Part shown: in pieces, positions 1 to 64,000 of the stretch
Position numbering within the stretch: position 1 is the first letter of the stretch
Layout: the number at the start of each line of letters is the position of its first letter
NCBI RefSeq assembly: GCF_009937995.1
Contig: NZ_AP021881.1
Span: 186,001-250,000, forward strand
DNA length: 64,000 bases
DNA from: Sulfuriferula nivalis
GTDB lineage: Bacteria; Pseudomonadota; Gammaproteobacteria; Burkholderiales; Sulfuriferulaceae
Reading direction: 5' to 3'
The notes under the pieces: model-generated
Databases searched by the model: none
Told to the model about the DNA's origin: nothing
The model's input: only the letters and a program-made list of their open reading frames with translations
Position numbers and translations under genes: made by a program

Positions 1-1
1 C

Positions 2-319
2 AGAGGCAAGTTGATCGGTTTAATGAACGAAGGTCTTTGGGAAGAATTTAATTATTTGGAAACTGGTGCTGGGCAGGTTCGTGGTAATCACTACCATGAG
101 AAAACCCTGGAGCTATTTTTTATTATTGATGGTGAAGTTGATATTGTGATTGTTCGACCTGATGGAGAGGTAATCAACGATCATCTTGTGGCGGGCGATA
201 TGGTGTTAATTGAACCAGGCGAAACACACACTTTTTACTGCTTAACGAATACGCGCTGGATCAATTTTCTTACCAACCGCTTTGATCAGGATAACCCTGA
301 TCTGCATTTCAACAATTAA
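2..319 (+). CDS. Cupin-domain protein, 5' end cut by window edge
   Basis: The reading frame is open to the first base, and a TTG at 11 is only the first internal start codon, so the true start probably lies outside the window. About 105 residues are visible. They form a single small beta-barrel cupin: a G-x-HYH metal-ligand-like motif (NHYHEKTLELFF) comes early, and PGETHTFY gives the second histidine cluster. Such proteins occur in sugar-modification clusters as WxcM/FdtA-like isomerases or as small sugar-binding cupins. The next gene, a sugar methyltransferase, starts 25 bases downstream, so they are probably cotranscribed. The substrate cannot be read from sequence. Confidence 0.75.
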   Translation, partial: RGKLIGLMNEGLWEEFNYLETGAGQVRGNHYHEKTLELFFIIDGEVDIVIVRPDGEVINDHLVAGDMVLIEPGETHTFYCLTNTRWINFLTNRFDQDNPDLHFNN

Positions 320-344
320 CAGATTCATAACAGAAAGATAAGAA

Positions 345-1772
345 ATGGATATTCTTGTATTTGGAACTGGCGGCTCTTCGGTAGGTATCGAGCACGAATG
401 TGTACTATACGGTTTCAATATCGTCGCATTTCTCGATAATAATCCGGCAAAATGGAATACCGTGCGTGACGGGAAACTGATTTTGCCACCTGAGGCAGTT
501 GCCACATTGAAATTCGACCGGATTATTACTGCAACGGCCTTGTTCCATGAAGAAATGCGACAGCAGCTCATAGCGCTGGGCATACCTGATGAACAAATTT
601 TTGCTACCCGTGTTGATTCCAGACACTGGGCAGAAGGCTGCCGATACCTGATTTTCCGTCAGCATGCGGTAGATCCGGTTTCCGAAAAGCTGATGACAGA
701 AAGAGTGAGTTTTGAGGTTGGGGCAAAGGCGCTGGATGACATCCCGCCACCAGTTGAGAAATCTGCCCATACTGCATTAACCCAACGCCTGTGGGATGCA
801 TTGTTGATTGCTGAACGTGATCTTGAAGGGGCGTCGACGCCCTATCAGGTAGGCGCTAATTGGCAGAGTTTCCTGCGTGATACACGGCCTGAATATTTTG
901 AGGCTCGGCAAGCAAATGATGTCGAAAAATTGGGAGACCTGTTGGCGAATTTTTGCCGGAATAACATGAGCACCGGCATATTGGGTGGTCGTGCAGCTTT
1001 TGACGACTATGCCGCGCATCCCGATATGGTGAGTGGCATCCGCCAGAATTTCAACGTCTGGTCATACAGCATAGGAGGGGCGCCCGTACATGAGCTCGCC
1101 TCGCCGCCCATAGGCAATCCTTTTGGGCATTGGATCGATGGCGTTATTGTTCATCCAAATACCTTCCTTAATCATTACCGGGGACGGTTTGTCCAGAAGT
1201 TGCTCTCAAATATCAAACGGCCAGTGATAGCAGAAATCGGCGGGGGCTTTGGTGGTTTCGCCTACTATGCGCTCAAATTTGTGCCTGGTTGCTGTTATAT
1301 CAACTTCGACCTGCCAGAGAATCTGCTGATATCTTCATATTATCTCTCGCTGGCTTACCCGGATTTACGTATTCATCTATATTCTGGCAAAGAGGATATG
1401 CAGGCTTTGATTGATAATTACGACATTATCCTGATGCCGCAATATGCACTCCCGTGGTTACCAGATCGATCGGTAGATTTCTTCATTAATACCATTAGTT
1501 TGTCAGAAATGGCTTATTCGACTATTTGTGAATATTTGCGCCAAGTAGAGCGTACGACAGATGGTTATTTTTATCATGAGAATCTTATCTCCAATGGTAC
1601 GGGTTATCTTTATTACCCTATCGATACATTCCCTAAACTCACCGAGTTTCATGAATTAACCCGTCAGCCATCGCGTTGGCCCTATTTCTCGGCATCCTCG
1701 CTGCAGCACTGTCACATGGAGCAGTTGTTTGTTCGTTCTGACCGATTACAGGTAGGTGTGAATCGAACTTAG
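345..1772 (+). CDS. Putative sugar O-methyltransferase with N-terminal PglD-like nucleotide-binding domain
   Basis: The protein has 475 residues in two parts. Residues 1-90 begin with ILVFGTGGSS and continue in the style of the PglD/NeuD N-terminal Rossmann domain (VAFLDNNPAKW). The rest matches the putative sugar O-methyltransferase family. A glycine-rich SAM loop (AEIGGGFGGFAYYA) lies near residue 297, and a tyrosine-rich C-terminal half follows. Its stop codon overlaps the GTG start of the aminotransferase gene by one base, so translation is probably coupled. Inferred role: O-methylation of a sugar in a surface glycan. The fusion with a PglD-like domain is less usual; that domain may bind a ligand without the acyltransferase activity of true PglD. 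Confidence 0.72.
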   Translation: MDILVFGTGGSSVGIEHECVLYGFNIVAFLDNNPAKWNTVRDGKLILPPEAVATLKFDRIITATALFHEEMRQQLIALGIPDEQIFATRVDSRHWAEGCRYLIFRQHAVDPVSEKLMTERVSFEVGAKALDDIPPPVEKSAHTALTQRLWDALLIAERDLEGASTPYQVGANWQSFLRDTRPEYFEARQANDVEKLGDLLANFCRNNMSTGILGGRAAFDDYAAHPDMVSGIRQNFNVWSYSIGGAPVHELASPPIGNPFGHWIDGVIVHPNTFLNHYRGRFVQKLLSNIKRPVIAEIGGGFGGFAYYALKFVPGCCYINFDLPENLLISSYYLSLAYPDLRIHLYSGKEDMQALIDNYDIILMPQYALPWLPDRSVDFFINTISLSEMAYSTICEYLRQVERTTDGYFYHENLISNGTGYLYYPIDTFPKLTEFHELTRQPSRWPYFSASSLQHCHMEQLFVRSDRLQVGVNRT

Positions 1773-2962
1773 TGCCTGCTACGAGGGAAAAAGTGAAGAA
1801 ACGTGATAACTATCTGGCTTTTGGTACGCCGAATTTTACCGATGCTGAGATCGATGCCGTAACACGTGTCATGCGCTCTGGCTGGGTGGGTATGGGGCCG
1901 GAAACCCTGGCTTTTGAAACGGAGCTGGCAGACTATCTGGGCGCTCCCGAGGTGGTGACTGTTAATTCGTGCACGTCGGCGCTTTTTCTGGCGCTGCTGG
2001 CTGAAGATATAGGACCAGGGGATGAAGTGATCGTGCCCAGTTTAACCTGGTGTGCGACGGCAAATGCTGTGCTTTATCTGGGTGCTACGCCGGTATTCTG
2101 CGACGTCGATAGCCTAACCATGTGTGTGACGGAAGCATCTGTTGTCGCAAAATTGACACCTCGTACCAAAGCCGTGATTGCGGTTCATTATGGTGGCTAT
2201 GCGGTTGATGTAGAGGCTTTGCGTCAAGCGTTGCCAGCTTATGTCGCTATCATTGAAGATGCGGCTCATGCATTAGGGGCAACATACCCTGATGGCCGGC
2301 ACGTTGGTGCATCGGGGAATTCAGTTTGTTTTAGTTTTTATGCGAATAAAAATCTGTCTACCGCTGATGGTGGGGCGATTGCGCTGTTTGATAAAGATAA
2401 AGCCGAACGATTACGTTCATTACGTATGAGTGGTATGAGTTCCAATGCATGGTCTCGTTATACCAATCCATCATCTTCTGTTATGCAAGGGTTGACAGAA
2501 TTAGGCTATAAGATGAATTACACTGATCTGCAAGCAGCAATAGGCAGAGTGCAGTTAAAGCGCATGGATGAAATGGCTGCAGCTCGGCAACAAGTTGCTG
2601 AGCATTATCAATACCGTTTGGCGGAAAAGGGCTTGGCGATTGAATTTCAAAGTAAGGTTTTTAACGCTGGTCACGCCCGACACTTATTAGTTTGTCGGAT
2701 TGATCAGGAATACACTGGTGAGCATCGCGATGCATTGTTCCTGAAATTAAGAGCACAGAATATAGGCGTGAGTATCCATTATCGGCCATTACATATACAG
2801 CCACTCTATTGCAAAGATGTGGTGATTACCCTGCCAAATACAGACTATCTGGCTGATTGCATCATGACGTTGCCTATCAGTGCACAAATGACGCTGGATG
2901 ATGTCGACTATGTGGTCGACAATTTGGCAGATTTAATTATGAAGTGTAGGGAGGCGATATGA
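1772..2962 (+). CDS. DegT/DnrJ/EryC1/StrS-family PLP aminotransferase
   Basis: At 396 residues this is the normal length for sugar aminotransferases that act on nucleotide-linked keto sugars. The N-terminal VMRSGWVGMGPE, the cofactor-binding NSCTSALFLALLA and the active-site region FSFYANKNLSTADGGA are all present; the PLP-binding lysine is about K193. EDAAHALGA precedes it, as in the family. The GTG start at 1772 overlaps the previous stop codon, and the end overlaps the next gene in an ATGA arrangement, so it sits in a tightly coupled operon. It probably makes an amino sugar for the same glycan as its neighbours; the exact product is unknown. Confidence 0.9.
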   Translation: MPATREKVKKRDNYLAFGTPNFTDAEIDAVTRVMRSGWVGMGPETLAFETELADYLGAPEVVTVNSCTSALFLALLAEDIGPGDEVIVPSLTWCATANAVLYLGATPVFCDVDSLTMCVTEASVVAKLTPRTKAVIAVHYGGYAVDVEALRQALPAYVAIIEDAAHALGATYPDGRHVGASGNSVCFSFYANKNLSTADGGAIALFDKDKAERLRSLRMSGMSSNAWSRYTNPSSSVMQGLTELGYKMNYTDLQAAIGRVQLKRMDEMAAARQQVAEHYQYRLAEKGLAIEFQSKVFNAGHARHLLVCRIDQEYTGEHRDALFLKLRAQNIGVSIHYRPLHIQPLYCKDVVITLPNTDYLADCIMTLPISAQMTLDDVDYVVDNLADLIMKCREAI

Positions 2963-3969
2963 GCGAAGCTGAATCGGTAGGTGTAGCCTCTTCTGAATAT
3001 GGATTTAATGGCCGTTTGCAGGCTGATTTTCCTTCCCAGATATTGATGGATATCACGGAAGTGTGCAATCTGGCCTGTACCCATTGTCCGCATCCGACTT
3101 TTGTTAAATCAGAACACTATGGTGGTCGCCATATGGATCCTGCTTTAAATGAAAAGATGATAGAAGAAGTCAGGTTGCACGGTCAGGGTAAAACTCAGTA
3201 TATACGGTACTCCAGCAATGGCGAGCCGCTGGTTCATCCTGAGGGCTACAGCATGATAGAAGCTGCCGTCAAATATTCAGGTGTTTATGTGACGTTGACG
3301 ACCAACGGCAAGATCATGAATGAGAAGCGCACGCAGCGTTTACTGGAAGCGGGTGTGCACATGATAGACATCAGCATAGACGCATTCAAGCCGGAAACCT
3401 ACGCTAAAATCCGCGTCAAAGGCAATCTGGACGTGACGCGCGAAAATGTATTGAGACTGATCCGTTGGGTGCGTGAATCGAAAGCCAATACGAAAATTGT
3501 GGTCAGTTTTGTGGAGCAGCCACAGAATACAGCAGAGGCGGCTGATTTCGAGCATTACTGGAAAGATAATGGTGCCGATAATGTCGTTATCCGTCGTTTA
3601 CATTCTTGTTCAGGGGCGATTCAGGATCTAGCGGATATGCGACGTAAGGACTTGCGGACAGCCGCGCGCCGTCCCTGTCTGTATCCCTGGGAGCGAATAG
3701 CCATCAATGCCCGCGGGGATTTGGCCTTCTGCCCGTCAGACTGGGTACATGGTTCTTATATTGCGGATTATCGTAATACGAGCATATATGCCGAATGGCA
3801 GGGCGAGTTTTATCAGGCATTACGCCAGGCGCATTTGAACAACGATTACAGCCAGCATACCTTCTGTGGCAATTGTCCAGACTGGGCAGCTACGCGCTGG
3901 CCGCATGAAGGCCGCAGTTATGCAGACATGGTTGAAGAATTCATTACTCAAGAGCCGCCACCGCTATGA
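2959..3969 (+). CDS. Radical SAM protein with SPASM-type C-terminus
   Basis: This 336-residue protein has the radical SAM CxxxCxxC cluster motif (CNLACTHCPH, cysteines about 36, 40 and 43). A second cysteine set follows near residues 240-306 (CLYPWERIAIN, FCPSDW, FCGNCPDW), as expected for an auxiliary SPASM or twitch iron-sulfur cluster. The TTNG and DISIDA motifs fit the partial TIM barrel. It overlaps the genes on both sides by four bases. SPASM enzymes in glycan clusters carry out oxidations, epimerisations or other radical chemistry on small molecules or peptides; the substrate here is unknown. Confidence 0.88.
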   Translation: MSEAESVGVASSEYGFNGRLQADFPSQILMDITEVCNLACTHCPHPTFVKSEHYGGRHMDPALNEKMIEEVRLHGQGKTQYIRYSSNGEPLVHPEGYSMIEAAVKYSGVYVTLTTNGKIMNEKRTQRLLEAGVHMIDISIDAFKPETYAKIRVKGNLDVTRENVLRLIRWVRESKANTKIVVSFVEQPQNTAEAADFEHYWKDNGADNVVIRRLHSCSGAIQDLADMRRKDLRTAARRPCLYPWERIAINARGDLAFCPSDWVHGSYIADYRNTSIYAEWQGEFYQALRQAHLNNDYSQHTFCGNCPDWAATRWPHEGRSYADMVEEFITQEPPPL

Positions 3970-4682
3970 TTACACAAGCTATTGCAACCCGTATTGCGGA
4001 TGCTGTCGAGCATGTTCCTGGCTGGTCACCACTTGATCAGTTGTTGAGCTTGTTTACTTTGGCGTACAGCAGCGCTGATATGCAAGGTGATGTATTGGAA
4101 TTGGGTTCCTGGTGCGGGCGTTCGGCTATTGCGCTGGGGATGGCCGCACAAGTGACGGGGCACACTAAAGTCCATTGCGTGGATCTGTTTCCTGAAAAGC
4201 AGGATTGGTATGTGAATACTGATGGCACGCACTCATGTGTCGTCAATATCAATGGTCGTATGGTGGGTGCTTATGGAGAGCAGACCGTGTGGGCGGAACC
4301 CTATGAGCGTGATATTGAGCCTGTGTATGAGCGCTATTCTGGCATATTGGATGCTTTTAATGCATCCATTGCAGCATGTGGACTTTCAGACCATATCATT
4401 CCTGTTAAAGGAGATTTGACCAGCTTCGCGGCTAGCGTACCGCCTGAATTTAAGCTGCGTATGGCTTTTATCGATGGCGATCATAGTTATGAAGCTGTGT
4501 CCAAGGACATAGCAATTGTTGAACGGTTTTTAGTGCCAGGTGGCTGGATTTGCTTTGATGATGCATTCTCCAGTTATGCGGGCGTTGATCAGGCGATTAC
4601 GGAGTGGGTGATAAAGAGCGGCCATTACCAGCAGTGTCAGCAATTAACGCGTAAGTTTTTTGTGGCCCGTTATACAGGTTGA
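3966..4682 (+). CDS. Class I SAM-dependent methyltransferase (Methyltransf_24 type)
   Basis: The 238-residue protein has the SAM-binding segment DVLELGSWCGRSA near residue 42, the acidic strand VHCVDLFPE, and MAFIDGDHSYEAV followed by GGWICFDDAF. This pattern is typical of the methyltransferase group found in cephalosporin hydroxylase-like and rhamnosyl O-methyltransferase-like proteins. It starts inside the stop codon of the radical SAM gene (ATGA), so the two are translationally coupled. Probably methylates a sugar or a small glycan intermediate. Confidence 0.82.
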   Translation: MITQAIATRIADAVEHVPGWSPLDQLLSLFTLAYSSADMQGDVLELGSWCGRSAIALGMAAQVTGHTKVHCVDLFPEKQDWYVNTDGTHSCVVNINGRMVGAYGEQTVWAEPYERDIEPVYERYSGILDAFNASIAACGLSDHIIPVKGDLTSFAASVPPEFKLRMAFIDGDHSYEAVSKDIAIVERFLVPGGWICFDDAFSSYAGVDQAITEWVIKSGHYQQCQQLTRKFFVARYTG

Positions 4683-4694
4683 TAAGTACATCAT

Positions 4695-4889
4695 ATGACC
4701 GAAGATAAGAGAATGCCACGAACTAAGTCCACGAATATTTTTCAGAGTGATGAATGTGCGGTTGATACGTTCGGCGGCGAGACCAAGGTCGTGGACGAAT
4801 ACTTCCGGCAGCATTCTGGCAAACGTTCGCGAATCGTCCAGTTTCCATGGCATAGTCATCCTGTAGATAGCATTGAGGTTGATTGGTGA
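4695..4889 (+). CDS. Small uncharacterised protein (64 aa)
   Basis: This small reading frame fills the space between the methyltransferase and WbqC-like genes. It starts 12 bases after the upstream stop, and its TGA overlaps the GTG start of the next gene (GTGA at 4886-4889), the same tight packing as the rest of the operon. The protein is hydrophilic, has no signal peptide or membrane segment, and ends in a His/Pro/Trp-containing tail (FPWHSHPVDSIEVDW). I do not recognise a family. The Shine-Dalgarno match is weak; an internal ATG at 4713 is an alternative start. Confidence 0.5.
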   Translation: MTEDKRMPRTKSTNIFQSDECAVDTFGGETKVVDEYFRQHSGKRSRIVQFPWHSHPVDSIEVDW

Positions 4890-5590
4890 GGGTTGGCATA
4901 ATTCAGTCCAGCTTTATCCCATGGCGGGGATATTTCGACTTTATCAACAGTGTAGATATATTCGTGTTTTATGATGATATTCAATACACCAAGGGTGATT
5001 GGCGTAATCGTAATCGGATTAAGACTGAACAGGGTTCAAAATGGTTAACCGTGCCAGTTTGTTATGAGAGACTCTCGAAATTGATATGCGATACGGTGAT
5101 TGATGACACGCAAGACTGGCGCAAAATTCACATGCAACAATGGCTAGCAAGTTATGCTAACGCGCCCTACTTTGACGATGTGATCAACCTGTTGGGGGCG
5201 ATGGGTAGGCACGAGGATCTGACTATTAGTCAGTTGAATATTCGATTGATTAAGGTGATTTGCGACTATCTCGACATTGATACCCCTTTGCTATTATCCA
5301 GTGAATTAAACGTGCAGGGTGTAAAGACGCCACGTTTAATTAATTTGTTGCAGGCATTGGGTGCAACAACTTATCTTTCTGGCCCCAGTGCGGATAATTA
5401 CCTGGAGAAACAGTTGTTTTATCAGGCAGGTATACGCTTAGAATACAAATCTTATGATTATGAGCCTTATCCGCAGCTATGGGGTGCGTTTGATAACGCA
5501 TTGACGATATTAGATTTGATTGCTAATTGCGGGGCAGATGCAAAAAACCGGATAGCGAGTCGGTCTGCGAATAGCATCGTGGTTGCTTGA
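4886..5590 (+). CDS. WbqC-like family protein
   Basis: The N-terminus RVGIIQSSFIPWRGYFDFI, with YDDIQYTKGDWRNRN following, matches the WbqC-like protein family found in O-antigen and other surface-glycan clusters. These proteins lie next to aminotransferases and methyltransferases; their biochemistry is poorly defined. The GTG at 4886 is preferred to the in-frame TTG at 4883 because it gives the usual first residues and a GTGA overlap with the upstream stop. At about 234 residues the length is normal for the family. Confidence 0.85.
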   Translation: MRVGIIQSSFIPWRGYFDFINSVDIFVFYDDIQYTKGDWRNRNRIKTEQGSKWLTVPVCYERLSKLICDTVIDDTQDWRKIHMQQWLASYANAPYFDDVINLLGAMGRHEDLTISQLNIRLIKVICDYLDIDTPLLLSSELNVQGVKTPRLINLLQALGATTYLSGPSADNYLEKQLFYQAGIRLEYKSYDYEPYPQLWGAFDNALTILDLIANCGADAKNRIASRSANSIVVA

Positions 5591-5681
5591 GAGGGTAGCT
5601 GCACGCATTGGCGGGAAGCGTCATGTGCAAGTAGTGTATGCGCAAAATGGGCTGAACTTTGAGATAGTGCCATTAGCATAG
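5556..5681 (+). other. Gap after WbqC-like gene with a possible coding remnant
   Basis: The 120 bases between the WbqC-like gene and the next methyltransferase hold an open stretch in another frame. It begins after a TAG at 5553 and ends at a TAG at 5679. The translation has a protein-like composition (LLERVAARIGGKRHVQVVY, then a short tail ending FEIVPLA), but there is no clear start and no family I recognise. It may be the frameshifted tail of the WbqC-like gene or the residue of a lost gene. The evidence is weak. Confidence 0.22.
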
Positions 5682-5716
5682 AAGTTGATCCAAAAACTAT
5701 ACTGAAAAGGTTGAAC

Positions 5717-6481
5717 ATGGGCTTTATACGAGGAAACATGATTCCTTTGTTAAAGGAATGTAAGCGTCGTCCATTTGGCGGTAGCTTGTTATTGTTAGGG
5801 CAGGGCGATGTTTATTTTAATATGGCACAGCTGAAAAGTATGGCGGTGCACGCGGGCGTGCCATTGGATGAGGCTATTCCATACAGACCGTCTCATATAC
5901 CAACATTTGCTCAACAGGGATGCCCGCATGGGCATACCTTATTTGGAATGCTAGGGTTCTCCAAAATATCCGTACTGGATTACAGCGGTTTTGACGGGGC
6001 AGATATACTCTTTGACTTGAACCTGGCAGACCTACCCGAAGCGCTGATGGAACAATATGATGTGATTATTGATCATGGCACATTGGAGCATGTGTTTCAT
6101 TATCCGAATGCGCTTAATAGCGTGTTCAGAATGCTGAAAACAGGTGGTCGCTTTGTGTCGAGTGCCCCTTCGGGTAATTTTTTTGATCACGGGTTTTACA
6201 TGTTGCAACCCACCTTGTTTGCAGATTGGTTTGCCGTTAATAAATGGCAGGTTGAGTCTATCCAGATAATGCAGTTTACTTCCAATCAGAATGATGAGCC
6301 TTGTTTTTATGCTGATTATGAGCCGGGTATGTTTGATAGTGTCAGTTATGGCAAGATGGATAATAAGCTCTATGGCACTGTGAGCGTGGCGACTAAAGTG
6401 GCGGGTACCACAGGTGATTTATGCCCACAGCAAGGAATGTATGCGAGACAGCATCAATGGGTGGATGGAGTGAAAGAATGA
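5717..6481 (+). CDS. SAM-dependent methyltransferase-like protein
   Basis: A protein of about 254 residues. The ATG at 5717 is chosen over the TTG at 5711 because AAAAGG lies just upstream at normal spacing. The middle shows DYSGFDGADILFDLN followed by DVIIDHGTLEHVFHY and LKTGGRFVSSAP. This is the order of acidic loop, post-IV motif (GTLEHV) and glycine turn of Methyltransf_11-like class I enzymes, although the first glycine-rich SAM loop is degenerate. Its stop overlaps the next start (ATGA at 6478-6481). A role in glycan methylation is inferred from context only. Confidence 0.68.
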   Translation: MGFIRGNMIPLLKECKRRPFGGSLLLLGQGDVYFNMAQLKSMAVHAGVPLDEAIPYRPSHIPTFAQQGCPHGHTLFGMLGFSKISVLDYSGFDGADILFDLNLADLPEALMEQYDVIIDHGTLEHVFHYPNALNSVFRMLKTGGRFVSSAPSGNFFDHGFYMLQPTLFADWFAVNKWQVESIQIMQFTSNQNDEPCFYADYEPGMFDSVSYGKMDNKLYGTVSVATKVAGTTGDLCPQQGMYARQHQWVDGVKE

Positions 6482-7995
6482 TCAACCTGGGGGAAATAGG
6501 CTCCATTGAACTCAATGCTATACCGAGTAGTGTATTATCGGCTACACATCCAGACCCAGATGAACTGGGTGATGCCATGGTGCATGTGCTGTCCTCTCGT
6601 TTTTTCCCCGAGTTATCGCCCTCACAACAGATTGCTTGGATACTCCATTGTTTCCAGACAGTAGTTACACGCTATTTACCTGAATTGGGAGTGGTACGCA
6701 GCTTGGTGCAGTTTCATTCCGTGCGTTTGTATGAAGATGCTGAACTGACATTGGCTGATGCCTGCGTCATGACCGAATCGATAATGGGATTGAATTGGGG
6801 TGATGCTGCCAGTCTGTTTGATATGCGCGGTTATGACAGATACGCCATACAGCCATTTAGAAATTATGTACGTGCACGTACAACTACGCCAATAGGTGAG
6901 AAAAAGCCTATTCAGGCTGGAAAAACACTGAAAATTATTTATTTCAGTCATTATGCCTATACGAACTCGGACAAATCGCTAGCCAATCCGTTGGGCCCAT
7001 TCATACGAGATATACTCCTTAGTCATGCGGCCTATGGAGAGGCGGAAATCATTTGCTACTGTGTGCAGTGGCAAGATCAAACCTACATAGACGTACTGAC
7101 ACAGCGTGGTATTACTGTTCGCGTCATACCTCAGGAACTGGCGTTTGCCAGACTGGACGAATTACGGCTGACGATACTGGCAGATGCCCCGGATGTGCTC
7201 ATTTCCGATGTCCCTTCACCTATCGCCAGCTGGTTATTTATCCACCGGGTCGCGCCATTACAGATCTATCTCGATCCAGGTTATCCGCACTGGAATCTGC
7301 CGGAAATCGACTGGGTGTTGTTACCTGGCAAAGTGTATCAGCATGGATTTGAACTGCCGAGCAATCGCTGGAGTACCATGCGCGTCGCATTATGCGATAC
7401 AGCATTGGACATAGATGCCGGTATGTCGCCAGCGCAAGTCCGCACGCAATCTGGAGACTGCATACGTTTCGGCGTGTTTGCACGGCTTACTAAAATCACC
7501 AACGCTTGGCTATCGGCTGCCGAATCACTTCTGACACAGTTGCCTGATGCCACTTTGCTTATAGTCGGTGCAGGTAATCCGGTGCTGGTACAGCGTTTAC
7601 TCAAAAATCCAGATTATGCCGACAGAGTCAGTTTAATTAACGAAATGGTTGATCTAAAAGCGCATCAACATTTGATTGATATTTTCCTGGATACGTTTCC
7701 GTTTATTGGAGGTCTGGTGTGTCGCGAATTCATGGCATATGGTGTCCCTGTCGTGTCGTTACTGGCAGGGGAGTGGGATGAGTTGCTGCGAGATCAGCGC
7801 GATCCCGAATTGCTTGCACAATCGCCGGATGAATTTGTTGCATATGCACTGCGTCTGGCAATGGATGTCGAGTTCTATCAAATTGCCAGCATAACGTCGA
7901 TACGCCTGGCATCACGGCAAAACAAGCCAACTTACATGGTAAGTGACATCGAGGATGGCATACGCCAAGCCATGCATTTTCATGGTCATATGTAA
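6478..7995 (+). CDS. GT-B-type glycosyltransferase-like protein
   Basis: The start at ATG 6478 is preferred because it overlaps the upstream TGA and has GGAG before it; an upstream in-frame ATG at 6421 would overlap the previous gene by 61 bases. The protein has about 505 residues. Its N-terminal 130 residues are unfamiliar. The rest looks like a GT-B fold: LKIIYFSHYAY opens the first Rossmann half, DVLISDVPSP and LQIYLDPGYPHWNL follow, then FGVFARLTKI, DATLLIVGAGNP and FLDTFPFIGGLVCREFMAYG. The last parts resemble the C-terminal donor-binding half of GT41 enzymes. Donor and acceptor are unknown. Confidence 0.66.
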   Translation: MINLGEIGSIELNAIPSSVLSATHPDPDELGDAMVHVLSSRFFPELSPSQQIAWILHCFQTVVTRYLPELGVVRSLVQFHSVRLYEDAELTLADACVMTESIMGLNWGDAASLFDMRGYDRYAIQPFRNYVRARTTTPIGEKKPIQAGKTLKIIYFSHYAYTNSDKSLANPLGPFIRDILLSHAAYGEAEIICYCVQWQDQTYIDVLTQRGITVRVIPQELAFARLDELRLTILADAPDVLISDVPSPIASWLFIHRVAPLQIYLDPGYPHWNLPEIDWVLLPGKVYQHGFELPSNRWSTMRVALCDTALDIDAGMSPAQVRTQSGDCIRFGVFARLTKITNAWLSAAESLLTQLPDATLLIVGAGNPVLVQRLLKNPDYADRVSLINEMVDLKAHQHLIDIFLDTFPFIGGLVCREFMAYGVPVVSLLAGEWDELLRDQRDPELLAQSPDEFVAYALRLAMDVEFYQIASITSIRLASRQNKPTYMVSDIEDGIRQAMHFHGHM

Positions 7996-8055
7996 AATTT
8001 GTGATGAATGTCGTTATATTGTTGAACGAACACTTGTTTTGTTAAGGCTAATATC

Positions 8056-9798
8056 TTGAATATCAATATCCGCGTTATTACATTTTTTGTGCATCATCCT
8101 TCGTACTATATGGCGCTCAGGTATTTTATGGCGGCGTGGCGAATTAATGCGGGTGAGTATTATAAGAATATGCGGTTTGGTATCGTTGTTCCGCGAGACT
8201 TGGGTTATAGCAATTTTCTTAATGAGCTGGTGTCGGAATATCCAATAGATATCATGCAGGTAACGCAGGAGACGGCTGAGACATATCAGTATTTCTGGCC
8301 TATGAGCCTGCTTGATGGAAGTTATACCGAGGATGTGATAATTTTCGCGCCTCCAAATATTCTGGTGGTAAATGATATTGCTCGGCTGGTTGAAACTGCA
8401 TACAAGGATAACGTCGCCATTGTGCCGTCATATTTTGGCGCTGCACCAGAATCGGCTGATACGTTGTTATCGACGAACTTTATGGTGTTGCCAAAAAATG
8501 CATTCGCAAATGTAAGTGGCAAGTTCTTATCCATGCTTATGCAAAGCGGGTTTCCTGGTGAAGTGATGCCAAATTATCATTTAGCCATGTCGATTCTGGC
8601 CAGGGCGTTTACCGCATGGTTGAAAGTAAAAAAGATAGACTATAGGTTAATTGATGAACATGATTTTCATGAATTGGGCGGTCAGCAGATAGCAGTTAAT
8701 CATGAGCATGCCTGTGTGGATTATGACAAGCTGGTGATTTTTTCGGTTGCCGATGCGCCAGAGAATGATATTTCATGGAGCCGGATATTTTATGACTCGC
8801 GTGCTTTGCAAAAATTCTTGGAGCATGATCGGCTGTGCGGTGCCTGGTTATACTTTCAACGTGATTTGCGGCATATTTATACGTCGTTTGGTATTGAGTT
8901 AGCTCGACGTAATTTATTTCAGACGACCAATAGTCCTTATTACATCTATGGACTGGATTTCATGCAGCAGTCTGCGGGTATCCGTGCCCTGCATTATCTT
9001 TGTCATGCGCTCAATGAAAGTGGGCAGGAAGCCTATATCACCTGTGAGAATGTGTCACCGCAATTACGCACCCCTGTGCTTACCGAGGCAGTGCTAATGC
9101 AGCATTACGTGGCTGGCAGAAAGCCGATTATGGTTTACCCGGAGATCGTGTCGGGCGATCCGATGGCGGTGGGCGGCGTGGTGGTGCGCTGGTTGTTGAA
9201 TCAGGCTGGGCACATTGGTGGGGATACTACGTTTGCAGCGGAAGATATTATCTTTGCTTATGATGATCAGCATTTGACACAGGATGTTCGTGGCGAAATA
9301 TTGCATATCCCCACTGGCAATACTGCCATATTCAATAACGACGATAATCCTTATGATGATGCGCGTGATTTGGTGTGCTATTACGCGCATAAGTATTTGT
9401 ATAACGGCGGTCAGCTAACCGAACAAGTACAGGGCGCGATTAGCCTGTGCAAGGATCAGGTGTTAACTCATGCTGAAATTGCCGCGATATTACGGCGTTC
9501 GAAGTTGCTTTATGTTTATGAATCGACTTCACTGATAGAAGAAGCCTTGCTTTGCGGCTGCCCGGTGTCGGTTATTGAGACGGATTACTGGCGTAACAAT
9601 ATGGCAAATTATGTTTATACAGGCGACATTGGTGTGGTGATGGATGACAGTCCTGAATCAATTGCGCTGGCGACTGCGAACGTACATAAGTATCGTGAAG
9701 TGCATGAAGATGTTGTGGTCAAAGATGCCTGGTGGCAGATAGATCGTTTCGTTGAAATCACTCAACGTGCCGCAAAATTAAAGGCTAAATGTAATTAG
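8056..9798 (+). CDS. Large glycosyltransferase-like protein of unknown specificity
   Basis: The 580-residue protein starts with TTG at 8056; AAGG lies about eight bases before it and no ATG is better placed. The first 280 residues (MNINIRVITFFVHHPSYYM...) resemble no family I can name. From about residue 295 (YYIYGLDFMQQSAGIRALHYL) it reads like a GT-B enzyme, with PIMVYPEIVSGDP, a long linker, then LLYVYESTSLIEEALLCGCP, which fits the conserved donor-site glutamate region. Its stop codon overlaps the stop of the convergent TPR-GT41 gene, leaving no room for a terminator between them. Confidence 0.55.
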   Translation: MNINIRVITFFVHHPSYYMALRYFMAAWRINAGEYYKNMRFGIVVPRDLGYSNFLNELVSEYPIDIMQVTQETAETYQYFWPMSLLDGSYTEDVIIFAPPNILVVNDIARLVETAYKDNVAIVPSYFGAAPESADTLLSTNFMVLPKNAFANVSGKFLSMLMQSGFPGEVMPNYHLAMSILARAFTAWLKVKKIDYRLIDEHDFHELGGQQIAVNHEHACVDYDKLVIFSVADAPENDISWSRIFYDSRALQKFLEHDRLCGAWLYFQRDLRHIYTSFGIELARRNLFQTTNSPYYIYGLDFMQQSAGIRALHYLCHALNESGQEAYITCENVSPQLRTPVLTEAVLMQHYVAGRKPIMVYPEIVSGDPMAVGGVVVRWLLNQAGHIGGDTTFAAEDIIFAYDDQHLTQDVRGEILHIPTGNTAIFNNDDNPYDDARDLVCYYAHKYLYNGGQLTEQVQGAISLCKDQVLTHAEIAAILRRSKLLYVYESTSLIEEALLCGCPVSVIETDYWRNNMANYVYTGDIGVVMDDSPESIALATANVHKYREVHEDVVVKDAWWQIDRFVEITQRAAKLKAKCN

Positions 9799-12302
9799 TC
9801 GTTTGATGCATCGTTGCTGTTCTGAGTCGTTTGCCATATTTCAATTAGGCAGCTACCAAAATTAACTGCGAATTTTTGACCGTCCATCATAGGTGACGTT
9901 GATAGTTTTTGCCGTAGATTCAGGCGGAGCAGGCTGAGTGCCGGCAAGTCGCTGGTATGCGCTATCGCTCGCTTCACGTAGTCTTCCGCACTTTCAGCTA
10001 CCCATTCCGTTAGTCCCGCATTCATCAAAATACCGGCACCTTGCCTCGATAAAAAGCTGCTTGCAGCCAGAGTGAGCACTGGCACTCCCATCCATAATCC
10101 TTCCACAGTCGTGGTGCCGCCAGGGTAAGGGAACGGGTCTAGTGCAATGTCTACGCGTTCGTAAGCGCGCAAGTAGGTGGCTCTGTCGTCATGGCCTTCT
10201 AGTATAAGGCGTTGCTCGGCTATGCCGTGTTGTGCATAGCGATCCAGCGTTAACTGGCGCTGGCTGGGGTCGTTGAATTGCTTGGTTTTGAGGAATAGTT
10301 TGCTGTCGGGCAGGGCGGTCAGTATCTGCGCCCAGAGTGCCACGACATCGTCGTTCATTTTGGTCAGATTGTTAAAGCAACCGAAGGTGATATGGGCATT
10401 GCTGAGTGCAGGCAAAGGTGCGACGGTCAGGTCGATGTTCGGCGGAGCAAAGCACAGCCGCGTTTCCGGTAATCGCCAGATGCTTTCGGTGAAATAGCTG
10501 GTTTCGCTCTCCGGCAGTGTCCATGCATCGGCAACCAGATAGTCCATCTCATTCATACCCGTGGTCGCAAAATAACCTAGCCAGCTGACTTGCACCGGTG
10601 CCGGTTTCCACGCGAATATGGGCAGTCTGTTATAGCGGGTGTGACCAGCCAGATCGATAAGGATATGGATGCCGTCATCGTGTATCAGTTTGGCCGCTGC
10701 TTCATCATTCAGACCGGATAATGGCCGCCATGCGTGGAAGTAAGGCTGAATGCGGTTGGTGAGTTCATCTGCGCGATGGTTGGTTGGGTAGGCGATTAAT
10801 TCAAAGGCAGCGGGGTCGAGTTGCGTAATCAGGCTTTCCAGAAAATAGCCGACAGGGTGGTTGTTAAAGTCACCAGAGACGAAACCGATGCGCAATCTGA
10901 CAGCCAGTGGGTCACATTGCCAAGTGGCGTAAGTGTGCTTTGGCAGTCGTGTAACATTTTGACCATATCGCAGTGCTTCCTCGAAATTTTGCGCGGGCGT
11001 GCTCAGCGGGTCGTAATTGAGCATGAACAACAGATTGCTGTGGGCGACGGTGTAATCCGGGTTGAGCGCTAACGCGTTGCGATAACTTGTTGCGGCCTCA
11101 GCCAGCCTGCCCATAGCCTGTAACGTATTGCCCAGATTGTTGTGAATTTCTGCAATGTTGGGATTGAGTTGCAGAGCATGTTGATAACAGTTTTCGGCTT
11201 CAATTAAGCGGCCTGAGTCTTGCAGGATATTACCCAGATTACTGTGCGCCTGTACCAGATTGGGCTGTATTTGTAGTGCGCGCCTGACTTCGGTTTCGGC
11301 CACAGCTGATAGTCCTGACTCATGTAAGGTAATGCCCAAATTACTATGCGCTTGCGCATACTCAGGTTGAATGGCGAGGGCTAGTCGATACGCGGCTATG
11401 GCATCCTGATGTTGTCCTAACGTGCGGAACAGATTACCCAGATTGTAATGCGCCTCAGCCAGATCAGGTTTGATGGCAATCGCGCGCTGATAGCTGGCTA
11501 CTGCTTCATTCAAACGCCCCATGTCCTGTAACGTACTGCCCAGATTGCTGTAAGCCTCCGCAAAATTCGGGTCGATAGCGAGCGCACGGCGCAGACTGCG
11601 TTCAGCATCCGCATAGCGCCCCAGGTCGTTGAGAACATTGGCCAGATTGCTATGGGCATAAGCATCTTGAGGCGCAAGTTTGGCTGCTTTTTGTAAGGCG
11701 GCAAGTGCTTCGGTATTTCGTCCTAGCGCCTGTAGTGCCGAGCCCAGTGCTTTCCAGCCAAACCCCTCGCGTGGGTAACGCGTGGTCATGGCTAATCCCT
11801 GTTTGACGACTTCGTCGTATTGCCCCTGCGAAAACAGGTCGATGATGGCATTGGTTAGCCCTTCGCGACTAGTCTTGGCTGTTGGTTTGTTCTGTGGCTG
11901 TGCTGGGGTGGGCGATACCGTCTTGGGTGTCAATCGCGCTGCCAGATTATCAAACTCAGCACCCTGCAAACCCTGCTGGCGGGCGATGGTGAGCACTTCG
12001 CGTGCGGCATCAAGCTGATTCGCCAGCATCAACGCTTCAATATAGCCCAGCCAGTAAGTGTTTTGTGTGGGATCGGCCTCCAATGCAGCCATGAAATAAG
12101 GCAGGCCGACTATGGGCTGGTTCTTCTGCACACATAATATGCCCAGGTGATGATTGGCCACAGGGTGCTGTGGCTGTTGTTGCAGGATGTCGCGGTAAAG
12201 TAATTCAGCCTCGTCCAGCAGTCCAGCCTGATGCTGGGCGATAGCCTGTTGTAACGCTTGCGCTAGTGCTACCGGGGTGGAGGATGGGAATGGTGGGTTC
12301 AT
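9795..12302 (-). CDS. TPR-repeat O-GlcNAc transferase-like (GT41/SPINDLY-type) protein
   Basis: At 835 residues it has the architecture of bacterial OGT/SPINDLY-like proteins. The N-terminal half is built of many 34-residue TPR units with the recurring pattern AEAHYNLGNLFRTLGQ. The C-terminal half, from about residue 450, is the GT41 catalytic region: RIGFVSGDFNNHPVGYF, VQVSWLGYFATTGM, ITFGCFNNLTKMND and FPYPGGTTTVEGLWMGVPVL. Such enzymes transfer a sugar to serine, threonine or asparagine of proteins, or act in glycan assembly. It lies convergent to the glycosylation operon. The substrate cannot be told from the sequence. Confidence 0.88.
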   Translation of the reverse strand: MNPPFPSSTPVALAQALQQAIAQHQAGLLDEAELLYRDILQQQPQHPVANHHLGILCVQKNQPIVGLPYFMAALEADPTQNTYWLGYIEALMLANQLDAAREVLTIARQQGLQGAEFDNLAARLTPKTVSPTPAQPQNKPTAKTSREGLTNAIIDLFSQGQYDEVVKQGLAMTTRYPREGFGWKALGSALQALGRNTEALAALQKAAKLAPQDAYAHSNLANVLNDLGRYADAERSLRRALAIDPNFAEAYSNLGSTLQDMGRLNEAVASYQRAIAIKPDLAEAHYNLGNLFRTLGQHQDAIAAYRLALAIQPEYAQAHSNLGITLHESGLSAVAETEVRRALQIQPNLVQAHSNLGNILQDSGRLIEAENCYQHALQLNPNIAEIHNNLGNTLQAMGRLAEAATSYRNALALNPDYTVAHSNLLFMLNYDPLSTPAQNFEEALRYGQNVTRLPKHTYATWQCDPLAVRLRIGFVSGDFNNHPVGYFLESLITQLDPAAFELIAYPTNHRADELTNRIQPYFHAWRPLSGLNDEAAAKLIHDDGIHILIDLAGHTRYNRLPIFAWKPAPVQVSWLGYFATTGMNEMDYLVADAWTLPESETSYFTESIWRLPETRLCFAPPNIDLTVAPLPALSNAHITFGCFNNLTKMNDDVVALWAQILTALPDSKLFLKTKQFNDPSQRQLTLDRYAQHGIAEQRLILEGHDDRATYLRAYERVDIALDPFPYPGGTTTVEGLWMGVPVLTLAASSFLSRQGAGILMNAGLTEWVAESAEDYVKRAIAHTSDLPALSLLRLNLRQKLSTSPMMDGQKFAVNFGSCLIEIWQTTQNSNDASND

Positions 12303-12404
12303 GGTGCTAGTTTAGCAGAGGTATGTCAAAAAAATGGCAATCGTAGCAGACGAATGCTTATGCTGAAGGCCATGACTTTCTGTGTGATTTGTTTAATACG
12401 CTTC

Positions 12405-12432
12405 TTGATATATGGATAATTATCTATATAAT
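12405..12432 (+). promoter_or_regulatory. Candidate sigma-70 promoter of brnTA
   Basis: TTGATA (12405-12410) and TATAAT (12427-12432) are separated by 16 bases. The expected start point falls near 12439, which is also the chosen ATG of brnT, so the transcript may be leaderless. No Shine-Dalgarno sequence is visible before that ATG. The short AT-rich near-repeats inside the promoter (TATATGGATAAT, TATCTATATAAT) are possible antitoxin contacts. Confidence 0.5.
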
Positions 12433-12438
12433 CATTCT

Positions 12439-12723
12439 ATGAGATCGACTTTTACCTTGACTTGGGATGAAGCAAAACGTCAGAAGACGATTAATGATCG
12501 TGGTATCGATTTTTCTGATGCGGCGATTGTATTTGCTGGTCCCACGTTTGAGTTTGAGGATGTTCGGCAACATTACGGTGAGTGTCGGTTAATTTGTTTT
12601 GGTTTGCTGGCAGGCCGAATGGTGGCAATCGGTTATGTGCAACGTGGTGAGAAGCGCCACATTTTTTCGATGAGGAAAGCGAATGAACGCGAAATCACAC
12701 GATATCAAGAGCAGCTTGGGTAA
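12439..12723 (+). CDS. brnT: BrnT family ribonuclease toxin
   Basis: The 94-residue protein fits the RelE-fold BrnT toxins: it starts with the conserved FTLTWDEAKRQKT and NDRGIDFSDAAIVF and ends with AIGYVQRGEKRHIFSMRKANEREI, the conserved strand and R-K-A-N-E-R-E tail. BrnT cleaves RNA and arrests growth until neutralised by BrnA. An ATG at 12412 is in frame, but it lies inside the promoter, so 12439 is preferred. The gene overlaps the antitoxin gene by 41 bases. All recognisable parts are intact. Confidence 0.88.
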   Translation: MRSTFTLTWDEAKRQKTINDRGIDFSDAAIVFAGPTFEFEDVRQHYGECRLICFGLLAGRMVAIGYVQRGEKRHIFSMRKANEREITRYQEQLG

Positions 12724-13048
12724 ATTGGATGCTCATAATATTGAGCCAGACGAATTTGATGAAATACCAGAATTGACGGCAGAGGACTTTGCTCGTCCAG
12801 ATCTCGTATGGCATGTGGACGGGAAAGCTGTAAGTAAAAATGAGGGAATCAACGCGTTTTCGGCAAGTATGAAAAAGCAGAAAATAAGTATCGCAATTGA
12901 TCCTGATGTGGTGGCTTGGTTTAAATCTAGTGCAGGTGGTCGTGGATATCAGTCGCTTATCAATGCTGCCCTACGTGAGGCTATGCAGCGCAAGACTATC
13001 GAAGAAACCATACGTCGAGTGATTAAGGAGGAGTTGCATTCTGTTTGA
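12683..13048 (+). CDS. brnA: BrnA family antitoxin
   Basis: The 121-residue partner of BrnT. The acidic N-terminal stretch (PDEFDEIPELTAEDFARP) binds toxin in this family. The C-terminal part, ISIAIDPDVVAWFKSSAGGRGYQSLINAALREAM, is the ribbon-helix-helix-like DNA-binding and dimerisation region, given here in two pieces of the expected order. It overlaps brnT, the usual arrangement for the pair. BrnA normally represses its own promoter. Confidence 0.87.
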   Translation: MNAKSHDIKSSLGKLDAHNIEPDEFDEIPELTAEDFARPDLVWHVDGKAVSKNEGINAFSASMKKQKISIAIDPDVVAWFKSSAGGRGYQSLINAALREAMQRKTIEETIRRVIKEELHSV

Positions 13049-13138
13049 GGATAATCGATAAATGGGAATGACAGTTAATTGAATTTTGCATGATGGGGGA
13101 CTAGTCTAAGTCAGACCAAGTTCTCTGTCTGGGTGATT

Positions 13139-13375
13139 ATGCAAACAATCAATATTCACGATGCCAAATCGCAACTTTCTAAACTGGTTGAAGCTGTGTT
13201 GCAGGGCGAAGAAATTGTCATCGTAAAAGCAGGAAAGCCTTCCGCATTACTCGTTTCGTTACCTACAAAAGGTAGTTTTGTTAGTCGCCCAGGTTCTATG
13301 AAGGGGGCAATTATCATTGCTGATGATTTCGATGCACCATTGTCAGAAAAAATTAGAGCTGATTTTGAAGAGTGA
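13139..13375 (+). CDS. Phd/YefM-type antitoxin, partner toxin truncated
   Basis: The 78-residue protein begins MQTINIHDAKSQLSKLVEAV, the standard start of Phd/YefM antitoxins, with EEIVIVKAGKPSALLV next and an acidic C-terminus that would wrap the toxin. ATG 13139 is preferred to the GTG at 13133 because it gives the family start. Its TGA forms a GTGA overlap with a short frame that is the start of a VapC-type toxin but stops after 12 codons, so this antitoxin is now an orphan. Confidence 0.85.
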   Translation: MQTINIHDAKSQLSKLVEAVLQGEEIVIVKAGKPSALLVSLPTKGSFVSRPGSMKGAIIIADDFDAPLSEKIRADFEE

Positions 13376-13410
13376 TAACGAGAGTATTACTGGATACTCA
13401 CCTATTTTAG
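13372..13410 (+). pseudogene. Truncated VapC/PIN toxin start (12 codons)
   Basis: Directly after the Phd gene, GTG 13372 opens the frame MITRVLLDTHLF and then meets TAG at 13408. VLLDTH is the exact opening of PIN-domain toxins paired with Phd antitoxins, including the first catalytic aspartate, where an intact gene would continue with tryptophans. The canonical four-base overlap with the antitoxin gene is kept. No PIN continuation is recognisable in any frame before 13500, so the rest appears deleted. Confidence 0.72.
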
Positions 13411-13513
13411 GTTTGCCTATATCTGTCGAAACTGCTTGTTTTGGGATAAGGCACAAATGATATCAATTGAGCTATAATGCAATCATTGATGTTAAATTGA
13501 AGGAGTGAAAGCA

Positions 13514-13753
13514 ATGGCATCTGTCACCGTCCGCAACTTACCTGATGAAACGCACCGTGCGCTGCGTGTGCGTGCTGCTACGCATGGCCGCAGCACTGAA
13601 GCTGAAATTCGGGCGATCCTCGAATGTGCTGTTCGACCTGAGAGTCGGATTAAGCTCGGCACCCTGCTAGCCGAGATTGGCCGTGAAGTGGGCGGCATCG
13701 ATCTTGAGATTGAACGCGATAAAACTCCGTCCGAACCAATGAGCTTTGAATGA
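13514..13753 (+). CDS. FitA/VapB-like ribbon-helix-helix antitoxin
   Basis: The 79-residue protein starts MASVTVRNLPDETHRALRVR, a ribbon-helix-helix DNA-binding segment typical of FitA/StbC antitoxins, and ends with an acidic toxin-binding tail. ATG 13514 is preceded by AGGAG at good spacing, which decides it over the GTG at 13505. It overlaps the PIN toxin gene by four bases. As in FitAB, the pair should bind its own promoter. Confidence 0.87.
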   Translation: MASVTVRNLPDETHRALRVRAATHGRSTEAEIRAILECAVRPESRIKLGTLLAEIGREVGGIDLEIERDKTPSEPMSFE

Positions 13754-14178
13754 TCCTGCTCGATACCAACATCATTTCTGAACCATTGAAAGCGGCAGGC
13801 AACGCGAACGTACTTGCCTGGATAGACGCACAGATCATCGAAACGTTGTACCTCTCGACTATCAGTCTTGCGGAACTTCGCTTTGGGATCGCGGCGTTAC
13901 CAGAGGGAAAACGCCGCGATACGCTACATTTCAGTCTTGAGCAGCGTGTTTTACCGTTGTTTGTGGGGCGCATCCTATCGTTTGATGATCCTGCATCGCA
14001 ATCCTATGCAACGCTACGCTCAAGCGCGCGTGCAGCTGGGTTGGCCATTGCGCCCGCAGATGGCTATATTGCGGCCATCGCGGCGACGCATGGTTTAGCG
14101 GTAGCTACGCGCGACACGTCGCCTTTTGAAGCTGCCGGCTTGACTGTCATCAACCCTTGGACGTGGCAGGCACATTGA
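13750..14178 (+). CDS. vapC: FitB/VapC-like PIN-domain toxin
   Basis: The 142-residue PIN-domain ribonuclease has the family acidic residues in order: ILLDTNIISEPL at the start, STISLAELRFGIAAL in the middle, and APADGYIAAIAATHGLAVATRD near the end, so the active site looks complete. The length is standard. The ATGA overlap with the antitoxin is the usual TA arrangement. The rhamnose operon ends only 22 bases away in the opposite direction. Confidence 0.9.
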   Translation: MILLDTNIISEPLKAAGNANVLAWIDAQIIETLYLSTISLAELRFGIAALPEGKRRDTLHFSLEQRVLPLFVGRILSFDDPASQSYATLRSSARAAGLAIAPADGYIAAIAATHGLAVATRDTSPFEAAGLTVINPWTWQAH

Positions 14179-14200
14179 TGCCCATGCGCTTGATGTGACT

Positions 14201-15058
14201 TTAACGACCCAAGCAACTCTCCAGCGCCACTTCCCAATCTGGCATCACAATGCCAAAAGCCTGTTGTACCTTTTCACCTGACAGCACTGAATTTACCGGA
14301 CGGGTCGCCGGGGTGGGGTACTGGCTGGCGGGGATGGGGTTGATGCTGACTTGTTTGCCATCGGCGAGTTCGGTACGGGCTAATATCGCCTGGGCAAAAT
14401 CATACCAGCTGATGTTGCCTGCACTGGTCAGATGGTAAATGCCGTTGTGATCCAGGAATGGACGTTGCGCGAGGATTTGGGCGCTGGCTTCGGAGATCAT
14501 GCGTGACCAGGTTGGTGCGCCGTATTGGTCGTTTACTACATTCAACGTGTCGCGTTCGCGGAACAAGCGTTGCATGGTCAGCAGGAAATTGCCACCACGC
14601 AGGCTGTACACCCAGCTGGTACGCAAAATCACATGCGGAATACCTGAGGCGATAATCGCCTGCTCGCCAGCCAGCTTGGTTTTGCCATACACGCCTAGCG
14701 GGTTGGTGATATCTGCTTCCACATAAGCGCCAGTCTTGCTGCCATCAAACACATAATCAGTCGAGTAATGCATCATCGCCGCACCCAGCTTGGCGGCGGC
14801 TTCTGCCATTACCGCAGGGGCAACGGTGTTGATCGCATGGGCGAGTTCAGGCTCAGATTCAGCTTTGTCCACCGCCGTATGGGCAGCCGGGTTGACGATC
14901 ACATCAGGGCGTGTGGTGTGGATAAATTCACGCAGCGCGGCAACGTCGGTTAAATCCAGTTGCGCACGGGTAGGGGCGATCACCTCGCCCAATGTTGCCA
15001 GCGTGCGGCGCAGTTCCCAGCCGACTTGACCGTTCACTCCCGTGAGCAAGATTTTCAT
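14201..15058 (-). CDS. rmlD: dTDP-4-dehydrorhamnose reductase
   Basis: The 285-residue SDR-family enzyme has the NAD(P) loop ILLTGVNGQVGWEL at the start, STDYVFDG and YGKTKLAGEQ (the catalytic YxxxK), and ILRTSWVYS. It catalyses the last step to dTDP-L-rhamnose. It is last in the rmlBACD operon and overlaps rmlC by four bases. The rhamnose is probably used by the exopolysaccharide or glycosylation clusters on either side. Confidence 0.96.
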   Translation of the reverse strand: MKILLTGVNGQVGWELRRTLATLGEVIAPTRAQLDLTDVAALREFIHTTRPDVIVNPAAHTAVDKAESEPELAHAINTVAPAVMAEAAAKLGAAMMHYSTDYVFDGSKTGAYVEADITNPLGVYGKTKLAGEQAIIASGIPHVILRTSWVYSLRGGNFLLTMQRLFRERDTLNVVNDQYGAPTWSRMISEASAQILAQRPFLDHNGIYHLTSAGNISWYDFAQAILARTELADGKQVSINPIPASQYPTPATRPVNSVLSGEKVQQAFGIVMPDWEVALESCLGR

Positions 15059-15597
15059 GGGAAAACCTCACACTGAGAAAATGGCAAACCAGCGGCATCT
15101 TTCGCAGCAATCGTAGGCTCGCCTGTCAGCGGCCAGGTAATGCCCAGTGCAGGGTCATTCCACAGCAGGCTGCGTTCAAATTCAGGTGCCCAGTAATCGG
15201 TGGTTTTGTAGAGGAATTCTGCATTATCTGACGTGACCACAAAGCCATGGGCAAAGCCGGGCGGTATCCACGCCATACGTTTGTTCTCGGCGGAAAGCTC
15301 TACCCCGACCCACTTGCCAAACGTAGGCGACGATTTGCGCAAATCGACAGCGACGTCATACACGCTGCCGCTAATCACCCGCACCAGTTTGCCTTGCGTA
15401 TGCTGGGTCTGATAATGCAAGCCGCGCAACACGCCACGTGCCGAACGCGAATGGTTGTCCTGTACAAAGTCATCAGGGATACCCGCTGCAGTCATGACCT
15501 TGCGGTTATAGCTTTCATAGAAAAAACCACGCTCGTCACCAAAAACTTTGGGCTCGATGATGAGCACGTCAGGGATCTCAGTCGGGATAATATTCAT
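15055..15597 (-). CDS. rmlC: dTDP-4-dehydrorhamnose 3,5-epimerase
   Basis: The 180-residue cupin-fold epimerase has all the hallmarks: DVLIIEPKVFGDERGFFYES, DNHSRSARGVLRGLHYQ with the active-site histidine, and IPPGFAHGFVV. It converts dTDP-4-keto-6-deoxyglucose to the L-sugar. The start lies two bases downstream of the rmlA stop, and the end overlaps rmlD in an ATGA. Confidence 0.96.
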   Translation of the reverse strand: MNIIPTEIPDVLIIEPKVFGDERGFFYESYNRKVMTAAGIPDDFVQDNHSRSARGVLRGLHYQTQHTQGKLVRVISGSVYDVAVDLRKSSPTFGKWVGVELSAENKRMAWIPPGFAHGFVVTSDNAEFLYKTTDYWAPEFERSLLWNDPALGITWPLTGEPTIAAKDAAGLPFSQCEVFP

Positions 15598-15599
15598 GA

Positions 15600-16484
15600 T
15601 TAAAATAAACGCTCATTTAACATGGATAACAAATACTGCCCATATGCATTTTTCTTCAATGGCTGCGCCAGCTTCTCAACTTGAGCTGCATCAATATAGC
15701 CCTGGCGATAAGCAATCTCTTCCAGACACGAAACTTTCAAGCCCTGACGTTTTTCTATGGTCTGAATAAATGTAGAAGCTTCCAGCAAGGATTCATGCGT
15801 ACCCGTATCCAGCCAGGCATGACCTCGTCCCATCACCTCAACTTGCAGCTGGCCCATTTCCAGATAATGCCGGTTGACGTCGGTAATCTCCAGCTCGCCG
15901 CGTGGTGAAGGCTTGAGATTGCGGGCGATGTCGATCACCTGATTGTCGTAGAAATACAGACCTGTCACCGCATAGCGCGATTTAGGCTTGAGTGGTTTTT
16001 CTTCCAGACTGATAGCGTGACCTGCTTCGTCGAACTCGACCACGCCGTAGCGTTCAGGATCATGCACAGGGTAGGCGAATACCGATGCGCCGTCTGGCTT
16101 GGCCGCTGCAGTGCGTAAATCGTGGGCGAATTCATGACCGTAAAAGATGTTGTCGCCCAGCACCAGCGCGCTATTATCTTTGCCGATGAAATCCGCACCG
16201 ATGATAAATGCTTGCGCCAGGCCATCGGGTGACGGTTGCACCTTATAGCAAATGTTCAAACCCCATTGTGAGCCATCGCCCAGCAGCTGTTCAAAGCGCG
16301 GTGTGTCTTGTGGGGTGGAAATAATCAGGATGTCGCGTATCCCGGCCAGCATCAGTGTAGACAGCGGATAGTAAATCATCGGCTTGTCGTAAACTGGTAG
16401 TAGCTGTTTGGATACCGCTTGCGTCACTGGATATAAGCGCGTTCCCGAGCCGCCTGCCAGAATTATGCCTTTACGTGCGCTCAT
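15600..16484 (-). CDS. rmlA: Glucose-1-phosphate thymidylyltransferase
   Basis: The 294-residue nucleotidyltransferase has the signature [14 protein letters not shown] at the N-terminus, then [27 protein letters not shown] and EEKPLKPKS. It makes dTDP-glucose, the first step of the pathway. It overlaps rmlB by four bases, so it is translated with it as one operon. Confidence 0.97.
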
Positions 16485-17545
16485 GCTTTGCTCCCATATT
16501 GTTTTTCTACCCAGTGGCGATATTCACCGCTGGCGATATTGGCTACCCATGTCTGATTCGCCAAATACCAGGCGACAGTTTTGCGTATGCCAGTCTCAAA
16601 TGTCTCGCTCGGCATCCAGCCCAGTTCGCGCTGTAACTTGGTGGCGTCGATGGCGTAGCGGCGGTCGTGGCCGGCGCGGTCTTTCACATAGGTGATCAAA
16701 TCAGCATGCGGTGTAACTGGAGAGCCTGCGTGCAGGTCATCCAACATGGTGCAGATGGTTTTTACAACATCGATATTGGCTTTCTCGTTCCAGCCACCGA
16801 CGTTATAGACTTCTCCTAGCTTGCCATGCGCCAGCACGGTGCGGATTGCGCTGCAATGGTCGCCTACATACAGCCAGTCGCGCACGTTCAAGCCATCGCC
16901 ATAAATAGGCAGCGCCTTGCCAGCAACCGCATTCATCATCACCAGCGGGATGAGTTTTTCTGGGAACTGCAGCGGGCCGTAATTGTTAGAGCAATTGGTG
17001 GTCAGTACAGGCAAGCCGTAAGTGTGATGATAAGCGCGTACCAGATGGTCAGAAGCGGCTTTGGAAGCAGAGTACGGGCTGTTCGGCGCATAAGGCGTAG
17101 TTTCAGTAAATGGTGCATCATCAGGGCCGAGCGAACCGTAAACTTCGTCAGTTGAAACATGTAAAAAACGAAATGCGGATTTAGCCGATTCGTCCATTGC
17201 CGTCCAGTAAGCGCGCACTGACTCCAGCAGGTGGAAAGTGCCGACCACGTTGGTCTGAATAAAATCTTCAGGTCCCAGAATAGAGCGGTCTACATGGCTC
17301 TCAGCCGCAAAGTTAATCACAGCACGAGGCTGATGTGTTTGCAATAACTGTGTCATCAATGCGCTGTCACCGATATCACCCTGCACAAAAATATGGCGGG
17401 GATCATCAGCTATAGACGCCAGGTTCTCCATATTGCCCGCATAAGTCAATTTATCCAGATTGATAACAGTCTCATCCGACTGTGCCAACCAATCTAAAAC
17501 AAAATTCGCGCCGATAAAGCCTGCGCCGCCTGTGACTAAGATCAT
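16481..17545 (-). CDS. rmlB: dTDP-glucose 4,6-dehydratase
   Basis: The 354-residue extended SDR has [19 protein letters not shown] as its NAD loop, HVSTDEVYG and [15 protein letters not shown] with the catalytic tyrosine and lysine. It is first in the rmlBACD operon. The 303-base gap upstream, shared with a divergent AbrB-type antitoxin gene, should contain its promoter. Confidence 0.97.
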
Positions 17546-17848
17546 AAGTGAGCTCTCTTTAAGATGAACAGGGTGTTGCTACAATATAAGCAATCTGCAT
17601 GCCAAATGGACAAGTTTGTTCTTGCGTTTATTATAAAATACTAATGTTGCAATAATACTAAACATATTGCTTTTTGTCTTACGAGATGGGAAGAAAAATA
17701 TATCGTTATTGATTTGAGCTAATTGTCTGGTGTTGATTGCTCCAATTAGTGTACCTAACGATTGCAAGCATATTTGCATTAATGAAAAATATGCTCAAAA
17801 TACAAAGTAGGAATTTAATTCTTATTTCCTGCTTATTGAGGGGTTGAT
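17546..17848. other. AT-rich divergent spacer between rmlB and an AbrB-type antitoxin gene
   Basis: This 303-base AT-rich region holds no convincing gene. It must carry the leftward promoter of the rhamnose operon and the rightward promoter of the antitoxin gene. An imperfect inverted repeat (AGGAAT near 17811, ATTTCCT near 17823) sits just upstream of the antitoxin start and could be its operator. I could not fix promoter boxes with confidence. Confidence 0.4.
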
Positions 17849-18115
17849 ATGTCACAAGTGAAATTGCGAGAAAAAGGTCAGGTGACCATTCCAGCAGAAT
17901 TGCTGCAAGAATGGAGCAGAAAAAACCATGTTTCAACTAATGACACAATAGAAGCAACATTGGCAAACGGTGTTTTGATGCTTATCCCCAAAAAAAGACA
18001 TGTTGCTAAGCGTGACATTATGTCATTTGCAGGCACAGGCAAAGGGCTTTGGGGTAGCAGTGTTGAAGAAGTCGATGCTACGCTTAAAAAAATCCATAAC
18101 TCATGGACAAGATAA
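17849..18115 (+). CDS. AbrB/SpoVT-type antitoxin, partner toxin apparently lost
   Basis: The 88-residue protein starts VKLREKGQVTIPAELL, the swapped-hairpin AbrB DNA-binding domain, and ends with an acidic/basic helix (VEEVDATLKKIHNSW) like the toxin-binding tails of VapB antitoxins. GAGGGG before the ATG serves as ribosome binding site. The frame overlaps by 13 bases a 17-codon ORF that looks like the first helix of a PIN toxin. No intact toxin gene follows before the convergent HipB-like gene. Confidence 0.8.
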   Translation: MSQVKLREKGQVTIPAELLQEWSRKNHVSTNDTIEATLANGVLMLIPKKRHVAKRDIMSFAGTGKGLWGSSVEEVDATLKKIHNSWTR

Positions 18116-18156
18116 GTGCTGCGCTGTCACGCATACAAGGGCGACGTGTTTTATAA
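18103..18156 (+). pseudogene. Possible remnant of a PIN toxin start
   Basis: The 17-codon frame MDKISAALSRIQGRRVL overlaps the end of the AbrB-type antitoxin gene, where the toxin gene should begin. Toxins paired with this antitoxin type often have a short helix before the catalytic FDTNV segment. Here the frame stops right after RRVL. In the +1 frame, VFYNVHTY follows, which might be a degenerate version of that segment. The assignment rests on position and a short resemblance only. Confidence 0.35.
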
Positions 18157-18254
18157 CGTCCATACTTACTCGCAGCATAACACTCACCATAATCGCTCAA
18201 AGTTTACCACCCGTTCTTCACCGCAGTGACGAACCCATACGTTACTTGCAAAAT

Positions 18255-18545
18255 TTAGGTTTTCTTTTTGACTTTCTTTACAAAGCCAACCTCGAGGCCA
18301 AAAATATCGCCTATTTTGTTGAGGGTTTCAACATTAACAGACCCGTTTCCGGTTTCTATTTTCCGTAACGTCGCAAGTGAAATCCCACGATGTTTGGCAA
18401 ACTCGGGTTGAGTCAAACGACTGATGCGGCGCATCGCTTTAGTTGCATCACGTATGTTAAATTGACCTTCCGTAAAGTTTTGGAAGAAATCATCCACTAA
18501 TTTTCTTTCGAATTCCCTGTCGCTGGGTTTTAGTCGTTTATCCAT
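18255..18545 (-). CDS. HipB-like XRE-family antitoxin
   Basis: About 96 residues if translation starts at ATG 18545, which overlaps the hipA stop by eight bases; an upstream ATG at 18572 is possible. A helix-turn-helix spans TQPEFAKHRGISLATLRKIETGNGSVN. The gene follows hipA, the reverse of the common hipB-hipA order. It likely binds HipA and the inverted repeat upstream of hipA to repress the operon. Confidence 0.8.
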   Translation of the reverse strand: MDKRLKPSDREFERKLVDDFFQNFTEGQFNIRDATKAMRRISRLTQPEFAKHRGISLATLRKIETGNGSVNVETLNKIGDIFGLEVGFVKKVKKKT

Positions 18546-19809
18546 TGTCGTAGCCTTGTTCAATGTTCTCACAAACCTGAATTATTGATCGCGCACATTG
18601 CTTAATAATATCCGCATCGACTTCGCACTCGGCCATCGTCAGCGGTAAATTTTCAATCACCTTAGTAAAAGATTTGATAGCAAGCATAACAGTATTTTTT
18701 TCTTCGTTTTTTAACGGCAATGCTTCAATTACATCGACAAAGTTATTGATGACCTTCCCACTTTTGTCGAGCCATCTACTGGCTCTAGCCATCATATCTC
18801 TATCCATGAACATCGGCGCGATGTCGAACACAGGGGTTAACTGTACTGTGCCGTTTGCTAATTGTTGAATAGCTGTGTTGCGAGCATGATTGTCTGTATT
18901 AAGGATAGCCAGGTTCAATAAATCACGTTTGATATACTCAATAACCTCATTCACAGGATCAGTCACAAAAGGCAAGAAGGCGCTGACCAGATCATAATGG
19001 TTGGGGCGAATACCAAACGAATGATGCCCAGCGAGCGACGCAAGGCTTTCCTGGTGCAATCGCGTTACCACCCCATTCTCTGTCGTCCGGTCAAACCTTG
19101 GCACAAACAGCATTCCATCTTTGTGAAAAGTCTCGCCGTGCGATCTCAACCCGCACGCACGGGCAACTTTCATGTATGCCGCTTCGTTCTTGAGAATCGC
19201 CAGATCCGTTTCATGCTTGCCCCGCGGCAATTTTAAGAGCCAGTGGGATGCGATATCAGATTCTTTTGCGTAAGCGTCGATGAACCACAAGTCTTCATGG
19301 TTTTTAACCAACATGAATTTTGCGGATGCGCCTTGTAGGCCCGTTGTTCCCGCCCCTAGCATGCCATGCCTAGATAAGTTTTCTATGAAATCATCTTTGC
19401 GGCCCACAATCTCATTCAGCGTGAAACCGCGTTGCAAAGAACTGTCATTCTCTTCAACATTATTTGCGTATGTCACAGCAGTATCGAGCCGAAGTCGACC
19501 GACAGGATTGAAAGCCCCATGCTGTATAAGTGGCAGGATCAGATCATCTGAATCGATCAGCCCTAGCTGTTGTATTAGAAACCGACGACCATTGCCCTGG
19601 GGCACCATATCCAGCAAAAATGAAGGGCATACGCCCATGGGCTGTCGCGTTTCCAGCGATACAGGGAGTGTTAACGATACGGGCTGACAAACATCCCCGA
19701 AAACGTACTCAGGCAAGTATTCGAATGTGCAACGATCGCGCCCGCCCGATTCAATCAGAGCGGCTTCGTGCCATATACCATCAACGTAAATTTCAATTGT
19801 GCTTTTCAT
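18538..19809 (-). CDS. hipA: HipA-family kinase toxin
   Basis: The protein has 423 residues with the start at ATG 19809; an earlier in-frame start at 19845 would lie inside the promoter and operator. It has the HipA N-terminal subdomain (SLPVSLETRQPMG-like region), KLPRGKHETDLAILKNEA with the ATP-site region, and NTDNHARNTA with catalytic D and N, followed by PVFDIAPMF (DFG-like). HipA toxins phosphorylate aminoacyl-tRNA synthetases or related targets and slow growth. All expected kinase motifs are present, so the protein is probably active. Confidence 0.86.
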   Translation of the reverse strand: MKSTIEIYVDGIWHEAALIESGGRDRCTFEYLPEYVFGDVCQPVSLTLPVSLETRQPMGVCPSFLLDMVPQGNGRRFLIQQLGLIDSDDLILPLIQHGAFNPVGRLRLDTAVTYANNVEENDSSLQRGFTLNEIVGRKDDFIENLSRHGMLGAGTTGLQGASAKFMLVKNHEDLWFIDAYAKESDIASHWLLKLPRGKHETDLAILKNEAAYMKVARACGLRSHGETFHKDGMLFVPRFDRTTENGVVTRLHQESLASLAGHHSFGIRPNHYDLVSAFLPFVTDPVNEVIEYIKRDLLNLAILNTDNHARNTAIQQLANGTVQLTPVFDIAPMFMDRDMMARASRWLDKSGKVINNFVDVIEALPLKNEEKNTVMLAIKSFTKVIENLPLTMAECEVDADIIKQCARSIIQVCENIEQGYDNG

Positions 19810-19813
19810 GTTA

Positions 19814-19861
19814 AAAAGTATATAAAATGCAATACTCCATGTCAATTATTTATATACTTTT
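19814..19861 (-). promoter_or_regulatory. hipA promoter inside a 13-bp inverted-repeat operator
   Basis: Perfect inverted repeat AAAAGTATATAAA (19814-19826) and TTTATATACTTTT (19849-19861) with a 22-base spacer. On the minus strand, TTGACA (19845-19840) and TATACT (19822-19817) are 17 bases apart, so the -10 box lies inside one arm and the -35 box in the spacer. The predicted start point (about 19810) is one base before the ATG, suggesting a leaderless mRNA and direct repression by the HipB-like protein. Confidence 0.7.
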
Positions 19862-19874
19862 ATACATAAACTAT

Positions 19875-19955
19875 GAATTATCCATGATGGACAGGCTCAA
19901 AGAGCTGGAAGACTAGAATCGTCGGCTTAAAAAACGTCTTGCTCGTTTATTTACT
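19875..19955 (+). pseudogene. Possible IS3-family OrfA remnant
   Basis: The frame reads ELSMMDRLKELED, then TAG, then NRRLKKRLARLF. This resembles the C-terminal coiled-coil segment of IS3-group OrfA transposase subunits (RLKELE-x-ENRRLKK), with a stop codon in place of glutamate. Nothing else of an IS3 element is visible nearby. Short and therefore tentative. Confidence 0.35.
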
Positions 19956-19995
19956 GACATTTCACCACTTCTATTTATTGAGCTTCAATTTGGTC

Positions 19996-20133
19996 ATGAC
20001 ACACAAATCAAGTTTTCCTGAAAATTATCCGCTGACCACCGAAGCTCAAAAAGAGATATAGCGGCGAGCTATGGAAAAGGTGCGTCGTCAGTATAAAGCG
20101 CTCACGGGTGAACTACCGCCGATCGAAGTTTAG
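19996..20133 (+). pseudogene. Small gene interrupted by an amber codon
   Basis: From ATG 19996 the frame codes 21 residues (SSFPENYPLTTEAQKEI) to a TAG at 20059, then continues as RRAMEKVRRQYKALTGEL and ends at TAG 20131. Both halves are hydrophilic and look like one small helical protein broken by a nonsense change. An ATG just after the stop could still start the last 20 residues. Function unknown. Confidence 0.35.
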
Positions 20134-20164
20134 ATAATGAATGAGCATATGCACTGATCACTCA

Positions 20165-20572
20165 TTATTCAGCCACTTTCAAAACATTAAAAACGTCTTG
20201 CTCGGTTAATCCGGACTTTCCATTGATCAGGTAAAGTCCTTCAGGCGATGAAAACAATTCCGGCGCATCATCCAATATTAGCCATTTTCCGTCGTAGCCA
20301 GCACTGTCTATCCATTCCTGCACTTCCGCACCGCGATCGCTGTATTCAATGCTTGGTGTGGCACCAATGAATCGATGCGCCAAATCCTCGCCACCGCCTA
20401 CCGTTGCAAAGTCAACTAGCTGATCAAACGGATAATCGTCGCGCCAGCTGGTCGTGAATACGACATTGGCTTCAATCGCACGAAGTATCTGCCAGAGATA
20501 TTCAACGCGACTGAACACAGCACCGCCACGATAGGGGTGCGTTACGCCATCAAAATCAAGGAAGATAATCAT
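20165..20572 (-). CDS. HAD-domain phosphatase-like protein (SAK type), copy 2
   Basis: The 135-residue protein starts MIIFLDFDGVTHPYRGG, the HAD nucleophile DxDG. It continues with VFTTSWRDDYPFDQL (second motif threonine) and KWLILDDAPELF (acidic DD motif). This pattern fits the short HAD group Pfam links to 'Swiss Army Knife' RNA repair proteins. ATG 20572 gives this start; upstream codons to 20587 are not needed. It is the last gene of the nuclease/phosphatase operon, separated from the exonuclease gene by 118 bases that contain a hairpin and a repeat. It may remove phosphates from nucleic acid ends (inference). Confidence 0.75.
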   Translation of the reverse strand: MIIFLDFDGVTHPYRGGAVFSRVEYLWQILRAIEANVVFTTSWRDDYPFDQLVDFATVGGGEDLAHRFIGATPSIEYSDRGAEVQEWIDSAGYDGKWLILDDAPELFSSPEGLYLINGKSGLTEQDVFNVLKVAE

Positions 20573-20618
20573 TGCCGCTACCCTCAAAAAGCAAAACTAT
20601 AATCAACTATAATTGGCT

Positions 20619-20711
20619 ATAGTTACCGTATTTTGCGAACCGCCTTAATTGTCCAATCACCGCTTGGACAATTGGCAATCTTGACCATAGTTACCGTATA
20701 TTGCCAACCGC
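20619..20711. repeat. 25-bp imperfect direct repeat flanking a perfect hairpin
   Basis: Copies at 20619-20643 and 20687-20711 match at 23 of 25 bases (both begin ATAGTTACCGTAT). The right copy is the 3' end and stop of the exonuclease gene, so the left copy is a duplicated gene end. Between them lies a perfect 10-bp inverted repeat, AATTGTCCAA (20647-20656) and TTGGACAATT (20664-20673), with a 7-base loop. No T-run follows it on either strand, so it is not a standard terminator. Confidence 0.75.
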
Positions 20712-21188
20712 AGCAAGCGATGCCAGCCGATTTGCTTTTGCATCATCCAATGCATGATGACGTCGCGAACCTCGTCTGAACTGCCTTTCAACCGCTTGGT
20801 TAAACTCTTTGCTCATCGCAAGGGATAAAGGCTTGCCGTCAAGATTCTGCGGCCAGTTATCACGGTCGTAAAATATCTCTTGGATCCACGGCCAATCCCA
20901 CGAGATTGAGTCCGTGACTAGCCTCACTGGCTGGCCAATGCCCTCTATCCACGCTTTAAGCTTTGTTACGAGCGTATCCATCGTCATTAATGACTCGCCA
21001 CCTTGCAGATGCGGGATAACCGCTTCCCGCACGAAATCATTACAGTCATCGATCTCGTAGGTGTCCGACAGCTCCGCATAAAACTCATGACCATCATCAC
21101 CGACCAGGCCGATCGAGATCAGGCGTGGATCAAGCCCAAGCTCTGTAAATTCAGTATCGAAGAAAACCAGCATCATATTTTTGCTCAT
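20691..21188 (-). CDS. Rv2179c-like DEDDh 3'-5' exoribonuclease, copy 2
   Basis: The 165-residue protein starts LVFFDTEFTELGLDPRLIS, which supplies the D-x-E metal ligands. It then has RLVTDSISWDWPWI with the third acid and RRHHALDDAKANR with the histidine and last aspartate, so the DEDDh active site is complete. It matches the Rv2179c-like exoribonuclease family, known for short 3'-overhang RNA trimming. It is clearly paralogous to the gene at 21813-22325. It overlaps the phosphoesterase gene by four bases. Confidence 0.85.
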   Translation of the reverse strand: MSKNMMLVFFDTEFTELGLDPRLISIGLVGDDGHEFYAELSDTYEIDDCNDFVREAVIPHLQGGESLMTMDTLVTKLKAWIEGIGQPVRLVTDSISWDWPWIQEIFYDRDNWPQNLDGKPLSLAMSKEFNQAVERQFRRGSRRHHALDDAKANRLASLAAVGNIR

Positions 21189-21805
21189 GTATTCACCATC
21201 ACAAATTCAACAATTTCCGCTTCACTGATGGGTTTCATATCCCACACATCAACACCAACATTCAGCATGCGCGGCTGTCCGCTGTCTTGACGGATTTTCC
21301 AATCTGAATGCACGTGACCATGCAGCAACAGGCTTTCTTTACCAATCTTCGGTCTGATATTCATATATCGCAGCTCGTAGTCCTGTAGCCCTTCGAGCGA
21401 TGGCGGCAAATAAGGAAAATGTGATAGTTGAACCAGGCCGATACCCTCTATTTCAATCTCATGCTGAAAATGCAGCTCGCTAAATCCAAGCTCAAGCGCA
21501 AGCACTTTGGCTTCAGCCATCTGGCCGTTGACGACGCGCTTAAAAAACGGATCATGATTACCTGTTACCAGGATTTTAGTGCCATTCAGAAACGGCAGGA
21601 TGTCGCGCAGGATTTGCGATTTAAACGCAAAGTCACCAATGCAATACACTGCGTCGTCAGCCGACACGGTCGCGTTCCAGCGATCGACAAGATGCGCATC
21701 CATCGCCTCAATCGATGCAAATTTATTGCCTGATTCGTCCCGTCTATCCTCGTATTTGAGGATATTGGCGTGACCGAAATGCTGATCACTCGTAAAAAAT
21801 TTCAT
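21185..21805 (-). CDS. Calcineurin-like metallophosphoesterase
   Basis: The 206-residue protein (start ATG 21805, seven bases after the upstream stop) contains every metallophosphoesterase block: FTSDQHFGHANI (D-x-H), YCIGDFAF (GD), LVTGNHDPFF (GNHD), LSHFPYLP and LLHGHVHSDW (GHxH). The length fits the small phage- and plasmid-associated phosphodiesterase group. It is the middle gene of the symmetric series HAD, exonuclease, phosphoesterase, exonuclease, HAD. The substrate could be a cyclic or terminal nucleotide phosphate, but this is inferred from neighbours. Confidence 0.88.
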   Translation of the reverse strand: MKFFTSDQHFGHANILKYEDRRDESGNKFASIEAMDAHLVDRWNATVSADDAVYCIGDFAFKSQILRDILPFLNGTKILVTGNHDPFFKRVVNGQMAEAKVLALELGFSELHFQHEIEIEGIGLVQLSHFPYLPPSLEGLQDYELRYMNIRPKIGKESLLLHGHVHSDWKIRQDSGQPRMLNVGVDVWDMKPISEAEIVEFVMVNT

Positions 21806-21812
21806 GATCTCA

Positions 21813-22325
21813 TCACAAGTTATCAAACAGCGGTTTAAATTGTAGCTTGAGCCGCTGGAATTCCAGCCAGCCTAGTCGGTTAGCTCGCGCATCGTCTAGC
21901 GCATGATGACGACGCAAGCCATTGTCAAACGCCTCTTCAACGATTGTGACTTGAATTTCCATCGGTAATTCAAGCAACATCGGACGGTGATCCACATTCG
22001 CCGGCCAGGTGCTTTTCAATGTAAAAATCTTGGTGAACCACGTCCAGTCATACTCAATAGAATCGCAACACATCGTCACAGGCTCATCGAAATCCTCAAG
22101 CCACGCGCCAAGCTGCATGACGAGATCATACGAATCCTTTTGCGCGTCACCGCCATCAAGCAATGGCAGCACGGTTTCACGCACGAACTCTGAGCAGTGC
22201 TTATACTCGTAAGTGTCAGTCAGCTCCGCATAGAACTCGCGACCGTCATCAGCCACTAGGCCAATGGATATAAGCCTTGCGCGTAGATGTAACGTAGTGA
22301 ATTCAGTGTCAAAGTGAACGATCAT
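21813..22325 (-). CDS. Rv2179c-like DEDDh 3'-5' exoribonuclease, copy 1
   Basis: The 170-residue paralogue of the gene at 20691-21188 has the same blocks: IVHFDTEFTTLHLRARLIS, MCCDSIEYDWTWF and RRHHALDDARANRLGWLEF, so all four acids and the histidine are present. It overlaps the HAD gene upstream by four bases. The two copies diverge over most of their length, pointing to an old duplication or to two recruited family members rather than a recent copy. Confidence 0.85.
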   Translation of the reverse strand: MIVHFDTEFTTLHLRARLISIGLVADDGREFYAELTDTYEYKHCSEFVRETVLPLLDGGDAQKDSYDLVMQLGAWLEDFDEPVTMCCDSIEYDWTWFTKIFTLKSTWPANVDHRPMLLELPMEIQVTIVEEAFDNGLRRHHALDDARANRLGWLEFQRLKLQFKPLFDNL

Positions 22326-22849
22326 TTCGGCTCCATAAAATGTTTAGCTGATTCCGCCTCATGCTGCTCTTTAAGCAACTTATTCAGCTGCTGCTTTGCA
22401 AAAAAATCATTCAACCCAAGCTTTCCCTTCGTTGCTACCAGCTGATCGAACTGAACATCAGGCCAATCAGCATGATCGTCGTCAATTGCGAACCAGTGAC
22501 CAATTTTGTGCCGCACAGCATGCGAGTAAATCTGTTGGTGCCGCGTCATCATTCCCCAGCGCATGTTGTTAGTGAATTCCTCATCTCGCTCTATCTTGCT
22601 GTGATACGTCGCACCAATCACTAATCGCGATAGCTCATCTGGTAGATAGCTCTTCGCACGATTAAAGCCAAGCTCTCGCACCCATGACGTTGACAGAACA
22701 ATCCTGGCGTCAGGGTATGGCACCAGCGCATCGATCAGGATGCCTGCATGCTCAAACAGCTTACCGCCGCCACGCAATTCAACGCCACGCTTGGTGCGGT
22801 AGGCTTCGTCTGCGTGCAGGACTCCGTCGTAATCAAGATAAATAATCAT
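22322..22849 (-). CDS. HAD-domain phosphatase-like protein (SAK type), copy 1
   Basis: The 175-residue protein starts MIIYLDYDGVLHADEAY with the HAD DxDG nucleophile. RIVLSTSWVRELGFNRA gives the second motif and HWFAIDDDHADWPDVQ the acidic metal motif. The C-terminal helix is longer than in copy 2. It follows three small unknown genes and overlaps the exonuclease gene by four bases. The family link to RNA-repair HAD proteins suggests end-phosphate removal; not proven here. Confidence 0.78.
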   Translation of the reverse strand: MIIYLDYDGVLHADEAYRTKRGVELRGGGKLFEHAGILIDALVPYPDARIVLSTSWVRELGFNRAKSYLPDELSRLVIGATYHSKIERDEEFTNNMRWGMMTRHQQIYSHAVRHKIGHWFAIDDDHADWPDVQFDQLVATKGKLGLNDFFAKQQLNKLLKEQHEAESAKHFMEPK

Positions 22850-22859
22850 TTGTCCTCAC

Positions 22860-23219
22860 TCATTCCGTGGATTGCGTTACCTGCGGTTCTGCTTCTCTAA
22901 CGACGACCGTGAAATCTTTTTTCGATGAGTCCAGAGAAAACACCTCGACAATATCGACTTTATGGCGATACGCACCGATGATCACAATTAACTGCCATCT
23001 TGAGCGTCTGGACGACCAGCCGTCGATCCACGTTATTGCGTCAATATCTCGATCCTTAAGCGTTCGCAATGCGAACAGAAGCAAGAGATGCGTGTCCAGA
23101 TGATCCACAGTGATTTCTATCGTGCGAGCTTTATCATCAACCACACAGTCGAATACAACATCAGGGACTGGTGAGCCAAAGTGCTTCAAGTACACTTTAA
23201 ATTCGTTTTCGGCAGTCAT
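22860..23219 (-). CDS. Uncharacterised protein in the nuclease operon
   Basis: About 119 residues from ATG 23219, which lies two bases after the upstream stop; the frame extends to 23252, but that would overlap the previous gene. It is predicted to be mixed alpha/beta (IEITVDHLDTHLLLLFALRT, WQLIVIIGAYRHK) without membrane segments or signal peptide. No family recognised. It is ten bases before the first HAD gene, so certainly in the same transcription unit. Confidence 0.65.
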   Translation of the reverse strand: MTAENEFKVYLKHFGSPVPDVVFDCVVDDKARTIEITVDHLDTHLLLLFALRTLKDRDIDAITWIDGWSSRRSRWQLIVIIGAYRHKVDIVEVFSLDSSKKDFTVVVREAEPQVTQSTE

Positions 23220-23220
23220 A

Positions 23221-23607
23221 TCAATCCTTAAAATTGCGAAGCAATATATCACCGCAGTAGTACCCGCGTCGGCTCATGGCTAGCGGCGTTGTTTCAATCA
23301 TCAGCTCTCGCGAGCGTTTGCCACCCGTATACACCGGTTCTGTAAGAAATCGCAACCTACTGAAACACCATGCTGGTGCCTGCCTGGATGCATTGTCAGC
23401 AATCAACTCGGCGAATCCGCCGAGCACTGCATCAGTCGTTGCGTCACCCGTCAGCTTCGGCTCATCTGTGACCATGGCCAGCGCAACGTCATCGTCAGTA
23501 ACCTTGCTTAATTCATCGATAAACTCTTTCATCGCCATCGAGATGCTGACACCGGACATGATCATGTCTGTCACTTCTTTTAATGTTTTTGGACGAGAAT
23601 AGCTCAA
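23221..23607 (-). CDS. Uncharacterised protein in the nuclease operon
   Basis: 128 residues with a helical N-terminal half (EVTDMIMSGVSISMAMKEFI) and a C-terminal half rich in R, G and Y (RLRFLTEPVYTGGKRSREL, then RRGYYCGDILLRN). The conserved-looking Arg/Tyr segment could bind nucleotide or nucleic acid, but I cannot name a family. It overlaps the preceding gene by four bases. Confidence 0.62.
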   Translation of the reverse strand: MSYSRPKTLKEVTDMIMSGVSISMAMKEFIDELSKVTDDDVALAMVTDEPKLTGDATTDAVLGGFAELIADNASRQAPAWCFSRLRFLTEPVYTGGKRSRELMIETTPLAMSRRGYYCGDILLRNFKD

Positions 23608-23951
23608 CAGTCACCACCACTCATCTCGCGCTCATATTCATAATCATTCTCGCTGTACGGCGGAAACTGTTTATTGAGCAAGTTTTGCAAAATCTGCTCA
23701 ACGTTAGATTCTGTGACGAAGGCATGCATAAACGACTCAACGATAAGCTCCTCAGTCGGCCGCTCAAGTGCACATCGGTGACGACGCATGAGCTCAATCG
23801 CACGAATCGCTGCCTTGATGGCATCAGCTTCTGGACAGTCGTGATCCTCTGCAAGAAGCCCATTGAGCACGTCCCTTTTATCGTTCTCAGCAACGTTCGC
23901 CATCTCACGTACAAGCTCACGAATGTTTTTGTCAATATCGCAATTTATCAT
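23604..23951 (-). CDS. Uncharacterised acidic protein in the nuclease operon
   Basis: About 115 residues from ATG 23951, preceded by a strong GGAGG ribosome binding site at the right spacing, which decides this start over 23978. It is almost wholly helical and acidic (IRELVREMANVAENDKRDVL, SNVEQILQNLLN) and ends EREMSGGDC. No known family. It overlaps the next gene by four bases. It follows the AAA+ gene after a 249-base gap. Confidence 0.62.
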   Translation of the reverse strand: MINCDIDKNIRELVREMANVAENDKRDVLNGLLAEDHDCPEADAIKAAIRAIELMRRHRCALERPTEELIVESFMHAFVTESNVEQILQNLLNKQFPPYSENDYEYEREMSGGDC

Positions 23952-24200
23952 TTCAAATTCCTCCAGGTTATGCGTCAAAAAATCCCTCAGCAGATCATGT
24001 TCATTGCAGCTAAAGAGCTCGACTCATCGACAACGGCATACTCTCAATCACCAGCTCTCTGTATTAAAAAATTAGTTGGTAATTCGATCCATGGCGGGGG
24101 GGGTGTGGCCATGAGTAAAGCTAATCAATCAGCAATATTCGCCTTGATACAGCAATGGCAACTTTCCCCGTCAATGGTGACTAAAGGCGAAGCATCGACC
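23952..24200. other. Spacer between AAA+ gene and the rest of the operon
   Basis: The only sizeable gap inside the operon. It holds a run of eight G (24096-24103) and a short plus-strand frame from ATG 24111 to TAG 24222 (starting MSKANQSAIFALIQQWQLSP) that runs into the 3' end of the AAA+ gene on the other strand. I see no terminator or clear promoter. It may be the site of a past insertion or deletion. Confidence 0.35.
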
Positions 24201-25754
24201 TCAATTGAGGTATTCCGGCCTTAGCGCTACATCTTCAGCCATGATCTGCTGCATCATTCTAATCAGCGCACGAACACTACGTTTCTTTGCAAATGCCTGC
24301 CGCAGTACCATCAGCACTTCGTTGTCCATGATGGGTAGCATCTCCAGACGTGCATCATGCTTTTTAGCAATATCATTACGCAAGCTTAGCAATATCGCAT
24401 CAAAGTCCTTGGCTTGCGGTGGTGCGACGTGGATAACGCGCATACGGCTGAGCAGCACGGATGGCATATGATGAATCGAGTTCGCCGTAGCTATCCAGTT
24501 GATATGTGAATAGTCGACCTCGCCCAGCAGAAACTCATCAAAGATATTCTGGGCGGTCTGCGGTTCCAGCATGCCAAGCAAGTTATCCCATACGTTGCCG
24601 TTATGTCGGTTCTCTCCGACTTTATCAATCTCATCCAGCCCGATGATGGGATTTGGGCATTTTTGCTGCAGCATCATATCAACCAGTATGCCCGGACGGG
24701 ATGTGCCCCAGCCACGACCAGCACCTTTGAGCATCATGTTGTCAGCCATGCCGTTTAGTGACAGCACCCGAGATGGCGTGGCTAACACTTCGCCTAGCCG
24801 TTTAATAAAACGGCTTTTGCCGATACCTGCACTGCCGACCAGGCAGACAGGATCAAAATGCAGTGTCGATTGCCCCATGTTCTTGCGGAAGGTAGCGCTA
24901 AGCTTAATATGATCGATGACTTCACCCATCCACGGAAACTCATACTTGAGTATCTGAGCCCATTGGGTATTTTCAGGGCAGGCTGCAAGTGGTATCGGCA
25001 ACCGCAATTGTGAGTAGCGTGCCAGCGCATCTTTCTCACGTTTATCTTCTGATTTGGTAATAGAGCGGATGACACGAATATGCCCTGCAGGGACAGGCTC
25101 AGCGGGATTGTCATCAAACGCTTTAATTGCCATACGCTGAAGCTTATCCAGTTGATCATCTTTCAGATTCACCAATTCAAGGGGTGACGTGTTCTGTAGC
25201 AACAGGCGTGCAATTTTGGGATTGTTGTCTCGAATTGCCAATTCCGCTGCAACTGCCTTCGCTAATATCTCTATCGGCCGCTCACGTGTAATGCCGCGAT
25301 GGGTGAGCCATTCTTCGCACAATGCTGCAGCTTCCTCAGCACGAGTAAAGTCATTCTTTAATAACGCTAGGTATATCTGATGTAATTTGCCTTGCTCCGA
25401 GCCCATTTCGGCAGCGATGGCCCACCATGCATCCACGATATAGTCATCAAACTCGCCAGCTTGTTTACCCAGCGCCTGGGCAACACGCTCTACCAATTGC
25501 ATTTGATGGCGGGCGTCCATGAGGAATAGTGACAGCAAGCTAAATGCCAGCTTGTTGTCTTTCTTAATGGCTTTGAATTTATCTGCCACCTCGTAGCGAT
25601 TCAGCACGGCACCCTTAAACAGGTCGGTGAATACTTTTCTGGCGGTGACTGGCAGCTTAGGGAGTAGCTGACGAATTGGCTTGTGTATGTGATCTGGTAC
25701 GTTTGCTAATGCTAGGTTATGTAAATCTCCATCGTTGCTCGAATTTAAATTCAT
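24201..25754 (-). CDS. Lon-like AAA+ ATPase without protease domain
   Basis: 517 residues from ATG 25754, with GGAG eight bases upstream. The N-terminal 290 residues are helical and unfamiliar. The AAA+ module follows: Walker A VGSAGIGKS near residue 305, pore/box region MMLKGAGRGWGTSRPG, Walker B PIIGLDEIDKV, then LLGMLEPQTAQNIFDEF and NWIATANSIHHMP (sensor 1), and a sensor-2 region with KKRSVRALIRMM. The order and wording resemble the Lon ATPase module, but there is no Ser-Lys protease domain. First gene of the operon; it may remodel a complex formed by the enzymes downstream (inference). Confidence 0.82.
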   Translation of the reverse strand: MNLNSSNDGDLHNLALANVPDHIHKPIRQLLPKLPVTARKVFTDLFKGAVLNRYEVADKFKAIKKDNKLAFSLLSLFLMDARHQMQLVERVAQALGKQAGEFDDYIVDAWWAIAAEMGSEQGKLHQIYLALLKNDFTRAEEAAALCEEWLTHRGITRERPIEILAKAVAAELAIRDNNPKIARLLLQNTSPLELVNLKDDQLDKLQRMAIKAFDDNPAEPVPAGHIRVIRSITKSEDKREKDALARYSQLRLPIPLAACPENTQWAQILKYEFPWMGEVIDHIKLSATFRKNMGQSTLHFDPVCLVGSAGIGKSRFIKRLGEVLATPSRVLSLNGMADNMMLKGAGRGWGTSRPGILVDMMLQQKCPNPIIGLDEIDKVGENRHNGNVWDNLLGMLEPQTAQNIFDEFLLGEVDYSHINWIATANSIHHMPSVLLSRMRVIHVAPPQAKDFDAILLSLRNDIAKKHDARLEMLPIMDNEVLMVLRQAFAKKRSVRALIRMMQQIMAEDVALRPEYLN

Positions 25755-25777
25755 TGTGAATTCTCCAAAGATATGTA

Positions 25778-25806
25778 ATAATACCATAGCGTAGGCATTT
25801 TGTCAA
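25778..25806 (-). promoter_or_regulatory. Strong sigma-70 promoter of the nuclease operon
   Basis: On the minus strand TTGACA (25806-25801) and TATTAT (25783-25778) are separated by exactly 17 bases. The predicted start point near 25771 leaves a leader of about 17 bases with GGAG before the AAA+ ATG. The plus-strand gene at 25844 diverges from the same short region, so its product could act here. Confidence 0.72.
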
Positions 25807-25843
25807 GACCCAGGCATGCGCGCGTCCATTCATAGGCATTGAA

Positions 25844-26815
25844 ATGAGTTCAGATTTAGTCCATACCGATACCGGCACCATCAAAATCCTTGATCGAGCG
25901 GGGAATTTTTTAATCCTTTTGCCACACATCGATCTACAGGGTGTGAAGAAAATGCCACTGCCCGTACCTGTGGCACTCGCCGATAAGTTATCTGCAGGGA
26001 CGAGTGGCAGCACAACTCATGCATTCGCCATACTGGCACGCTGGGTGCTTGAAGACTTGATAAAGCCAGACATGCAATTAATTGCACGGTCCGAAGGGGC
26101 TGCCTTTGCTTTCGAACTGAAGTCGCGCGAAGAGAATAGTGTTGGAGATAGCAGTATGCCCGTGCAGGTATATGGGCAACTGGATCCCAAAGGGACACGA
26201 CCTATACTGGCAAGCTTGCCGCCAGCACTGCATGAGAAGCTGCGCGAGATGGGTTCCGGTTCGATGCGTCAGACACTGCTGGCGTTGCTTCAGTATGGTT
26301 TGGAGCAGTTGGATAAAATCGATCGAACACTAACGCTGATAAAACCCGAAACAGAGTCGGTTGAGGATAAAGCCGTAATACTGCTGGTAGATGGTAGTGG
26401 TTCGTGTGAGCACTGGATCAACCAGGCCGTACCTGTCATGCAATGGTTGGGGTATCGAGTTGAAGTCGCCCAGAAACAAGACTTACAGCACGCACCCAAA
26501 GCCAACTGTGTCGGAATGTTCGTCGTGAGTAGGCCACGTGAGGTGGTGCCGGATTGGTTGCTAGATCAGACAGTGACGCCAGTATTTGGTTATGAGATTG
26601 AACTTGATGCGGCTGGTGCTTTCTCTTCTCCTGACGGTGTGCTATCCAGGCATAAACGTCCTAAATTCTTGAACGAAGCACGTAGTGCCTATTGCGAGCA
26701 ATGCGATCGTGGGGTGAGTGTGATTGAGGAAAGTGAATGCAGGCGCGATGCTAATAAAATGTATCATCGAGTTTATTGCCGAGCATGTAAAAGTTTGTTT
26801 GGTTTAGATCGCTAA
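25844..26815 (+). CDS. Uncharacterised protein with duplicated helical segment and zinc-ribbon-like tail
   Basis: The 323-residue protein contains two similar segments: VPVALADKLSAGTSGSTTHA followed by FAILARWVLEDL (about residues 41-72), and LPPALHEKLREMGSGSMRQT followed by LLALLQYGLEQL (about residues 127-158). Their strand-helix-turn-helix look suggests two ribbon-helix-helix-like units. The middle (AVILLVDGSGSCEHWINQAV) has a Rossmann-like start, and the C-terminus has YCEQCDRG and VYCRACKSLF, a four-cysteine zinc ribbon. It diverges from the nuclease operon, 89 bases away. A regulator or DNA-binding partner is possible. Confidence 0.62.
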   Translation: MSSDLVHTDTGTIKILDRAGNFLILLPHIDLQGVKKMPLPVPVALADKLSAGTSGSTTHAFAILARWVLEDLIKPDMQLIARSEGAAFAFELKSREENSVGDSSMPVQVYGQLDPKGTRPILASLPPALHEKLREMGSGSMRQTLLALLQYGLEQLDKIDRTLTLIKPETESVEDKAVILLVDGSGSCEHWINQAVPVMQWLGYRVEVAQKQDLQHAPKANCVGMFVVSRPREVVPDWLLDQTVTPVFGYEIELDAAGAFSSPDGVLSRHKRPKFLNEARSAYCEQCDRGVSVIEESECRRDANKMYHRVYCRACKSLFGLDR

Positions 26816-27013
26816 AAATGGTTGATGTCACACTTCGTTAATTAAATGGGGTCAATTGATTAACATTTATCACCAGAAATGGTGGCGATTTGTTGGCGAT
26901 TGATTAATGCTCAGTAACCGAAATGGTGCTGATTGATTAATTAATTGGGGCAGAATAATACACTTCACTCGATTTCATGGTGTTAAAAAGCGTTAGGTTG
27001 GGAATAGCAAAGG
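26816..27013. repeat. Imperfect AT-rich repeats in the spacer left of the IS element
   Basis: ATTGATTAA occurs three times (near 26854, 26899 and 26931). TTAATTAAATGGGG (from 26838) and TTAATTAATTGGGG (from 26938) flank the block, and GAAATGGTG occurs twice inside. The copies are imperfect and close together. They may be the decayed end of a mobile element or binding sites. No gene is visible. Confidence 0.4.
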
Positions 27014-27058
27014 GGAAAATTAGATGCTACTCTTAAGGCTATGCGCAGTTTGGACTAG
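27014..27058 (+). pseudogene. Possible C-terminal remnant of an AbrB/VapB-type antitoxin
   Basis: The frame GKLDATLKAMRSLD followed by TAG resembles the last residues of AbrB-type antitoxins; the intact gene at 17849 has VDATLKKIHNSW at the same place. Upstream the frame is closed by a stop, and no DNA-binding domain remains. Short, so tentative. Confidence 0.3.
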
Positions 27059-27069
27059 GTAAGTGCGGT

Positions 27070-27165
27070 ATGATTGAGCAAGTTGATATATTAGAAAAGT
27101 CGCCAATATTCAAAAAAATATCCGTATTGCGTGTTAACGAAAACTTGACATCCTCCCCCACCTAA
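27070..27165 (+). pseudogene. Short frame cut by the IS200/IS605 element
   Basis: ATG 27070 opens MIEQVDILEKSPIFKKI, which reads like the first helix of cyclic-nucleotide-binding (Crp-type) proteins, and runs into the end of the IS element, where it stops. It looks like a gene start interrupted by the insertion, but the fragment is too short for a firm family assignment. Confidence 0.28.
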
Positions 27166-27180
27166 ATGCGGGGGATTCCT
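27143..27180 (-). ncRNA. Possible omega/reRNA 3' region at the tnpB-side element end
   Basis: The last codons and stop of tnpB (27162) overlap the hairpin end of the element. In IS200/IS605 elements the guide RNA of TnpB is produced from exactly this place and ends with a guide from the flanking host DNA, here to the left of 27143. The hairpin is seen; the RNA is inferred from the family. Confidence 0.4.
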
Positions 27181-28394
27181 ACGGGTTCACGCGATGATTT
27201 GCGGATGCCTTCAGTGGGTTCGTGCTTCATCGTGCGGTCTTGTTGCACCGTCACTCCACGCGCTAACACGGCATGTCCTGCCGCTAATATATTGATTGCC
27301 CCAACCAAGTCAGCATTGTCGCTATAGCCACATTCCACACATTCAAACTTTGCTTGTGTGAGACGGTTTTCTTTGGCTACATGCTTACAACACGGACATG
27401 TACGACTGGTGTTGCGCGGATTGACCGCGATTACCTCGCCACCTTTCCATGCCTGTTTGTATTCAAGCTGTCGCCTGAATTCAAACCAGCCTTGATCCAG
27501 GATGGAACGATTCAAGCCTGACTTGGCTTTGACGTTGCTTCCTTCGGTTTCCATCGTTCCTTTGGCGCTTTTGCTCATATTGCTGACCTGCAAATCTTCT
27601 ATCACTATCATGGCGTGGTTTTGGCTGATGCGGGTAGTCGTCTTATGCAGGTTGTCTTTCCTGATATTCGCAATCGTGCTGTGGAGTTTGGTTATTTTGC
27701 CTTTCTGCTTTTTCCAGTTACTGCTGAATTTAACCTTACGCGCTAATGCGCGTTGATAACGCGCAAGCTTGGCTTGCTTTTGTTTGAAGCTGTTGATAGC
27801 TGTGAATACTTGTCCGTTGCTTAACGTAGCAAATCTGGCGATACCTACGTCAACACCCACCATGCTGGTAGATAGGTGTCTTGGCTGCTCTATCTCACGC
27901 TCAGTCTGGATGCTGGCGTACCACTTGCCGCATTTGAGTGATACGGTGATGTTCTTTGGGGTGCCAAGCATTGCTTGGCTATTGCGGTAACGTAGCCAAC
28001 CCAACTTGGGTAAAAAGATGCGATTGTTCTGTTGCTCAATTTTGAAGCCTTGTGGAAATTTGAAGCTGTCACTCATGCCTTTCTTTTTGTACTTGGGAAA
28101 CTCAGTGCGTTTAGCAAAGAAGTTCCTGAAGCTGGATTCCAGATTCTTTAGTGACTGCTGCAATGTTTGGCTGGGTGCGTCTTTGAGCCAAGTAAGTTCT
28201 GTTTTCCATTGAGGCAGTAAATTGGCTGTTTTGGTGTAGCTGAATTTGAAGGTATTGTCGGCTTGATATTGTGCATTTTGCCACGCTAGGGCTTTGTTAT
28301 ACACCACACGGCAACAACCCGCGTATTGACGCATGGCGCGTGATTGCTCACCGTTAGGCATGAGTTCAAACTTGTAGGCTTGCAAGCGTTTCAT
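27162..28394 (-). CDS. tnpB: TnpB RNA-guided nuclease
   Basis: The 410-residue protein has the OrfB N-terminal region (YKFELMPNGEQSRAMRQYAG), the RuvC-like catalytic residues in MVGVDVGIARFA (Asp), MIVIEDLQVSNM (Glu) and YSDNADLVGAINIL (Asp), and the four-cysteine zinc finger CPCCKHVA...CVECGYS between the last two. All appear intact, and the length is normal. TnpB proteins cut DNA guided by the RNA from the element end and help the element persist. It diverges from tnpA with a 20-base gap. Confidence 0.93.
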   Translation of the reverse strand: MKRLQAYKFELMPNGEQSRAMRQYAGCCRVVYNKALAWQNAQYQADNTFKFSYTKTANLLPQWKTELTWLKDAPSQTLQQSLKNLESSFRNFFAKRTEFPKYKKKGMSDSFKFPQGFKIEQQNNRIFLPKLGWLRYRNSQAMLGTPKNITVSLKCGKWYASIQTEREIEQPRHLSTSMVGVDVGIARFATLSNGQVFTAINSFKQKQAKLARYQRALARKVKFSSNWKKQKGKITKLHSTIANIRKDNLHKTTTRISQNHAMIVIEDLQVSNMSKSAKGTMETEGSNVKAKSGLNRSILDQGWFEFRRQLEYKQAWKGGEVIAVNPRNTSRTCPCCKHVAKENRLTQAKFECVECGYSDNADLVGAINILAAGHAVLARGVTVQQDRTMKHEPTEGIRKSSREPVGIPRI

Positions 28395-28414
28395 GGTTTT
28401 ATTATACTAGGTCT

Positions 28415-28831
28415 ATGGATCAAAACAATGACATTAGACATGGAAGACACTGCGTTTTTTTAATGCATGTACATTTGGTCTTTGTCACTAAATATAGACG
28501 AGAAGTGTTTACAAAAACTATTTTGGACGAATTGCGTCCGATATTTGCAGCAGTGTGCAAAGACTTTGAGGCGGAACTGGTGGAATTTGATGGTGAAGAT
28601 GATCATGTGCATTTACTAGTGAACTATCCGCCCAAGGTTTCAGTTTCCATCCTGGTCAACAGCCTTAAAGGCGTATCTAGCCGAATGATTCGGAAAAAGG
28701 ACTACCCAAGTATCCGAAAGAAGTTGTGGGGTGGTGCGTTATGGTCACCGAGTTATTTTGCTGGTAGTTGCGGCGGTGCGCCGATTGAGATTATTAGGCA
28801 ATATATTGAGCAACAACAAACACCGCATTGA
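28415..28831 (+). CDS. tnpA: TnpA, HUH/Y1 single-strand transposase
   Basis: The 138-residue protein has the HUH metal-binding motif in GEDDHVHLLVNYPP (near residue 64), the LVFVTKYRR N-terminal strand and SPSYFAGSCGG before the C-terminal helix. The catalytic tyrosine lies in IRQYIEQQ near residue 130. The protein is full length, so the element may still be mobile. It catalyses single-strand excision and insertion at a short specific target. Confidence 0.94.
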   Translation: MDQNNDIRHGRHCVFLMHVHLVFVTKYRREVFTKTILDELRPIFAAVCKDFEAELVEFDGEDDHVHLLVNYPPKVSVSILVNSLKGVSSRMIRKKDYPSIRKKLWGGALWSPSYFAGSCGGAPIEIIRQYIEQQQTPH

Positions 28832-28886
28832 ACGGCTTCGCCGTTCGCGCTTACATCCTCGCCCTGAAGGACGAGGTTTTACGCGC

Positions 28887-29060
28887 CGACTGATAAAACA
28901 CAGTCAAGGTGAGTCACGCTTTCACGCATTAGGCAAGACAGACGAGGGACGTACATTACATATTACGTTCACATTGCGTAATGCCAGTGAGAAAATTCGG
29001 GTTATTTCGGCCAGAGATATGCACAAGAAGGAGCGCATGATTTATGAACAAGCAACTTAA
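28887..29060 (+). pseudogene. BrnT toxin, N-terminus lost at the IS boundary
   Basis: The frame entering from the IS end continues as ESRFHALGKTDEGRTLHITF, then TLRNASEKIRVISARDMHKK and ERMIYEQAT. This is the C-terminal two thirds of a BrnT toxin, complete with the RVISAR motif and the K-K-E-R-x-x-Y-E tail. About 35 N-terminal residues and the promoter are missing, and the DNA left of the element is not the missing part, so a deletion went with the insertion. It overlaps the antitoxin gene. Confidence 0.82.
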
Positions 29061-29310
29061 ACCGATTCCGAAATTTGCTAATGAGGCAGAAGAGCAAGCC
29101 TTTTGGGATAAAGAGGATTCAGCGGATTATTTAGATTGGACAAAGGCGCGCAAGGTTGTGCTGCCTAATTTGAAGCCGTCGACAAAAACAATTTCGCTGC
29201 GCCTGCCTCAGCATCTTCTGGATTCCATTAAAGCCGCTGCGAATTCTCGCGATGTGCCTTACCAGTCGCTTATCAAAATTTGGCTACAAGAGAAGTTGCA
29301 CAGTCACTAA
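29044..29310 (+). CDS. CopG/BrnA-like antitoxin left without its toxin
   Basis: The 88-residue protein starts NKQLKPIPKFANEAEEQAFW and ends with the ribbon-helix-helix part KTISLRLPQHLLDSIKAAAN and the helix SLIKIWLQEKL. This is the CopG-type antitoxin that commonly partners BrnT. It begins inside the BrnT remnant (17-base overlap). Its native promoter is gone, so expression may depend on read-through from tnpA or the IS end. Confidence 0.82.
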   Translation: MNKQLKPIPKFANEAEEQAFWDKEDSADYLDWTKARKVVLPNLKPSTKTISLRLPQHLLDSIKAAANSRDVPYQSLIKIWLQEKLHSH

Positions 29311-29357
29311 ATAGTTTCTACATATTTACCTGGTGTTTTATCAGGTGATGCTGCTAC

Positions 29358-29504
29358 TTACTCAAAAATTGGAGTGAGCTTTGCCAATACTTCTTCCATA
29401 TTGGAGGCGGGTAAGGTGTCAACCTTGCTTGCATTGCGGCCACCAAGATCAAGCACGCGAGGTTGATCGCAACGAATAACACCTGTTGTCTTAATTGTTG
29501 TCAG
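29358..29504 (-). pseudogene. C-terminal remnant of a PemK/MazF-family toxin
   Basis: On the minus strand the frame LTTIKTTGVIRCDQPRVLDL continues as GGRNASKVDTLPASN and ends MEEVLAKLTPIFE. The C-Q-P-R-x-L-D-L segment and the E-V-L-A-x-L-x-P-I-F ending are those of PemK/MazF toxins of the 'KTTGV' type. No start or N-terminal half is present; upstream the DNA turns into the operator of the ParDE-like module, which may have replaced it. Confidence 0.7.
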
Positions 29505-29542
29505 TATCCAAGTATAGTGGGGATTACCATCTGTAAATTAGC

Positions 29543-29574
29543 CTATATTGTAGCACTGCAGTGCTACAATATAG
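29543..29574. promoter_or_regulatory. 32-bp perfect palindrome, operator of the ParDE-like module
   Basis: Half-site CTATATTGTAGCACTG (29543-29558) is followed directly by its exact complement CAGTGCTACAATATAG (29559-29574). An extended -10 sequence (TGCTACAAT, 29562-29570) lies inside the right half. It sits 29 bases before the antitoxin start. A perfect palindrome of this length fits binding of two ribbon-helix-helix dimers. Confidence 0.8.
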
Positions 29575-29602
29575 TGTTGCTGATAACTTATAGGCGTTCA
29601 AC

Positions 29603-29890
29603 ATGTCTACTACAACCATACGCTTACCCGATGATCTGAAAATGCGGATAGCTGCCGCTGCCGAACAGATGGGTGATACAACGCATCACTTTATGTTGCA
29701 AGCAATTATGGAAAAGACGTTAGAGGCGGAACAGCAGCTTGAATTAAATAAGCCGGCAGATCAACGATATGCCAATATCGTCGCAACGGGTAATGCGATT
29801 CCTTGGTCAGAAATGCGTATTTATCTTGAAAATAAAATAGTGGGGAAAACAGACAGCGTTCGTCCAAATGCGCGTAAGTTAGCACGTTAA
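29603..29890 (+). CDS. Ribbon-helix-helix antitoxin (ParD/CopG-like)
   Basis: The 95-residue protein starts STTTIRLPDDLKMRIAAAAE, a typical ribbon-helix-helix DNA-binding unit, followed by HHFMLQAIMEKTLEAE and a longer C-terminal tail for toxin binding. The start has AGG upstream at normal distance. The ParE-like toxin gene begins two bases after its stop. It should repress at the 32-bp palindrome upstream. Confidence 0.87.
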   Translation: MSTTTIRLPDDLKMRIAAAAEQMGDTTHHFMLQAIMEKTLEAEQQLELNKPADQRYANIVATGNAIPWSEMRIYLENKIVGKTDSVRPNARKLAR

Positions 29891-29892
29891 GC

Positions 29893-30183
29893 ATGGCGAA
29901 AATTGAATTGGCGCCCGAGGTGGGTGATGATATTGATCAAATTCTTGATCATTTAGCACAGTCTGAAATAGAAGACGCGCCATTGCGGATTTTAGCCATT
30001 ACTCAGGCGATCAATGTCTTGGAATATAACCCACTTATTGGTCAACCTGTTGATGGTAATAAACGACAATTGGTGATTGGCCGACGCTCGCGTGGATATA
30101 TTGCTCTGTATCGGTATGTTGTGGAAATAGATACGGTTTTCGTGCTGGCCTTGCGTAGCCAACGAGAGGCTGGCTATAGTTGA
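29893..30183 (+). CDS. parE: ParE/RelE-family toxin
   Basis: The 96-residue protein is the RelE/ParE fold at the standard length: IELAPEVGDDIDQILDHLAQ as the first helices, NPLIGQPVDGNKRQLVIGRR with the conserved arginines, SRGYIALYRYV, and VFVLALRSQREAGY, ending in the usual alanine-glycine-tyrosine. ParE members inhibit gyrase; others in this fold cut mRNA. It is the intact partner of the preceding antitoxin. Confidence 0.88.
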   Translation: MAKIELAPEVGDDIDQILDHLAQSEIEDAPLRILAITQAINVLEYNPLIGQPVDGNKRQLVIGRRSRGYIALYRYVVEIDTVFVLALRSQREAGYS

Positions 30184-30192
30184 GCATAAAAT

Positions 30193-30543
30193 TTATGCTG
30201 CTGCCTGATAACGCCGTATCTGTGGCAGCATGACTGCCAGCTTGTTTTCAGCCATGCGCCTATCGTAATCCGCTTGTAACCCCATCCAAAACTCAGCAGG
30301 CATCCCAAAAAAACGAGCTAACCGCACTGCGGTATCGGCGGAAATCCCTCTTCGTTCCAGCACAATATCATTAATACGAGGTGCGGGAACATGCAAAGCC
30401 ACAGCTACAGCGCTAGCGGACAAACCCATCGGTTTCATAAATTCTTCCCGCAAAATCTCACCCGCATGGATAGGCTTTAGTTTTCCTGCCTCAGCTACAT
30501 CACTAAAATCCATACCAGCCACATCGTCTATCGTAATACTCAT
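30193..30543 (-). CDS. higA: HigA-family XRE antitoxin
   Basis: About 116 residues from ATG 30543, preceded by GGAGG. The HigA signature is clear: IHAGEILREEFMKPMGLSAS opens the helix-turn-helix, VPAPRINDIVLERRGISADT and RLARFFGMPAEFWMGLQADY follow. It lies after higB, the usual order for the HigBA type. It binds HigB and the promoter upstream of higB. Confidence 0.93.
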   Translation of the reverse strand: MSITIDDVAGMDFSDVAEAGKLKPIHAGEILREEFMKPMGLSASAVAVALHVPAPRINDIVLERRGISADTAVRLARFFGMPAEFWMGLQADYDRRMAENKLAVMLPQIRRYQAAA

Positions 30544-30554
30544 AACATCCTCCA

Positions 30555-30836
30555 TCAGTGGTAATCCACTATTTCAACATCGAATACATTGCCATCCTCA
30601 AACCGAAAACAAACTCGCCATTGATCATTGATGCGGATACTGTATTGGCCTAGCCTGTCCCCCGATAAACGCTCGAGACGATTACCTGGTGGAATCTGCA
30701 AATCATCTACGCTAGTTACATGATGCAACTGCGCCAGTTTACGACGCGCTACCTGACGAATATCGGGTGGCAATCTTCTAACCCGTTCATCGGCAAATAA
30801 TGCAGCTGTTTCTTTATTAGCGAATGTTTTGATCAT
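30555..30836 (-). CDS. higB: HigB-family ribonuclease toxin
   Basis: The 93-residue RelE-like toxin has the HigB features: MIKTFANKETAALFADE at the start, LHHVTSVDDLQIPPGNRLE in the middle, then SIRINDQWRVCFRFEDG with the conserved N-D-Q-W-R and VEIVDYH at the end. Such toxins cleave ribosome-bound mRNA. The start ATG (30836) is adjacent to a 15-bp palindrome that should be the operator. Confidence 0.94.
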   Translation of the reverse strand: MIKTFANKETAALFADERVRRLPPDIRQVARRKLAQLHHVTSVDDLQIPPGNRLERLSGDRLGQYSIRINDQWRVCFRFEDGNVFDVEIVDYH

Positions 30837-30837
30837 G

Positions 30838-30852
30838 GTTATATGATATAAC
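30838..30852. promoter_or_regulatory. 15-bp palindrome upstream of higB
   Basis: GTTATAT-G-ATATAAC is a perfect palindrome ending two bases before the higB start codon. HigA antitoxins bind such short palindromes. Its position would let bound HigA block both transcription start and ribosome entry. Confidence 0.6.
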
Positions 30853-31020
30853 GATAGGCGTTAAATTGGAATCGTTAAATTTGGAGTGGTTGATGTTGCG
30901 TTGTCCGATGACTGCACTGTGTTGACGCTGATCAGGTATGCGATGCTGGGGCGCTACCTTATGGCTACTACTATAACAATCATTGAATAGCAAGATTCAT
31001 ACAAATTATAGTCGTCTGCG

Positions 31021-31080
31021 CGTATCAACAATGTTGACACATAGTGGTAAATCTATTGACGTATCAACATTGAATCAACA
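31021..31080. promoter_or_regulatory. Repeated operator-like motifs before mazE
   Basis: CGTATCAACA occurs at 31021-31030 and 31060-31069, and ATCAACA again near 31074. TGTTGA on the opposite face at 31032 makes the first copy part of an inverted repeat (TCAACA-ATGTTGA). TTGACA at 31034-31039 could be a -35 box. Direct and inverted copies of this motif fit a MazE-type autoregulatory site. Confidence 0.45.
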
Positions 31081-31089
31081 GGCGGTGTT

Positions 31090-31332
31090 ATGCGTGTAAT
31101 CGTGAAGAAATGGGGAAACAGTGCTGCTGTTCGTATCCCTGCTGGAATAATGGAATCAGCTTGTTTGAGTCTGGATGCGTCGGTTGATGTTCGGGAAGAA
31201 GGTGGCCGTATTATTATCGAGCCGATTCGGTCAACTGAATATGATCTGGCGCAATTGCTTGCTGACATCACACCAGAAAATTTGAATATCGGCGCTGATT
31301 TTGGTACGCCAGTCGGCAAGGAGTTTTTGTAA
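31090..31332 (+). CDS. mazE: MazE-family AbrB antitoxin
   Basis: The 80-residue protein begins MRVIVKKWGNSAAVRIPAGI, the swapped-hairpin MazE/ChpS DNA-binding domain. It ends with an acidic tail (YDLAQLLADITPENL) of the type that inserts into the MazF dimer. Its stop overlaps the toxin ATG by one base (TAATG). Confidence 0.93.
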   Translation: MRVIVKKWGNSAAVRIPAGIMESACLSLDASVDVREEGGRIIIEPIRSTEYDLAQLLADITPENLNIGADFGTPVGKEFL

Positions 31333-31667
31333 TGGGGCAAAGCTATGTACCTGAATCAGGTGATATTGTGTGGTTACAATTCGATCCGCAGGCAGGGCAT
31401 GAGCAAGCCGGGCATAGGCCAGCGGTAGTTGTCAGTCCCGCATCCTACAATGGTAAAACCGGATTGATGTTGTGTTGCCTGATAACTACGCAGATCAAAG
31501 GTTATCCATTCGAGGTTGTGATCGCTGGTGATCGATCAAGTGCCGTGTTGTCTGACCAGATAAAAAGTCTCGATTGGGTTGCGCGCAAGGCTACTTATAA
31601 GGGAAAAATAACTCCCGATGAGTTAATGATAGTGCGAAATAAAGTATCTGCCCTTATTGGCAAATAA
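31332..31667 (+). CDS. mazF: MazF-family mRNA interferase toxin (ChpB type)
   Basis: The 111-residue protein has the complete MazF pattern: VPESGDIVWLQFDPQAGHEQ, then AGHRPAVVVSPASYN, CLITTQIKGYPFEV and VLSDQIKSLDWVARKA. The QAGHEQAGHRPAVV stretch and SDQIKSLDW place it near ChpB. It cuts single-stranded mRNA at short motifs. Length and motifs suggest it is active. Confidence 0.95.
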   Translation: MGQSYVPESGDIVWLQFDPQAGHEQAGHRPAVVVSPASYNGKTGLMLCCLITTQIKGYPFEVVIAGDRSSAVLSDQIKSLDWVARKATYKGKITPDELMIVRNKVSALIGK

Positions 31668-31747
31668 TCGGCAGTTGGATGCAATTCTACGGAACTCCAC
31701 CACTCATAAAGAGCAAAGCCCTTTCACATTGACGGTCTGCGAAAAGA

Positions 31748-32155
31748 TCAGACGGTTCTGACCTCATTAAGCAGATCGGGGTGACGATCCAGCAGTTTGA
31801 GCAGTTTAACTAATGCCAACGGTGGCTTGGTTTTGCCGTTCTCATAGCGCGAGAATGCATTGATGCCACCACCGAAGATTTCGGCAGCCTCACGCTGTCC
31901 AAGGTCTAGCTTTTTGCGTACGCTGATGATGAAAGCAGGGTCAACAATGGCCGCGTTCACCTGTTTGTTGAATGCCTGCATCTCACGCATGACACGCTCA
32001 GTTTCAACTATGTCGGTGATGGACTCATCACAAGCAGGACAAAAATCAGCGGTTACCACTGGAATAACAGTGGTTTCACCCTTGTAGGTATAGGGCAGGT
32101 CGCGGGTGTCGTGAATAAGTTCCGCAGCGCCGCAAACAGGACATTTCATGCTCAT
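31748..32155 (-). CDS. mqsA: MqsA-family antitoxin
   Basis: The 135-residue protein has the two MqsA domains. The N-terminal zinc domain has CPVCGAAELIHDTRDLPYTY and DFCPACDESI; the C-terminal part is an XRE helix-turn-helix (LDLGQREAAEIFGGGINAFS) with RYENGKTKPP. Both zinc CxxC pairs are present. The ATGA overlap at 32152-32155 with the shortened mqsR gene keeps the operon structure. It should bind the palindrome at 32336. Confidence 0.94.
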   Translation of the reverse strand: MSMKCPVCGAAELIHDTRDLPYTYKGETTVIPVVTADFCPACDESITDIVETERVMREMQAFNKQVNAAIVDPAFIISVRKKLDLGQREAAEIFGGGINAFSRYENGKTKPPLALVKLLKLLDRHPDLLNEVRTV

Positions 32156-32325
32156 GCTCTTGTAAAAATCAGCTGGCGTGAGCGCGTCACCACTGCCAGC
32201 ATGTCGGAAGGTTCCAATCCCAATGCAGTGGCTCCAAGTCTAGCCGTATTGGTTGTGCGTACTTTGCCAGCTTCAACGAAAGCTTTGACGATGGTTAGCT
32301 TGCAATGTGGGGTTGGTTTCTCCAT
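32152..32325 (-). pseudogene. mqsR: MqsR toxin shortened to 57 residues by an internal loss
   Basis: The frame starts MEKPTPHCKLTIVKAFVEAG and continues KVRTTNTARLGATALGLEPS, which follows MqsR closely for about 48 residues. It then ends with SRQLIFTRA and a stop. Normal MqsR is about 98-100 residues; the central beta-sheet and the RNase residues of the second half are missing. The frame and the overlap with mqsA are kept, so a short protein could still be made, but it is very unlikely to be a ribonuclease. Confidence 0.82.
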
Positions 32326-32335
32326 GAATAAATTC

Positions 32336-32350
32336 TAACCTAATTGGTTA
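32336..32350. promoter_or_regulatory. MqsA operator palindrome
   Basis: TAACC-TAATT-GGTTA is a perfect inverted repeat ten bases before the mqsR start. MqsA of E. coli binds palindromes of the same AACC-N-GGTT layout, so this is very probably the autoregulatory site. Confidence 0.72.
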
Positions 32351-32743
32351 TGTTGTCAAATGGATTGATGGCGGCCATTTCGATGGCACCAGCTTAGTGC
32401 CCAGCCCAAACGATGCATCGTATTTTGCTCTTTCCTCTGCAATGTCCTCTCGGCAGGTGAGTTATTCACCTAGAATTGAGACTCCGTGGGTTTTGCATCG
32501 GCAGCATGAGGCTGGCGACACTTGATCATGAGCACACTCAGTGCAAACCAGCCGTGACTAACTGATATCTTTCCAGGCGGAATGCGTAAGACTACGCAGC
32601 TGGTATTGCCGTATCACACTTCAGATGCTAACATAAGCACATCAGGCTTAAACCTACTAGCCATAACCTTAACATCGCGTCCCAATCTGAGCAGTGTGCT
32701 CCTTTTGAACCCTTTATTCAGCTTGTAGTTAGCGGGAGATAAT
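32351..32743. other. Spacer between mqsRA and the relaxase gene, possible oriT
   Basis: About 390 bases with no convincing gene. It holds a small hairpin GCGTA-AGAC-TACGC (near 32584). Read on the minus strand, AGTGTGATACGGC lies about 20 bases away, with AGTGTG followed by an A/T-rich step as in the nick region of MobV relaxases. As oriT usually lies just upstream of a MobV gene, this is a reasonable but unproven candidate. Confidence 0.3.
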
Positions 32744-34288
32744 ATGAGCAAAAGTGTATCGACTCGCGTAGTACACAAGTACGCATCTTTAGCGAAAGGC
32801 CAGCGGCGGCACGATGTGCGGTCTGAGCCTGTGCCGAATTATGTTGATCAGACGCGGACTCACTTAAATTCAATCTTCCTTGAGCCGCGTGCCGAAAAAG
32901 CGTTGCGTGATATTTGTTTAGACCGTCGCGCATTAAGAAACCCGCAACGTGCAATGAAAAAGGATGCTGCTATTGCAACTTTGGGTATTATCACCTTTAG
33001 CCATGAAGCCCAACCAGTCATTAACGCGCTGTCCATCGCTGAGCAAAACGCCCTTTACAAAGAAGCGGCGGATCGAATCTCTGCAGAACTAAATACAACA
33101 TTGACCGGGCTTGTCGTTCATCGTGACGAATCGGCTCCTCATGCACACTATCAAATGCCAGCATATAATCTGGAAGGCATTCCTTTGTCAAAATCAATCA
33201 ACAGGGAAGTGGCGAAGCGACTGCAGGATGTCGTGGGAGAAGTCTATCAATCGCATGAGATACATCGTGGAAAACCAAAATTTGAGCGCATATTAGCTGG
33301 TGAAGATTATTCTAAAACGATAAATCGGACGGTTAGGCAACTGCACGAAGACCTACCAAAAGAATTAGAAGCAGCCAGAAAAGCGCTTGATGCTGCGCTA
33401 GAAAAACTGCGAAATAATGAAACGCTTGCTCTGAAAGTGCAGGAAGAACTTGATGCCAAAAAAGGTGATATCGACAAATTACAACTGAACATCGCAACAT
33501 ATGAGCGCCGCCAAGCGCAGGCAAAAGAGGATGCTGATGCGATGGAAACAAAACTGTCAAATGTTCAAGCAGCGGTTCAGGCACTAACCAACGGCGCGCC
33601 GGTTTTGCCAAAACTCGAATACGAAACTGTCGAAGTTGTAACCCGTCGTGAGGAAAATTTAGTCGGAGAGTTAATAGTAATCACTGAAAAACGCAAAATG
33701 CTCAACCTAGACGATGTTAATACGTATTTGCAAGTTTCACGCGCACAACAACAGTATTTCAAAAATGAAGTTGCCTCTCAGATTGTCGATATTGTAGAGA
33801 GGAACAAAATAATTGATGCTCGCGTGGATGCGGTTGCTAAGAAAGAGGCTAAGTTAACTGACTTGGCAAGCACGCTTATAGAACTCGACGAATCTTACAG
33901 TTCTGAAGTGAATTCTTGGGTTCAGCAGGTAGTGCTGAATCCTATTGAATCTGCACAACAAGTCATCAATGCACAGACACTAATCCGGTACGGCGTGCTT
34001 GTACAGATGCATAAAAGCCGTGTGCATATACTGCCTCAAGAGGCGACAGACGAACTAAAAGCAGTTGCACTCTACCGCATAGCCAGAGAACAGGCGGATG
34101 CCGAAAAATGGCCAGAAATCGTTTTTACAGTCAACGAGGCTATCGCCGAAAAAATTTACGAAATGGCGATAGCTGACAATTTAGTTGCATCAGTTCATGT
34201 CAGGAGTAAAGATGGTCAGGTGCGGCTTTATGAACTGCCGCAGATATGCGAAGAAGTGTTGCAATCAAGTGGTATGACTCCGTCCTGA
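32744..34288 (+). CDS. MobV-family (Mob/Pre) relaxase
   Basis: The 514-residue protein has the Mob/Pre relaxase features: an N-terminal domain with a conserved Arg/Asn/Asp region (PNYVDQTRTHLNSIFLEP) and the metal-binding motif VVHRDESAPHAHYQMPAYN, i.e. H-x-D-E-x-x-P-H-x-H. A long charged coiled coil follows (AARKALDAALEKLRNNETL onward). The C-terminal 150 residues are unfamiliar. MobV relaxases nick oriT of small mobilisable plasmids. No replication or integrase gene is near, so it looks like a leftover from an integrated element. Confidence 0.85.
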   Translation: MSKSVSTRVVHKYASLAKGQRRHDVRSEPVPNYVDQTRTHLNSIFLEPRAEKALRDICLDRRALRNPQRAMKKDAAIATLGIITFSHEAQPVINALSIAEQNALYKEAADRISAELNTTLTGLVVHRDESAPHAHYQMPAYNLEGIPLSKSINREVAKRLQDVVGEVYQSHEIHRGKPKFERILAGEDYSKTINRTVRQLHEDLPKELEAARKALDAALEKLRNNETLALKVQEELDAKKGDIDKLQLNIATYERRQAQAKEDADAMETKLSNVQAAVQALTNGAPVLPKLEYETVEVVTRREENLVGELIVITEKRKMLNLDDVNTYLQVSRAQQQYFKNEVASQIVDIVERNKIIDARVDAVAKKEAKLTDLASTLIELDESYSSEVNSWVQQVVLNPIESAQQVINAQTLIRYGVLVQMHKSRVHILPQEATDELKAVALYRIAREQADAEKWPEIVFTVNEAIAEKIYEMAIADNLVASVHVRSKDGQVRLYELPQICEEVLQSSGMTPS

Positions 34289-34355
34289 TTTCGGCTGCCT
34301 TCCAATCGTCTATGCTAACCTGTGAGCAACGCAGTAGCGTGCAGGCGATAAATCC

Positions 34356-35315
34356 CTAGCCAGGATAAGCCAGATTAAATTGTTCATAAAACAAGGGGAG
34401 TGATGCCGCTGGTAAGTGGTTAATCCCTGCCGCACCTTTACGTCCACCACCACTAGGGAACTGTCTGCATAAAGTGTCTGCACCTGTTTTGTTGACCATA
34501 GGTGCGCGTACGCTGACTGTGTAATCGCCTGCTGAGTTATGGCTGAGTATGGCATGCGCACGATTAGGGTGGTTGGATGCCAGGTCATTGCTGTACACAC
34601 CGCTCACGCGTCGGCTCCATACTTCGTCTGGCAGTATGAATACAGCGCCACCAGCTGTTTGATGTGCAGGCTGTAGCATTGCTGCCTTAGCCATATCTTC
34701 GGCATAGCCAGCGCGCAGAGTAGCGAACACAGTATCCTCGCGCATAAACACGAACGGATCTGCGTAAGCACGCATACGCATGGAAAGTTCTGCTGGCTTG
34801 AAATACAAGTCGTCCTGTGTTTCGCCATAAGCATTGTAATTAAGACATTCGCCCAATTCATGCAACAACGCTAGTTGTTCGGTTGAGAGGTTGAGTGGCG
34901 CGGCAATTTGCTCGGCTACGGCAGCGAGATTATCGCCATAAGCACCGACTATCGCCCAGATGGCGAATTGCCCATTCAATGACTCGTTCACTATTGCACT
35001 GGTGCAAGTTTCTGCACTCAAATTGATGTGTTGATGCAGATTGGTGTGGGGCGGAATATCACCCGCAAAATGGTGATCGAAATAATGCACCTGCACACCC
35101 ATATCCAGCAGTTTCACTAAAGCATCACGATTCTGGTCGAGCCCAATATCCAATACAGTGACAATATCCCCAGGTTCGGCGCGTACCTGCTGGAGCAGAG
35201 TAATATCGCGCTTCACTCCGGTAATCAGCTCTGAGTCAACAGGATGAGACAAGCGCAATTGTTGTAGTGCGCAAAGCCCATCTGCATCGCCGTTGAATAC
35301 GTCTATGTAAGTCAA
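34356..35315 (-). CDS. DHH-family phosphoesterase
   Basis: The 319-residue protein has the DHH motifs YIDVFNGDADGLCALQQL, VTVLDIGLDQNR and VHYFDHHFAGD, and a DHHA1-type end FPSGGGRKGAAGINHLP. Such enzymes hydrolyse phosphodiester bonds in short oligonucleotides or similar molecules. It is the last gene of the leftward stretch that contains the polysaccharide genes, but a functional link is not evident. Confidence 0.86.
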   Translation of the reverse strand: MTYIDVFNGDADGLCALQQLRLSHPVDSELITGVKRDITLLQQVRAEPGDIVTVLDIGLDQNRDALVKLLDMGVQVHYFDHHFAGDIPPHTNLHQHINLSAETCTSAIVNESLNGQFAIWAIVGAYGDNLAAVAEQIAAPLNLSTEQLALLHELGECLNYNAYGETQDDLYFKPAELSMRMRAYADPFVFMREDTVFATLRAGYAEDMAKAAMLQPAHQTAGGAVFILPDEVWSRRVSGVYSNDLASNHPNRAHAILSHNSAGDYTVSVRAPMVNKTGADTLCRQFPSGGGRKGAAGINHLPAASLPLFYEQFNLAYPG

Positions 35316-35365
35316 TTTTGGCTTGAATGGTTAAAGTGTATAAATGATGTGGGTGCATAAGCGAG

Positions 35366-36463
35366 TTATAACCACTCTAACAACAAGTCCTCATACTCCT
35401 TGAGAACTTTTTCCCAAGTAAACTCTGCATCAAAACGGCTACGGCTGGCAGCTTTCATGTTCGCTATCTCCGTATCGTTATCAAGCAAGTTATCTAATGC
35501 AGCAGCGCATTCATCTTCGTTTTTGAAATAACGAGCGCCATCCGCTACCACCCAGCGATTGAATGGATTGTCATGCGCCAATACTGCATTGCCAGCGCCC
35601 AACGATTCAACTAACGATGGATTGGTGCCACCTACCTGATGGCCATGCACATACAATTGTGCGTGAAAGCGTAAAGCTGCTACGGTAGGTTTGTCGTAAA
35701 CCGCACCGATAAAGCGCACTTCGTCAGAGGCGGCTTCTTTCACTGCGCGTTGATAGGCGTGGTTAGGATCGTATTTGCCTAACACCACTAACTGCATACC
35801 CCGTTGTCGACGCGACCAGGCGCGAACGACTTCGAGGATGGAGTTCTCTGGTTCTGCACGCGCGATCAGAATTGCATAGCGATTAGGGGTGAGTTGATAA
35901 GGCGTTAATGCGCTGATATCAGCATGATCAACTGCATCAGCACCATAAGGTATGGTCGTGATCTTGTCACGGCTCACCCGCGTGGCGAGGTGATTTTTAA
36001 TCTCGGGATGATCCGCGACTAAATGGTTACCCAGCCAGCACCCAGCCCAATCATTCATCCAGAACCAGAGCTTGGCAATTGCGCCCCATTTTTGTCGATG
36101 CCACTCTATGCCATCCATATTGATGAGATTTTTGTGACCACGTAAACGATACAGTACACAGAAAATCGCCGTGTTATAACCAAGCGTTAATATCAAACCA
36201 GATTCGCCAGCGGCATGCACAGTCGATTTCCAGTCAAATACGATAGTACCCGCAGCACCCTCAGTCGCCACGGGCATACGCACGCGGCGCACACCTTGCC
36301 AGCTATCTTCAAATACATGTCCTTCGCCATCTTCCTGGCAATACACTGTGACCTGCCAGCCTTGCTTGACCAGATACAATGCCAAATGTTCGGCAAAGGT
36401 TTCAAAGCCGCCATGAGCAGCGGGGACGCCTCGTGTGCCGAGGATGCGGATAGTTTTTTGCAT
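35366..36463 (-). CDS. Glycosyltransferase with DUF1972 N-terminus (GT4, rhamnosyltransferase-like)
   Basis: The 365-residue protein starts RILGTRGVPAAHGGFETFAE, the signature of DUF1972 proteins, and continues with GT4 features: LGYNTAIFCVLY, NMDGIEWHRQKWG, YGADAVDHAD and GGTNPSLVESLGAGNAVLAH with the donor-site glutamate. Proteins of this type often add rhamnose to polysaccharide chains, which fits the rml operon in this window. Confidence 0.86.
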   Translation of the reverse strand: MQKTIRILGTRGVPAAHGGFETFAEHLALYLVKQGWQVTVYCQEDGEGHVFEDSWQGVRRVRMPVATEGAAGTIVFDWKSTVHAAGESGLILTLGYNTAIFCVLYRLRGHKNLINMDGIEWHRQKWGAIAKLWFWMNDWAGCWLGNHLVADHPEIKNHLATRVSRDKITTIPYGADAVDHADISALTPYQLTPNRYAILIARAEPENSILEVVRAWSRRQRGMQLVVLGKYDPNHAYQRAVKEAASDEVRFIGAVYDKPTVAALRFHAQLYVHGHQVGGTNPSLVESLGAGNAVLAHDNPFNRWVVADGARYFKNEDECAAALDNLLDNDTEIANMKAASRSRFDAEFTWEKVLKEYEDLLLEWL

Positions 36464-36512
36464 AATACTTCTCTCAGACCAATGTTAATTATTGCGGTAT
36501 TGCAAATTATTG

Positions 36513-37739
36513 TTATGTTTTTAAGCCCAGATCAGCGTACATTTTTAATGTTGAATTTACATAACCAGCACGATTAAATCGTTCTTCTACCAGTGCCCGC
36601 CCCGCCCTGCCATGTTTGGCAACTTCAGCATCAGGCATCGCATTAACACGTGATAAGACTGCAGCTAAATCTTCAACATTTCTGCTTTCAAACTGCCAGC
36701 CAGTTAATCCATCTTCTATCATTTCGGGTATGCCACCAATGTTTGCGCCTATTACTGGTTTACCAAACCCGTAGCTTTCAAGGATACTCATAGGTGCATT
36801 TTCATACCATTCTGATGGCAGCACGATTGCTCTCGCTCCAGCTATTAATGCATGCAAAGCGGCACCACTTTGATATCCGAGAAATTCCACATCGCCTTGT
36901 AGCTCAGCCTGTAAGGCATGCATAGCTTCTTCTTCTGGACCTGTTCCTGCAATCTTTAGCTTAATCCCTGCTTGCTTTGCTGCGCGCAGGAGTGTGGCTA
37001 CGCCTTTTTCTTGTGCCAAGCGCCCAAAGAACAGGAAGTAGTTTCCTGGCTCATAGGTGGGTGTAAAACGGCTTGCATCAATATAATTTGGGATATAAAC
37101 AAATTTATCGCGAGGCCAGCCCCACTCAATAAACTTCTCCATAAAGAATCGGCTAGGCACAACGATTTTGCTTAAATATTTTTTATAGGTGTTGAGCTTT
37201 TGATGCAACAGACTTTCCATGGCAACAATAGCGCTAGGGGCAAGAGATCCTCGAATGCAACGATTCGTTGCGACATTCAGTAAATTGCCACCCTTACATT
37301 GTTCACAAATACCATTATCGTTGAGCATCTTATAAGCTGGGCAGGCGATTTTGAGATCGTGTGCCGTCATGACTATCGGCACGCCAGCTTTTGCTAATGT
37401 GGGCAAAATCGAGGGGGATAAGTGGTGATAAATACAATGCAAATGCGCCACATCAGCAGGGTAATCGTTTAACAAGGTGTTTAATTTCTTTTGTGCCTCG
37501 AATGAATAAATAACTTTAGAGGCCATTTTCAGCTTATCGATTACTGAGTAACTATGTCCAAATTCAATTTCATCGATGAAATATTTAGACCATTTTGTCT
37601 CTATATTTTTGGGGTGGTTCATGGAAAAAAAAGCATTTTCCCAACCCAGTTCTCCCATCAAATCTGCGTGATCAAGATAAACGACGTCAGAGCCACCTCG
37701 TCGGTAGTGGTAGTTGTTAATACTTAGTAACTTGATCAC
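36513..37739 (-). CDS. GT4-family glycosyltransferase
   Basis: The 408-residue GT-B enzyme has LLSINNYHYRRGGSDVVYLD at the start, AHLHCIYHHLSPSILP, VVPSRFFMEKFIEWGW, YFLFFGRLAQEKGVATLL and PSEWYENAPMSILESYGFGK with the E-x7-E region. A CxxC-containing loop (GICEQCKGGNLLNVA) is typical of the subgroup. It probably adds one sugar to the repeat unit of the exopolysaccharide. Confidence 0.88.
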   Translation of the reverse strand: MIKLLSINNYHYRRGGSDVVYLDHADLMGELGWENAFFSMNHPKNIETKWSKYFIDEIEFGHSYSVIDKLKMASKVIYSFEAQKKLNTLLNDYPADVAHLHCIYHHLSPSILPTLAKAGVPIVMTAHDLKIACPAYKMLNDNGICEQCKGGNLLNVATNRCIRGSLAPSAIVAMESLLHQKLNTYKKYLSKIVVPSRFFMEKFIEWGWPRDKFVYIPNYIDASRFTPTYEPGNYFLFFGRLAQEKGVATLLRAAKQAGIKLKIAGTGPEEEAMHALQAELQGDVEFLGYQSGAALHALIAGARAIVLPSEWYENAPMSILESYGFGKPVIGANIGGIPEMIEDGLTGWQFESRNVEDLAAVLSRVNAMPDAEVAKHGRAGRALVEERFNRAGYVNSTLKMYADLGLKT

Positions 37740-37878
37740 GTTTTACTTTCATTTTGAAGGGTATTTATATGTGTCACTCTTATTAGGGGCTTGGTTTTCA
37801 CCTGATAAGAGTGAGGGTGTTGTTAAAATTTATCCATTAGTTTTTAACATGCTGTTATGGATAATGTATTCATGAACA

Positions 37879-38841
37879 TCAATAAATTGTTTTAATTCGT
37901 ATATATTTTTTTGTTGGGATGCTGGTGCTGGTGCTGGTGCTGGTACTGGCACTGGTATTGGCACTGGTATTGGCACTGGTATTGGCACTGGTACTGGTAC
38001 TGGTACTGGTACTGGTACTGGTACTGGTCGTGTAACCATACTGGTATAAATTAAGGAGATCCGTATCCGAAGCCGTACTTACCCCAAACCATTGCCATTG
38101 ACCTGTGATAAGTTTAAATCGGCCTATATCAATACTAGTGTTAGTCGTGTTTTGATTCCATGCGGCCATGGTGTTTAGCCAATAATCACCACCGACGCTA
38201 ATGACATATGCACCATTGCCACCAGGGGCTGTTCCTCCAGATGCTTTGGTGACAGTTCTTGCCTGTAGGACGGATAAAGTGCCGCAAATATTTGTGCTTG
38301 GTAGCAATACACGCCCCTGTTTATACCAATAATGGAAAGCCTTGTTTCCAGTGTCGATACCGATAGTAGCTAATCCTGAATTTGTTATTTGTAAAAAATA
38401 AGGAGGGGGTGTATTTACATTATTGACATAGTCAGAATCAAACTCACTTCCATCTATGTCTCCTTGCTGTAATAGAGACCAACTATGAGCGCCATTGCTT
38501 ACAGTGCAAATTAAAGTTTTAAAATTTTGTATTTGAACATAATCATTGCTTGAAGTGATTCCCTGAGCCCACATTATTTGAGCCCATCCAGTAATTGCAG
38601 TAAAACTACTGGGAACATTATTGCCAGCATGCATCCATGGGTGCCCCCCCCATCCATAGTTTGTCGGTACACCTTGAGGGTATGCTTCACTAGATAGCGT
38701 CTGGTCGATATTAAATTGCTGTAATTGTGATTGACTAATTCCTAGCTTTTGACTATTTGGAGCCGCGTTTGCATTTAACGAAAAACCGAAACTTGCAAAC
38801 AACCCGATGCCGAAAATCAACCCTCTGTTTATCGTATTCAT
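37879..38841 (-). CDS. Secreted protein with Thr-Ser repeat tail, function unknown
   Basis: The 320-residue protein starts with a signal peptide (MNTINRGLIFGIGLFASFGF, cleavage after NANA). The mature part is rich in W, N, G and S (YGWGGHPWMHAGNN, GAHSWSLLQQGDIDGS), without a family I recognise. Residues about 272-307 are alternating Thr-Ser/Ala-Asn units encoded by 18 hexanucleotide repeats, followed by a short basic tail. It lies between two glycosyltransferase genes, so it may be a cell-surface or matrix protein tied to the polysaccharide. No PEP-CTERM signal is present. Confidence 0.62.
   Translation of the reverse strand: MNTINRGLIFGIGLFASFGFSLNANAAPNSQKLGISQSQLQQFNIDQTLSSEAYPQGVPTNYGWGGHPWMHAGNNVPSSFTAITGWAQIMWAQGITSSNDYVQIQNFKTLICTVSNGAHSWSLLQQGDIDGSEFDSDYVNNVNTPPPYFLQITNSGLATIGIDTGNKAFHYWYKQGRVLLPSTNICGTLSVLQARTVTKASGGTAPGGNGAYVISVGGDYWLNTMAAWNQNTTNTSIDIGRFKLITGQWQWFGVSTASDTDLLNLYQYGYTTSTSTSTSTSTSTSANTSANTSANTSASTSTSTSTSIPTKKYIRIKTIY
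37921..38028. repeat. Hexanucleotide tandem repeat, 18 units
   Basis: Eighteen consecutive 6-bp units: four GCTGGT, then alternating ACTGGC/ACTGGT/ATTGGC variants, then seven identical ACTGGT. The run of identical units suggests recent copy-number change. In the gene's frame it encodes Thr-Ser pairs; in another frame it encodes Pro-Val/Pro-Ala. Gain or loss of units keeps the frame. Confidence 0.95.
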
Positions 38842-39016
38842 AAGTTCACCTCAATAAAGTTGTTATAGAATAATCATGAAATTGGTTTTCCACTACTACA
38901 AAGGTAGTTCATTTTATAAAATCCACCATGAGTTAATACTTTTAATGGAGAGTATATATACGCATTTAAATAAATATTAAGTTTTCTTGATTGCATATAC
39001 AAAATTCAAATTAATT

Positions 39017-40114
39017 TTAATTCTGTGGAGCTAAATGTTGAAAAATGCTATCGGCGATAGCGGCCCAGTTGGCTGACTGTTTTGCATTGTTCATTGCTTC
39101 TGAATATGGTTGGTAGGTGCACTTAATTTGCGTGATGGCATTTAAGAAGTTTTCTGCAATGTTTGTGTCGCAGGATACTAGGATGCCACCACCTTCAGGA
39201 GTTTGTTCAGGCAAATCGCCAACGCTTGTTGCAATAATCGGTTTGCCAAATGCTAAGGCCAGTTTCAATACACCACTTGTTGAACCTTCTAAATAAGGTA
39301 GTGCGACTATGTCACAAGCCGAGAAATAATTCTCTACGTTTTCAAATTCGATTCGTGAGTCGTGAATAATTACATTTGGTAAGGTGCGTGCAGCATCTAA
39401 TTCATCAGAGTATTTTTGTCCATGTTTCGAAAGATCATTTTTACCCGCGATTAAAAACTTTATTTCTGGCTGATTACACATTTTCGCCATCGCTAAAAAC
39501 TCCATTAATCCTTTTCTAGGTTCCAAGTGACCGAAAAAAAGAACAATAAAATCATCAGATACTAACTGGCCAATTTTTTTACGAGCATTTAATTGAGTTA
39601 TGTTAGTTAAATTGAATATGTCGTAAACACCATGCGGTACGATCAAAATATCTTTAGTGATTTTTAATTGATTGAGAAGTATTCGGTTCGCAGCTTCTGA
39701 ATGAGCAATAACTTTATCAAAAGATCGATAATAAAACCCAAACTCAAATATGCTCCATTTGCGTGGGTAATGTGGCAAAACATCATGAACAGTTATAGCC
39801 GTTTTAATGCCAAATAAACGTATTAGTCTAACAACTAAAGCATCAATAAGAGGGAATTTTATTGGCCCTTGAAATATTATCCAATCTGGTTTTCTGGTGA
39901 TCACCCCAAATAAAAATTTGAAAATATCAATAGGGTATTGGCGACTTCGGCGAAAGACGCGCTCTATTTTGAAACCCATATTATTAAATGTGTTGGGGAG
40001 TGACTGCGCAGAAACAACTCGTATTTGCGCATGATTAATTAATGCGCGAGCAAGTGAAATGGCGTAGTCAGTTAACCCAGAATTGCCTGTAAAACTAACG
40101 ATCTCAATTTTCAT
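39017..40114 (-). CDS. GT4-family glycosyltransferase
   Basis: The 365-residue protein starts MKIEIVSFTGNSGLTDYAIS and shows GT4 motifs: TAITVHDVLPHYPRKW, VIAHSEAANRILLNQL, VLFFGHLEPRKGLMEFLAMA and VALPYLEGSTSGVLKLALAF. It is AT-richer than the genes around it. It is probably one of the sugar-adding enzymes of the exopolysaccharide. Confidence 0.86.
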   Translation of the reverse strand: MKIEIVSFTGNSGLTDYAISLARALINHAQIRVVSAQSLPNTFNNMGFKIERVFRRSRQYPIDIFKFLFGVITRKPDWIIFQGPIKFPLIDALVVRLIRLFGIKTAITVHDVLPHYPRKWSIFEFGFYYRSFDKVIAHSEAANRILLNQLKITKDILIVPHGVYDIFNLTNITQLNARKKIGQLVSDDFIVLFFGHLEPRKGLMEFLAMAKMCNQPEIKFLIAGKNDLSKHGQKYSDELDAARTLPNVIIHDSRIEFENVENYFSACDIVALPYLEGSTSGVLKLALAFGKPIIATSVGDLPEQTPEGGGILVSCDTNIAENFLNAITQIKCTYQPYSEAMNNAKQSANWAAIADSIFQHLAPQN

Positions 40115-40168
40115 GAATTGTTCGGCCTATATTTTTTATGATCTAAGTACCAAAATTTGAAAGGCAAC

Positions 40169-41158
40169 TTAAGGCTTCCTTGGGCCAGATTGCATCAACA
40201 GTCCATCGACTAGTGCGGTGAAAGTAGTGTTGGCTAGTACATGCTCTTTTTGATAAATCAGCCGCAACCATTCTCTGATAACACGTAGTAATGCAACTGG
40301 TATCAACCAAGGCATTCTTAGCATGTAAAATCGTATTAAATTGCGGTTAAGATAATACTGTGACAGAGCTGACCGCTTGGCACGGCTCGCTGTGCCAATT
40401 GATCCGCCTTCTTTGTGATAAACAATACTATCAAGCGCCATAGCGATTTTCCATTTTGGCTTAGCACGTACCGCCCAATCAATTTCTTCGAAATATAGAA
40501 AATAGCTTTCTTCCATTAAGCCCACGTCGCGCAAAAATTCAGATCTTACAAATAAGGATGCGCCAGAGATATAAGTGAGAGCGTCTTTTGCTGGTTCCAC
40601 TACTCTGATATCGTCGGTCGATAGACCCTGACCGAGCTGGTTACCTCGACCCAGCAAAAAATTAAACTGAACGCCACCAATGGCCTGCACTACTGTACGG
40701 TCATCGTAATAAATGAGCATGGAGCCGCACATACCAACTCCGACATCCTGAGCCATACACTGTTCGAGTGTCACTAAGGCTGCTGGATCGACTATTGTGT
40801 CATTATTTAACAACCAGACATACTCGCAACCAGCCTGTAATGCCAATCGAATTCCTAAATTATTGCCTGCCGCAAAACCACCATTACTTGACGATTGAAT
40901 GTATATATATTCAGAATTTTTAAATTCGCGATGAAAGCTTCCAATATCTACTTCATTGATTATGGCATCGATATGTGCGCTGGGATTATGGGTAGATATC
41001 CATTCTAGTAATTTGGCACGTGAGTCGTCTGTAGAGGCATTATCTACCACCACTATGGCAAAATCTTGGCGTTCAAGGGAGCGCAGACTTTCCAGACATT
41101 CCAGAGAGTCCTTCCAGCCATTCCAATTTAGGATAATGATCGCAATCCGTTTGTTCAT
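40169..41158 (-). CDS. GT2-family glycosyltransferase
   Basis: About 329 residues from ATG 41158. GT-A enzyme with RIAIIILNWNGWKDSLECLE, VVVDNASTDDSRAK, CEYVWLLNNDTIVDPAALVT (D-x-D-like) and ESYFLYFEEIDWAVRAK. The pattern resembles rhamnosyl-type GT2 enzymes (WbbL-like). It starts about 20 bases after the polymerase/ligase gene in the same operon. Confidence 0.9.
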   Translation of the reverse strand: MNKRIAIIILNWNGWKDSLECLESLRSLERQDFAIVVVDNASTDDSRAKLLEWISTHNPSAHIDAIINEVDIGSFHREFKNSEYIYIQSSSNGGFAAGNNLGIRLALQAGCEYVWLLNNDTIVDPAALVTLEQCMAQDVGVGMCGSMLIYYDDRTVVQAIGGVQFNFLLGRGNQLGQGLSTDDIRVVEPAKDALTYISGASLFVRSEFLRDVGLMEESYFLYFEEIDWAVRAKPKWKIAMALDSIVYHKEGGSIGTASRAKRSALSQYYLNRNLIRFYMLRMPWLIPVALLRVIREWLRLIYQKEHVLANTTFTALVDGLLMQSGPRKP

Positions 41159-41178
41159 GAGCAATACACCAATTCAAA

Positions 41179-42723
41179 TTAGCTAGATATGGTTGAAGTG
41201 GGAGGGGGGTATTTAGAGTCATTTCTAGATGTGTTAGAAAATGCAGCTAATGCAGCTCCACTAAGAATAAATGTAAAAAACATGTTATAAGGCATCCACA
41301 ATACAGTGTGGGTTAGCGTTGTCACAATCAGGCATCCTAATATTGCAGCAAAATATTGGGGGAGGTGGGGGGTACCATTGATTAAACGGTTGAATATGAC
41401 CCACATTGGATAAATTAAACACGCTAAAAGCAATAAAATTGCGGGCACTCCGCTTTCAATAGCAATTGCCAAGAAGTAATTATCAAGCGTACGAACGCCC
41501 GACCCCGTCAGGATGCCAGCAACCATACCGCCTGTTCCAGGTCCAGTCCCTAATAAAGGGTATTGTTCAATACTGGGTATGCCAAGTTTGAGCATTTGTA
41601 CACGAGCCGCTGTGCTGGTCACTTCACTCTTGGATTTGCCTTGTGACAGTAGTGTTACTGCAGGTAGAGCGATAGCAAGTGCGGCGATGAGTGTCATTAT
41701 GAATGACAGTTTTCGTAAGGCCGATTTGCCACTTGTTATTTGTTGTTTAGGTGAAAAAAACCATAGCATGCTTACCATGCTACCACCCGCGGCAACTGTG
41801 ACGAGTGCACTGCGCGATCCTGATAAAAAGGCAGCAGCGATGGCGCCAATCAACGTAATTGTTCCCAGCACCCGGAAAGCCAGTGATTTATTAGTCCATA
41901 ACATGGCTGCCAAGCCAAAACATACTGCCATGGCAGAAAATTCGGCTAATAGTAAAGGATGCTCAAATGTGCTTTGTGATCTGAAGAATCCATCACGCAG
42001 ACGAGACAAGGTAAGCGCAGCTTGAAAATCAGCAAAGTCTTTCCCGCTGGGAATAAATTGCAGCAGGATGTTTTTTTTCATTATCCATTCGATGCCTGCA
42101 TAGCCAGATATCAAGATCGCGAGCACCATAAAGACAGTCATGACCCAGCCGTGTAAGCTTGGGCGACTGAAAAATAATGCACCTACAAAAAACATGCTGT
42201 AGTAGTACAGTATTTCCCAGAAAACTTGCACCAGCGACTCAATCGGTGAAGGGGAAACGAAACATGATGCGATACGCCAAATGGCATAGGCGGTGACTAG
42301 TAAGCTACCTGTGCGTAATGGACCGATATTCTCTTTAAATAGGGAGCGATATATATCTTTACGAGAGATTAAGAAGAAAAACATGGCGGCTAAACTTAAG
42401 CCCGCGACGATTCTACGTGCATCAATCGCGGGAAACTCTCCAATTTTAATAATCATATAGGTAGGCCATAAGGCCATGGTGCCAAGCAATATGGCCAGCC
42501 AAACTTTGAGGAATCCATCACTTAATGGTTTGTCGGTCTGGCTAAGGAAGGCCATTGCAATTGTAATAAGGAGCAGCGGGATAAGTAATAATTTTGCGGC
42601 AAAAACTGGGGTCGCTGCAGTTAATGCGCCAGCAATAAATAGTGCAAAACCGATGAAGCCAAATAATGCTATTTTGAAAAGTAATGACTGTGATTTGTTG
42701 GCTTCTGAATATTTGGAGTTCAT
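41179..42723 (-). CDS. O-antigen ligase/polymerase family membrane protein
   Basis: The 514-residue protein is strongly hydrophobic with about ten to twelve membrane segments and a periplasmic loop near the C-terminus containing YPLLGTGPGTGGMVAGI, the Wzy_C-type motif. In a Wzx/Wzy-type exopolysaccharide cluster the likely job is polymerisation of repeat units. It overlaps the pyruvyl transferase gene by four bases. Confidence 0.84.
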   Translation of the reverse strand: MNSKYSEANKSQSLLFKIALFGFIGFALFIAGALTAATPVFAAKLLLIPLLLITIAMAFLSQTDKPLSDGFLKVWLAILLGTMALWPTYMIIKIGEFPAIDARRIVAGLSLAAMFFFLISRKDIYRSLFKENIGPLRTGSLLVTAYAIWRIASCFVSPSPIESLVQVFWEILYYYSMFFVGALFFSRPSLHGWVMTVFMVLAILISGYAGIEWIMKKNILLQFIPSGKDFADFQAALTLSRLRDGFFRSQSTFEHPLLLAEFSAMAVCFGLAAMLWTNKSLAFRVLGTITLIGAIAAAFLSGSRSALVTVAAGGSMVSMLWFFSPKQQITSGKSALRKLSFIMTLIAALAIALPAVTLLSQGKSKSEVTSTAARVQMLKLGIPSIEQYPLLGTGPGTGGMVAGILTGSGVRTLDNYFLAIAIESGVPAILLLLACLIYPMWVIFNRLINGTPHLPQYFAAILGCLIVTTLTHTVLWMPYNMFFTFILSGAALAAFSNTSRNDSKYPPPTSTISS

Positions 42724-43913
42724 GAGTATTTACCAATCATGCAGAGCACAATATAGTCTTCATATTTCTGTAAAAGTGTATTTGCAGTTTGATTGCCCTC
42801 TGCAACCTGATTTTTCAATAATTCCCTTTTATCGTAGCCTTCCATGATTGTCTTGAATGCAGTGGCAGTATCCATTGATTTGCCATCCGCGATCCATGGG
42901 TAGTTGAGCGATGAGAAAAGGCCATTAAATTTACGGCTATAAGCGAGTGGGACAACTGGAACGCCAGTGGAAAAAGCTGCGATGCAGGCATGCATGCGTG
43001 CACCCGTCATGAAGTCCATGCCCGAAATGAATGATTTAGCTTCGCTTGGGCTGTTAAAGTCAGGTGCACGCTGTGCACTTGGAAACTCGGTCAATAATGC
43101 ATCAATTGCGATTCGATCATCTTCGACGGGCAGGTCATCTGGAATAACATGGGGAATCAGCCATACCTCATTTTGCGGGTCGTTAGTCCATTCGCGTAAT
43201 AATTCGCGAATGAGTGCTGGATAATCTAGCGTTAATCCAAACTGGTTGTTTTCTGTGTATCCACCCGAGAACAGCAGCCCTGAAACATTTACGCCAATAT
43301 GTACCTTGTTATTTGTATGATGCTCTGGGCGAGTAAATGGCAGGCGAAATGCAACGTCAATTACTTCAGTGGTATTTCCCCTAACACCGTTTTTTGTAAG
43401 GTAGCTCGATGATAGTCCATCTCGGGCAAAGACCTGATTGCAACGTTGCATTACCGCGATAGCCAGTTTGCGAGGTAACCAGTGATCAAACGGCCCTATT
43501 GTTTGGGGGCTGAGTATTAGGGGTTTATGTTTTGCTAATACGGCGATTTTGCTGACGATTAAGAAAATAAATCGCTTGATGCCGTAAATGTCGGCAAAAC
43601 TATCACCTTCACCTATGTCTAATATCAGATCGCATTGATCGAGTTCTTTGAGAAATGGTGAGTTTCCACGCATCATCTGCTTGATTGAAATACGGCTACC
43701 TATACGGACAGAAATGCCTTGGGGCACATAATGCTTACCGCCCGTTGTGCCAAATATTAAGTAATTTACATCGACTCCTGCGCGAACGGCTGCGGCTTGG
43801 CATATTGCAATTTGTGATTCTGTTAATGCGCCAACGCCAAGATTGTCTGAAGAGATGGAGTGCCAGAGCAGTCCGATAGTAATTTTCGTTTTAGGTATTG
43901 TTGTTTGGCTCAC
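42720..43913 (-). CDS. Polysaccharide pyruvyl transferase family protein
   Basis: The 397-residue protein has ITIGLLWHSISSDNLGVGAL at the start, ILDIGEGDSFADIYG, KPLILSPQTIGPFDHW, FARDGLSSSYL and GMDFMTGARMHACIAAFSTG near the end, all typical of the family that adds ketal pyruvate to sugars. Pyruvylation would give the polymer negative charge. It overlaps both neighbours by four bases. The FrhB-like protein upstream is a frequent neighbour of such genes. Confidence 0.88.
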   Translation of the reverse strand: MSQTTIPKTKITIGLLWHSISSDNLGVGALTESQIAICQAAAVRAGVDVNYLIFGTTGGKHYVPQGISVRIGSRISIKQMMRGNSPFLKELDQCDLILDIGEGDSFADIYGIKRFIFLIVSKIAVLAKHKPLILSPQTIGPFDHWLPRKLAIAVMQRCNQVFARDGLSSSYLTKNGVRGNTTEVIDVAFRLPFTRPEHHTNNKVHIGVNVSGLLFSGGYTENNQFGLTLDYPALIRELLREWTNDPQNEVWLIPHVIPDDLPVEDDRIAIDALLTEFPSAQRAPDFNSPSEAKSFISGMDFMTGARMHACIAAFSTGVPVVPLAYSRKFNGLFSSLNYPWIADGKSMDTATAFKTIMEGYDKRELLKNQVAEGNQTANTLLQKYEDYIVLCMIGKYS

Positions 43914-45142
43914 TGTACTTCTCCATTTGCCCGACGATATGTGCCAATGGCATTGCGAATAAAATTCATGGGTGCTGCACTCGTAGATGCTCGTAGTAGA
44001 CTTAGATTTCGATATGTTGGCGCAATGCCTAGCGCAAAGCGGGTGGCAAGTGTTCTTGCCAGTGCTACTTGTTTGCGTTGTACTTGATAAGGTTGCATTT
44101 TGGCAATTTCGTCGATTTCGAGATTGTTGATTTGGATCGTATTATTTGCCAGGGCATCTGCAATGAGTGTTTCCCCTGTATCTGTTCTCGATAATAATAA
44201 ACTACGACCATCACGTTCGGTGAAATCGGGGTATCCATCTTTACCGTACCATGCATCGGCACAGACTATATCAGCAAACTCTCCTGTTCCATCTGGACAA
44301 ATTTTGCAACGAAACTGAAGGTGCCGATTCAAGATAGTCCCCCATGACGTGTTGTAATCCATTTCGAATGTCTGGCCATCTTTTTGTACTGCACGCGCCA
44401 TACCTGGCCAACCATCACCACGATAACGGAAACTGGATAATTTTGTACTATCAGTACCGAGCTTCTCCAATACTTCGTATGTGCCCTTCATGCTGGGGAT
44501 GCCAGCGCACATAAATGAGAGCATGTAGGGTATTTGTGTTTTGATTTCTTTGTTTAATTCTGAATATCTGCGTAATGCCGCAACGTCACATGGTTTGCCA
44601 ACAAAGGCAAATTTTTGGCTTGTTGCAAGTAAATCTCGCAGAGTGCGTAATGGAGCAGAAGGTGCGTAACGCGAACCAGCTGCCCGTAATACATCTGCTC
44701 GGTTGCGACTGATTTGCAGTTCATTAGCGAGAGGGTTTTGCTGGCTGGTGGCAATTTGTGCTACAAAGTCAATCTTGCCAGATTCCAATAAGTGAATTAA
44801 AAGCGCAGAGATGACGCCGCCAGAGGAGCCTTGTTTTCTGGTTTCTGGGTCGGTTGCAAATCCTGTTCGCACTTTGACTAAGGGCCCCCAAATCGGATGG
44901 TAGCCTTTGATGCCAGCAGGATGTTGTACTGTTACTCCTGGGCATACTTCTGCAATTTTATTTTCGGTTGCTGATGACAAGGTCTCAAGTGTGCGTGGTC
45001 GCAAGTAACCTGATGCGTTTAGTTCTACTTGAATCTGCCCTTTGGGCGCAATCGACTCACATAGCCCACAACCTGTGCACAAGCCATTTTTTGTGATGGT
45101 GTCGATTAACCCGTCAGTAGGTGAGTTTGGCTTTAGTTTCAT
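43910..45142 (-). CDS. FrhB/FdhB-like coenzyme F420 hydrogenase beta-subunit family protein
   Basis: About 410 residues. An N-terminal 4Fe-4S-type motif is seen in GLCTGCGLCESIAPKG. It is followed by RKQGSSGGVISALLIHLLES, FVGKPCDVAALRRYSEL, MLSFMCAGIPSMKGTYEVLE and CKICPDGTGEFADIVCADAW. Similar proteins are common beside pyruvyl transferases in polysaccharide clusters; they are thought to be flavin and iron-sulfur oxidoreductases. A TTG at 45160 would give a TTGA overlap with the flippase gene and is the alternative start to ATG 45142. Confidence 0.84.
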   Translation of the reverse strand: MKLKPNSPTDGLIDTITKNGLCTGCGLCESIAPKGQIQVELNASGYLRPRTLETLSSATENKIAEVCPGVTVQHPAGIKGYHPIWGPLVKVRTGFATDPETRKQGSSGGVISALLIHLLESGKIDFVAQIATSQQNPLANELQISRNRADVLRAAGSRYAPSAPLRTLRDLLATSQKFAFVGKPCDVAALRRYSELNKEIKTQIPYMLSFMCAGIPSMKGTYEVLEKLGTDSTKLSSFRYRGDGWPGMARAVQKDGQTFEMDYNTSWGTILNRHLQFRCKICPDGTGEFADIVCADAWYGKDGYPDFTERDGRSLLLSRTDTGETLIADALANNTIQINNLEIDEIAKMQPYQVQRKQVALARTLATRFALGIAPTYRNLSLLRASTSAAPMNFIRNAIGTYRRANGEVQ

Positions 45143-45156
45143 TTCGCTTGTGCGGC

Positions 45157-46422
45157 TCAATTAAAATGTAAAAATGGGAAGAAGGCGCCACAGCTAACAA
45201 AAGCAATGAGTGTATTGCTGCGGGTAGGGCGTACAAATTTGATAGAGGCTACAAAATAAACAATGGCTAGCAGTAGGTTTCCAATGGTGAGGGATAGTAT
45301 CCAACCAATATCGCCATATTGAGGGATGAGCACCGTTGCTATTGTTAAGATGATGATCCATTGCGCTGCATTAATTTTAGCGCGGAATTTTTGGCGCCCT
45401 GCTGAAGTAAGCATGATGCCGAATGCTGATGCGAGGAACCTTACGAAAAACAATAATCCAAACCATGGCAATAAGTTAACCAAGTCATTGAATTGTTCGC
45501 CGAATAGTAAATAAACAATCGGTTTGGCACCTATTGCCAATATGAGACCGAATAAAGCACCTACGGTAATAAATGCTGTTTGTAAACGCTGCCCTTCATG
45601 TTGTAGTTGAGTTGCATTATGGATGACACCAGAAATGCGGGGTATGAATACGTTGCTCAATACATTAGCTGCCTGAGCGCCACCGAGAACCAGGCGCATA
45701 CCAGCCTGGTATAAACCCACTGCAGCAGGTCCTAAATAAAAGTTAAGCACTACGCTATCAATTTGCCCAAATAAACTTTGCAATGCGAAATCTACTGCAT
45801 AGGATAAGCCTAGGCGTAATTGGTGTATTGCGCGGTGTAACGGGGCAGGGCGTAGATTCGCAAAGTATTGTGCTTGATCCCACCAAGTTAATGTGAGTAC
45901 CCCTATGCGCGATATAAGAAAGCCTAAAGCGGCGGCTAATACGCTTGGTGCATACCAGACGCTGGCGGCAATGATGGTAAATTGCATTGCTGATGCAATA
46001 GTGGCAATGCGTGTTTCCGCCGCATACCGATTGGTGGCGCGATAACCTACGTTTAAGAAATCTGTTACCGAGTCAATTAACAATGCGAGCATGATGGTGA
46101 GGAATACCCATCGGTTGGTTGCTGCGATAAACGGCATTGCGCAGAGTGCGGCTAATATCAATATGCCAGATATGAGTATTTTGGCGGACAGCACCTCGCT
46201 CATTAGCGTATGTGCTGTATCAGGTTTGACACCGATTTCACGTAGTAAGTAGGGGCTAAATCCATAATTGGCTATTAAGCCCAACAGTGTGGCAATAGAT
46301 AACCAAACCATGAATAAACCAAATGAAGCGGGACCGAGCAGTCTTGCGAGGATGGAGAAAGTCAGCAGTCCAAAGACTAAGCGGATAGCGGTGCTCGACC
46401 CCATGAAGAATATATTCTTCAT
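45157..46422 (-). CDS. Polysaccharide flippase (Wzx/PST-type)
   Basis: About 421 residues from ATG 46422, one base after the epsI stop. Twelve or more membrane segments, with N-terminal MKNIFFMGSSTAIRLVFGLL and LGPASFGLFMVWLSIATLLG as in the polysaccharide transporter (PST) family. It would move the lipid-linked repeat unit across the inner membrane. Confidence 0.88.
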   Translation of the reverse strand: MKNIFFMGSSTAIRLVFGLLTFSILARLLGPASFGLFMVWLSIATLLGLIANYGFSPYLLREIGVKPDTAHTLMSEVLSAKILISGILILAALCAMPFIAATNRWVFLTIMLALLIDSVTDFLNVGYRATNRYAAETRIATIASAMQFTIIAASVWYAPSVLAAALGFLISRIGVLTLTWWDQAQYFANLRPAPLHRAIHQLRLGLSYAVDFALQSLFGQIDSVVLNFYLGPAAVGLYQAGMRLVLGGAQAANVLSNVFIPRISGVIHNATQLQHEGQRLQTAFITVGALFGLILAIGAKPIVYLLFGEQFNDLVNLLPWFGLLFFVRFLASAFGIMLTSAGRQKFRAKINAAQWIIILTIATVLIPQYGDIGWILSLTIGNLLLAIVYFVASIKFVRPTRSNTLIAFVSCGAFFPFLHFN

Positions 46423-46423
46423 G

Positions 46424-47125
46424 TTATCCCGCCTGACCTGGGTTATGCCCAATAAAACGGTCGCGGTCTTTAAGCGCTATGCCGTCTACTAATGCATTGA
46501 TGAAGGTATCTTGCAGGGCAAAAGCTTGATTGGAGTTCGTGTCAATAGATGAAACTCGGAATAGCATGCCATCTGGTATTTTCCCCGTTAGGCCATATTT
46601 GAGTTGGGCTAATTTCCATTTCAGGCTCTCTAGTGCAATTTGATCACCTACGGTAATCCAGTAAGTGACTGGCTCCACTCTTTCACCTAGTGAAGTAACC
46701 AGACGTTTGACAGGGATGTCTCTTTTATCTTGGGTTAGGTGTAGTGTTCCCGTGTTCATGTGCAACACTTGAAAACCTTGAGCAGGGTAGCAAATCTCTG
46801 GTTTGTGAACTTGCATTTCATCGCGTTGATTGCCGCCATAGGCTAGGGAGAGCATGATTTGCTCGCCCTTCGTATTCACGTAGGTGCGTGATAATGTTTG
46901 TTGATAGATTTTGTCGAGGTTAGCTTGCACTGCTGGGTTTACTGCAATGACGTCAAGCTCTTGCAGTTGATGCCAGTCCCCAAACTGCTTAGGTATCATG
47001 GTTTCTAAATCAATCTTGGGGGCTGTTGCAGCAGTGAGTCTAGTGGGTGTTAACACTATGGACAACAGTGCAGCAGCTACCATGCATAGTCCGATTATCC
47101 AGGATTTGAGTGGGATGGTTTTCAT
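46424..47125 (-). CDS. epsI: Exosortase-associated protein EpsI (B type)
   Basis: The 233-residue protein has an N-terminal membrane anchor and the EpsI core: MIPKQFGDWHQLQELDVIAV, LSLAYGGNQRDEMQVHKPEI and CYPAQGFQV. EpsI-family proteins always accompany exosortases of the polysaccharide type. It overlaps xrtB by four bases. Exact function is unclear; it is needed for polymer production in related loci. Confidence 0.94.
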   Translation of the reverse strand: MKTIPLKSWIIGLCMVAAALLSIVLTPTRLTAATAPKIDLETMIPKQFGDWHQLQELDVIAVNPAVQANLDKIYQQTLSRTYVNTKGEQIMLSLAYGGNQRDEMQVHKPEICYPAQGFQVLHMNTGTLHLTQDKRDIPVKRLVTSLGERVEPVTYWITVGDQIALESLKWKLAQLKYGLTGKIPDGMLFRVSSIDTNSNQAFALQDTFINALVDGIALKDRDRFIGHNPGQAG

Positions 47126-48003
47126 GCGCTATGCTTTCTGGTCGTGAAGAGTAGCGCCAATATTGCATCCCATAGCATGAAGCTCAGTAGTGCAACGATG
47201 AATAAGACTATACCTGCAAAACCGTGAATAAAGCCTTGACCTGCTTCATCACCCCAGTGGTATGTGACCAGTGTAAGAATAATGACGCGCACAACATTGG
47301 CGGCAAAGGCGATGGGCAAAATGCTGGCAAGTATTAAGCCGTTTCTGAACCAGTTGCGATATTGCATCATGTATAGATACAGAAACCCTAACGCGCTCAG
47401 CGAGAACATGGAGTTGAGTCCTGAGCAGGCATCTGCGACTAATAGCTGATAGTAGCCAATCGAGAGTATCACGCCATTACGGGCGATGGGGTAATTGAAG
47501 TAATACAGTATGTTTTCTACTGCGATGGAGACATACTGTTTTAGCGGGCCAGTCAGTGCGTCGATTAGCGAGCCAGGCAATGGAATCATGAACAGTATAA
47601 ATGCAATTGGAAACCAGAAACTGCGTAGTCCAGCTATCCCTCGCGTGATGAGCAACATGCCTGTGAGGATAGGAATTAGCCCGCCGACTTCAAATATGTA
47701 GATGCTTTGCGAGCGACCTAATGCATAGAGCAGTAAACCTATGGCTAAGATGGTGCTGCCAGTGATGGGAGATGTAGATTTGGCTGGCTGGATGAGTACA
47801 TCACGTTTTAACCAAAAGTAATACAACACTACTGCCAGAATTAATGGGCCGTGACCTTGTTCCTCGGTATCCCATAATGTGGTTGCGAGTTCGTAAAAAG
47901 TGGGCATCAATAATGCTGCCAACCCGATGATAATTGGTAGCCAAACCAGCGCAATGTTCAGATTTCTGTTAACTGGTGATGGTGTCGGGTTGGCAGTGGT
48001 CAT
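47122..48003 (-). CDS. xrtB: Exosortase B
   Basis: The 293-residue protein has about eight membrane segments and the exosortase catalytic set: Cys in LLVADACSGLNSMFSLSAL near residue 193, Arg in AANVVRVIILTLVTYHW, and His in GQGFIHGFAGIVLF. It cleaves PEP-CTERM signals and joins or releases the proteins at the envelope. The small PEP-CTERM genes at 55934-58722 are the obvious local substrates. It corresponds to epsH of methanolan clusters. Confidence 0.95.
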   Translation of the reverse strand: MTTANPTPSPVNRNLNIALVWLPIIIGLAALLMPTFYELATTLWDTEEQGHGPLILAVVLYYFWLKRDVLIQPAKSTSPITGSTILAIGLLLYALGRSQSIYIFEVGGLIPILTGMLLITRGIAGLRSFWFPIAFILFMIPLPGSLIDALTGPLKQYVSIAVENILYYFNYPIARNGVILSIGYYQLLVADACSGLNSMFSLSALGFLYLYMMQYRNWFRNGLILASILPIAFAANVVRVIILTLVTYHWGDEAGQGFIHGFAGIVLFIVALLSFMLWDAILALLFTTRKHSA

Positions 48004-48005
48004 GT

Positions 48006-48875
48006 CTAGGCTTCGTTGAATACAGTGCCGATAAGGTGTGCACTGGTGCCATTGAGGGTGTTGCGGATTAGTTCTAGATCACGATGCCTAGTGCTGTCTT
48101 GCCGTGCGACGATGATGCTGGCTTCACTAATGATGGCGAGGCTGGCGCTTTCGGCGTGTATGTTAAACGCAGGGGTGTCAAACAGGATGGTGTCGAAATG
48201 CTGACTTAGTTCATTGAGTAGCTTAGCGTTCAAGCCGCGTGCGATAAGTTCAGCAGGGTTGGGTGGAAGCGCTCCGCTTGGCAATACGGATAACCCTGCT
48301 AATGCGTCCATTTTGACTATGCTGGTCAGGTCACCACGACCAGCTAGCAGACTGGTTAAACCCGCATGATTATTCAGATTGAATATTTCGTGCTGGCGTG
48401 GGTTGTGCAAGTTGGCATCTATTAACAGGGTGCGTTGCCCTAGCTGGGCGTAAGTTACCGCAAGGTTGGCTGCTACATAACTTGCACCCGCTCCACTGTT
48501 AGCCCCCAATATCGAGAGTGTTTTTTTGCCATGACTAAACCAGCGGGACATGAGCTGGTTGCGCAGGACGCGTATCTTTTCTGCGGGCTGGGTAAATGGC
48601 CGATAGGCGCAAACGAGCTCGCTGCTGTAACCCCCCTCGCCTGGTAGCAGGTAGGTGAAATCAAATTGGTCAGCGAGGATACGGCGAATGTCATCGTCAG
48701 TGACTAAGCCTAATTTAATCGCAGCTTCACCGAATCTGAGTGAGTCGGATTGTTGTAGTGCGATGATTTTGGCTACGTCGGGTACGCTGATTTTACCTGC
48801 GCGCATCAGCAGGTTGCCAATGGAGTCGTCGGCTGCGGCTGTCTGTGGCTGGATGTTGGTTAGGGTCGTGATCAT
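48006..48875 (-). CDS. epsG: EpsG-type chain-length/tyrosine-kinase-like protein with altered Walker A
   Basis: The 289-residue protein has an N-terminal MshEN/GspE_N-like domain (residues 15-75: IGNLLMRAGKISVPDVAKII, LADQFDFTYL) and a BY-kinase-like domain. Walker A reads ILGANSGAGASYVAANLA (near residue 118), so the usual lysine is alanine. Walker A' reads TLLIDANLHNPRQ, and Walker B IIFDTP-like HFDTILFDTPAF. There is no C-terminal tyrosine cluster. It pairs with EpsF to control chain length. Kinase activity is doubtful from the motifs; family members often have arginine at the Walker position. Confidence 0.88.
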   Translation of the reverse strand: MITTLTNIQPQTAAADDSIGNLLMRAGKISVPDVAKIIALQQSDSLRFGEAAIKLGLVTDDDIRRILADQFDFTYLLPGEGGYSSELVCAYRPFTQPAEKIRVLRNQLMSRWFSHGKKTLSILGANSGAGASYVAANLAVTYAQLGQRTLLIDANLHNPRQHEIFNLNNHAGLTSLLAGRGDLTSIVKMDALAGLSVLPSGALPPNPAELIARGLNAKLLNELSQHFDTILFDTPAFNIHAESASLAIISEASIIVARQDSTRHRDLELIRNTLNGTSAHLIGTVFNEA

Positions 48876-48890
48876 ATTTGTTCTCCAGAT

Positions 48891-50285
48891 TTAATTCAGT
48901 TGTGCTTGTTGGCGATTGAATAAACCCAGTAGTCGTTTAGGTTTTTGCGGCTGGATGCTGTTGAGCGTGACCAGTACGGGGAGATCAAGTACATCGGTGA
49001 GGTCGCTGTCTGTACGCACGCGACGATCCAGCATTTCTGCTACTAAAGTAAGCGCCAAGCCTAGGAAGCTACCCATGAACAGTGCCAGTATGGCAATAAT
49101 AATGATGCTTTTGCTGGCGGGTTTGGTTGGCATAGTTGCCGGATTAAGCAAGGAAATGTTGGTCTGGTTGGTTTGGCTGGCCATGCGAGTTTCGGTGGCG
49201 CGTTGCAATGCCATGTCATAGGCTTTTTGTGCACTTTCTACGTCTTGCACGAGTATGGCACCTGCATCACGGTTCTGTTTGAGCGCGAGCAGTTTTTCTT
49301 TCTGGCTGGCCAGTGAGCCACGAAGATCAGCTTCACGTTGCTGGGCAACACGCATACTGGTGTTGATGCTTTGTTGGGCATTACGCGTTTCTATTGCGAG
49401 TTGTTCATGTAGCGCACTGACTTCAGCGGTGGCGCGTTGATAGTCTGGGTGATTTTTCCCTACACTGCGCGAGAGCTGATCCAGCTTGGCTTCCGCTGTG
49501 GCGATTTGGGTGCGCAGTGATTGAATAACGGGGTTGTTCATGACGTCAGACAGTTGGTCACCTGAGCGACTGTTGCGTGAGCTGCTGTCGAAAGTCTGAT
49601 CTTGTGCTGCGGTGAGTTGCGTGGCTGTGCCTGCTAAGCGTGAGCTTTCAACGTCCAGTTTCTCATCTACATTGACGATGCCTTTGCTTTGCTGATAGTC
49701 AGATAATGATTTTTGTGCCGTTACAAGTTTAGTACGCAGTTCGTTTAATTGGGATTCATACCATTTGTTGGTTTGAGCGGCGGGCGCAGTTTGTAGCTCG
49801 AGGTTGGTTTGAATGTAGGCTTTAACAAATGCGTTAGCAATAACCATGGCTGACTCTGCATCGGTAGATTTGTATGCTACGTCGATGAGATTGCTTTCAC
49901 GTGATGGAGTAATGTTTAGATCCTTGAGTAGTGCGTCTGCGAGCCAGTCGCGTATGCTTCCTGCACCGTGGGTATCATTCATGAATTCTTGTTTGGCTTG
50001 CGGATCTGTTGTGAACTTGAGGTCATCAACAACTTTGAGCGCGACATTGTGGCTGCCAATGACATCCACTTGGGTTGCAATATAGCCAGGCATGAGCTGG
50101 GGTGAGAGCATAGCACCTGTCACCGTGTCGGGCTGATTGGCATCGACAAGTACACTAGCCGTAGCCACGTAGGATGGCGGCAGTATGCTTTTGATAGCAA
50201 TGGCAGACAGCAATGTCACTGCTATGGTGGTTAGCAGGATTTTTTTGCGCGCCAGTAGGACTCTTAAAAAACTGATCATGTTCAT
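48891..50285 (-). CDS. epsF: EpsF-type chain-length determinant (Wzz-like)
   Basis: The 464-residue protein has membrane segments near both ends (LLTTIAVTLLSAIAIKSILP; KSIIIIAILALFMGSFLGLA), the Wzz domain with YVATASVLVDANQPDTVTGA, and a long coiled coil in the periplasmic part (QTNKWYESQLNELRTKL onward). It ends with RRVRTDSDLTDVLDLPVLV. It sets polymer length with EpsG, 15 bases downstream. Confidence 0.93.
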   Translation of the reverse strand: MNMISFLRVLLARKKILLTTIAVTLLSAIAIKSILPPSYVATASVLVDANQPDTVTGAMLSPQLMPGYIATQVDVIGSHNVALKVVDDLKFTTDPQAKQEFMNDTHGAGSIRDWLADALLKDLNITPSRESNLIDVAYKSTDAESAMVIANAFVKAYIQTNLELQTAPAAQTNKWYESQLNELRTKLVTAQKSLSDYQQSKGIVNVDEKLDVESSRLAGTATQLTAAQDQTFDSSSRNSRSGDQLSDVMNNPVIQSLRTQIATAEAKLDQLSRSVGKNHPDYQRATAEVSALHEQLAIETRNAQQSINTSMRVAQQREADLRGSLASQKEKLLALKQNRDAGAILVQDVESAQKAYDMALQRATETRMASQTNQTNISLLNPATMPTKPASKSIIIIAILALFMGSFLGLALTLVAEMLDRRVRTDSDLTDVLDLPVLVTLNSIQPQKPKRLLGLFNRQQAQLN

Positions 50286-50310
50286 GGTGTTTACCTTTGT
50301 GCCTGTGCGA

Positions 50311-51099
50311 TTAGAACAAGCTTTCTTTTACATAAATAACGTCGTCTGGCTGTACGGTCGCCATGGCGTCAGCCGGAATAACAACGGGTTTGCCATTATC
50401 ATCTTCACGCCGTATCTGTACGCCGCGCTCGGTGCCGCGCAGGGTGATGCCACCACCTAGCGAGATGGCTTGCATGATGTTCATGTTTTTCTCCAGGCGA
50501 TAGGCACCGGGTTTTTGTACTTCACCGTAGATGTAGAAAACCTCAGCGCGTGGAACGTAGAGGATGTCGTCGTCAGCAATGGTGTAGTTGAGATCCAGCT
50601 TGCCGCCTTTGAATAAGGCCAGGGTGTTAATCGGGGTTTGCTGGAGTTTGCCATCGACTTTGTGAATAAGGATGATGTTGTCTGAGCCAAGTGGGCTGAT
50701 GCCGCCCGCGAGGGCTAACAGGTCAGAGACATTGCTGGTGGATTCCAGTGCGTACTTGCCGGGCTTGTTGACTTGGCCAAGGACAGAAATTTGTTTGCTG
50801 CGATATTGTTGGACGATGAGGTTGATGTGCGGATTGATGATAAAGCCGCCTTTCACCAGTGCACTCTCTATGCGCTTTTGAGCCGCGCTAGTAGTGAGGC
50901 CCGCAACGGGTGTTGCACCGATGAGGGGTACAGACAGGTTCCCGTCCTCGTCGATTTGTGCGGCATCGACCAGTAAGTCAGGATGGTCGTAAACGGTGAT
51001 GTGAACGACGTCGCCTGCACCTAAGAGGTATTCTTTTGCATGTGCGGGCAGCGTGAATGTTAATAACGCTAGCATAAGGAAATAAAACAGTTTACGCAT
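50311..51099 (-). CDS. epsE: EpsE-type outer-membrane polysaccharide export protein (Wza-like)
   Basis: About 262 residues from ATG 51099, preceded by GGAG. The signal peptide is MRKLFYFLMLALLTFTLPAH. The poly_export domain follows (YLLGAGDVVHITVYDHPDL, PLIGATPVAGLT), then SLBB domains (ISVLGQVNKPGKYALE; FYIYGEVQKPGAYRLEKNM). It forms the outer-membrane channel for the polymer. Confidence 0.94.
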   Translation of the reverse strand: MRKLFYFLMLALLTFTLPAHAKEYLLGAGDVVHITVYDHPDLLVDAAQIDEDGNLSVPLIGATPVAGLTTSAAQKRIESALVKGGFIINPHINLIVQQYRSKQISVLGQVNKPGKYALESTSNVSDLLALAGGISPLGSDNIILIHKVDGKLQQTPINTLALFKGGKLDLNYTIADDDILYVPRAEVFYIYGEVQKPGAYRLEKNMNIMQAISLGGGITLRGTERGVQIRREDDNGKPVVIPADAMATVQPDDVIYVKESLF

Positions 51100-51139
51100 G
51101 ATGTTCTCCATCGTGGTGAGGTTGCTTGAGGTTATAAGA

Positions 51140-52321
51140 TTAGAAAGCATTATTCAGGCCCAACATGACACTGTTGTAACGGTAGCTATCAAGCGCGGCG
51201 TTAGAATGGCGGACGCCGCGTTCAGCAATGAGGTCAATCTTGGTTTTGCGAAATAGTTGATAACCTAAATCCAGGCTGGCGGTGGTGAGCTCATCTGTAC
51301 GAATAGGAGTGCTTTGAAAATCGATGGTTTCATGTTTACCTAATAATGTGGCGGTAACTTTATCTGTGGCTAACCATATGGCCTGGGCGGAAACACCCTG
51401 GGTAACGTCATAGCTGGAAGTGCTGGTGATGTAGGTATTGAGGTCACGGTAAATAGTGAGGTTCAGTGTGGTTTTGCTGGTTGCAAACCAGTCTGCTGCT
51501 ATTCGACCAGTGACACCTGCATAGTCGTTTTGTTGGCTATTAGGATAGTCGCGCTTGGTGTAATTGAGTCTTCCGCTTAATTTGGTTTTGCCTGTGGCGA
51601 TCCAGTCAAATGTGACGCCGTTGTCGTATTGGGTGTAGGTGTACAGGTTGGTCAATTGTTCAGGATAGTTGCCGTTACTGACTTTGCTAAGAAAGTCGAA
51701 TGTGCTGCCTTTGGGTGTGATGTAACGAAAGCCTGCGTTGTAGCTGTCTATATTGATATCGTTGTATTGTTGGCTATTTGGTGGCGTGGTGTAACTATTG
51801 ATTGTGTGAGTCGTGTCTGCACCTAACTTGATTTGCCAGCGGTTGTTGATTTTGACGAAGCTATTTATAAATGCTGTGCGGGTGGTGAGCAAGTTCGCAA
51901 GGGGCTTTTTTGTGTAAAGAAACGGTGCGAGGGTTAGTTTGTCTGATACGCCAACGTCACCTTGTAATATGCTATCTACCAACCAGTCCCATTTCAATGC
52001 AAGGTCATGCCCTGTGTAATTCATGCCGGTATAAGTGTTGAAATTGACCTGGCTGATTTCAGCGTGGCCGCTAATTACCTGACGACTGAGCTGCCAGTTC
52101 ATATTCACCCCAGCCGCATAGGCTTGATAGGTTTCTGACATGTTGGTGGTGCCAAGATTAGCAAGCGCTGCCTGATCGTTTTGCAGCAGGAATAAGTTGC
52201 TGTTGTAGGCAGTTGCTGCGCTGACGTAGGGTGAAAAGGTGTTGCTCAGATCGGCATGTGCCATTGCGCTGATGCTCATGAAGCCGATTGCGTATAGGGT
52301 TTTTTGTACTGGTTTATGCAT
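51140..52321 (-). CDS. epsL: EpsL-type outer-membrane beta-barrel protein
   Basis: About 393 residues from ATG 52321, which overlaps the manC stop by eight bases. A signal peptide ends at AMAHA. The rest is amphipathic strands rich in aromatic residues, starting SPYVSAATAYNSNLFLLQND, and the chain ends in phenylalanine (MLGLNNAF), as outer-membrane barrels do. It matches the EpsL family linked to exosortase B polysaccharide operons. Confidence 0.86.
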   Translation of the reverse strand: MHKPVQKTLYAIGFMSISAMAHADLSNTFSPYVSAATAYNSNLFLLQNDQAALANLGTTNMSETYQAYAAGVNMNWQLSRQVISGHAEISQVNFNTYTGMNYTGHDLALKWDWLVDSILQGDVGVSDKLTLAPFLYTKKPLANLLTTRTAFINSFVKINNRWQIKLGADTTHTINSYTTPPNSQQYNDINIDSYNAGFRYITPKGSTFDFLSKVSNGNYPEQLTNLYTYTQYDNGVTFDWIATGKTKLSGRLNYTKRDYPNSQQNDYAGVTGRIAADWFATSKTTLNLTIYRDLNTYITSTSSYDVTQGVSAQAIWLATDKVTATLLGKHETIDFQSTPIRTDELTTASLDLGYQLFRKTKIDLIAERGVRHSNAALDSYRYNSVMLGLNNAF

Positions 52322-53738
52322 TGCGTTGGTATATGTCTTCGTAGCGAACAATATCGTCTTCACCCAGGTAGGCGCCTGATTGCACTTCTATCAGGTGCAA
52401 TGCGACTTTGCCCGGGTTTTCCAGTCTATGTTTGCTGCCAAGTGGGATGTAAGTTGATTGATTTTCTGTGAGGATGATGGATTCTTCATCACGCACTACT
52501 ATGGCGGTGCCTGAGACCACTACCCAGTGCTCTGCACGATGATGGTGCATTTGTAGCGATAGTTTGGCGCCTGGATTGACCATGATGCGTTTGACCTGGA
52601 AGCGGTCGCCACTGTCTATGCCCTCATACCAGCCCCACGGACGATAGACGCGTTCATGATAGAGATGCTCATTGCGTTTGAGGGCTTTGAGTTGGTCTAC
52701 GATGAGTTTGACATCCTGGGCGCGATCTTTGGGGGCGACTAATACGGCGTCGGCTGTTTCTATTATCATTAGGTCATCGACGCCCAGCGCAACCACTAAT
52801 CTGGATTCGGCACGGATGAGGTTGCGATTTGCGTCTTCGGTGATAACGTCACCACGGATGGCGTTGTGCTGTGTGTCTTTGGCGCTGGCTTCCCATACGG
52901 CGCTCCATGCACCTATGTCACTCCAGTCTATATCGGCTGGGATGACGGCGGCTTTGGTGGTGCGCTCCATGACGGCATAGTCTATTGAGTCTGCCGGGCA
53001 TGCGCTGAAAGCGGCAGGGTCGAGGCGGATAAAATCCAGATCGTTTTTGGCGAGCTCCAGTGCCTGAATGCAGGCGTCGAGTATGTCAGGACTCAGTCGA
53101 CGCAGTTCGCTGATCAGGTCGTCGGCACGGAACAGGAACATGCCGCTGTTCCAGTAATATTCACCGCTGGCGACATATTGTTCGGCAATTTCGCGGGCTG
53201 GCTTCTCTACAAAAGCTTGAACCTGGTAGGCGTGGTCGGTAATGGCTGTGCCTTGTTGTATGTAGCCAAACCCTGTTTCAGGGGTGTGAGCAACGATGCC
53301 GAATGTGGTGAGATAACCTTGCTGGGCGACAGTTGCGGCGTGCTCTACGGCAAGGGCAAATGCGGCTGGGTCGCCGATAAGGTGGTCCGCAGGCAATACC
53401 AGCATGAGTGCATCAGGATCGGTGCGCTGCAACATGAGTGCGGCGACAGCGATGGCAGGTGCGGTATTGCGACCAACGGGTTCCAGCACGATACCCTGGG
53501 CGGCAACATCGATGGCGCGAAGCTGCTCGGCGATCATGAAGCGGTGTTCTTGATTGCAAATAACCAGTGGTGCTGCGACATTGGGGAGTGAGGCGACGCG
53601 TTGTACGGTTTCTTGCAGCATGGTTTGTGCTGATAGCAATGGCAACAGTTGTTTAGGCATTGCTGCGCGCGAGAGCGGCCACAGTCGTGTGCCTGAGCCA
53701 CCTGATAAAATAACGGGATAAATCTTAGGGATTGTCAT
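52314..53738 (-). CDS. manC: Mannose-1-phosphate guanylyltransferase/mannose-6-phosphate isomerase
   Basis: About 474 residues from ATG 53738, with AAGGA upstream. The nucleotidyltransferase part starts PVILSGGSGTRLWPLSRAAM and has VFVEKP-like VQAFVEKPAREIAEQYV; the C-terminal isomerase cupin has LSLQMHHHRAEHWVVVSGTA. This bifunctional enzyme makes GDP-mannose. It is the first gene of the leftward exopolysaccharide operon, with a sigma-54-like site upstream. Confidence 0.95.
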   Translation of the reverse strand: MTIPKIYPVILSGGSGTRLWPLSRAAMPKQLLPLLSAQTMLQETVQRVASLPNVAAPLVICNQEHRFMIAEQLRAIDVAAQGIVLEPVGRNTAPAIAVAALMLQRTDPDALMLVLPADHLIGDPAAFALAVEHAATVAQQGYLTTFGIVAHTPETGFGYIQQGTAITDHAYQVQAFVEKPAREIAEQYVASGEYYWNSGMFLFRADDLISELRRLSPDILDACIQALELAKNDLDFIRLDPAAFSACPADSIDYAVMERTTKAAVIPADIDWSDIGAWSAVWEASAKDTQHNAIRGDVITEDANRNLIRAESRLVVALGVDDLMIIETADAVLVAPKDRAQDVKLIVDQLKALKRNEHLYHERVYRPWGWYEGIDSGDRFQVKRIMVNPGAKLSLQMHHHRAEHWVVVSGTAIVVRDEESIILTENQSTYIPLGSKHRLENPGKVALHLIEVQSGAYLGEDDIVRYEDIYQRNA

Positions 53739-53800
53739 TTTTTCCTTGTTTTGCCTTGTTTCACTATGTCGCACAGTCTAAATCAAACTTTTTCATACTG

Positions 53801-53818
53801 TTGTGCGGTAACGCACAA
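53801..53818. promoter_or_regulatory. Hairpin in the predicted manC leader
   Basis: TTGTGCG-GTAA-CGCACAA is a perfect 7-bp inverted repeat with a 4-base loop. It lies in the leader predicted between the sigma-54-like start point (about 53844) and the manC start (53738). It may be an operator or an mRNA hairpin; no T-run follows. Confidence 0.45.
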
Positions 53819-53854
53819 ACAATTGCATATCTAAATGCTAACCTGAGTTATCTA

Positions 53855-53870
53855 AGCTAAATCTATGCCA
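53855..53870 (-). promoter_or_regulatory. Candidate sigma-54 promoter of the exopolysaccharide operon
   Basis: On the minus strand TGGCAT-AGATT-TAGCT places GG and GC exactly twelve bases apart, as in -24/-12 promoters, with the first half identical to the sites before the PEP-CTERM genes. The -12 part deviates from TTGC. The predicted leader is about 106 bases. An inverted repeat GTATGACA (54011) / TGTCATAC (54054) lies 140-190 bases upstream and could bind an activator. Confidence 0.5.
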
Positions 53871-54219
53871 CGTAATTTGGTTCGTGAGTTGTCAGTCGAA
53901 CTAAGATTTGTGACGTAAGTATAAAATGAAGCAATTGTATCTTTTTTTTCTTACAATTATATGGCTAAATACTAATACGTTAATATGCTCATGTGTATAT
54001 TAGCAGTTTTGTATGACATTTTGAGTGTCGTATTTTGAGTATGCTCGTTTATTTGTCATACTTTTTGCTTAGTATATTGGGATAAGCGATAAGCAAGTTA
54101 GTGAAATACATGTTGGATGCTGGGGCAATGAGGCTTTAGTGTGCGGTTTTTGAAATGGTTAGATGAGATTGGTCGGTTATTGCGATGCGAGGCTGGCAAA
54201 TTTTCTAAAGGTGTAATTT
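53871..54219. other. AT-rich divergent regulatory region between manC and epsB
   Basis: No gene is visible. It contains the inverted repeat GTATGACA/TGTCATAC (54011-54018, 54054-54061), poly-T and A-rich stretches, and the start signals of epsB on the right. I did not find a convincing sigma-54 or sigma-70 site for epsB. Confidence 0.45.
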
Positions 54220-55614
54220 ATGATAGTGACTAGTTATGAGCACCCAGCGCTGGGTCTGGCTAAGCGTCTGGTGAATCCACTGGTGATTTTTGTTTCGTTG
54301 ATGATTTCGGTTGCTGTTGTTGCGCCACCCTTTAGTGATATGGATTTGTTGCTGGGGGTGCTGGCTTTTTTTGTGGGCTCCGAGGTGTTTGACGGGTACA
54401 AGTTTTTTGAGGTGGAAGGCTCATCGTTGGGGCATACGCATCACTATGTGATGGATTTGTTAGTGGCCTGGTTCTTAACTATATTGATTTTGGGTGGTTT
54501 GGTATATGTCACTAATTTATATATTTGGTATTCCCCTGAGATTTTGGGAGTGTGGGCGCTGTTGGCATTGGTGATGTTGTATGTGAGTCAGTTCGCTGTG
54601 CGGACTTATTTGACTGGCCTACGTAAGAAGGGCGAGATACGCCGAGCCGTTATTGTGGGCGCCACTGAGGTCGGTTGTCTATTGGCTAATCGTATCCATC
54701 AGCAGCATAGTCTGATGACGCGAGTTGATGCATTCTTTGATGATCGTGTGGATGATAGATCCGATCAGCGCCTGGTAGCCGCTGTGACGGGTGGGTTGAA
54801 AGAAGTGGCGGATTATGTTGACAAGAATAATATAGATTTGGTGTATATCACGTTGCCTATGCTCAATCAGCCTCGGGTGATAGAACTGGTGAACTCGTTG
54901 CGTGATACCACTGCGTCCATTTACTTTGTGCCAGATGTGTTTATTTTTGATCTGGTGCAGGCGCGACTGGAAAGTGTGAATGGTGTGCCAGTCATTGCGG
55001 TGTTCGAGTCTCCTCTGGTTGGCATCAATGCGGTGCATAAAAGGATCTTTGATGTGCTGGCATCGGCTTCGATACTGTTGATGATTTCACCCATACTGTT
55101 GGTGATTGCGGCTTTAGTGAAATTGACTTCCAAAGGGCCGGTTTTCTTCAAACAGCGTCGTTATGGCATGGATGGTGAGGAGATTTTTGTCTATAAATTC
55201 AGGTCTATGACTGTTACTGAAGATGGGGCAACGGTGACACAAGCGACCAAAAATGATGCGCGTGTGACCCCGCTTGGTGCATTTTTGCGTAAATCATCAC
55301 TGGATGAGTTGCCGCAACTCATCAATGTGTTGCTGGGTTCCATGAGTATAGTCGGCCCGCGCCCGCATGCAGTTGCACATAATGAGCATTACCGTAAGCT
55401 GATCCATGGCTATATGTGGCGGCATAAAGTGAAGCCCGGTATTACCGGCTGGGCGCAGGTTAACGGATTTCGTGGCGAAACCGATACCATTGATAAAATG
55501 GAGGGTCGCGTGCTACACGATATTACTTATTTGAAGAATTGGTCGATAGGGCTGGATATATCCATCATGCTTAAAACGGTTAAATTGGTGTTTAAGGATA
55601 CGCAGGCTTATTAG
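54220..55614 (+). CDS. epsB: Polyprenyl-phosphate sugar phosphotransferase (priming glycosyltransferase)
   Basis: The 464-residue protein has four to five N-terminal membrane segments, a CoA-binding-like middle part (RRAVIVGATEVGCLLANRIH), and the bacterial sugar transferase domain at the end: FDVLASASILLMISPILLVI, GPVFFKQRRYGMDGEEIFVY, KSSLDELPQLINVLLGSMSI and VGPRPHAVAHN. It transfers the first sugar phosphate, often glucose, to undecaprenyl phosphate. It diverges from the exopolysaccharide operon it serves. Confidence 0.94.
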   Translation: MIVTSYEHPALGLAKRLVNPLVIFVSLMISVAVVAPPFSDMDLLLGVLAFFVGSEVFDGYKFFEVEGSSLGHTHHYVMDLLVAWFLTILILGGLVYVTNLYIWYSPEILGVWALLALVMLYVSQFAVRTYLTGLRKKGEIRRAVIVGATEVGCLLANRIHQQHSLMTRVDAFFDDRVDDRSDQRLVAAVTGGLKEVADYVDKNNIDLVYITLPMLNQPRVIELVNSLRDTTASIYFVPDVFIFDLVQARLESVNGVPVIAVFESPLVGINAVHKRIFDVLASASILLMISPILLVIAALVKLTSKGPVFFKQRRYGMDGEEIFVYKFRSMTVTEDGATVTQATKNDARVTPLGAFLRKSSLDELPQLINVLLGSMSIVGPRPHAVAHNEHYRKLIHGYMWRHKVKPGITGWAQVNGFRGETDTIDKMEGRVLHDITYLKNWSIGLDISIMLKTVKLVFKDTQAY

Positions 55615-55933
55615 TCTCAGTTGGCTTGGTAATGTGCGTTTGTGTTGAGTAGATGTGGACTGCATTTCTTCTTACGAACTTTTGTGATGAAAGTGCGTCT
55701 ATGTAATGGGCGTGTAAAGCTGAACTGGTGGTAGTGTTTGTTCTGTCATCAATATTTAATATTCTAGGAGGCATTCTGTAGGGTCTCCTGCCGTAGTATC
55801 TAATATATATAAATTGATAAACTTCTTGCATTTGTAATGCTTTTTGATTGTCATAATAAAGCAGATAGGGATACTGCCTTGTATTATATTTCGTATTTTA
55901 TTGTGTTTTTTAACTATTTTTAAAGGAAATTAA
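55615..55933. other. Spacer upstream of PEP-CTERM gene 1
   Basis: 319 AT-rich bases without a gene. Unlike PEP-CTERM genes 2-4, no TGGCAT-N5-ATGC site is found. A GGAGGCATTC...GTCTCCTGCC region (55768-55793) could pair weakly. AAAGGAAA before the start at 55934 is the ribosome binding site. Confidence 0.4.
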
Positions 55934-56164
55934 ATGAAACTTATTAAATTGATTAGCATTGCTGCATTGTTAAACGTTGGGTTCGTAGTTGGTGCTCAGG
56001 CTATGGAAATTCATGAAGGGCATCATTTTGGCCATCATTTCGAACACCATTTTGGTCATAACGTACCTGCTGTACCTGAAGCGGATACCTGGGCGATGAT
56101 GGCAGTTGGTCTGGGTTTGGTCGGTTTGCGTTTACGTCGTAAAAACAAAGACGCCGTTAAGTAA
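55934..56164 (+). CDS. Small His-rich PEP-CTERM protein 1
   Basis: The 76-residue preprotein has a signal peptide (KLIKLISIAALLNVGFVVGA), a mature part of about 27 residues, and a PEP-CTERM signal (VPEADTWAMMAVGLGLVG followed by LRLRRKNK). The mature part is strikingly histidine-rich (HEGHHFGHHFEHHFGH, nine His in 16 residues), which suggests metal binding. Exosortase B should cleave at the VPE site. A terminator follows at once. Confidence 0.9.
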   Translation: MKLIKLISIAALLNVGFVVGAQAMEIHEGHHFGHHFEHHFGHNVPAVPEADTWAMMAVGLGLVGLRLRRKNKDAVK

Positions 56165-56186
56165 GCAATAACTGAAGTAGTAATTT

Positions 56187-56215
56187 AAAAAAACGAGGTT
56201 ATGCCTCGTTTTTTT
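56187..56215. terminator. Rho-independent terminator after PEP-CTERM gene 1
   Basis: ACGAGG-TTATG-CCTCGT hairpin flanked by seven A on the left and seven T on the right, so it can work on both strands. Confidence 0.93.
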
Positions 56216-56298
56216 ACGTCCATGGTGGGTTTTTTTGTAGATTCTGTAGTTTTTGTCTGTCTTTTTTATAAAGATAATATGGAGAAATGAACGGAATT

Positions 56299-56340
56299 GA
56301 TGCATACGTCGACTTGTTTTGGTGCGTTTTCAGACTTTAT
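56299..56340 (+). promoter_or_regulatory. Conserved upstream block, copy 1 (before PEP-CTERM gene 2)
   Basis: Starts GATGCATACGTCGACTTG and continues TTTTGGTGCGTTTTCAGAC. The same block recurs at 56980 and 57682. It ends about 196 bases before the -24 element, a normal distance for an enhancer of a sigma-54 promoter. Confidence 0.6.
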
Positions 56341-56534
56341 AGATGTGGGTGGTGTGGCGATATGGGAGATATAAGGCATGTGCGATAAATAGGGTGTGAG
56401 TTTGTCTTGCAGTGCAAGATAGGCTTGTTTGCTGGAGTGTAGCCAATATAGTAGATTGCAATAAGGTTTTCAGGATGTGTTTATTAGCTAACATTATGCT
56501 TTATAACAGAAACTTAAAATAAGCTTCATAAATA

Positions 56535-56550
56535 TGGCATATAAAATGCT
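56535..56550 (+). promoter_or_regulatory. Sigma-54-like promoter of PEP-CTERM gene 2
   Basis: TGGCAT-ATAAA-ATGCT has GG and GC twelve bases apart. The predicted start near 56561 gives a leader of about 67 bases. The 60 bases upstream (containing GCTAACATT and AACTTAAAATAAGCTTC) and the 20 after it are also shared with genes 3 and 4. Confidence 0.72.
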
Positions 56551-56627
56551 TATCATTGAGTGGGGCGTTTAGATGCCATTAAGTTGCTCCAGTATTTATT
56601 TTCGTAAATTTTTCAAGGAGAAATATC

Positions 56628-56846
56628 ATGAAATTAGTTAAAGCCGCTGGTGCTGTTTTATTGTTGAGTTTGGGTCTTACTGCCGCTGCTCATGCAGTTG
56701 AGTTTGATGGTCCTCATGGCCCAAAATTTTGCCCTCCTCCTATCCCAGCTGTTCCAGAAGCAGATACATGGGCGATGATGGCAGTGGGTCTGGGTTTGGT
56801 TGGTTTGCGTTTGCGTCGTAAAAACAAGTCAGATGCTGCTGCATAA
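56628..56846 (+). CDS. Small PEP-CTERM protein 2
   Basis: The 72-residue preprotein has a signal peptide (KLVKAAGAVLLLSLGLTAAA, cut after AHA), a mature part of about 23 residues (VEFDGPHGPKFCPPPIPAVP) with one cysteine and many prolines, and the PEP-CTERM tail VPEADTWAMMAVGLGLVG. It is nearly identical to protein 4, so one probably arose by duplication. CAAGGAG precedes the start. Confidence 0.92.
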   Translation: MKLVKAAGAVLLLSLGLTAAAHAVEFDGPHGPKFCPPPIPAVPEADTWAMMAVGLGLVGLRLRRKNKSDAAA

Positions 56847-56867
56847 GTTGTTGCTGTATATTTAAGT

Positions 56868-56896
56868 AAAAAGACGAGGTTAAGCCTCGTTTTTTT
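56868..56896. terminator. Rho-independent terminator after PEP-CTERM gene 2
   Basis: GACGAGG-TTAA-GCCTCGT hairpin after an A-run and followed by seven T. Confidence 0.93.
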
Positions 56897-56979
56897 ACGC
56901 CATATGTAAATTTTTCTCGCTGTTGTTACAGTGTTTGTCGTTTTCGTTGTAAGTGTGATGCGTAAAAATGTACGGAAAT

Positions 56980-57020
56980 GATGCATGCAATGACATGGTT
57001 TGGTGCATTTTCTGACATTT
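56980..57020 (+). promoter_or_regulatory. Conserved upstream block, copy 2 (before PEP-CTERM gene 3)
   Basis: Starts GATGCATGCAATGACATG and continues GTTTGGTGCATTTTCTGACA. It ends about 198 bases before the -24 element of gene 3. Confidence 0.6.
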
Positions 57021-57216
57021 TGCTTACTTGCTTTTGCGGTGTTATAGGTATGTAAGTGATATTCGTTAAATTTAATGTATTTTTGGCTCACAAGTCGAAG
57101 ATGCCCTAATTTACTGATATGTAGCCAAGTTGGCAGTTTGAAAAATAGTGTTCCTGATGTGTTGATAAGCTAATATTTTGTTTTATATAGGAAACTTAAA
57201 ATACCCTTCATTAATT

Positions 57217-57232
57217 TGGCATATAAAATGCT
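57217..57232 (+). promoter_or_regulatory. Sigma-54-like promoter of PEP-CTERM gene 3
   Basis: TGGCAT-ATAAA-ATGCT, identical to the site before gene 2. The predicted start is near 57243, with a leader of about 65 bases. Confidence 0.72.
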
Positions 57233-57307
57233 TATCATTGAGTGGGGCGTTAAAAAGATATAGGCAGCTCCGTTGTTTATTTTTTCAAATTTTCAAGGAG
57301 ATTGATC

Positions 57308-57556
57308 ATGAAAGCGATTCAAACTGTAAAGTTGTTGGGTGTGGCAGCAGTTTTGGCATTGGGTGTTGCTGGTAATGCAAGTGCTACAACATATGTAGGT
57401 TCTAAGTATGTTGTGACTGGTATAGGTACAGGTTCTGGTACTTGGTATAAAGTGCCTGCTGTACCAGAAGCTGAAACATGGGCGATGATGGCTGTGGGTC
57501 TGGGTTTGGTGGGTATGCGTTTACGTCGTAAAAACAAATCTGATGCTGCTGAATAA
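57308..57556 (+). CDS. Small PEP-CTERM protein 3
   Basis: The 82-residue preprotein has a signal peptide (KLLGVAAVLALGVAGNASA), a mature part of about 30 residues rich in T, G and Y (TTYVGSKYVVTGIGTGSGTW), and the PEP-CTERM tail VPEAETWAMMAVGLGLVG with basic end. The start is ATG 57308 with AAGGAG upstream. The mature part differs wholly from proteins 2 and 4 while promoter and tail are shared. Confidence 0.91.
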   Translation: MKAIQTVKLLGVAAVLALGVAGNASATTYVGSKYVVTGIGTGSGTWYKVPAVPEAETWAMMAVGLGLVGMRLRRKNKSDAAE

Positions 57557-57577
57557 ATTGTTGCTGGGTGGTTAAGT

Positions 57578-57606
57578 AAAAGGACGAGGTTAAGCCTCGT
57601 TTTTTT
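57578..57606. terminator. Rho-independent terminator after PEP-CTERM gene 3
   Basis: GACGAGG-TTAA-GCCTCGT hairpin after AAAAG and followed by seven T, almost identical to the one after gene 2. Confidence 0.93.
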
Positions 57607-57681
57607 ACGTCTGGTGATAGTTGGTTTGTGGAGGTATTGTGGTATTTGTTGGGCGGATTGTATGGAAGAGTGATCAGAACT

Positions 57682-57720
57682 GATGCATGTCATGACATGT
57701 TTTGGTGCGTTTTCTGACAT
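57682..57720 (+). promoter_or_regulatory. Conserved upstream block, copy 3 (before PEP-CTERM gene 4)
   Basis: Starts GATGCATGTCATGACATG and continues TTTTGGTGCGTTTTCTGACA. It contains the perfect 14-bp palindrome CATGTCATGACATG. It ends about 178 bases before the -24 element of gene 4. The palindrome is the best candidate for the binding site of an NtrC-type activator such as PrsR. Confidence 0.62.
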
Positions 57721-57896
57721 TGTTCTGACTAATTTTGTGGTGCTATACGTGGGTAAGTCATATTTGATAAATATTGTGTATATTTGTCGTGAAAGTCGAA
57801 GATGGCTTATTTTACTGATGTTGCAGCCAATTTCATGATGCGTTATTGGCTAACATTTTGCTTTATATAACAAACTTCAAATAAGCTTCATTAATC

Positions 57897-57912
57897 TGGC
57901 ATATAAAATGCT
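57897..57912 (+). promoter_or_regulatory. Sigma-54-like promoter of PEP-CTERM gene 4
   Basis: TGGCAT-ATAAA-ATGCT, third identical copy. The predicted start is near 57923, leader about 65 bases. Confidence 0.72.
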
Positions 57913-57987
57913 TATCATGAAGTGGGGCATTTAAAAGGTTTGGGTAGCTCCATTGTTTATTTTTGCGAATTTTCAAGGAGATTTATC

Positions 57988-58191
57988 ATGAAATTTGTTA
58001 AAGCTATTGGTGCTATTTTATTGCTGAGTTTGGGTCTTGCCGCTACTGCTCACGCAGTTGATTTTGATGATCATCATGGCCCAAAATTCTGCCCACCTCC
58101 TATCCCAGCTGTACCTGAAGCTGATACATGGGCGATGATGGCAGTGGGTCTTGGCTTGGTTGGTTTGCGTTTGCGTCGTAAGAACAAATAA
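57988..58191 (+). CDS. Small PEP-CTERM protein 4
   Basis: The 67-residue preprotein from ATG 57988 (AAGGAG upstream) has a signal peptide (KFVKAIGAILLLSLGLAATA), a mature part VDFDDHHGPKFCPPPIPAVP almost equal to protein 2, and the tail VPEADTWAMMAVGLGLVG. It lacks the short acidic/alanine end of the other copies. It is among the smallest PEP-CTERM proteins one would expect. Confidence 0.91.
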   Translation: MKFVKAIGAILLLSLGLAATAHAVDFDDHHGPKFCPPPIPAVPEADTWAMMAVGLGLVGLRLRRKNK

Positions 58192-58211
58192 TTGTGTTGT
58201 TGTTTGCTAAA

Positions 58212-58242
58212 TTGCACATCGTGCTGCGGGTATGATGTGCAA
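58212..58242. terminator. Hairpin after PEP-CTERM gene 4
   Basis: TTGCACATC (58212-58220) pairs perfectly with GATGTGCAA (58234-58242) across a 13-base loop. A T-run (TTTTTT) comes only 12 bases later, so it is a weak terminator candidate and differs from the CGAGG terminators of the other copies. Confidence 0.45.
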
Positions 58243-58485
58243 AAATGCTCTTGGTTTTTTGTAGTTGATACTCTTTAATTAGTATTTAATAAATATTTAA
58301 TATTGTAAGCGTTGTTCTGTAGTTGTGAGTGTAGTATCATCCGAGCATGAATAAGTTGATGTGCTTCCGTATTTATTTCGGCTTATGCAAGATAAAAGCA
58401 GTATCAGTAGATGTTGTTAGTTTAGTTAATTGCACGTAATTTAAGTTGTTCCACTTTTTATCATTATTTTTAGAGGCTAGTTAAA

Positions 58486-58722
58486 ATGAAATTGTTAAAT
58501 ACCGTTAAATTGTTAGGCGCTGTTGCTGTTGTTGCTTTCGCAGGTAACGCAGCAGCTTCTGTAACCGTTACTGGTTCACATGGCAGCACCATATTCTCTG
58601 CACACTACCCACACATCACTCACGTACCAGCTGTTCCAGAAGCTGATACATGGGCGATGATGGCTGTTGGTTTGGGTTTGGTTGGTATGCGTTTACGTCG
58701 TAAAAACAAAAACGCTGCTTAA
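58486..58722 (+). CDS. Small PEP-CTERM protein 5
   Basis: The 78-residue preprotein has a signal peptide (LLGAVAVVAFAGNAAA), a mature part of about 30 residues with T, S and H (SVTVTGSHGSTIFSAHYPHI), and the tail VPEADTWAMMAVGLGLVG. The 294-base region upstream has no sigma-54-like site and no copy of the conserved block. A bidirectional terminator separates it from ttcA. Confidence 0.9.
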   Translation: MKLLNTVKLLGAVAVVAFAGNAAASVTVTGSHGSTIFSAHYPHITHVPAVPEADTWAMMAVGLGLVGMRLRRKNKNAA

Positions 58723-58741
58723 GTTTTAGCACGTTGGTTTT

Positions 58742-58771
58742 AAAAAAAGCGAGGTTATCCTCGCTTTTTTT
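58742..58771. terminator. Bidirectional terminator between PEP-CTERM gene 5 and ttcA
   Basis: AGCGAGG-TTAT-CCTCGCT hairpin with A-run left and T-run right. It overlaps the last bases of ttcA, which comes from the other side, and serves both genes. Confidence 0.92.
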
Positions 58772-59510
58772 ACGCCTGATGTTTGCCTTCCATTAACGGT
58801 CGCATGGCCGTGAGTAAGCTGGCGAAGAGTTTTGGATGCGATTTTTCCTGATCGGCGAGCATCAGCTTCAGGCTTTGCCGTTGCTGTGGTTTACTGAAGC
58901 AGGCAGGGCAGTTGTCGTGGACGACAGGCAGGTTTGCGCTCTTTGCAAAGTCACTGGTCTGTCGTTCACGTGCATACACTAGTGGCCGGATGATGCGTAC
59001 GTCGCCTGCGTCGTTGGTGTAGTTGGCTTGCATGGTACGCAGCTTGCCACCAAAAAAGGCAGACATCATGAAAGTTTCCGCCAGATCATCCAGGTGTTGC
59101 CCTAGTGCAAGCACGTTGTAATGCTGCTCACGTGCAACGCGGTAGAGTATGCCGCGGCGCATGCGGGAACAATAGGCGCAGTAGGAGTCACCGGTCATAC
59201 TGGTTTTGGCAGACTCGATGATGGGCTGGCTTTCATAAAAATAGGGCACATTAAGTGTTGCCAGATAAGGTTTGAGCACGCTGGGGTCGAATTCATCCGA
59301 TTGGGGGTCAACGGTGCAGGCACCTAGTTCAAACTTTATCGGTGCGCGTTTTTGTAAATCCAGCAGTACGTGTAGTAAAGATAATGAATCTTTGCCACCT
59401 GATAAGCCGAGCAAAATACGGTCGCCGTTTCTGATCATGTCAAAATCAGCAATCGCTTTGCCTGCAGCAGACAGCAATGAACGCGGTGGTTTGATGGCGA
59501 TATCACTCAT
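58770..59510 (-). CDS. ttcA: TtcA-family tRNA 2-thiocytidine synthase
   Basis: About 246 residues from ATG 59510, which overlaps the msbA stop by eight bases; a longer frame to 59546 is possible. The PP-loop ILLGLSGGKDSLSLLHVL, the CxxC in DSYCAYCSRMRRG, LGQHLDDLAETFMMSAFFGG and NCPACFSKPQQRQSLK are those of TtcA-type enzymes, which thiolate cytidine 32 of tRNAs with an iron-sulfur cluster. It is shorter than the E. coli protein (about 311). Confidence 0.9.
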   Translation of the reverse strand: MSDIAIKPPRSLLSAAGKAIADFDMIRNGDRILLGLSGGKDSLSLLHVLLDLQKRAPIKFELGACTVDPQSDEFDPSVLKPYLATLNVPYFYESQPIIESAKTSMTGDSYCAYCSRMRRGILYRVAREQHYNVLALGQHLDDLAETFMMSAFFGGKLRTMQANYTNDAGDVRIIRPLVYARERQTSDFAKSANLPVVHDNCPACFSKPQQRQSLKLMLADQEKSHPKLFASLLTAMRPLMEGKHQA

Positions 59511-61248
59511 GGAATTGCAATCTGTGCAGGTGTGCATACGTGCCATTTTTTTGTATCAGTTCAGCATGTTTGCCAATTTCAATGATATGACCCTGTTGCA
59601 TGACAACGATGCGGTCTGCATTTTCTATAGTGGATAAACGATGTGCAATGACTAGCGTGGTGCGGCCTTGCATCAGTGTTTCCAGTGCAGCCTGGACGTG
59701 ACGCTCTGACTCGGTATCGAGTGCTGAGGTGGCTTCATCCAATATCAACACCGGTGCGTTCTTCAACAATGCACGGGCGATGGCGATGCGTTGGCGTTGT
59801 CCGCCTGACAGTTTTACGCCATTCTCCCCGACCATGGTCTGCAAGCCTTGTGGTTGCTCACGGATAAACTCCATGGCATGTGCAGCTTCGGCAGCGCGGA
59901 TGATATCGGCTTCGGACGCACCAGCTTGCGCACCGTAGGCGATATTGGCGGCCAGCGTATCGTTAAACAGGATGACATCTTGTGACACCATAGCGATATT
60001 GGCGCGCAGGCTATCCAGGCGGATGTCAGTGATGTCGTGATTATCCAGCAATATGCGTCCGCTACTCGGCGTATAGAAGCGTGGTATGAGGTTGACCAGA
60101 CTGGTCTTGCCACTGCCTGATGCGCCTACCAGTGCAATGGTTTCGCCCGGCTGGATGTCTAGGCTGATGTTGTTCAATGCTGGATTAGGTTTGTCGGTGT
60201 AGTGCAGGCTGAGATTCTCAAAACGCAGTTCACCACAGGCGCGGGCGATGGTTTGTGTGCCGGTATCAATTTCAGGTACGCTGTCGATCACTTCAAATAC
60301 GACTTCAGCGGCTGCCAGTCCACGTTGTAGTTGTTCGTTAATGCCGGTTAGCCGTTTTACCGGGCCAAATACCATGAGCATGGCGATCATGTAAGAAACG
60401 AAGCCGCCTACCGTCAGCTGGCCACGCAAGGCTTGTTGGGTGGCGATATAAACTACGATAGCAACACCGAATGCGGCGATGAGTTGTACTACTGGGCCAT
60501 TAGCTGCTGCGGCTGTTACGCCTTTCATGGTGTAGCGGCGGGCGTTGTTGACTGCGCTGGTAAAGCGGCGTGCTTCGTATTCCTGACCGCCAAATATTTT
60601 CACAACTTTGTGTGCGCCAACTGATTCTTCTACCACATGGGTGATTTCGCCCAGGTTTTGTTGGGCCTGGCGGTTGATGCTGCGTAACCTGCGGCTGACC
60701 TGGCGTATGGTGACGATGGCGACGGGCGCAATGGCGATGATGATGAGGGTGAGCTGCCAGTTCAGCCATAGCAGCCAGCTGAGCAGGCCGATGATGGTGA
60801 GCGAATCGCGCACTAGCAGGGTAACAGCACTGGTGGCAGACTGGGTGACTTGGGTGACATTGAACACCACATGCGCAATCAGCGTGCCTGTCGAGCTGTT
60901 GTCATAGTATTGCGTTGGCATGGCAATTAGCTTGTTGAACATGGCGGTGCGTAAATCCATCACCAGGCGGCTACCTACCCAGTTCATGGCGTAGGTGCTG
61001 GCGAAATCTGCCAGGCCGCGGATGAAAAACAATCCGACCATGAGAATAGGAATAATGCGGATGAAGTCAGGATCTTTACGGACGAAACTGCCATCCAGCA
61101 AGGGTTTGAATAGCGCGGGTACCGCAGGCTCTGCTGCTGCCATCACTGCCATGGCCAGCATGGCACCTGCAAACATGCGCCAGTACGGACGCACGTATTG
61201 CAGCAGGCGCAGGTAGAGTTCCAGACTTTCGTGTTTAGGATCGGTCAC
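59503..61248 (-). CDS. msbA: MsbA-type lipid A ABC exporter
   Basis: About 581 residues from GTG 61248, which overlaps the preceding stop as GTGA; an in-frame GTG at 61278 lies further inside the upstream gene. Six membrane helices come first (YWRMFAGAMLAMAVMAAAEP onward). The ATPase follows: Walker A IALVGASGSGKTSLVNLIPR, signature GVKLSGGQRQRIAIARALL, Walker B PVLILDEATSALD. It flips lipid A-core across the inner membrane. Confidence 0.94.
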   Translation of the reverse strand: MTDPKHESLELYLRLLQYVRPYWRMFAGAMLAMAVMAAAEPAVPALFKPLLDGSFVRKDPDFIRIIPILMVGLFFIRGLADFASTYAMNWVGSRLVMDLRTAMFNKLIAMPTQYYDNSSTGTLIAHVVFNVTQVTQSATSAVTLLVRDSLTIIGLLSWLLWLNWQLTLIIIAIAPVAIVTIRQVSRRLRSINRQAQQNLGEITHVVEESVGAHKVVKIFGGQEYEARRFTSAVNNARRYTMKGVTAAAANGPVVQLIAAFGVAIVVYIATQQALRGQLTVGGFVSYMIAMLMVFGPVKRLTGINEQLQRGLAAAEVVFEVIDSVPEIDTGTQTIARACGELRFENLSLHYTDKPNPALNNISLDIQPGETIALVGASGSGKTSLVNLIPRFYTPSSGRILLDNHDITDIRLDSLRANIAMVSQDVILFNDTLAANIAYGAQAGASEADIIRAAEAAHAMEFIREQPQGLQTMVGENGVKLSGGQRQRIAIARALLKNAPVLILDEATSALDTESERHVQAALETLMQGRTTLVIAHRLSTIENADRIVVMQQGHIIEIGKHAELIQKNGTYAHLHRLQFHE

Positions 61249-62636
61249 GCGCCAAATACCTGTTTGCTCAAACCCCACTTGTTTGCCAAGGTTTCAGTGG
61301 CGTTCTGGATTTCTTCGGTACGGGCTGGATGGTTGTAAAACATGGAGGCAAAATGCGCGAGCGCATCTTCGTTGCCGTATTGCTGGGCGATAGCATGGAT
61401 GATTTCACCCGCTTCCGCACCGACCACTTCCGCGCCTAACAGTGCACCACTGTCCATGTCGGCAATCAGGCGAACAAAGCCATTGATGTCATCCTGACCC
61501 AGTGCGCGCGGGTTGCTTTCAAACGCTGCAAAGCCGACAGCAGGTTCGAGTTCATTATCTTCAGCTTCGTCTTCGTTCATGCCGATACGACCTAATTCGA
61601 CTGCGGAATACACTAGTTCAGGTACGGCGGCGACATCCTGTTTGCGCGATTTTGGCGCAAGAATGTTCGCAACGGCAACTGAAGCATCTGCCAGCGCCTG
61701 ATTGGCGGTCATGCGTGAATTGGCTACGTCACCGATGGCATATATGTGCGGGATACTGGTTTGCAGGTAAGCGTTTACTTTCACGTAACCCTTGCTGTCA
61801 AGCGCTACGCCAGCGGCTTCAGCATTGAGTGCTTCAGTATGTGGGCGACGACCTGAACCTAGTAATACCCAGTCTACGGTTTCATTGCTGCCATCAGCAA
61901 AGCTGAGTTTGACTCCATCTGCCAGCACTTCTACCTGCTGTGCGCGACTGCGGGTGCGCGGGATAATATCGAGTTTAGCGAGCGCCTCGTGCAGGATTTT
62001 GAGCGCAGGTGCGGAATACTGGCTGTTGGCCAGTGGCTTGCTGTTGGCGATCCACACGACTTCACAACCGAGCTGTGACAGGATAAAGGCGAATTCAGTG
62101 CCGATGACACCACTACCAACAATGGCGACACGTTTGCCAGCAGGAGGTGGGTTATCAAATAAATCGTCGGTAGTGAGTACGCGTCCCGCGGTGAGAGGGT
62201 AATTGTCTGGCACGTACGGGCTGGAACCCGTGGCGATGATGATGTTTTTGCCGCTGATGTGTTCGTTAGTGATGGCGATCGTGTTGGCATCGACAAATTG
62301 CCCGCTGCCAGTAAATGCACTGATGCCCAGTCGTTTCATGTAATCGGTGTAGCTGTCGCGTACGTTTTCTACGACTTTGTGCTGGTGATCCCAGGCGCCA
62401 TGGATGTCCGCACTGAGTGTGCCAGTGATGCCGCGTTCGGCAAAATCCTTGCTGTGCGCAACCAGCTGTGCAGTATGGTGCCAGTCTTTTTTGGGTACGC
62501 AACCACGATTTAAACAGCAACCGCCCCAATCTGCTTTTTCGATGATGGCGACATTCAAGCCGCGTAATGTAGCTAATACTGCTGCGCGATAACCGCCAGG
62601 ACCTGAACCGATTACGATGAGATCAAATTGTTGCAT
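61245..62636 (-). CDS. Dihydrolipoamide dehydrogenase-like flavoprotein disulfide reductase
   Basis: The 463-residue protein has the FAD loop DLIVIGSGPGGYRAAVLATL, the redox-active cysteines in WGGCCLNRGCVPKKDW, a second dinucleotide loop VAIVGSGVIGTEFAFIL, IYAIGDVANSRMTANQALAD and the C-terminal FYNHPARTEEI with the catalytic histidine and glutamate. No pyruvate or 2-oxoglutarate dehydrogenase genes are beside it, so it could be a stand-alone Lpd or a related reductase. It overlaps msbA by four bases. Confidence 0.87.
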   Translation of the reverse strand: MQQFDLIVIGSGPGGYRAAVLATLRGLNVAIIEKADWGGCCLNRGCVPKKDWHHTAQLVAHSKDFAERGITGTLSADIHGAWDHQHKVVENVRDSYTDYMKRLGISAFTGSGQFVDANTIAITNEHISGKNIIIATGSSPYVPDNYPLTAGRVLTTDDLFDNPPPAGKRVAIVGSGVIGTEFAFILSQLGCEVVWIANSKPLANSQYSAPALKILHEALAKLDIIPRTRSRAQQVEVLADGVKLSFADGSNETVDWVLLGSGRRPHTEALNAEAAGVALDSKGYVKVNAYLQTSIPHIYAIGDVANSRMTANQALADASVAVANILAPKSRKQDVAAVPELVYSAVELGRIGMNEDEAEDNELEPAVGFAAFESNPRALGQDDINGFVRLIADMDSGALLGAEVVGAEAGEIIHAIAQQYGNEDALAHFASMFYNHPARTEEIQNATETLANKWGLSKQVFGA

Positions 62637-62645
62637 GTTGCTTCC

Positions 62646-64000
62646 TTACGTTAGATAAGGCATAAATAATGCCGCCAGACCGAGAAAAATAAAGAATCCG
62701 CCACTGTCAGTGACGGCAGTGAGGAGTACGCTAGAGCCTACCGCAGGGTCACGGCCAAATTTATGCATGATGGCAGGAATGGCGACCCCCATGAAGGCGG
62801 CGAGTAATAAATTGAGTGTGAGCGCGCCCATCATGACCACGCCCAGAGCGGGCTTGCCATAGAGCAGGTAGGCGAAGATGCCTACGACGCTTCCCCAAAT
62901 CAGGCCATTAATGAACGCGACGCCGATTTCCTTACGGAACAGTTTTTTGGCATTGTCCGGGTGTATCTGTCCTAATGCCAAGGCGCGTACTATCATGGTC
63001 AGTGTTTGATTGCCCGAGTTGCCGCCGATACCAGCGATGATGGGCATGAGCGCGGCAAGTGCCACCAGCTTTTCTATCGTGCCTTCAAATTCACCTATGA
63101 CGCGCGAAGCAACAAATGCCGTGACCAGATTAATGGCCAACCACGCCCAACGGTTTTGCACCGATTTCCATACGCTCGCGAAAATATCTTCTTCCTCACG
63201 CAAACCCGCAATCGAGAGCATGTCGCTATCGGATTCTTGACGAATATGGTCAACCACCGCATTAACGGTGAGTCGGCCAATCAAGTGTCGATCTGCGTTT
63301 ATGACAGGGGCCGATACCAGGTCGTAGCGTTCAAACGCGTTTGCCGCGTCAGAGGCGTCATCTTCGGCATGAAATGTAACCACTTCTTCCGCCATGACAT
63401 CCGCTACTTTTTCATCGGGTTGTCTGAGCAACAGGCGTTGTAACGGCATCACACCCTGCAGCGCGCCATTTCTGTCGACCACAAATAACTTGTCAGTCTG
63501 CTCGGGTAATTCGCCTAAGCGGCGTAAATAACGCAGTGCAACTTCCAGCGTGACATCGGCGCGAATAGTCACGATGTCATAATCCATTAGACCACCGACG
63601 GTATCTTCCGGGTAGGATAGGGCGGATTGCAGGCGCGCACGTTTTTGCGTATCCAGTGACTCTAGCAAGTCCTGGATAACGTCTTTCGGCAAGTCAGGCG
63701 CCAAGTCGGCGATTTCATCAGTGTCCAGCGTTTCCGCAGCAGCCAGCAGTTCATCACTGTCCATCGCCTTGATCAGCGATTCACGAACTGCGTCGGACAC
63801 TTCGAGCAGGATTTCACCGTCGCGTTCGGCTTTGACTAAATCCCAGACCAGTAGGCGATCATTCAGCGGCAAAGCTTCCAGCACACATGCCACGTCGGCA
63901 GAGTGCATGTCATCGAGCAGGGTGTGTAATTCAGTCAGATTTTGCTTGTGGACGAGATTCTCTACCAGATCGCGGCGCGGCATGTCCTGTTTGTGAACAA
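62646..64000 (-). CDS. mgtE: MgtE-family magnesium transporter, 5' end cut by window edge
   Basis: The coding frame is open to the last base: upstream of the ATG at 63983 it reads VHKQD, which continues the family sequence, so the true start lies outside. Visible are the N-terminal superhelical domain (TDEIADLAPDLPKDVIQDLL), two CBS domains (PEDTVGGLMDYDIVTIRADV; VADVMAEEVVTFHAEDDA) and five membrane helices with IIAGIGGNSGNQTLTMIVRA in the pore. It imports Mg2+ and is gated by the CBS region. Confidence 0.95.
   Translation of the reverse strand, partial: VHKQDMPRRDLVENLVHKQNLTELHTLLDDMHSADVACVLEALPLNDRLLVWDLVKAERDGEILLEVSDAVRESLIKAMDSDELLAAAETLDTDEIADLAPDLPKDVIQDLLESLDTQKRARLQSALSYPEDTVGGLMDYDIVTIRADVTLEVALRYLRRLGELPEQTDKLFVVDRNGALQGVMPLQRLLLRQPDEKVADVMAEEVVTFHAEDDASDAANAFERYDLVSAPVINADRHLIGRLTVNAVVDHIRQESDSDMLSIAGLREEEDIFASVWKSVQNRWAWLAINLVTAFVASRVIGEFEGTIEKLVALAALMPIIAGIGGNSGNQTLTMIVRALALGQIHPDNAKKLFRKEIGVAFINGLIWGSVVGIFAYLLYGKPALGVVMMGALTLNLLLAAFMGVAIPAIMHKFGRDPAVGSSVLLTAVTDSGGFFIFLGLAALFMPYLT

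Follow-up and report, generated by a model that had tools for sequence, protein, structure and literature searches.

SAK-type HAD phosphatases carry a family name that derives from RNA repair, and Burroughs and Aravind are said to have introduced it in 2016. In jumbo phages these enzymes, together with some calcineurin-like enzymes, have been proposed as RNA-end phosphatases (section 3.4.9 of PMC7824862). Among AAA+ proteins of conflict systems, BrxL was described in PMC12839542 as having an MCM-family AAA domain and a Lon-protease or HKD end.

Here we describe a nine-gene operon in a window of 64,000 nucleotides from Sulfuriferula nivalis (contig NZ_AP021881.1), in which a protease-less, Lon-type AAA+ protein precedes phosphatases of the SAK-HAD and calcineurin-like kinds and DEDDh exonucleases. 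The combination of this AAA with such enzymes is no local accident. It is part of a modular array in Betaproteobacteria that has the AAA first, a changeable set of phosphoesterases, and none to several DEDDh exonucleases. No such array was found in PADLOC, NCBIfam, PHROGs or the literature searched, to which the 2016 source paper of the SAK name did not belong; within that scope, the statement of the earlier note that no system of this composition has been described agrees with our results.

Organization of the operon

All nine ORFs lie on the minus strand and are open and intact, as first read. Likely starts, which are the higher coordinates given here, were picked by eye from ribosome-binding sites. 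The AAA+ ATPase of 517 aa (24201..25754) is followed by unkA (23604..23951, 115 aa), unkB (23221..23607, 128 aa, with a TTG start) and unkC (22860..23219, 119 aa). Next come the HAD_SAK_2 phosphatase HAD1 (22322..22849), the Rv2179c-like DEDDh 3'-5' exonuclease EXO1 (21813..22325), the calcineurin-like phosphoesterase MPE of the phrog_547 family (21185..21805), a second Rv2179c-like exonuclease, EXO2 (20691..21188), and a second HAD_SAK_2 phosphatase, HAD2 (20165..20572). With these starts the genes overlap by 4 bases or lie 1-10 bases apart at six of the eight junctions, and the tight packing claimed for the operon holds there; it fails at the remaining two, where 249 bp separate the AAA stop from unkA and 118 bp separate EXO2 from HAD2. 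A 31-bp repeat in two copies, 87% alike (20613-20643 and 20681-20711), lies in and beside the EXO2/HAD2 gap.

Upstream of the AAA gene, a promoter-like TTGACA-17-TATTAT element with the TG of an extended -10 (25778..25806, minus strand) agrees with 11 of 12 consensus positions and is the top-scoring promoter site of the region. The near-consensus promoter noted earlier stands as a match, but scanning is no proof by itself, since the region gave five sites where shuffled sequences gave 8.9 on average.

Enzyme families and active sites

Profile scores agree with the families assigned at first reading (two HAD, two EXO, a phosphoesterase and a Lon-like AAA+), and, as had been claimed, each of the five enzymes shows its catalytic residues in the sequence. 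HAD1 and HAD2 matched HAD_SAK_2 (PF18143) with E-values of 4e-27 and 3.4e-19 (95.7 and 70 bits, cut-off 27.5), and the HAD catalytic Asp pair is present in both by alignment. A structure model of HAD1 (pLDDT 87.7) had MDP-1 and Fcp1 as its nearest listed solved folds, tied with others; polynucleotide kinase-phosphatase had no entry among the fold rows listed for HAD1, which excludes nothing. EXO1 and EXO2, which are 51% identical, matched the Rv2179c-like family (PF16473) at 1.4e-7 and 5.7e-8 (31.8 and 33.1 bits, cut-off 27) and have the DEDDh catalytic residues conserved in the alignment. Rv2179c, labelled a 3'-5' exoribonuclease, is among the nearest solved structures. Against the RNase AS equivalog (NF033638) the two exonucleases scored 40.1 and 41.6 bits, far under its 200-bit cut-off. 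MPE matched the phrog_547 phosphoesterase (1.3e-44) and aq_1665 (2.3e-10), with a match to Pfam Metallophos_2 under the cut-off (5.7e-5, 23.6 bits, cut-off 27); its family score and metal-binding residues place it with the calcineurin-like phosphoesterases. The phosphoesterase family is broad, having matches in 54 of 150 genomes, 10 of 14 control genomes and 1349 phage records.

The leader protein matched PF00004 (9.4e-9), and the Lon model TIGR00763 aligned with its AAA part only (model positions 356-558 of 795). A Lon protease is defined by an AAA+ core plus a Ser-Lys protease domain, and here the AAA core stands alone. In 13 aligned sequences, that of the window included, no change is seen at G307, G310, K313, R437 or R495, and D374 and E375 are almost invariant.

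In searches of Pfam, PADLOC, PHROGs and NCBIfam, unkA, unkB and unkC reached no family cut-off and matched nothing at an E-value below 0.05. None of the three belongs to the recurrent set. Neither unkA nor unkC has a relative in the 260 loci or the plasmid collection, and both are probably local cargo. Distant plasmid relatives of unkB were found (Hydrogenophilus, Azospirillum, Mycobacterium and others), and the two of their neighbourhoods that were viewed held none of the enzymes. Because unkA and unkC are without relatives in the searched data and the two unkB neighbourhoods are enzyme-free, conservation of the nine genes as one unit, which the earlier note had raised, is rejected.

Across the arrays, alignment counts of full-length members, leaving out fragments (two EXO, three HAD and one MPE), show catalytic residues kept in 32 of 37 EXO, 35 of 39 HAD and all seven MPE proteins. 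These counts supersede those from simple motif patterns, which under-detect (EXO 26/39, HAD 36/42, MPE 2/9). The Cys motif is present in 8 of 8 DSP proteins; 14 of 20 MPEb and 6 of 8 MPEc proteins have their motif by the simple patterns, which miss many enzymes. Some array members are broken or lack some of their catalytic residues, including the EXO of a Rhodoferax plasmid.

Recurrence of the array in other genomes

Across 399 genomes of the order, 8 of 87 AAA loci have EXO or HAD no more than 10 kb away, with 0.25 expected; of 12 genomes with both EXO and HAD, 10 have the two within 10 kb of each other, with 0.32 expected. Among 21 fetched loci holding the AAA together with such enzymes, the AAA is upstream of all of them on the same strand in 19. 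At 14 of these loci an enzyme ORF overlaps the end of the AAA or begins less than 100 nt from it (distances were taken from stop-to-stop ORF edges; locus L066, whose HAD is upstream, was not counted). The earlier view that the enzymes belong together, with the AAA in first place, is upheld by these arrays, and the genes do not occur together only here.

The bond between AAA and enzymes is nonetheless loose, since 79 of the 87 AAA loci have neither EXO nor HAD within 10 kb and the linked AAA genes are dispersed in the AAA tree (14 changes; shuffles gave a mean of 16.9 and a minimum of 10). This AAA was present at 4 of 28 named EXO loci, EXO and HAD are also found alone, and the AAA is a weak marker of the array. 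No common partner appeared among the neighbours of 37 AAA loci without enzymes, where a cluster covered five loci at most. On plasmids, a same-strand phosphoesterase was seen in one (L015) of the first five AAA neighbourhoods viewed, an enzyme in none of three neighbourhoods of relatives of the Rhodoferax AAA, and the AAA in one (L109) of eight neighbourhoods opened for EXO, HAD or unkB. A first scan of genome contigs with the AAA as query gave no relative.

Array phosphoesterases comprise the SAK-type HAD, three calcineurin-like kinds and a DSP-like Cys phosphatase, the larger arrays having extra metallophosphoesterases and the DSP-like enzyme. A Rhodoferax antarcticus plasmid has the order AAA-HAD-EXO-phosphoesterase, other arrays were found in Ca. 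Ferrigenium altingense and a Sideroxydans MAG, and one single-contig genome has two. Order and copy number vary between loci. In a quick tree, displayed without support values, copies within one locus fall mostly in different clades, and the same clades recur in other arrays. EXO1 and EXO2 belong to one larger clade, each being nearest to copies from other loci. The mirror-like order pointed out in the earlier note was seen in this operon only; duplication of a whole half is rejected as its source in the case of HAD, since HAD1 and HAD2 are members of separate clades and none of the other 20 AAA loci shows the order again. Duplication in place did occur elsewhere, at L222 and L212: the HAD pair of the former and the EXO pair of the latter are mutually near relatives in the quick tree.

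Relaxase genes and restriction enzymes lie near some arrays, and restriction-modification genes recur close to them; no relaxase was recognised in the window. In one array a caspase-domain gene stands between the AAA and the enzymes. Directly before the AAA gene, two loci have a tRNA gene whose variable region is enlarged; it could be a bait, a sensor, a spare part or a mere integration site.

Possible functions

Judged by their families, the enzymes would act on RNA or DNA ends. The reading we put forward, tentatively and with a little less than even confidence, is that the array is a cassette, modular and in many cases mobile, for trimming or clearing the ends of RNA or oligonucleotides. Its support comes from the linkage above expectation, the AAA-first layout, the mostly preserved catalytic residues, the recurring clades, the structural likeness of EXO to Rv2179c, the RNA-end role proposed for SAK-HAD and some calcineurin-like enzymes in jumbo phages, and the neighbouring relaxase and restriction genes. 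The AAA ring might open or remodel protein-bound RNA, or hand the enzymes to RNA; the phosphatases would take off the phosphates that toxin or defence RNases leave at the ends, and the freed 3' ends would be trimmed or cleared by the exonucleases. Several enzyme lineages could serve different end chemistries. The element or host would benefit by outliving RNA-cleaving toxins or host defence, with fragments cleared and not re-joined. We count against this reading that HAD1 resembles protein phosphatases most closely in fold, and that 249 bp and three unrelated genes stand between the AAA and the enzymes in the window. The loose bond, the breadth of the phosphoesterase family, the RNA ligases missing from the host and the damaged array members also speak against it. 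A bolder proposal seems to us rather doubtful, namely that the arrays are a new class of combinatorial conflict system of mobile elements. In it a protease-less AAA+ ring of the Lon type would cooperate with several DEDDh exonucleases and an exchangeable set of phosphoesterases from three folds, and would erase the products of toxin or immune RNases, every lineage being adapted to its own kind of RNA or oligonucleotide end.

Repair of RNA, part of the role first suggested, is not supported in the form of ligation. It is weakened because the host genome has neither RtcB (PF01139, 0/1) nor an RNA_ligase of PF09414 (0/1). Of 10 unlabelled array-region proteins none is a ligase by Pfam, and nothing in these proteins or in 25 of 117 families could be recognised as an RNA ligase, a kinase or a nucleotidyltransferase.

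The same enzymes could instead erase signals. As an anti-defence module of plasmids or integrative elements, the exonucleases and phosphatases would destroy oligonucleotide alarms such as cyclic oligoadenylates or CBASS-type nucleotides. This is in line with the relaxase genes that adjoin some arrays, with the polyadenylate-specific label that NCBIfam gives to RNase AS, which EXO weakly matches, and with the prediction in section 3.4.8 of PMC7824862 that some calcineurin-like phosphodiesterases counter nucleotide signals. We consider it unlikely, given the 40-42 bits of EXO against the RNase AS cut-off of 200 and the absence of the words phosphoesterase, exonuclease and phosphatase from the main text of a paper on leading-region anti-defence (PMC11541004). 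A defence system, with an AAA+ that senses infection and nucleases and phosphatases that attack phage nucleic acid or nucleotide pools, would suit the toxin-antitoxin-like genes around the window operon, the restriction-modification genes and the caspase-domain gene. It is distinctly unlikely, as relaxases are found beside the arrays besides restriction enzymes, and the nine window proteins matched PADLOC-DB 2.0.0, BREX models included, at no better than E 0.0018, to a generic DEDDh model. To our knowledge, many different phosphatases would also be unusual as effectors.

Varying order and copy number, enzymes that occur alone, an AAA that mostly does so and linked AAA genes dispersed on the tree could all be explained if unrelated accessory phosphatases and exonucleases simply gathered in mobile elements with no joint work. 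Against such loose cargo, which we hold to be quite improbable, are linkage far above chance, the first place of the AAA in 19/21 loci, its close junction with an enzyme in 14/21, and clades that recur together in different arrays. Proteins can be substrates of DSP and calcineurin folds, and the nearness of the HAD1 model to MDP-1 and Fcp1, with the weak match of a DSP-like protein (L190) to protein phosphatases, could point to a module in which the HAD, calcineurin-like and DSP-like enzymes dephosphorylate phosphoproteins. That module would have no place for DEDDh exonucleases and would sit badly with a SAK-HAD name taken from RNA repair; it is very improbable.

If RNA or oligonucleotide ends are indeed processed, mobile elements would have a way to survive RNA-cleaving immunity without an RNA ligase, and the arrays would be a source of phosphatases and exonucleases that differ in the ends they prefer. 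Since the AAA-first layout recurs on plasmids and in environmental Betaproteobacteria, small operons that can be cloned would allow a test.

Comparison with known systems

A Lon protease has its AAA+ core in common with the window AAA, which differs in its N-terminal part and in having no protease domain. BREX with BrxL likewise has an AAA+ protein in a conflict setting, but no window protein matches any BREX model. RNase AS (Rv2179c) and the two exonucleases share a Pfam family and the DEDDh residues, whereas EXO1 and EXO2 are encoded in arrays and score far under the equivalog cut-off. Phage phrog_547 phosphoesterase and phrog_2259 exonuclease genes belong to enzyme families of the array, but the viral EXO loci of the best 80 of 492 relatives (median 11.9 kb; cellular loci 17.0 kb) have no second array component, and a phage origin of the array is rejected on this ground. 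The RNA-repair sets with SAK-type HAD, as outlined in PMC7824862, have SAK-HAD and calcineurin-like phosphatases, proposed to clean RNA ends, in a conflict setting, and these enzyme kinds recur in the arrays; what distinguishes the arrays is that DEDDh exonucleases and a leading Lon-type AAA take the place of the ligase, kinase and nucleotidyltransferase, none of which was recognised in the array proteins and families scanned.

The array in the window

All nine minus-strand ORFs described at 20165..25754 by the earlier note are present and intact. Tight packing holds at six of the eight junctions, which are 4-base overlaps or gaps of 1–10 bases when likely start codons are used; the other two are wider. 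A 249-bp gap lies 3' of the first gene, AAA, and a 118-bp gap 5' of the last, HAD2, carries a repeated 31-bp element. For AAA, described in that note as a Lon-like ATPase without protease, the best named model is indeed the AAA part of Lon, and the protease is absent. Family profiles likewise recovered the enzymes proposed: two HAD_SAK_2 phosphatases (HAD), two Rv2179c-like exonucleases (EXO) and one calcineurin-like phosphoesterase (MPE), the last falling under the Pfam cut-off and matching strongly in PHROGs. No curated family scored above its cut-off for unkA, unkB or unkC. The predicted near-consensus promoter was located upstream of AAA. A divergent plus-strand gene (25844-26812) encodes a 323-aa protein that weakly matches a double zinc ribbon, and the intergenic region between it and AAA contains this promoter.

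The host genome comprises 3 contigs totalling 3.4 Mb. A second genome from the genus encodes an EXO as well, on a 28,747-base contig. Apparent polysaccharide genes flank the array (gene names outside 16-29 kb of the window were assigned by reading the sequences). Close by are toxin-antitoxin-like genes, among them a MazE-like antitoxin gene and, adjoining the array, a HipA-like gene with an HTH partner (17849-19806). An IS200/IS605 element, whose OrfB/TnpB-type gene and Y1 transposase lie on opposite strands (27162-28831), is also near. Neither a relaxase nor an integrase was recognised in the window, and it holds no tRNA gene.

Composition and order of the arrays

Fetched loci were annotated by profiles of the component groups, including three of calcineurin-like phosphoesterases (MPE, MPEb and MPEc). 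Two long rows are those of L190 (Ca. Ferrigenium altingense), AAA-EXO-EXO-EXO-DSP-EXO-HAD-MPE-HAD-MPEb-MPEc-HAD, and of L195 (a Sideroxydans MAG), AAA-MPE-EXO-EXO-EXO-HAD-HAD-MPEb-MPEc; apart from these and the pair L221 and L222, arrays have one to six enzyme genes. The DSP-like protein scored below the DSPc cut-off (28.1 bits against 33.5) and retains the Cys motif, as do 8/8 such proteins. One single-contig genome holds two related arrays, L221 and L222, which have most of the stretch upstream of AAA in common and unlike enzyme content. A Rhodoferax antarcticus plasmid carries AAA-HAD-EXO-metallophosphoesterase with a relaxase gene upstream.

Twenty-one loci, among them the window, combine AAA with one or more enzymes of these groups, and in 19 AAA is upstream of and co-directional with all of them; the loci were partly chosen for holding enzymes and are evidence on layout, not frequency. 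In L013 AAA instead lies 7 kb away on the opposite strand, and L066 has one HAD-like ORF upstream. The mirror-like order noticed earlier was seen in none of the other arrays, and HAD1 and HAD2 come from different clades.

Among full-length members, alignment found catalytic residues retained in 32/37 EXO, 35/39 HAD and 7/7 MPE; by the same alignment, the EXO of the R. antarcticus plasmid has lost catalytic residues. In the trees, most copies from one locus fall into separate clades that other arrays also contain, as with the EXO of L190 and L195. Copies stay together in two pairs, the HAD of L222 and the EXO of L212, and EXO1 and EXO2 of the window share one larger clade. Apparently broken members, the first EXO of L190 (a fragment, 7321-7536) and an MPEb in two ORFs (L239:7183-7986), suggest that the arrays not only grow but also decay.

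Recurrence and linkage

In 399 genomes of the host's order, EXO was found in 31 and HAD in 51; 77 carry the non-Lon AAA family, with 87 matches. The AAA profile separated its family from true Lon (at least 258 bits versus at most 168) among the loci compared. Of the 87 AAA loci, 8 have EXO or HAD no more than 10 kb away (0.25 expected), and EXO and HAD lay within 10 kb of each other in 10 of the 12 genomes having both (0.32 expected; one of the ten depends on a partial EXO), where both expectations assume random genome positions and leave general crowding of mobile cargo unaccounted for. In a set of 140 genomes from one family, overlapping in part with the order set, 13 genomes have AAA, at 14 loci, and 14 have EXO, with EXO within 10 kb at 5 of the 14 AAA loci. 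Among 28 named EXO loci, this AAA family is present at four, and some other array component lies on the same strand at 14.

Array partners were seen at 0/80 viral EXO loci, the best 80 of 492 relatives, versus 30/70 cellular loci, a contrast inflated by the gathering of cellular loci around EXO, HAD or AAA and by their greater length. The calcineurin-like phosphoesterase family is common, phages included.

Neighbours of the arrays

The neighbour scan covered 132 of the 170 proteins listed. Relaxases, integrases and restriction enzymes recur near arrays among the 25 families shown in each of two listings, and the largest unlabelled cluster is a relaxase-like group (7 loci). A small protein, zinc-ribbon-like by reading of its sequence, occurs in six loci (L018:5002-5463, L203:10462-10923, L213:10474-11154 and three further loci); the two members scanned had no Pfam match. 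In L235 the gene of a caspase-domain (Peptidase_C14) protein with a Sel1 repeat (7263-8663) separates AAA from HAD-MPEc-MPEb.

Immediately 5' of AAA and on its strand, 2 of 25 array loci scanned have a tRNA gene with an enlarged variable region: tRNA Ile-TAT of 88 nt (L213:7228-7315) and tRNA Arg-TCT of 92 nt (L246:8171-8262). No tRNA gene is as close to AAA in 42 further loci, but AAA is preceded on its strand by a tRNA-Ser in L248 (about 0.6 kb away) and by a tmRNA in L250 (about 0.9 kb), so integration sites are a plain explanation.

Relation to known systems

Literature searches listed no such array, and the main text of PMC11541004, on leading-region anti-defence, does not contain the words phosphoesterase, exonuclease or phosphatase. 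There is a minority chance that the array is a class of its own. We place it with mobile conflict and RNA-end cassettes, of which it is probably a novel form.
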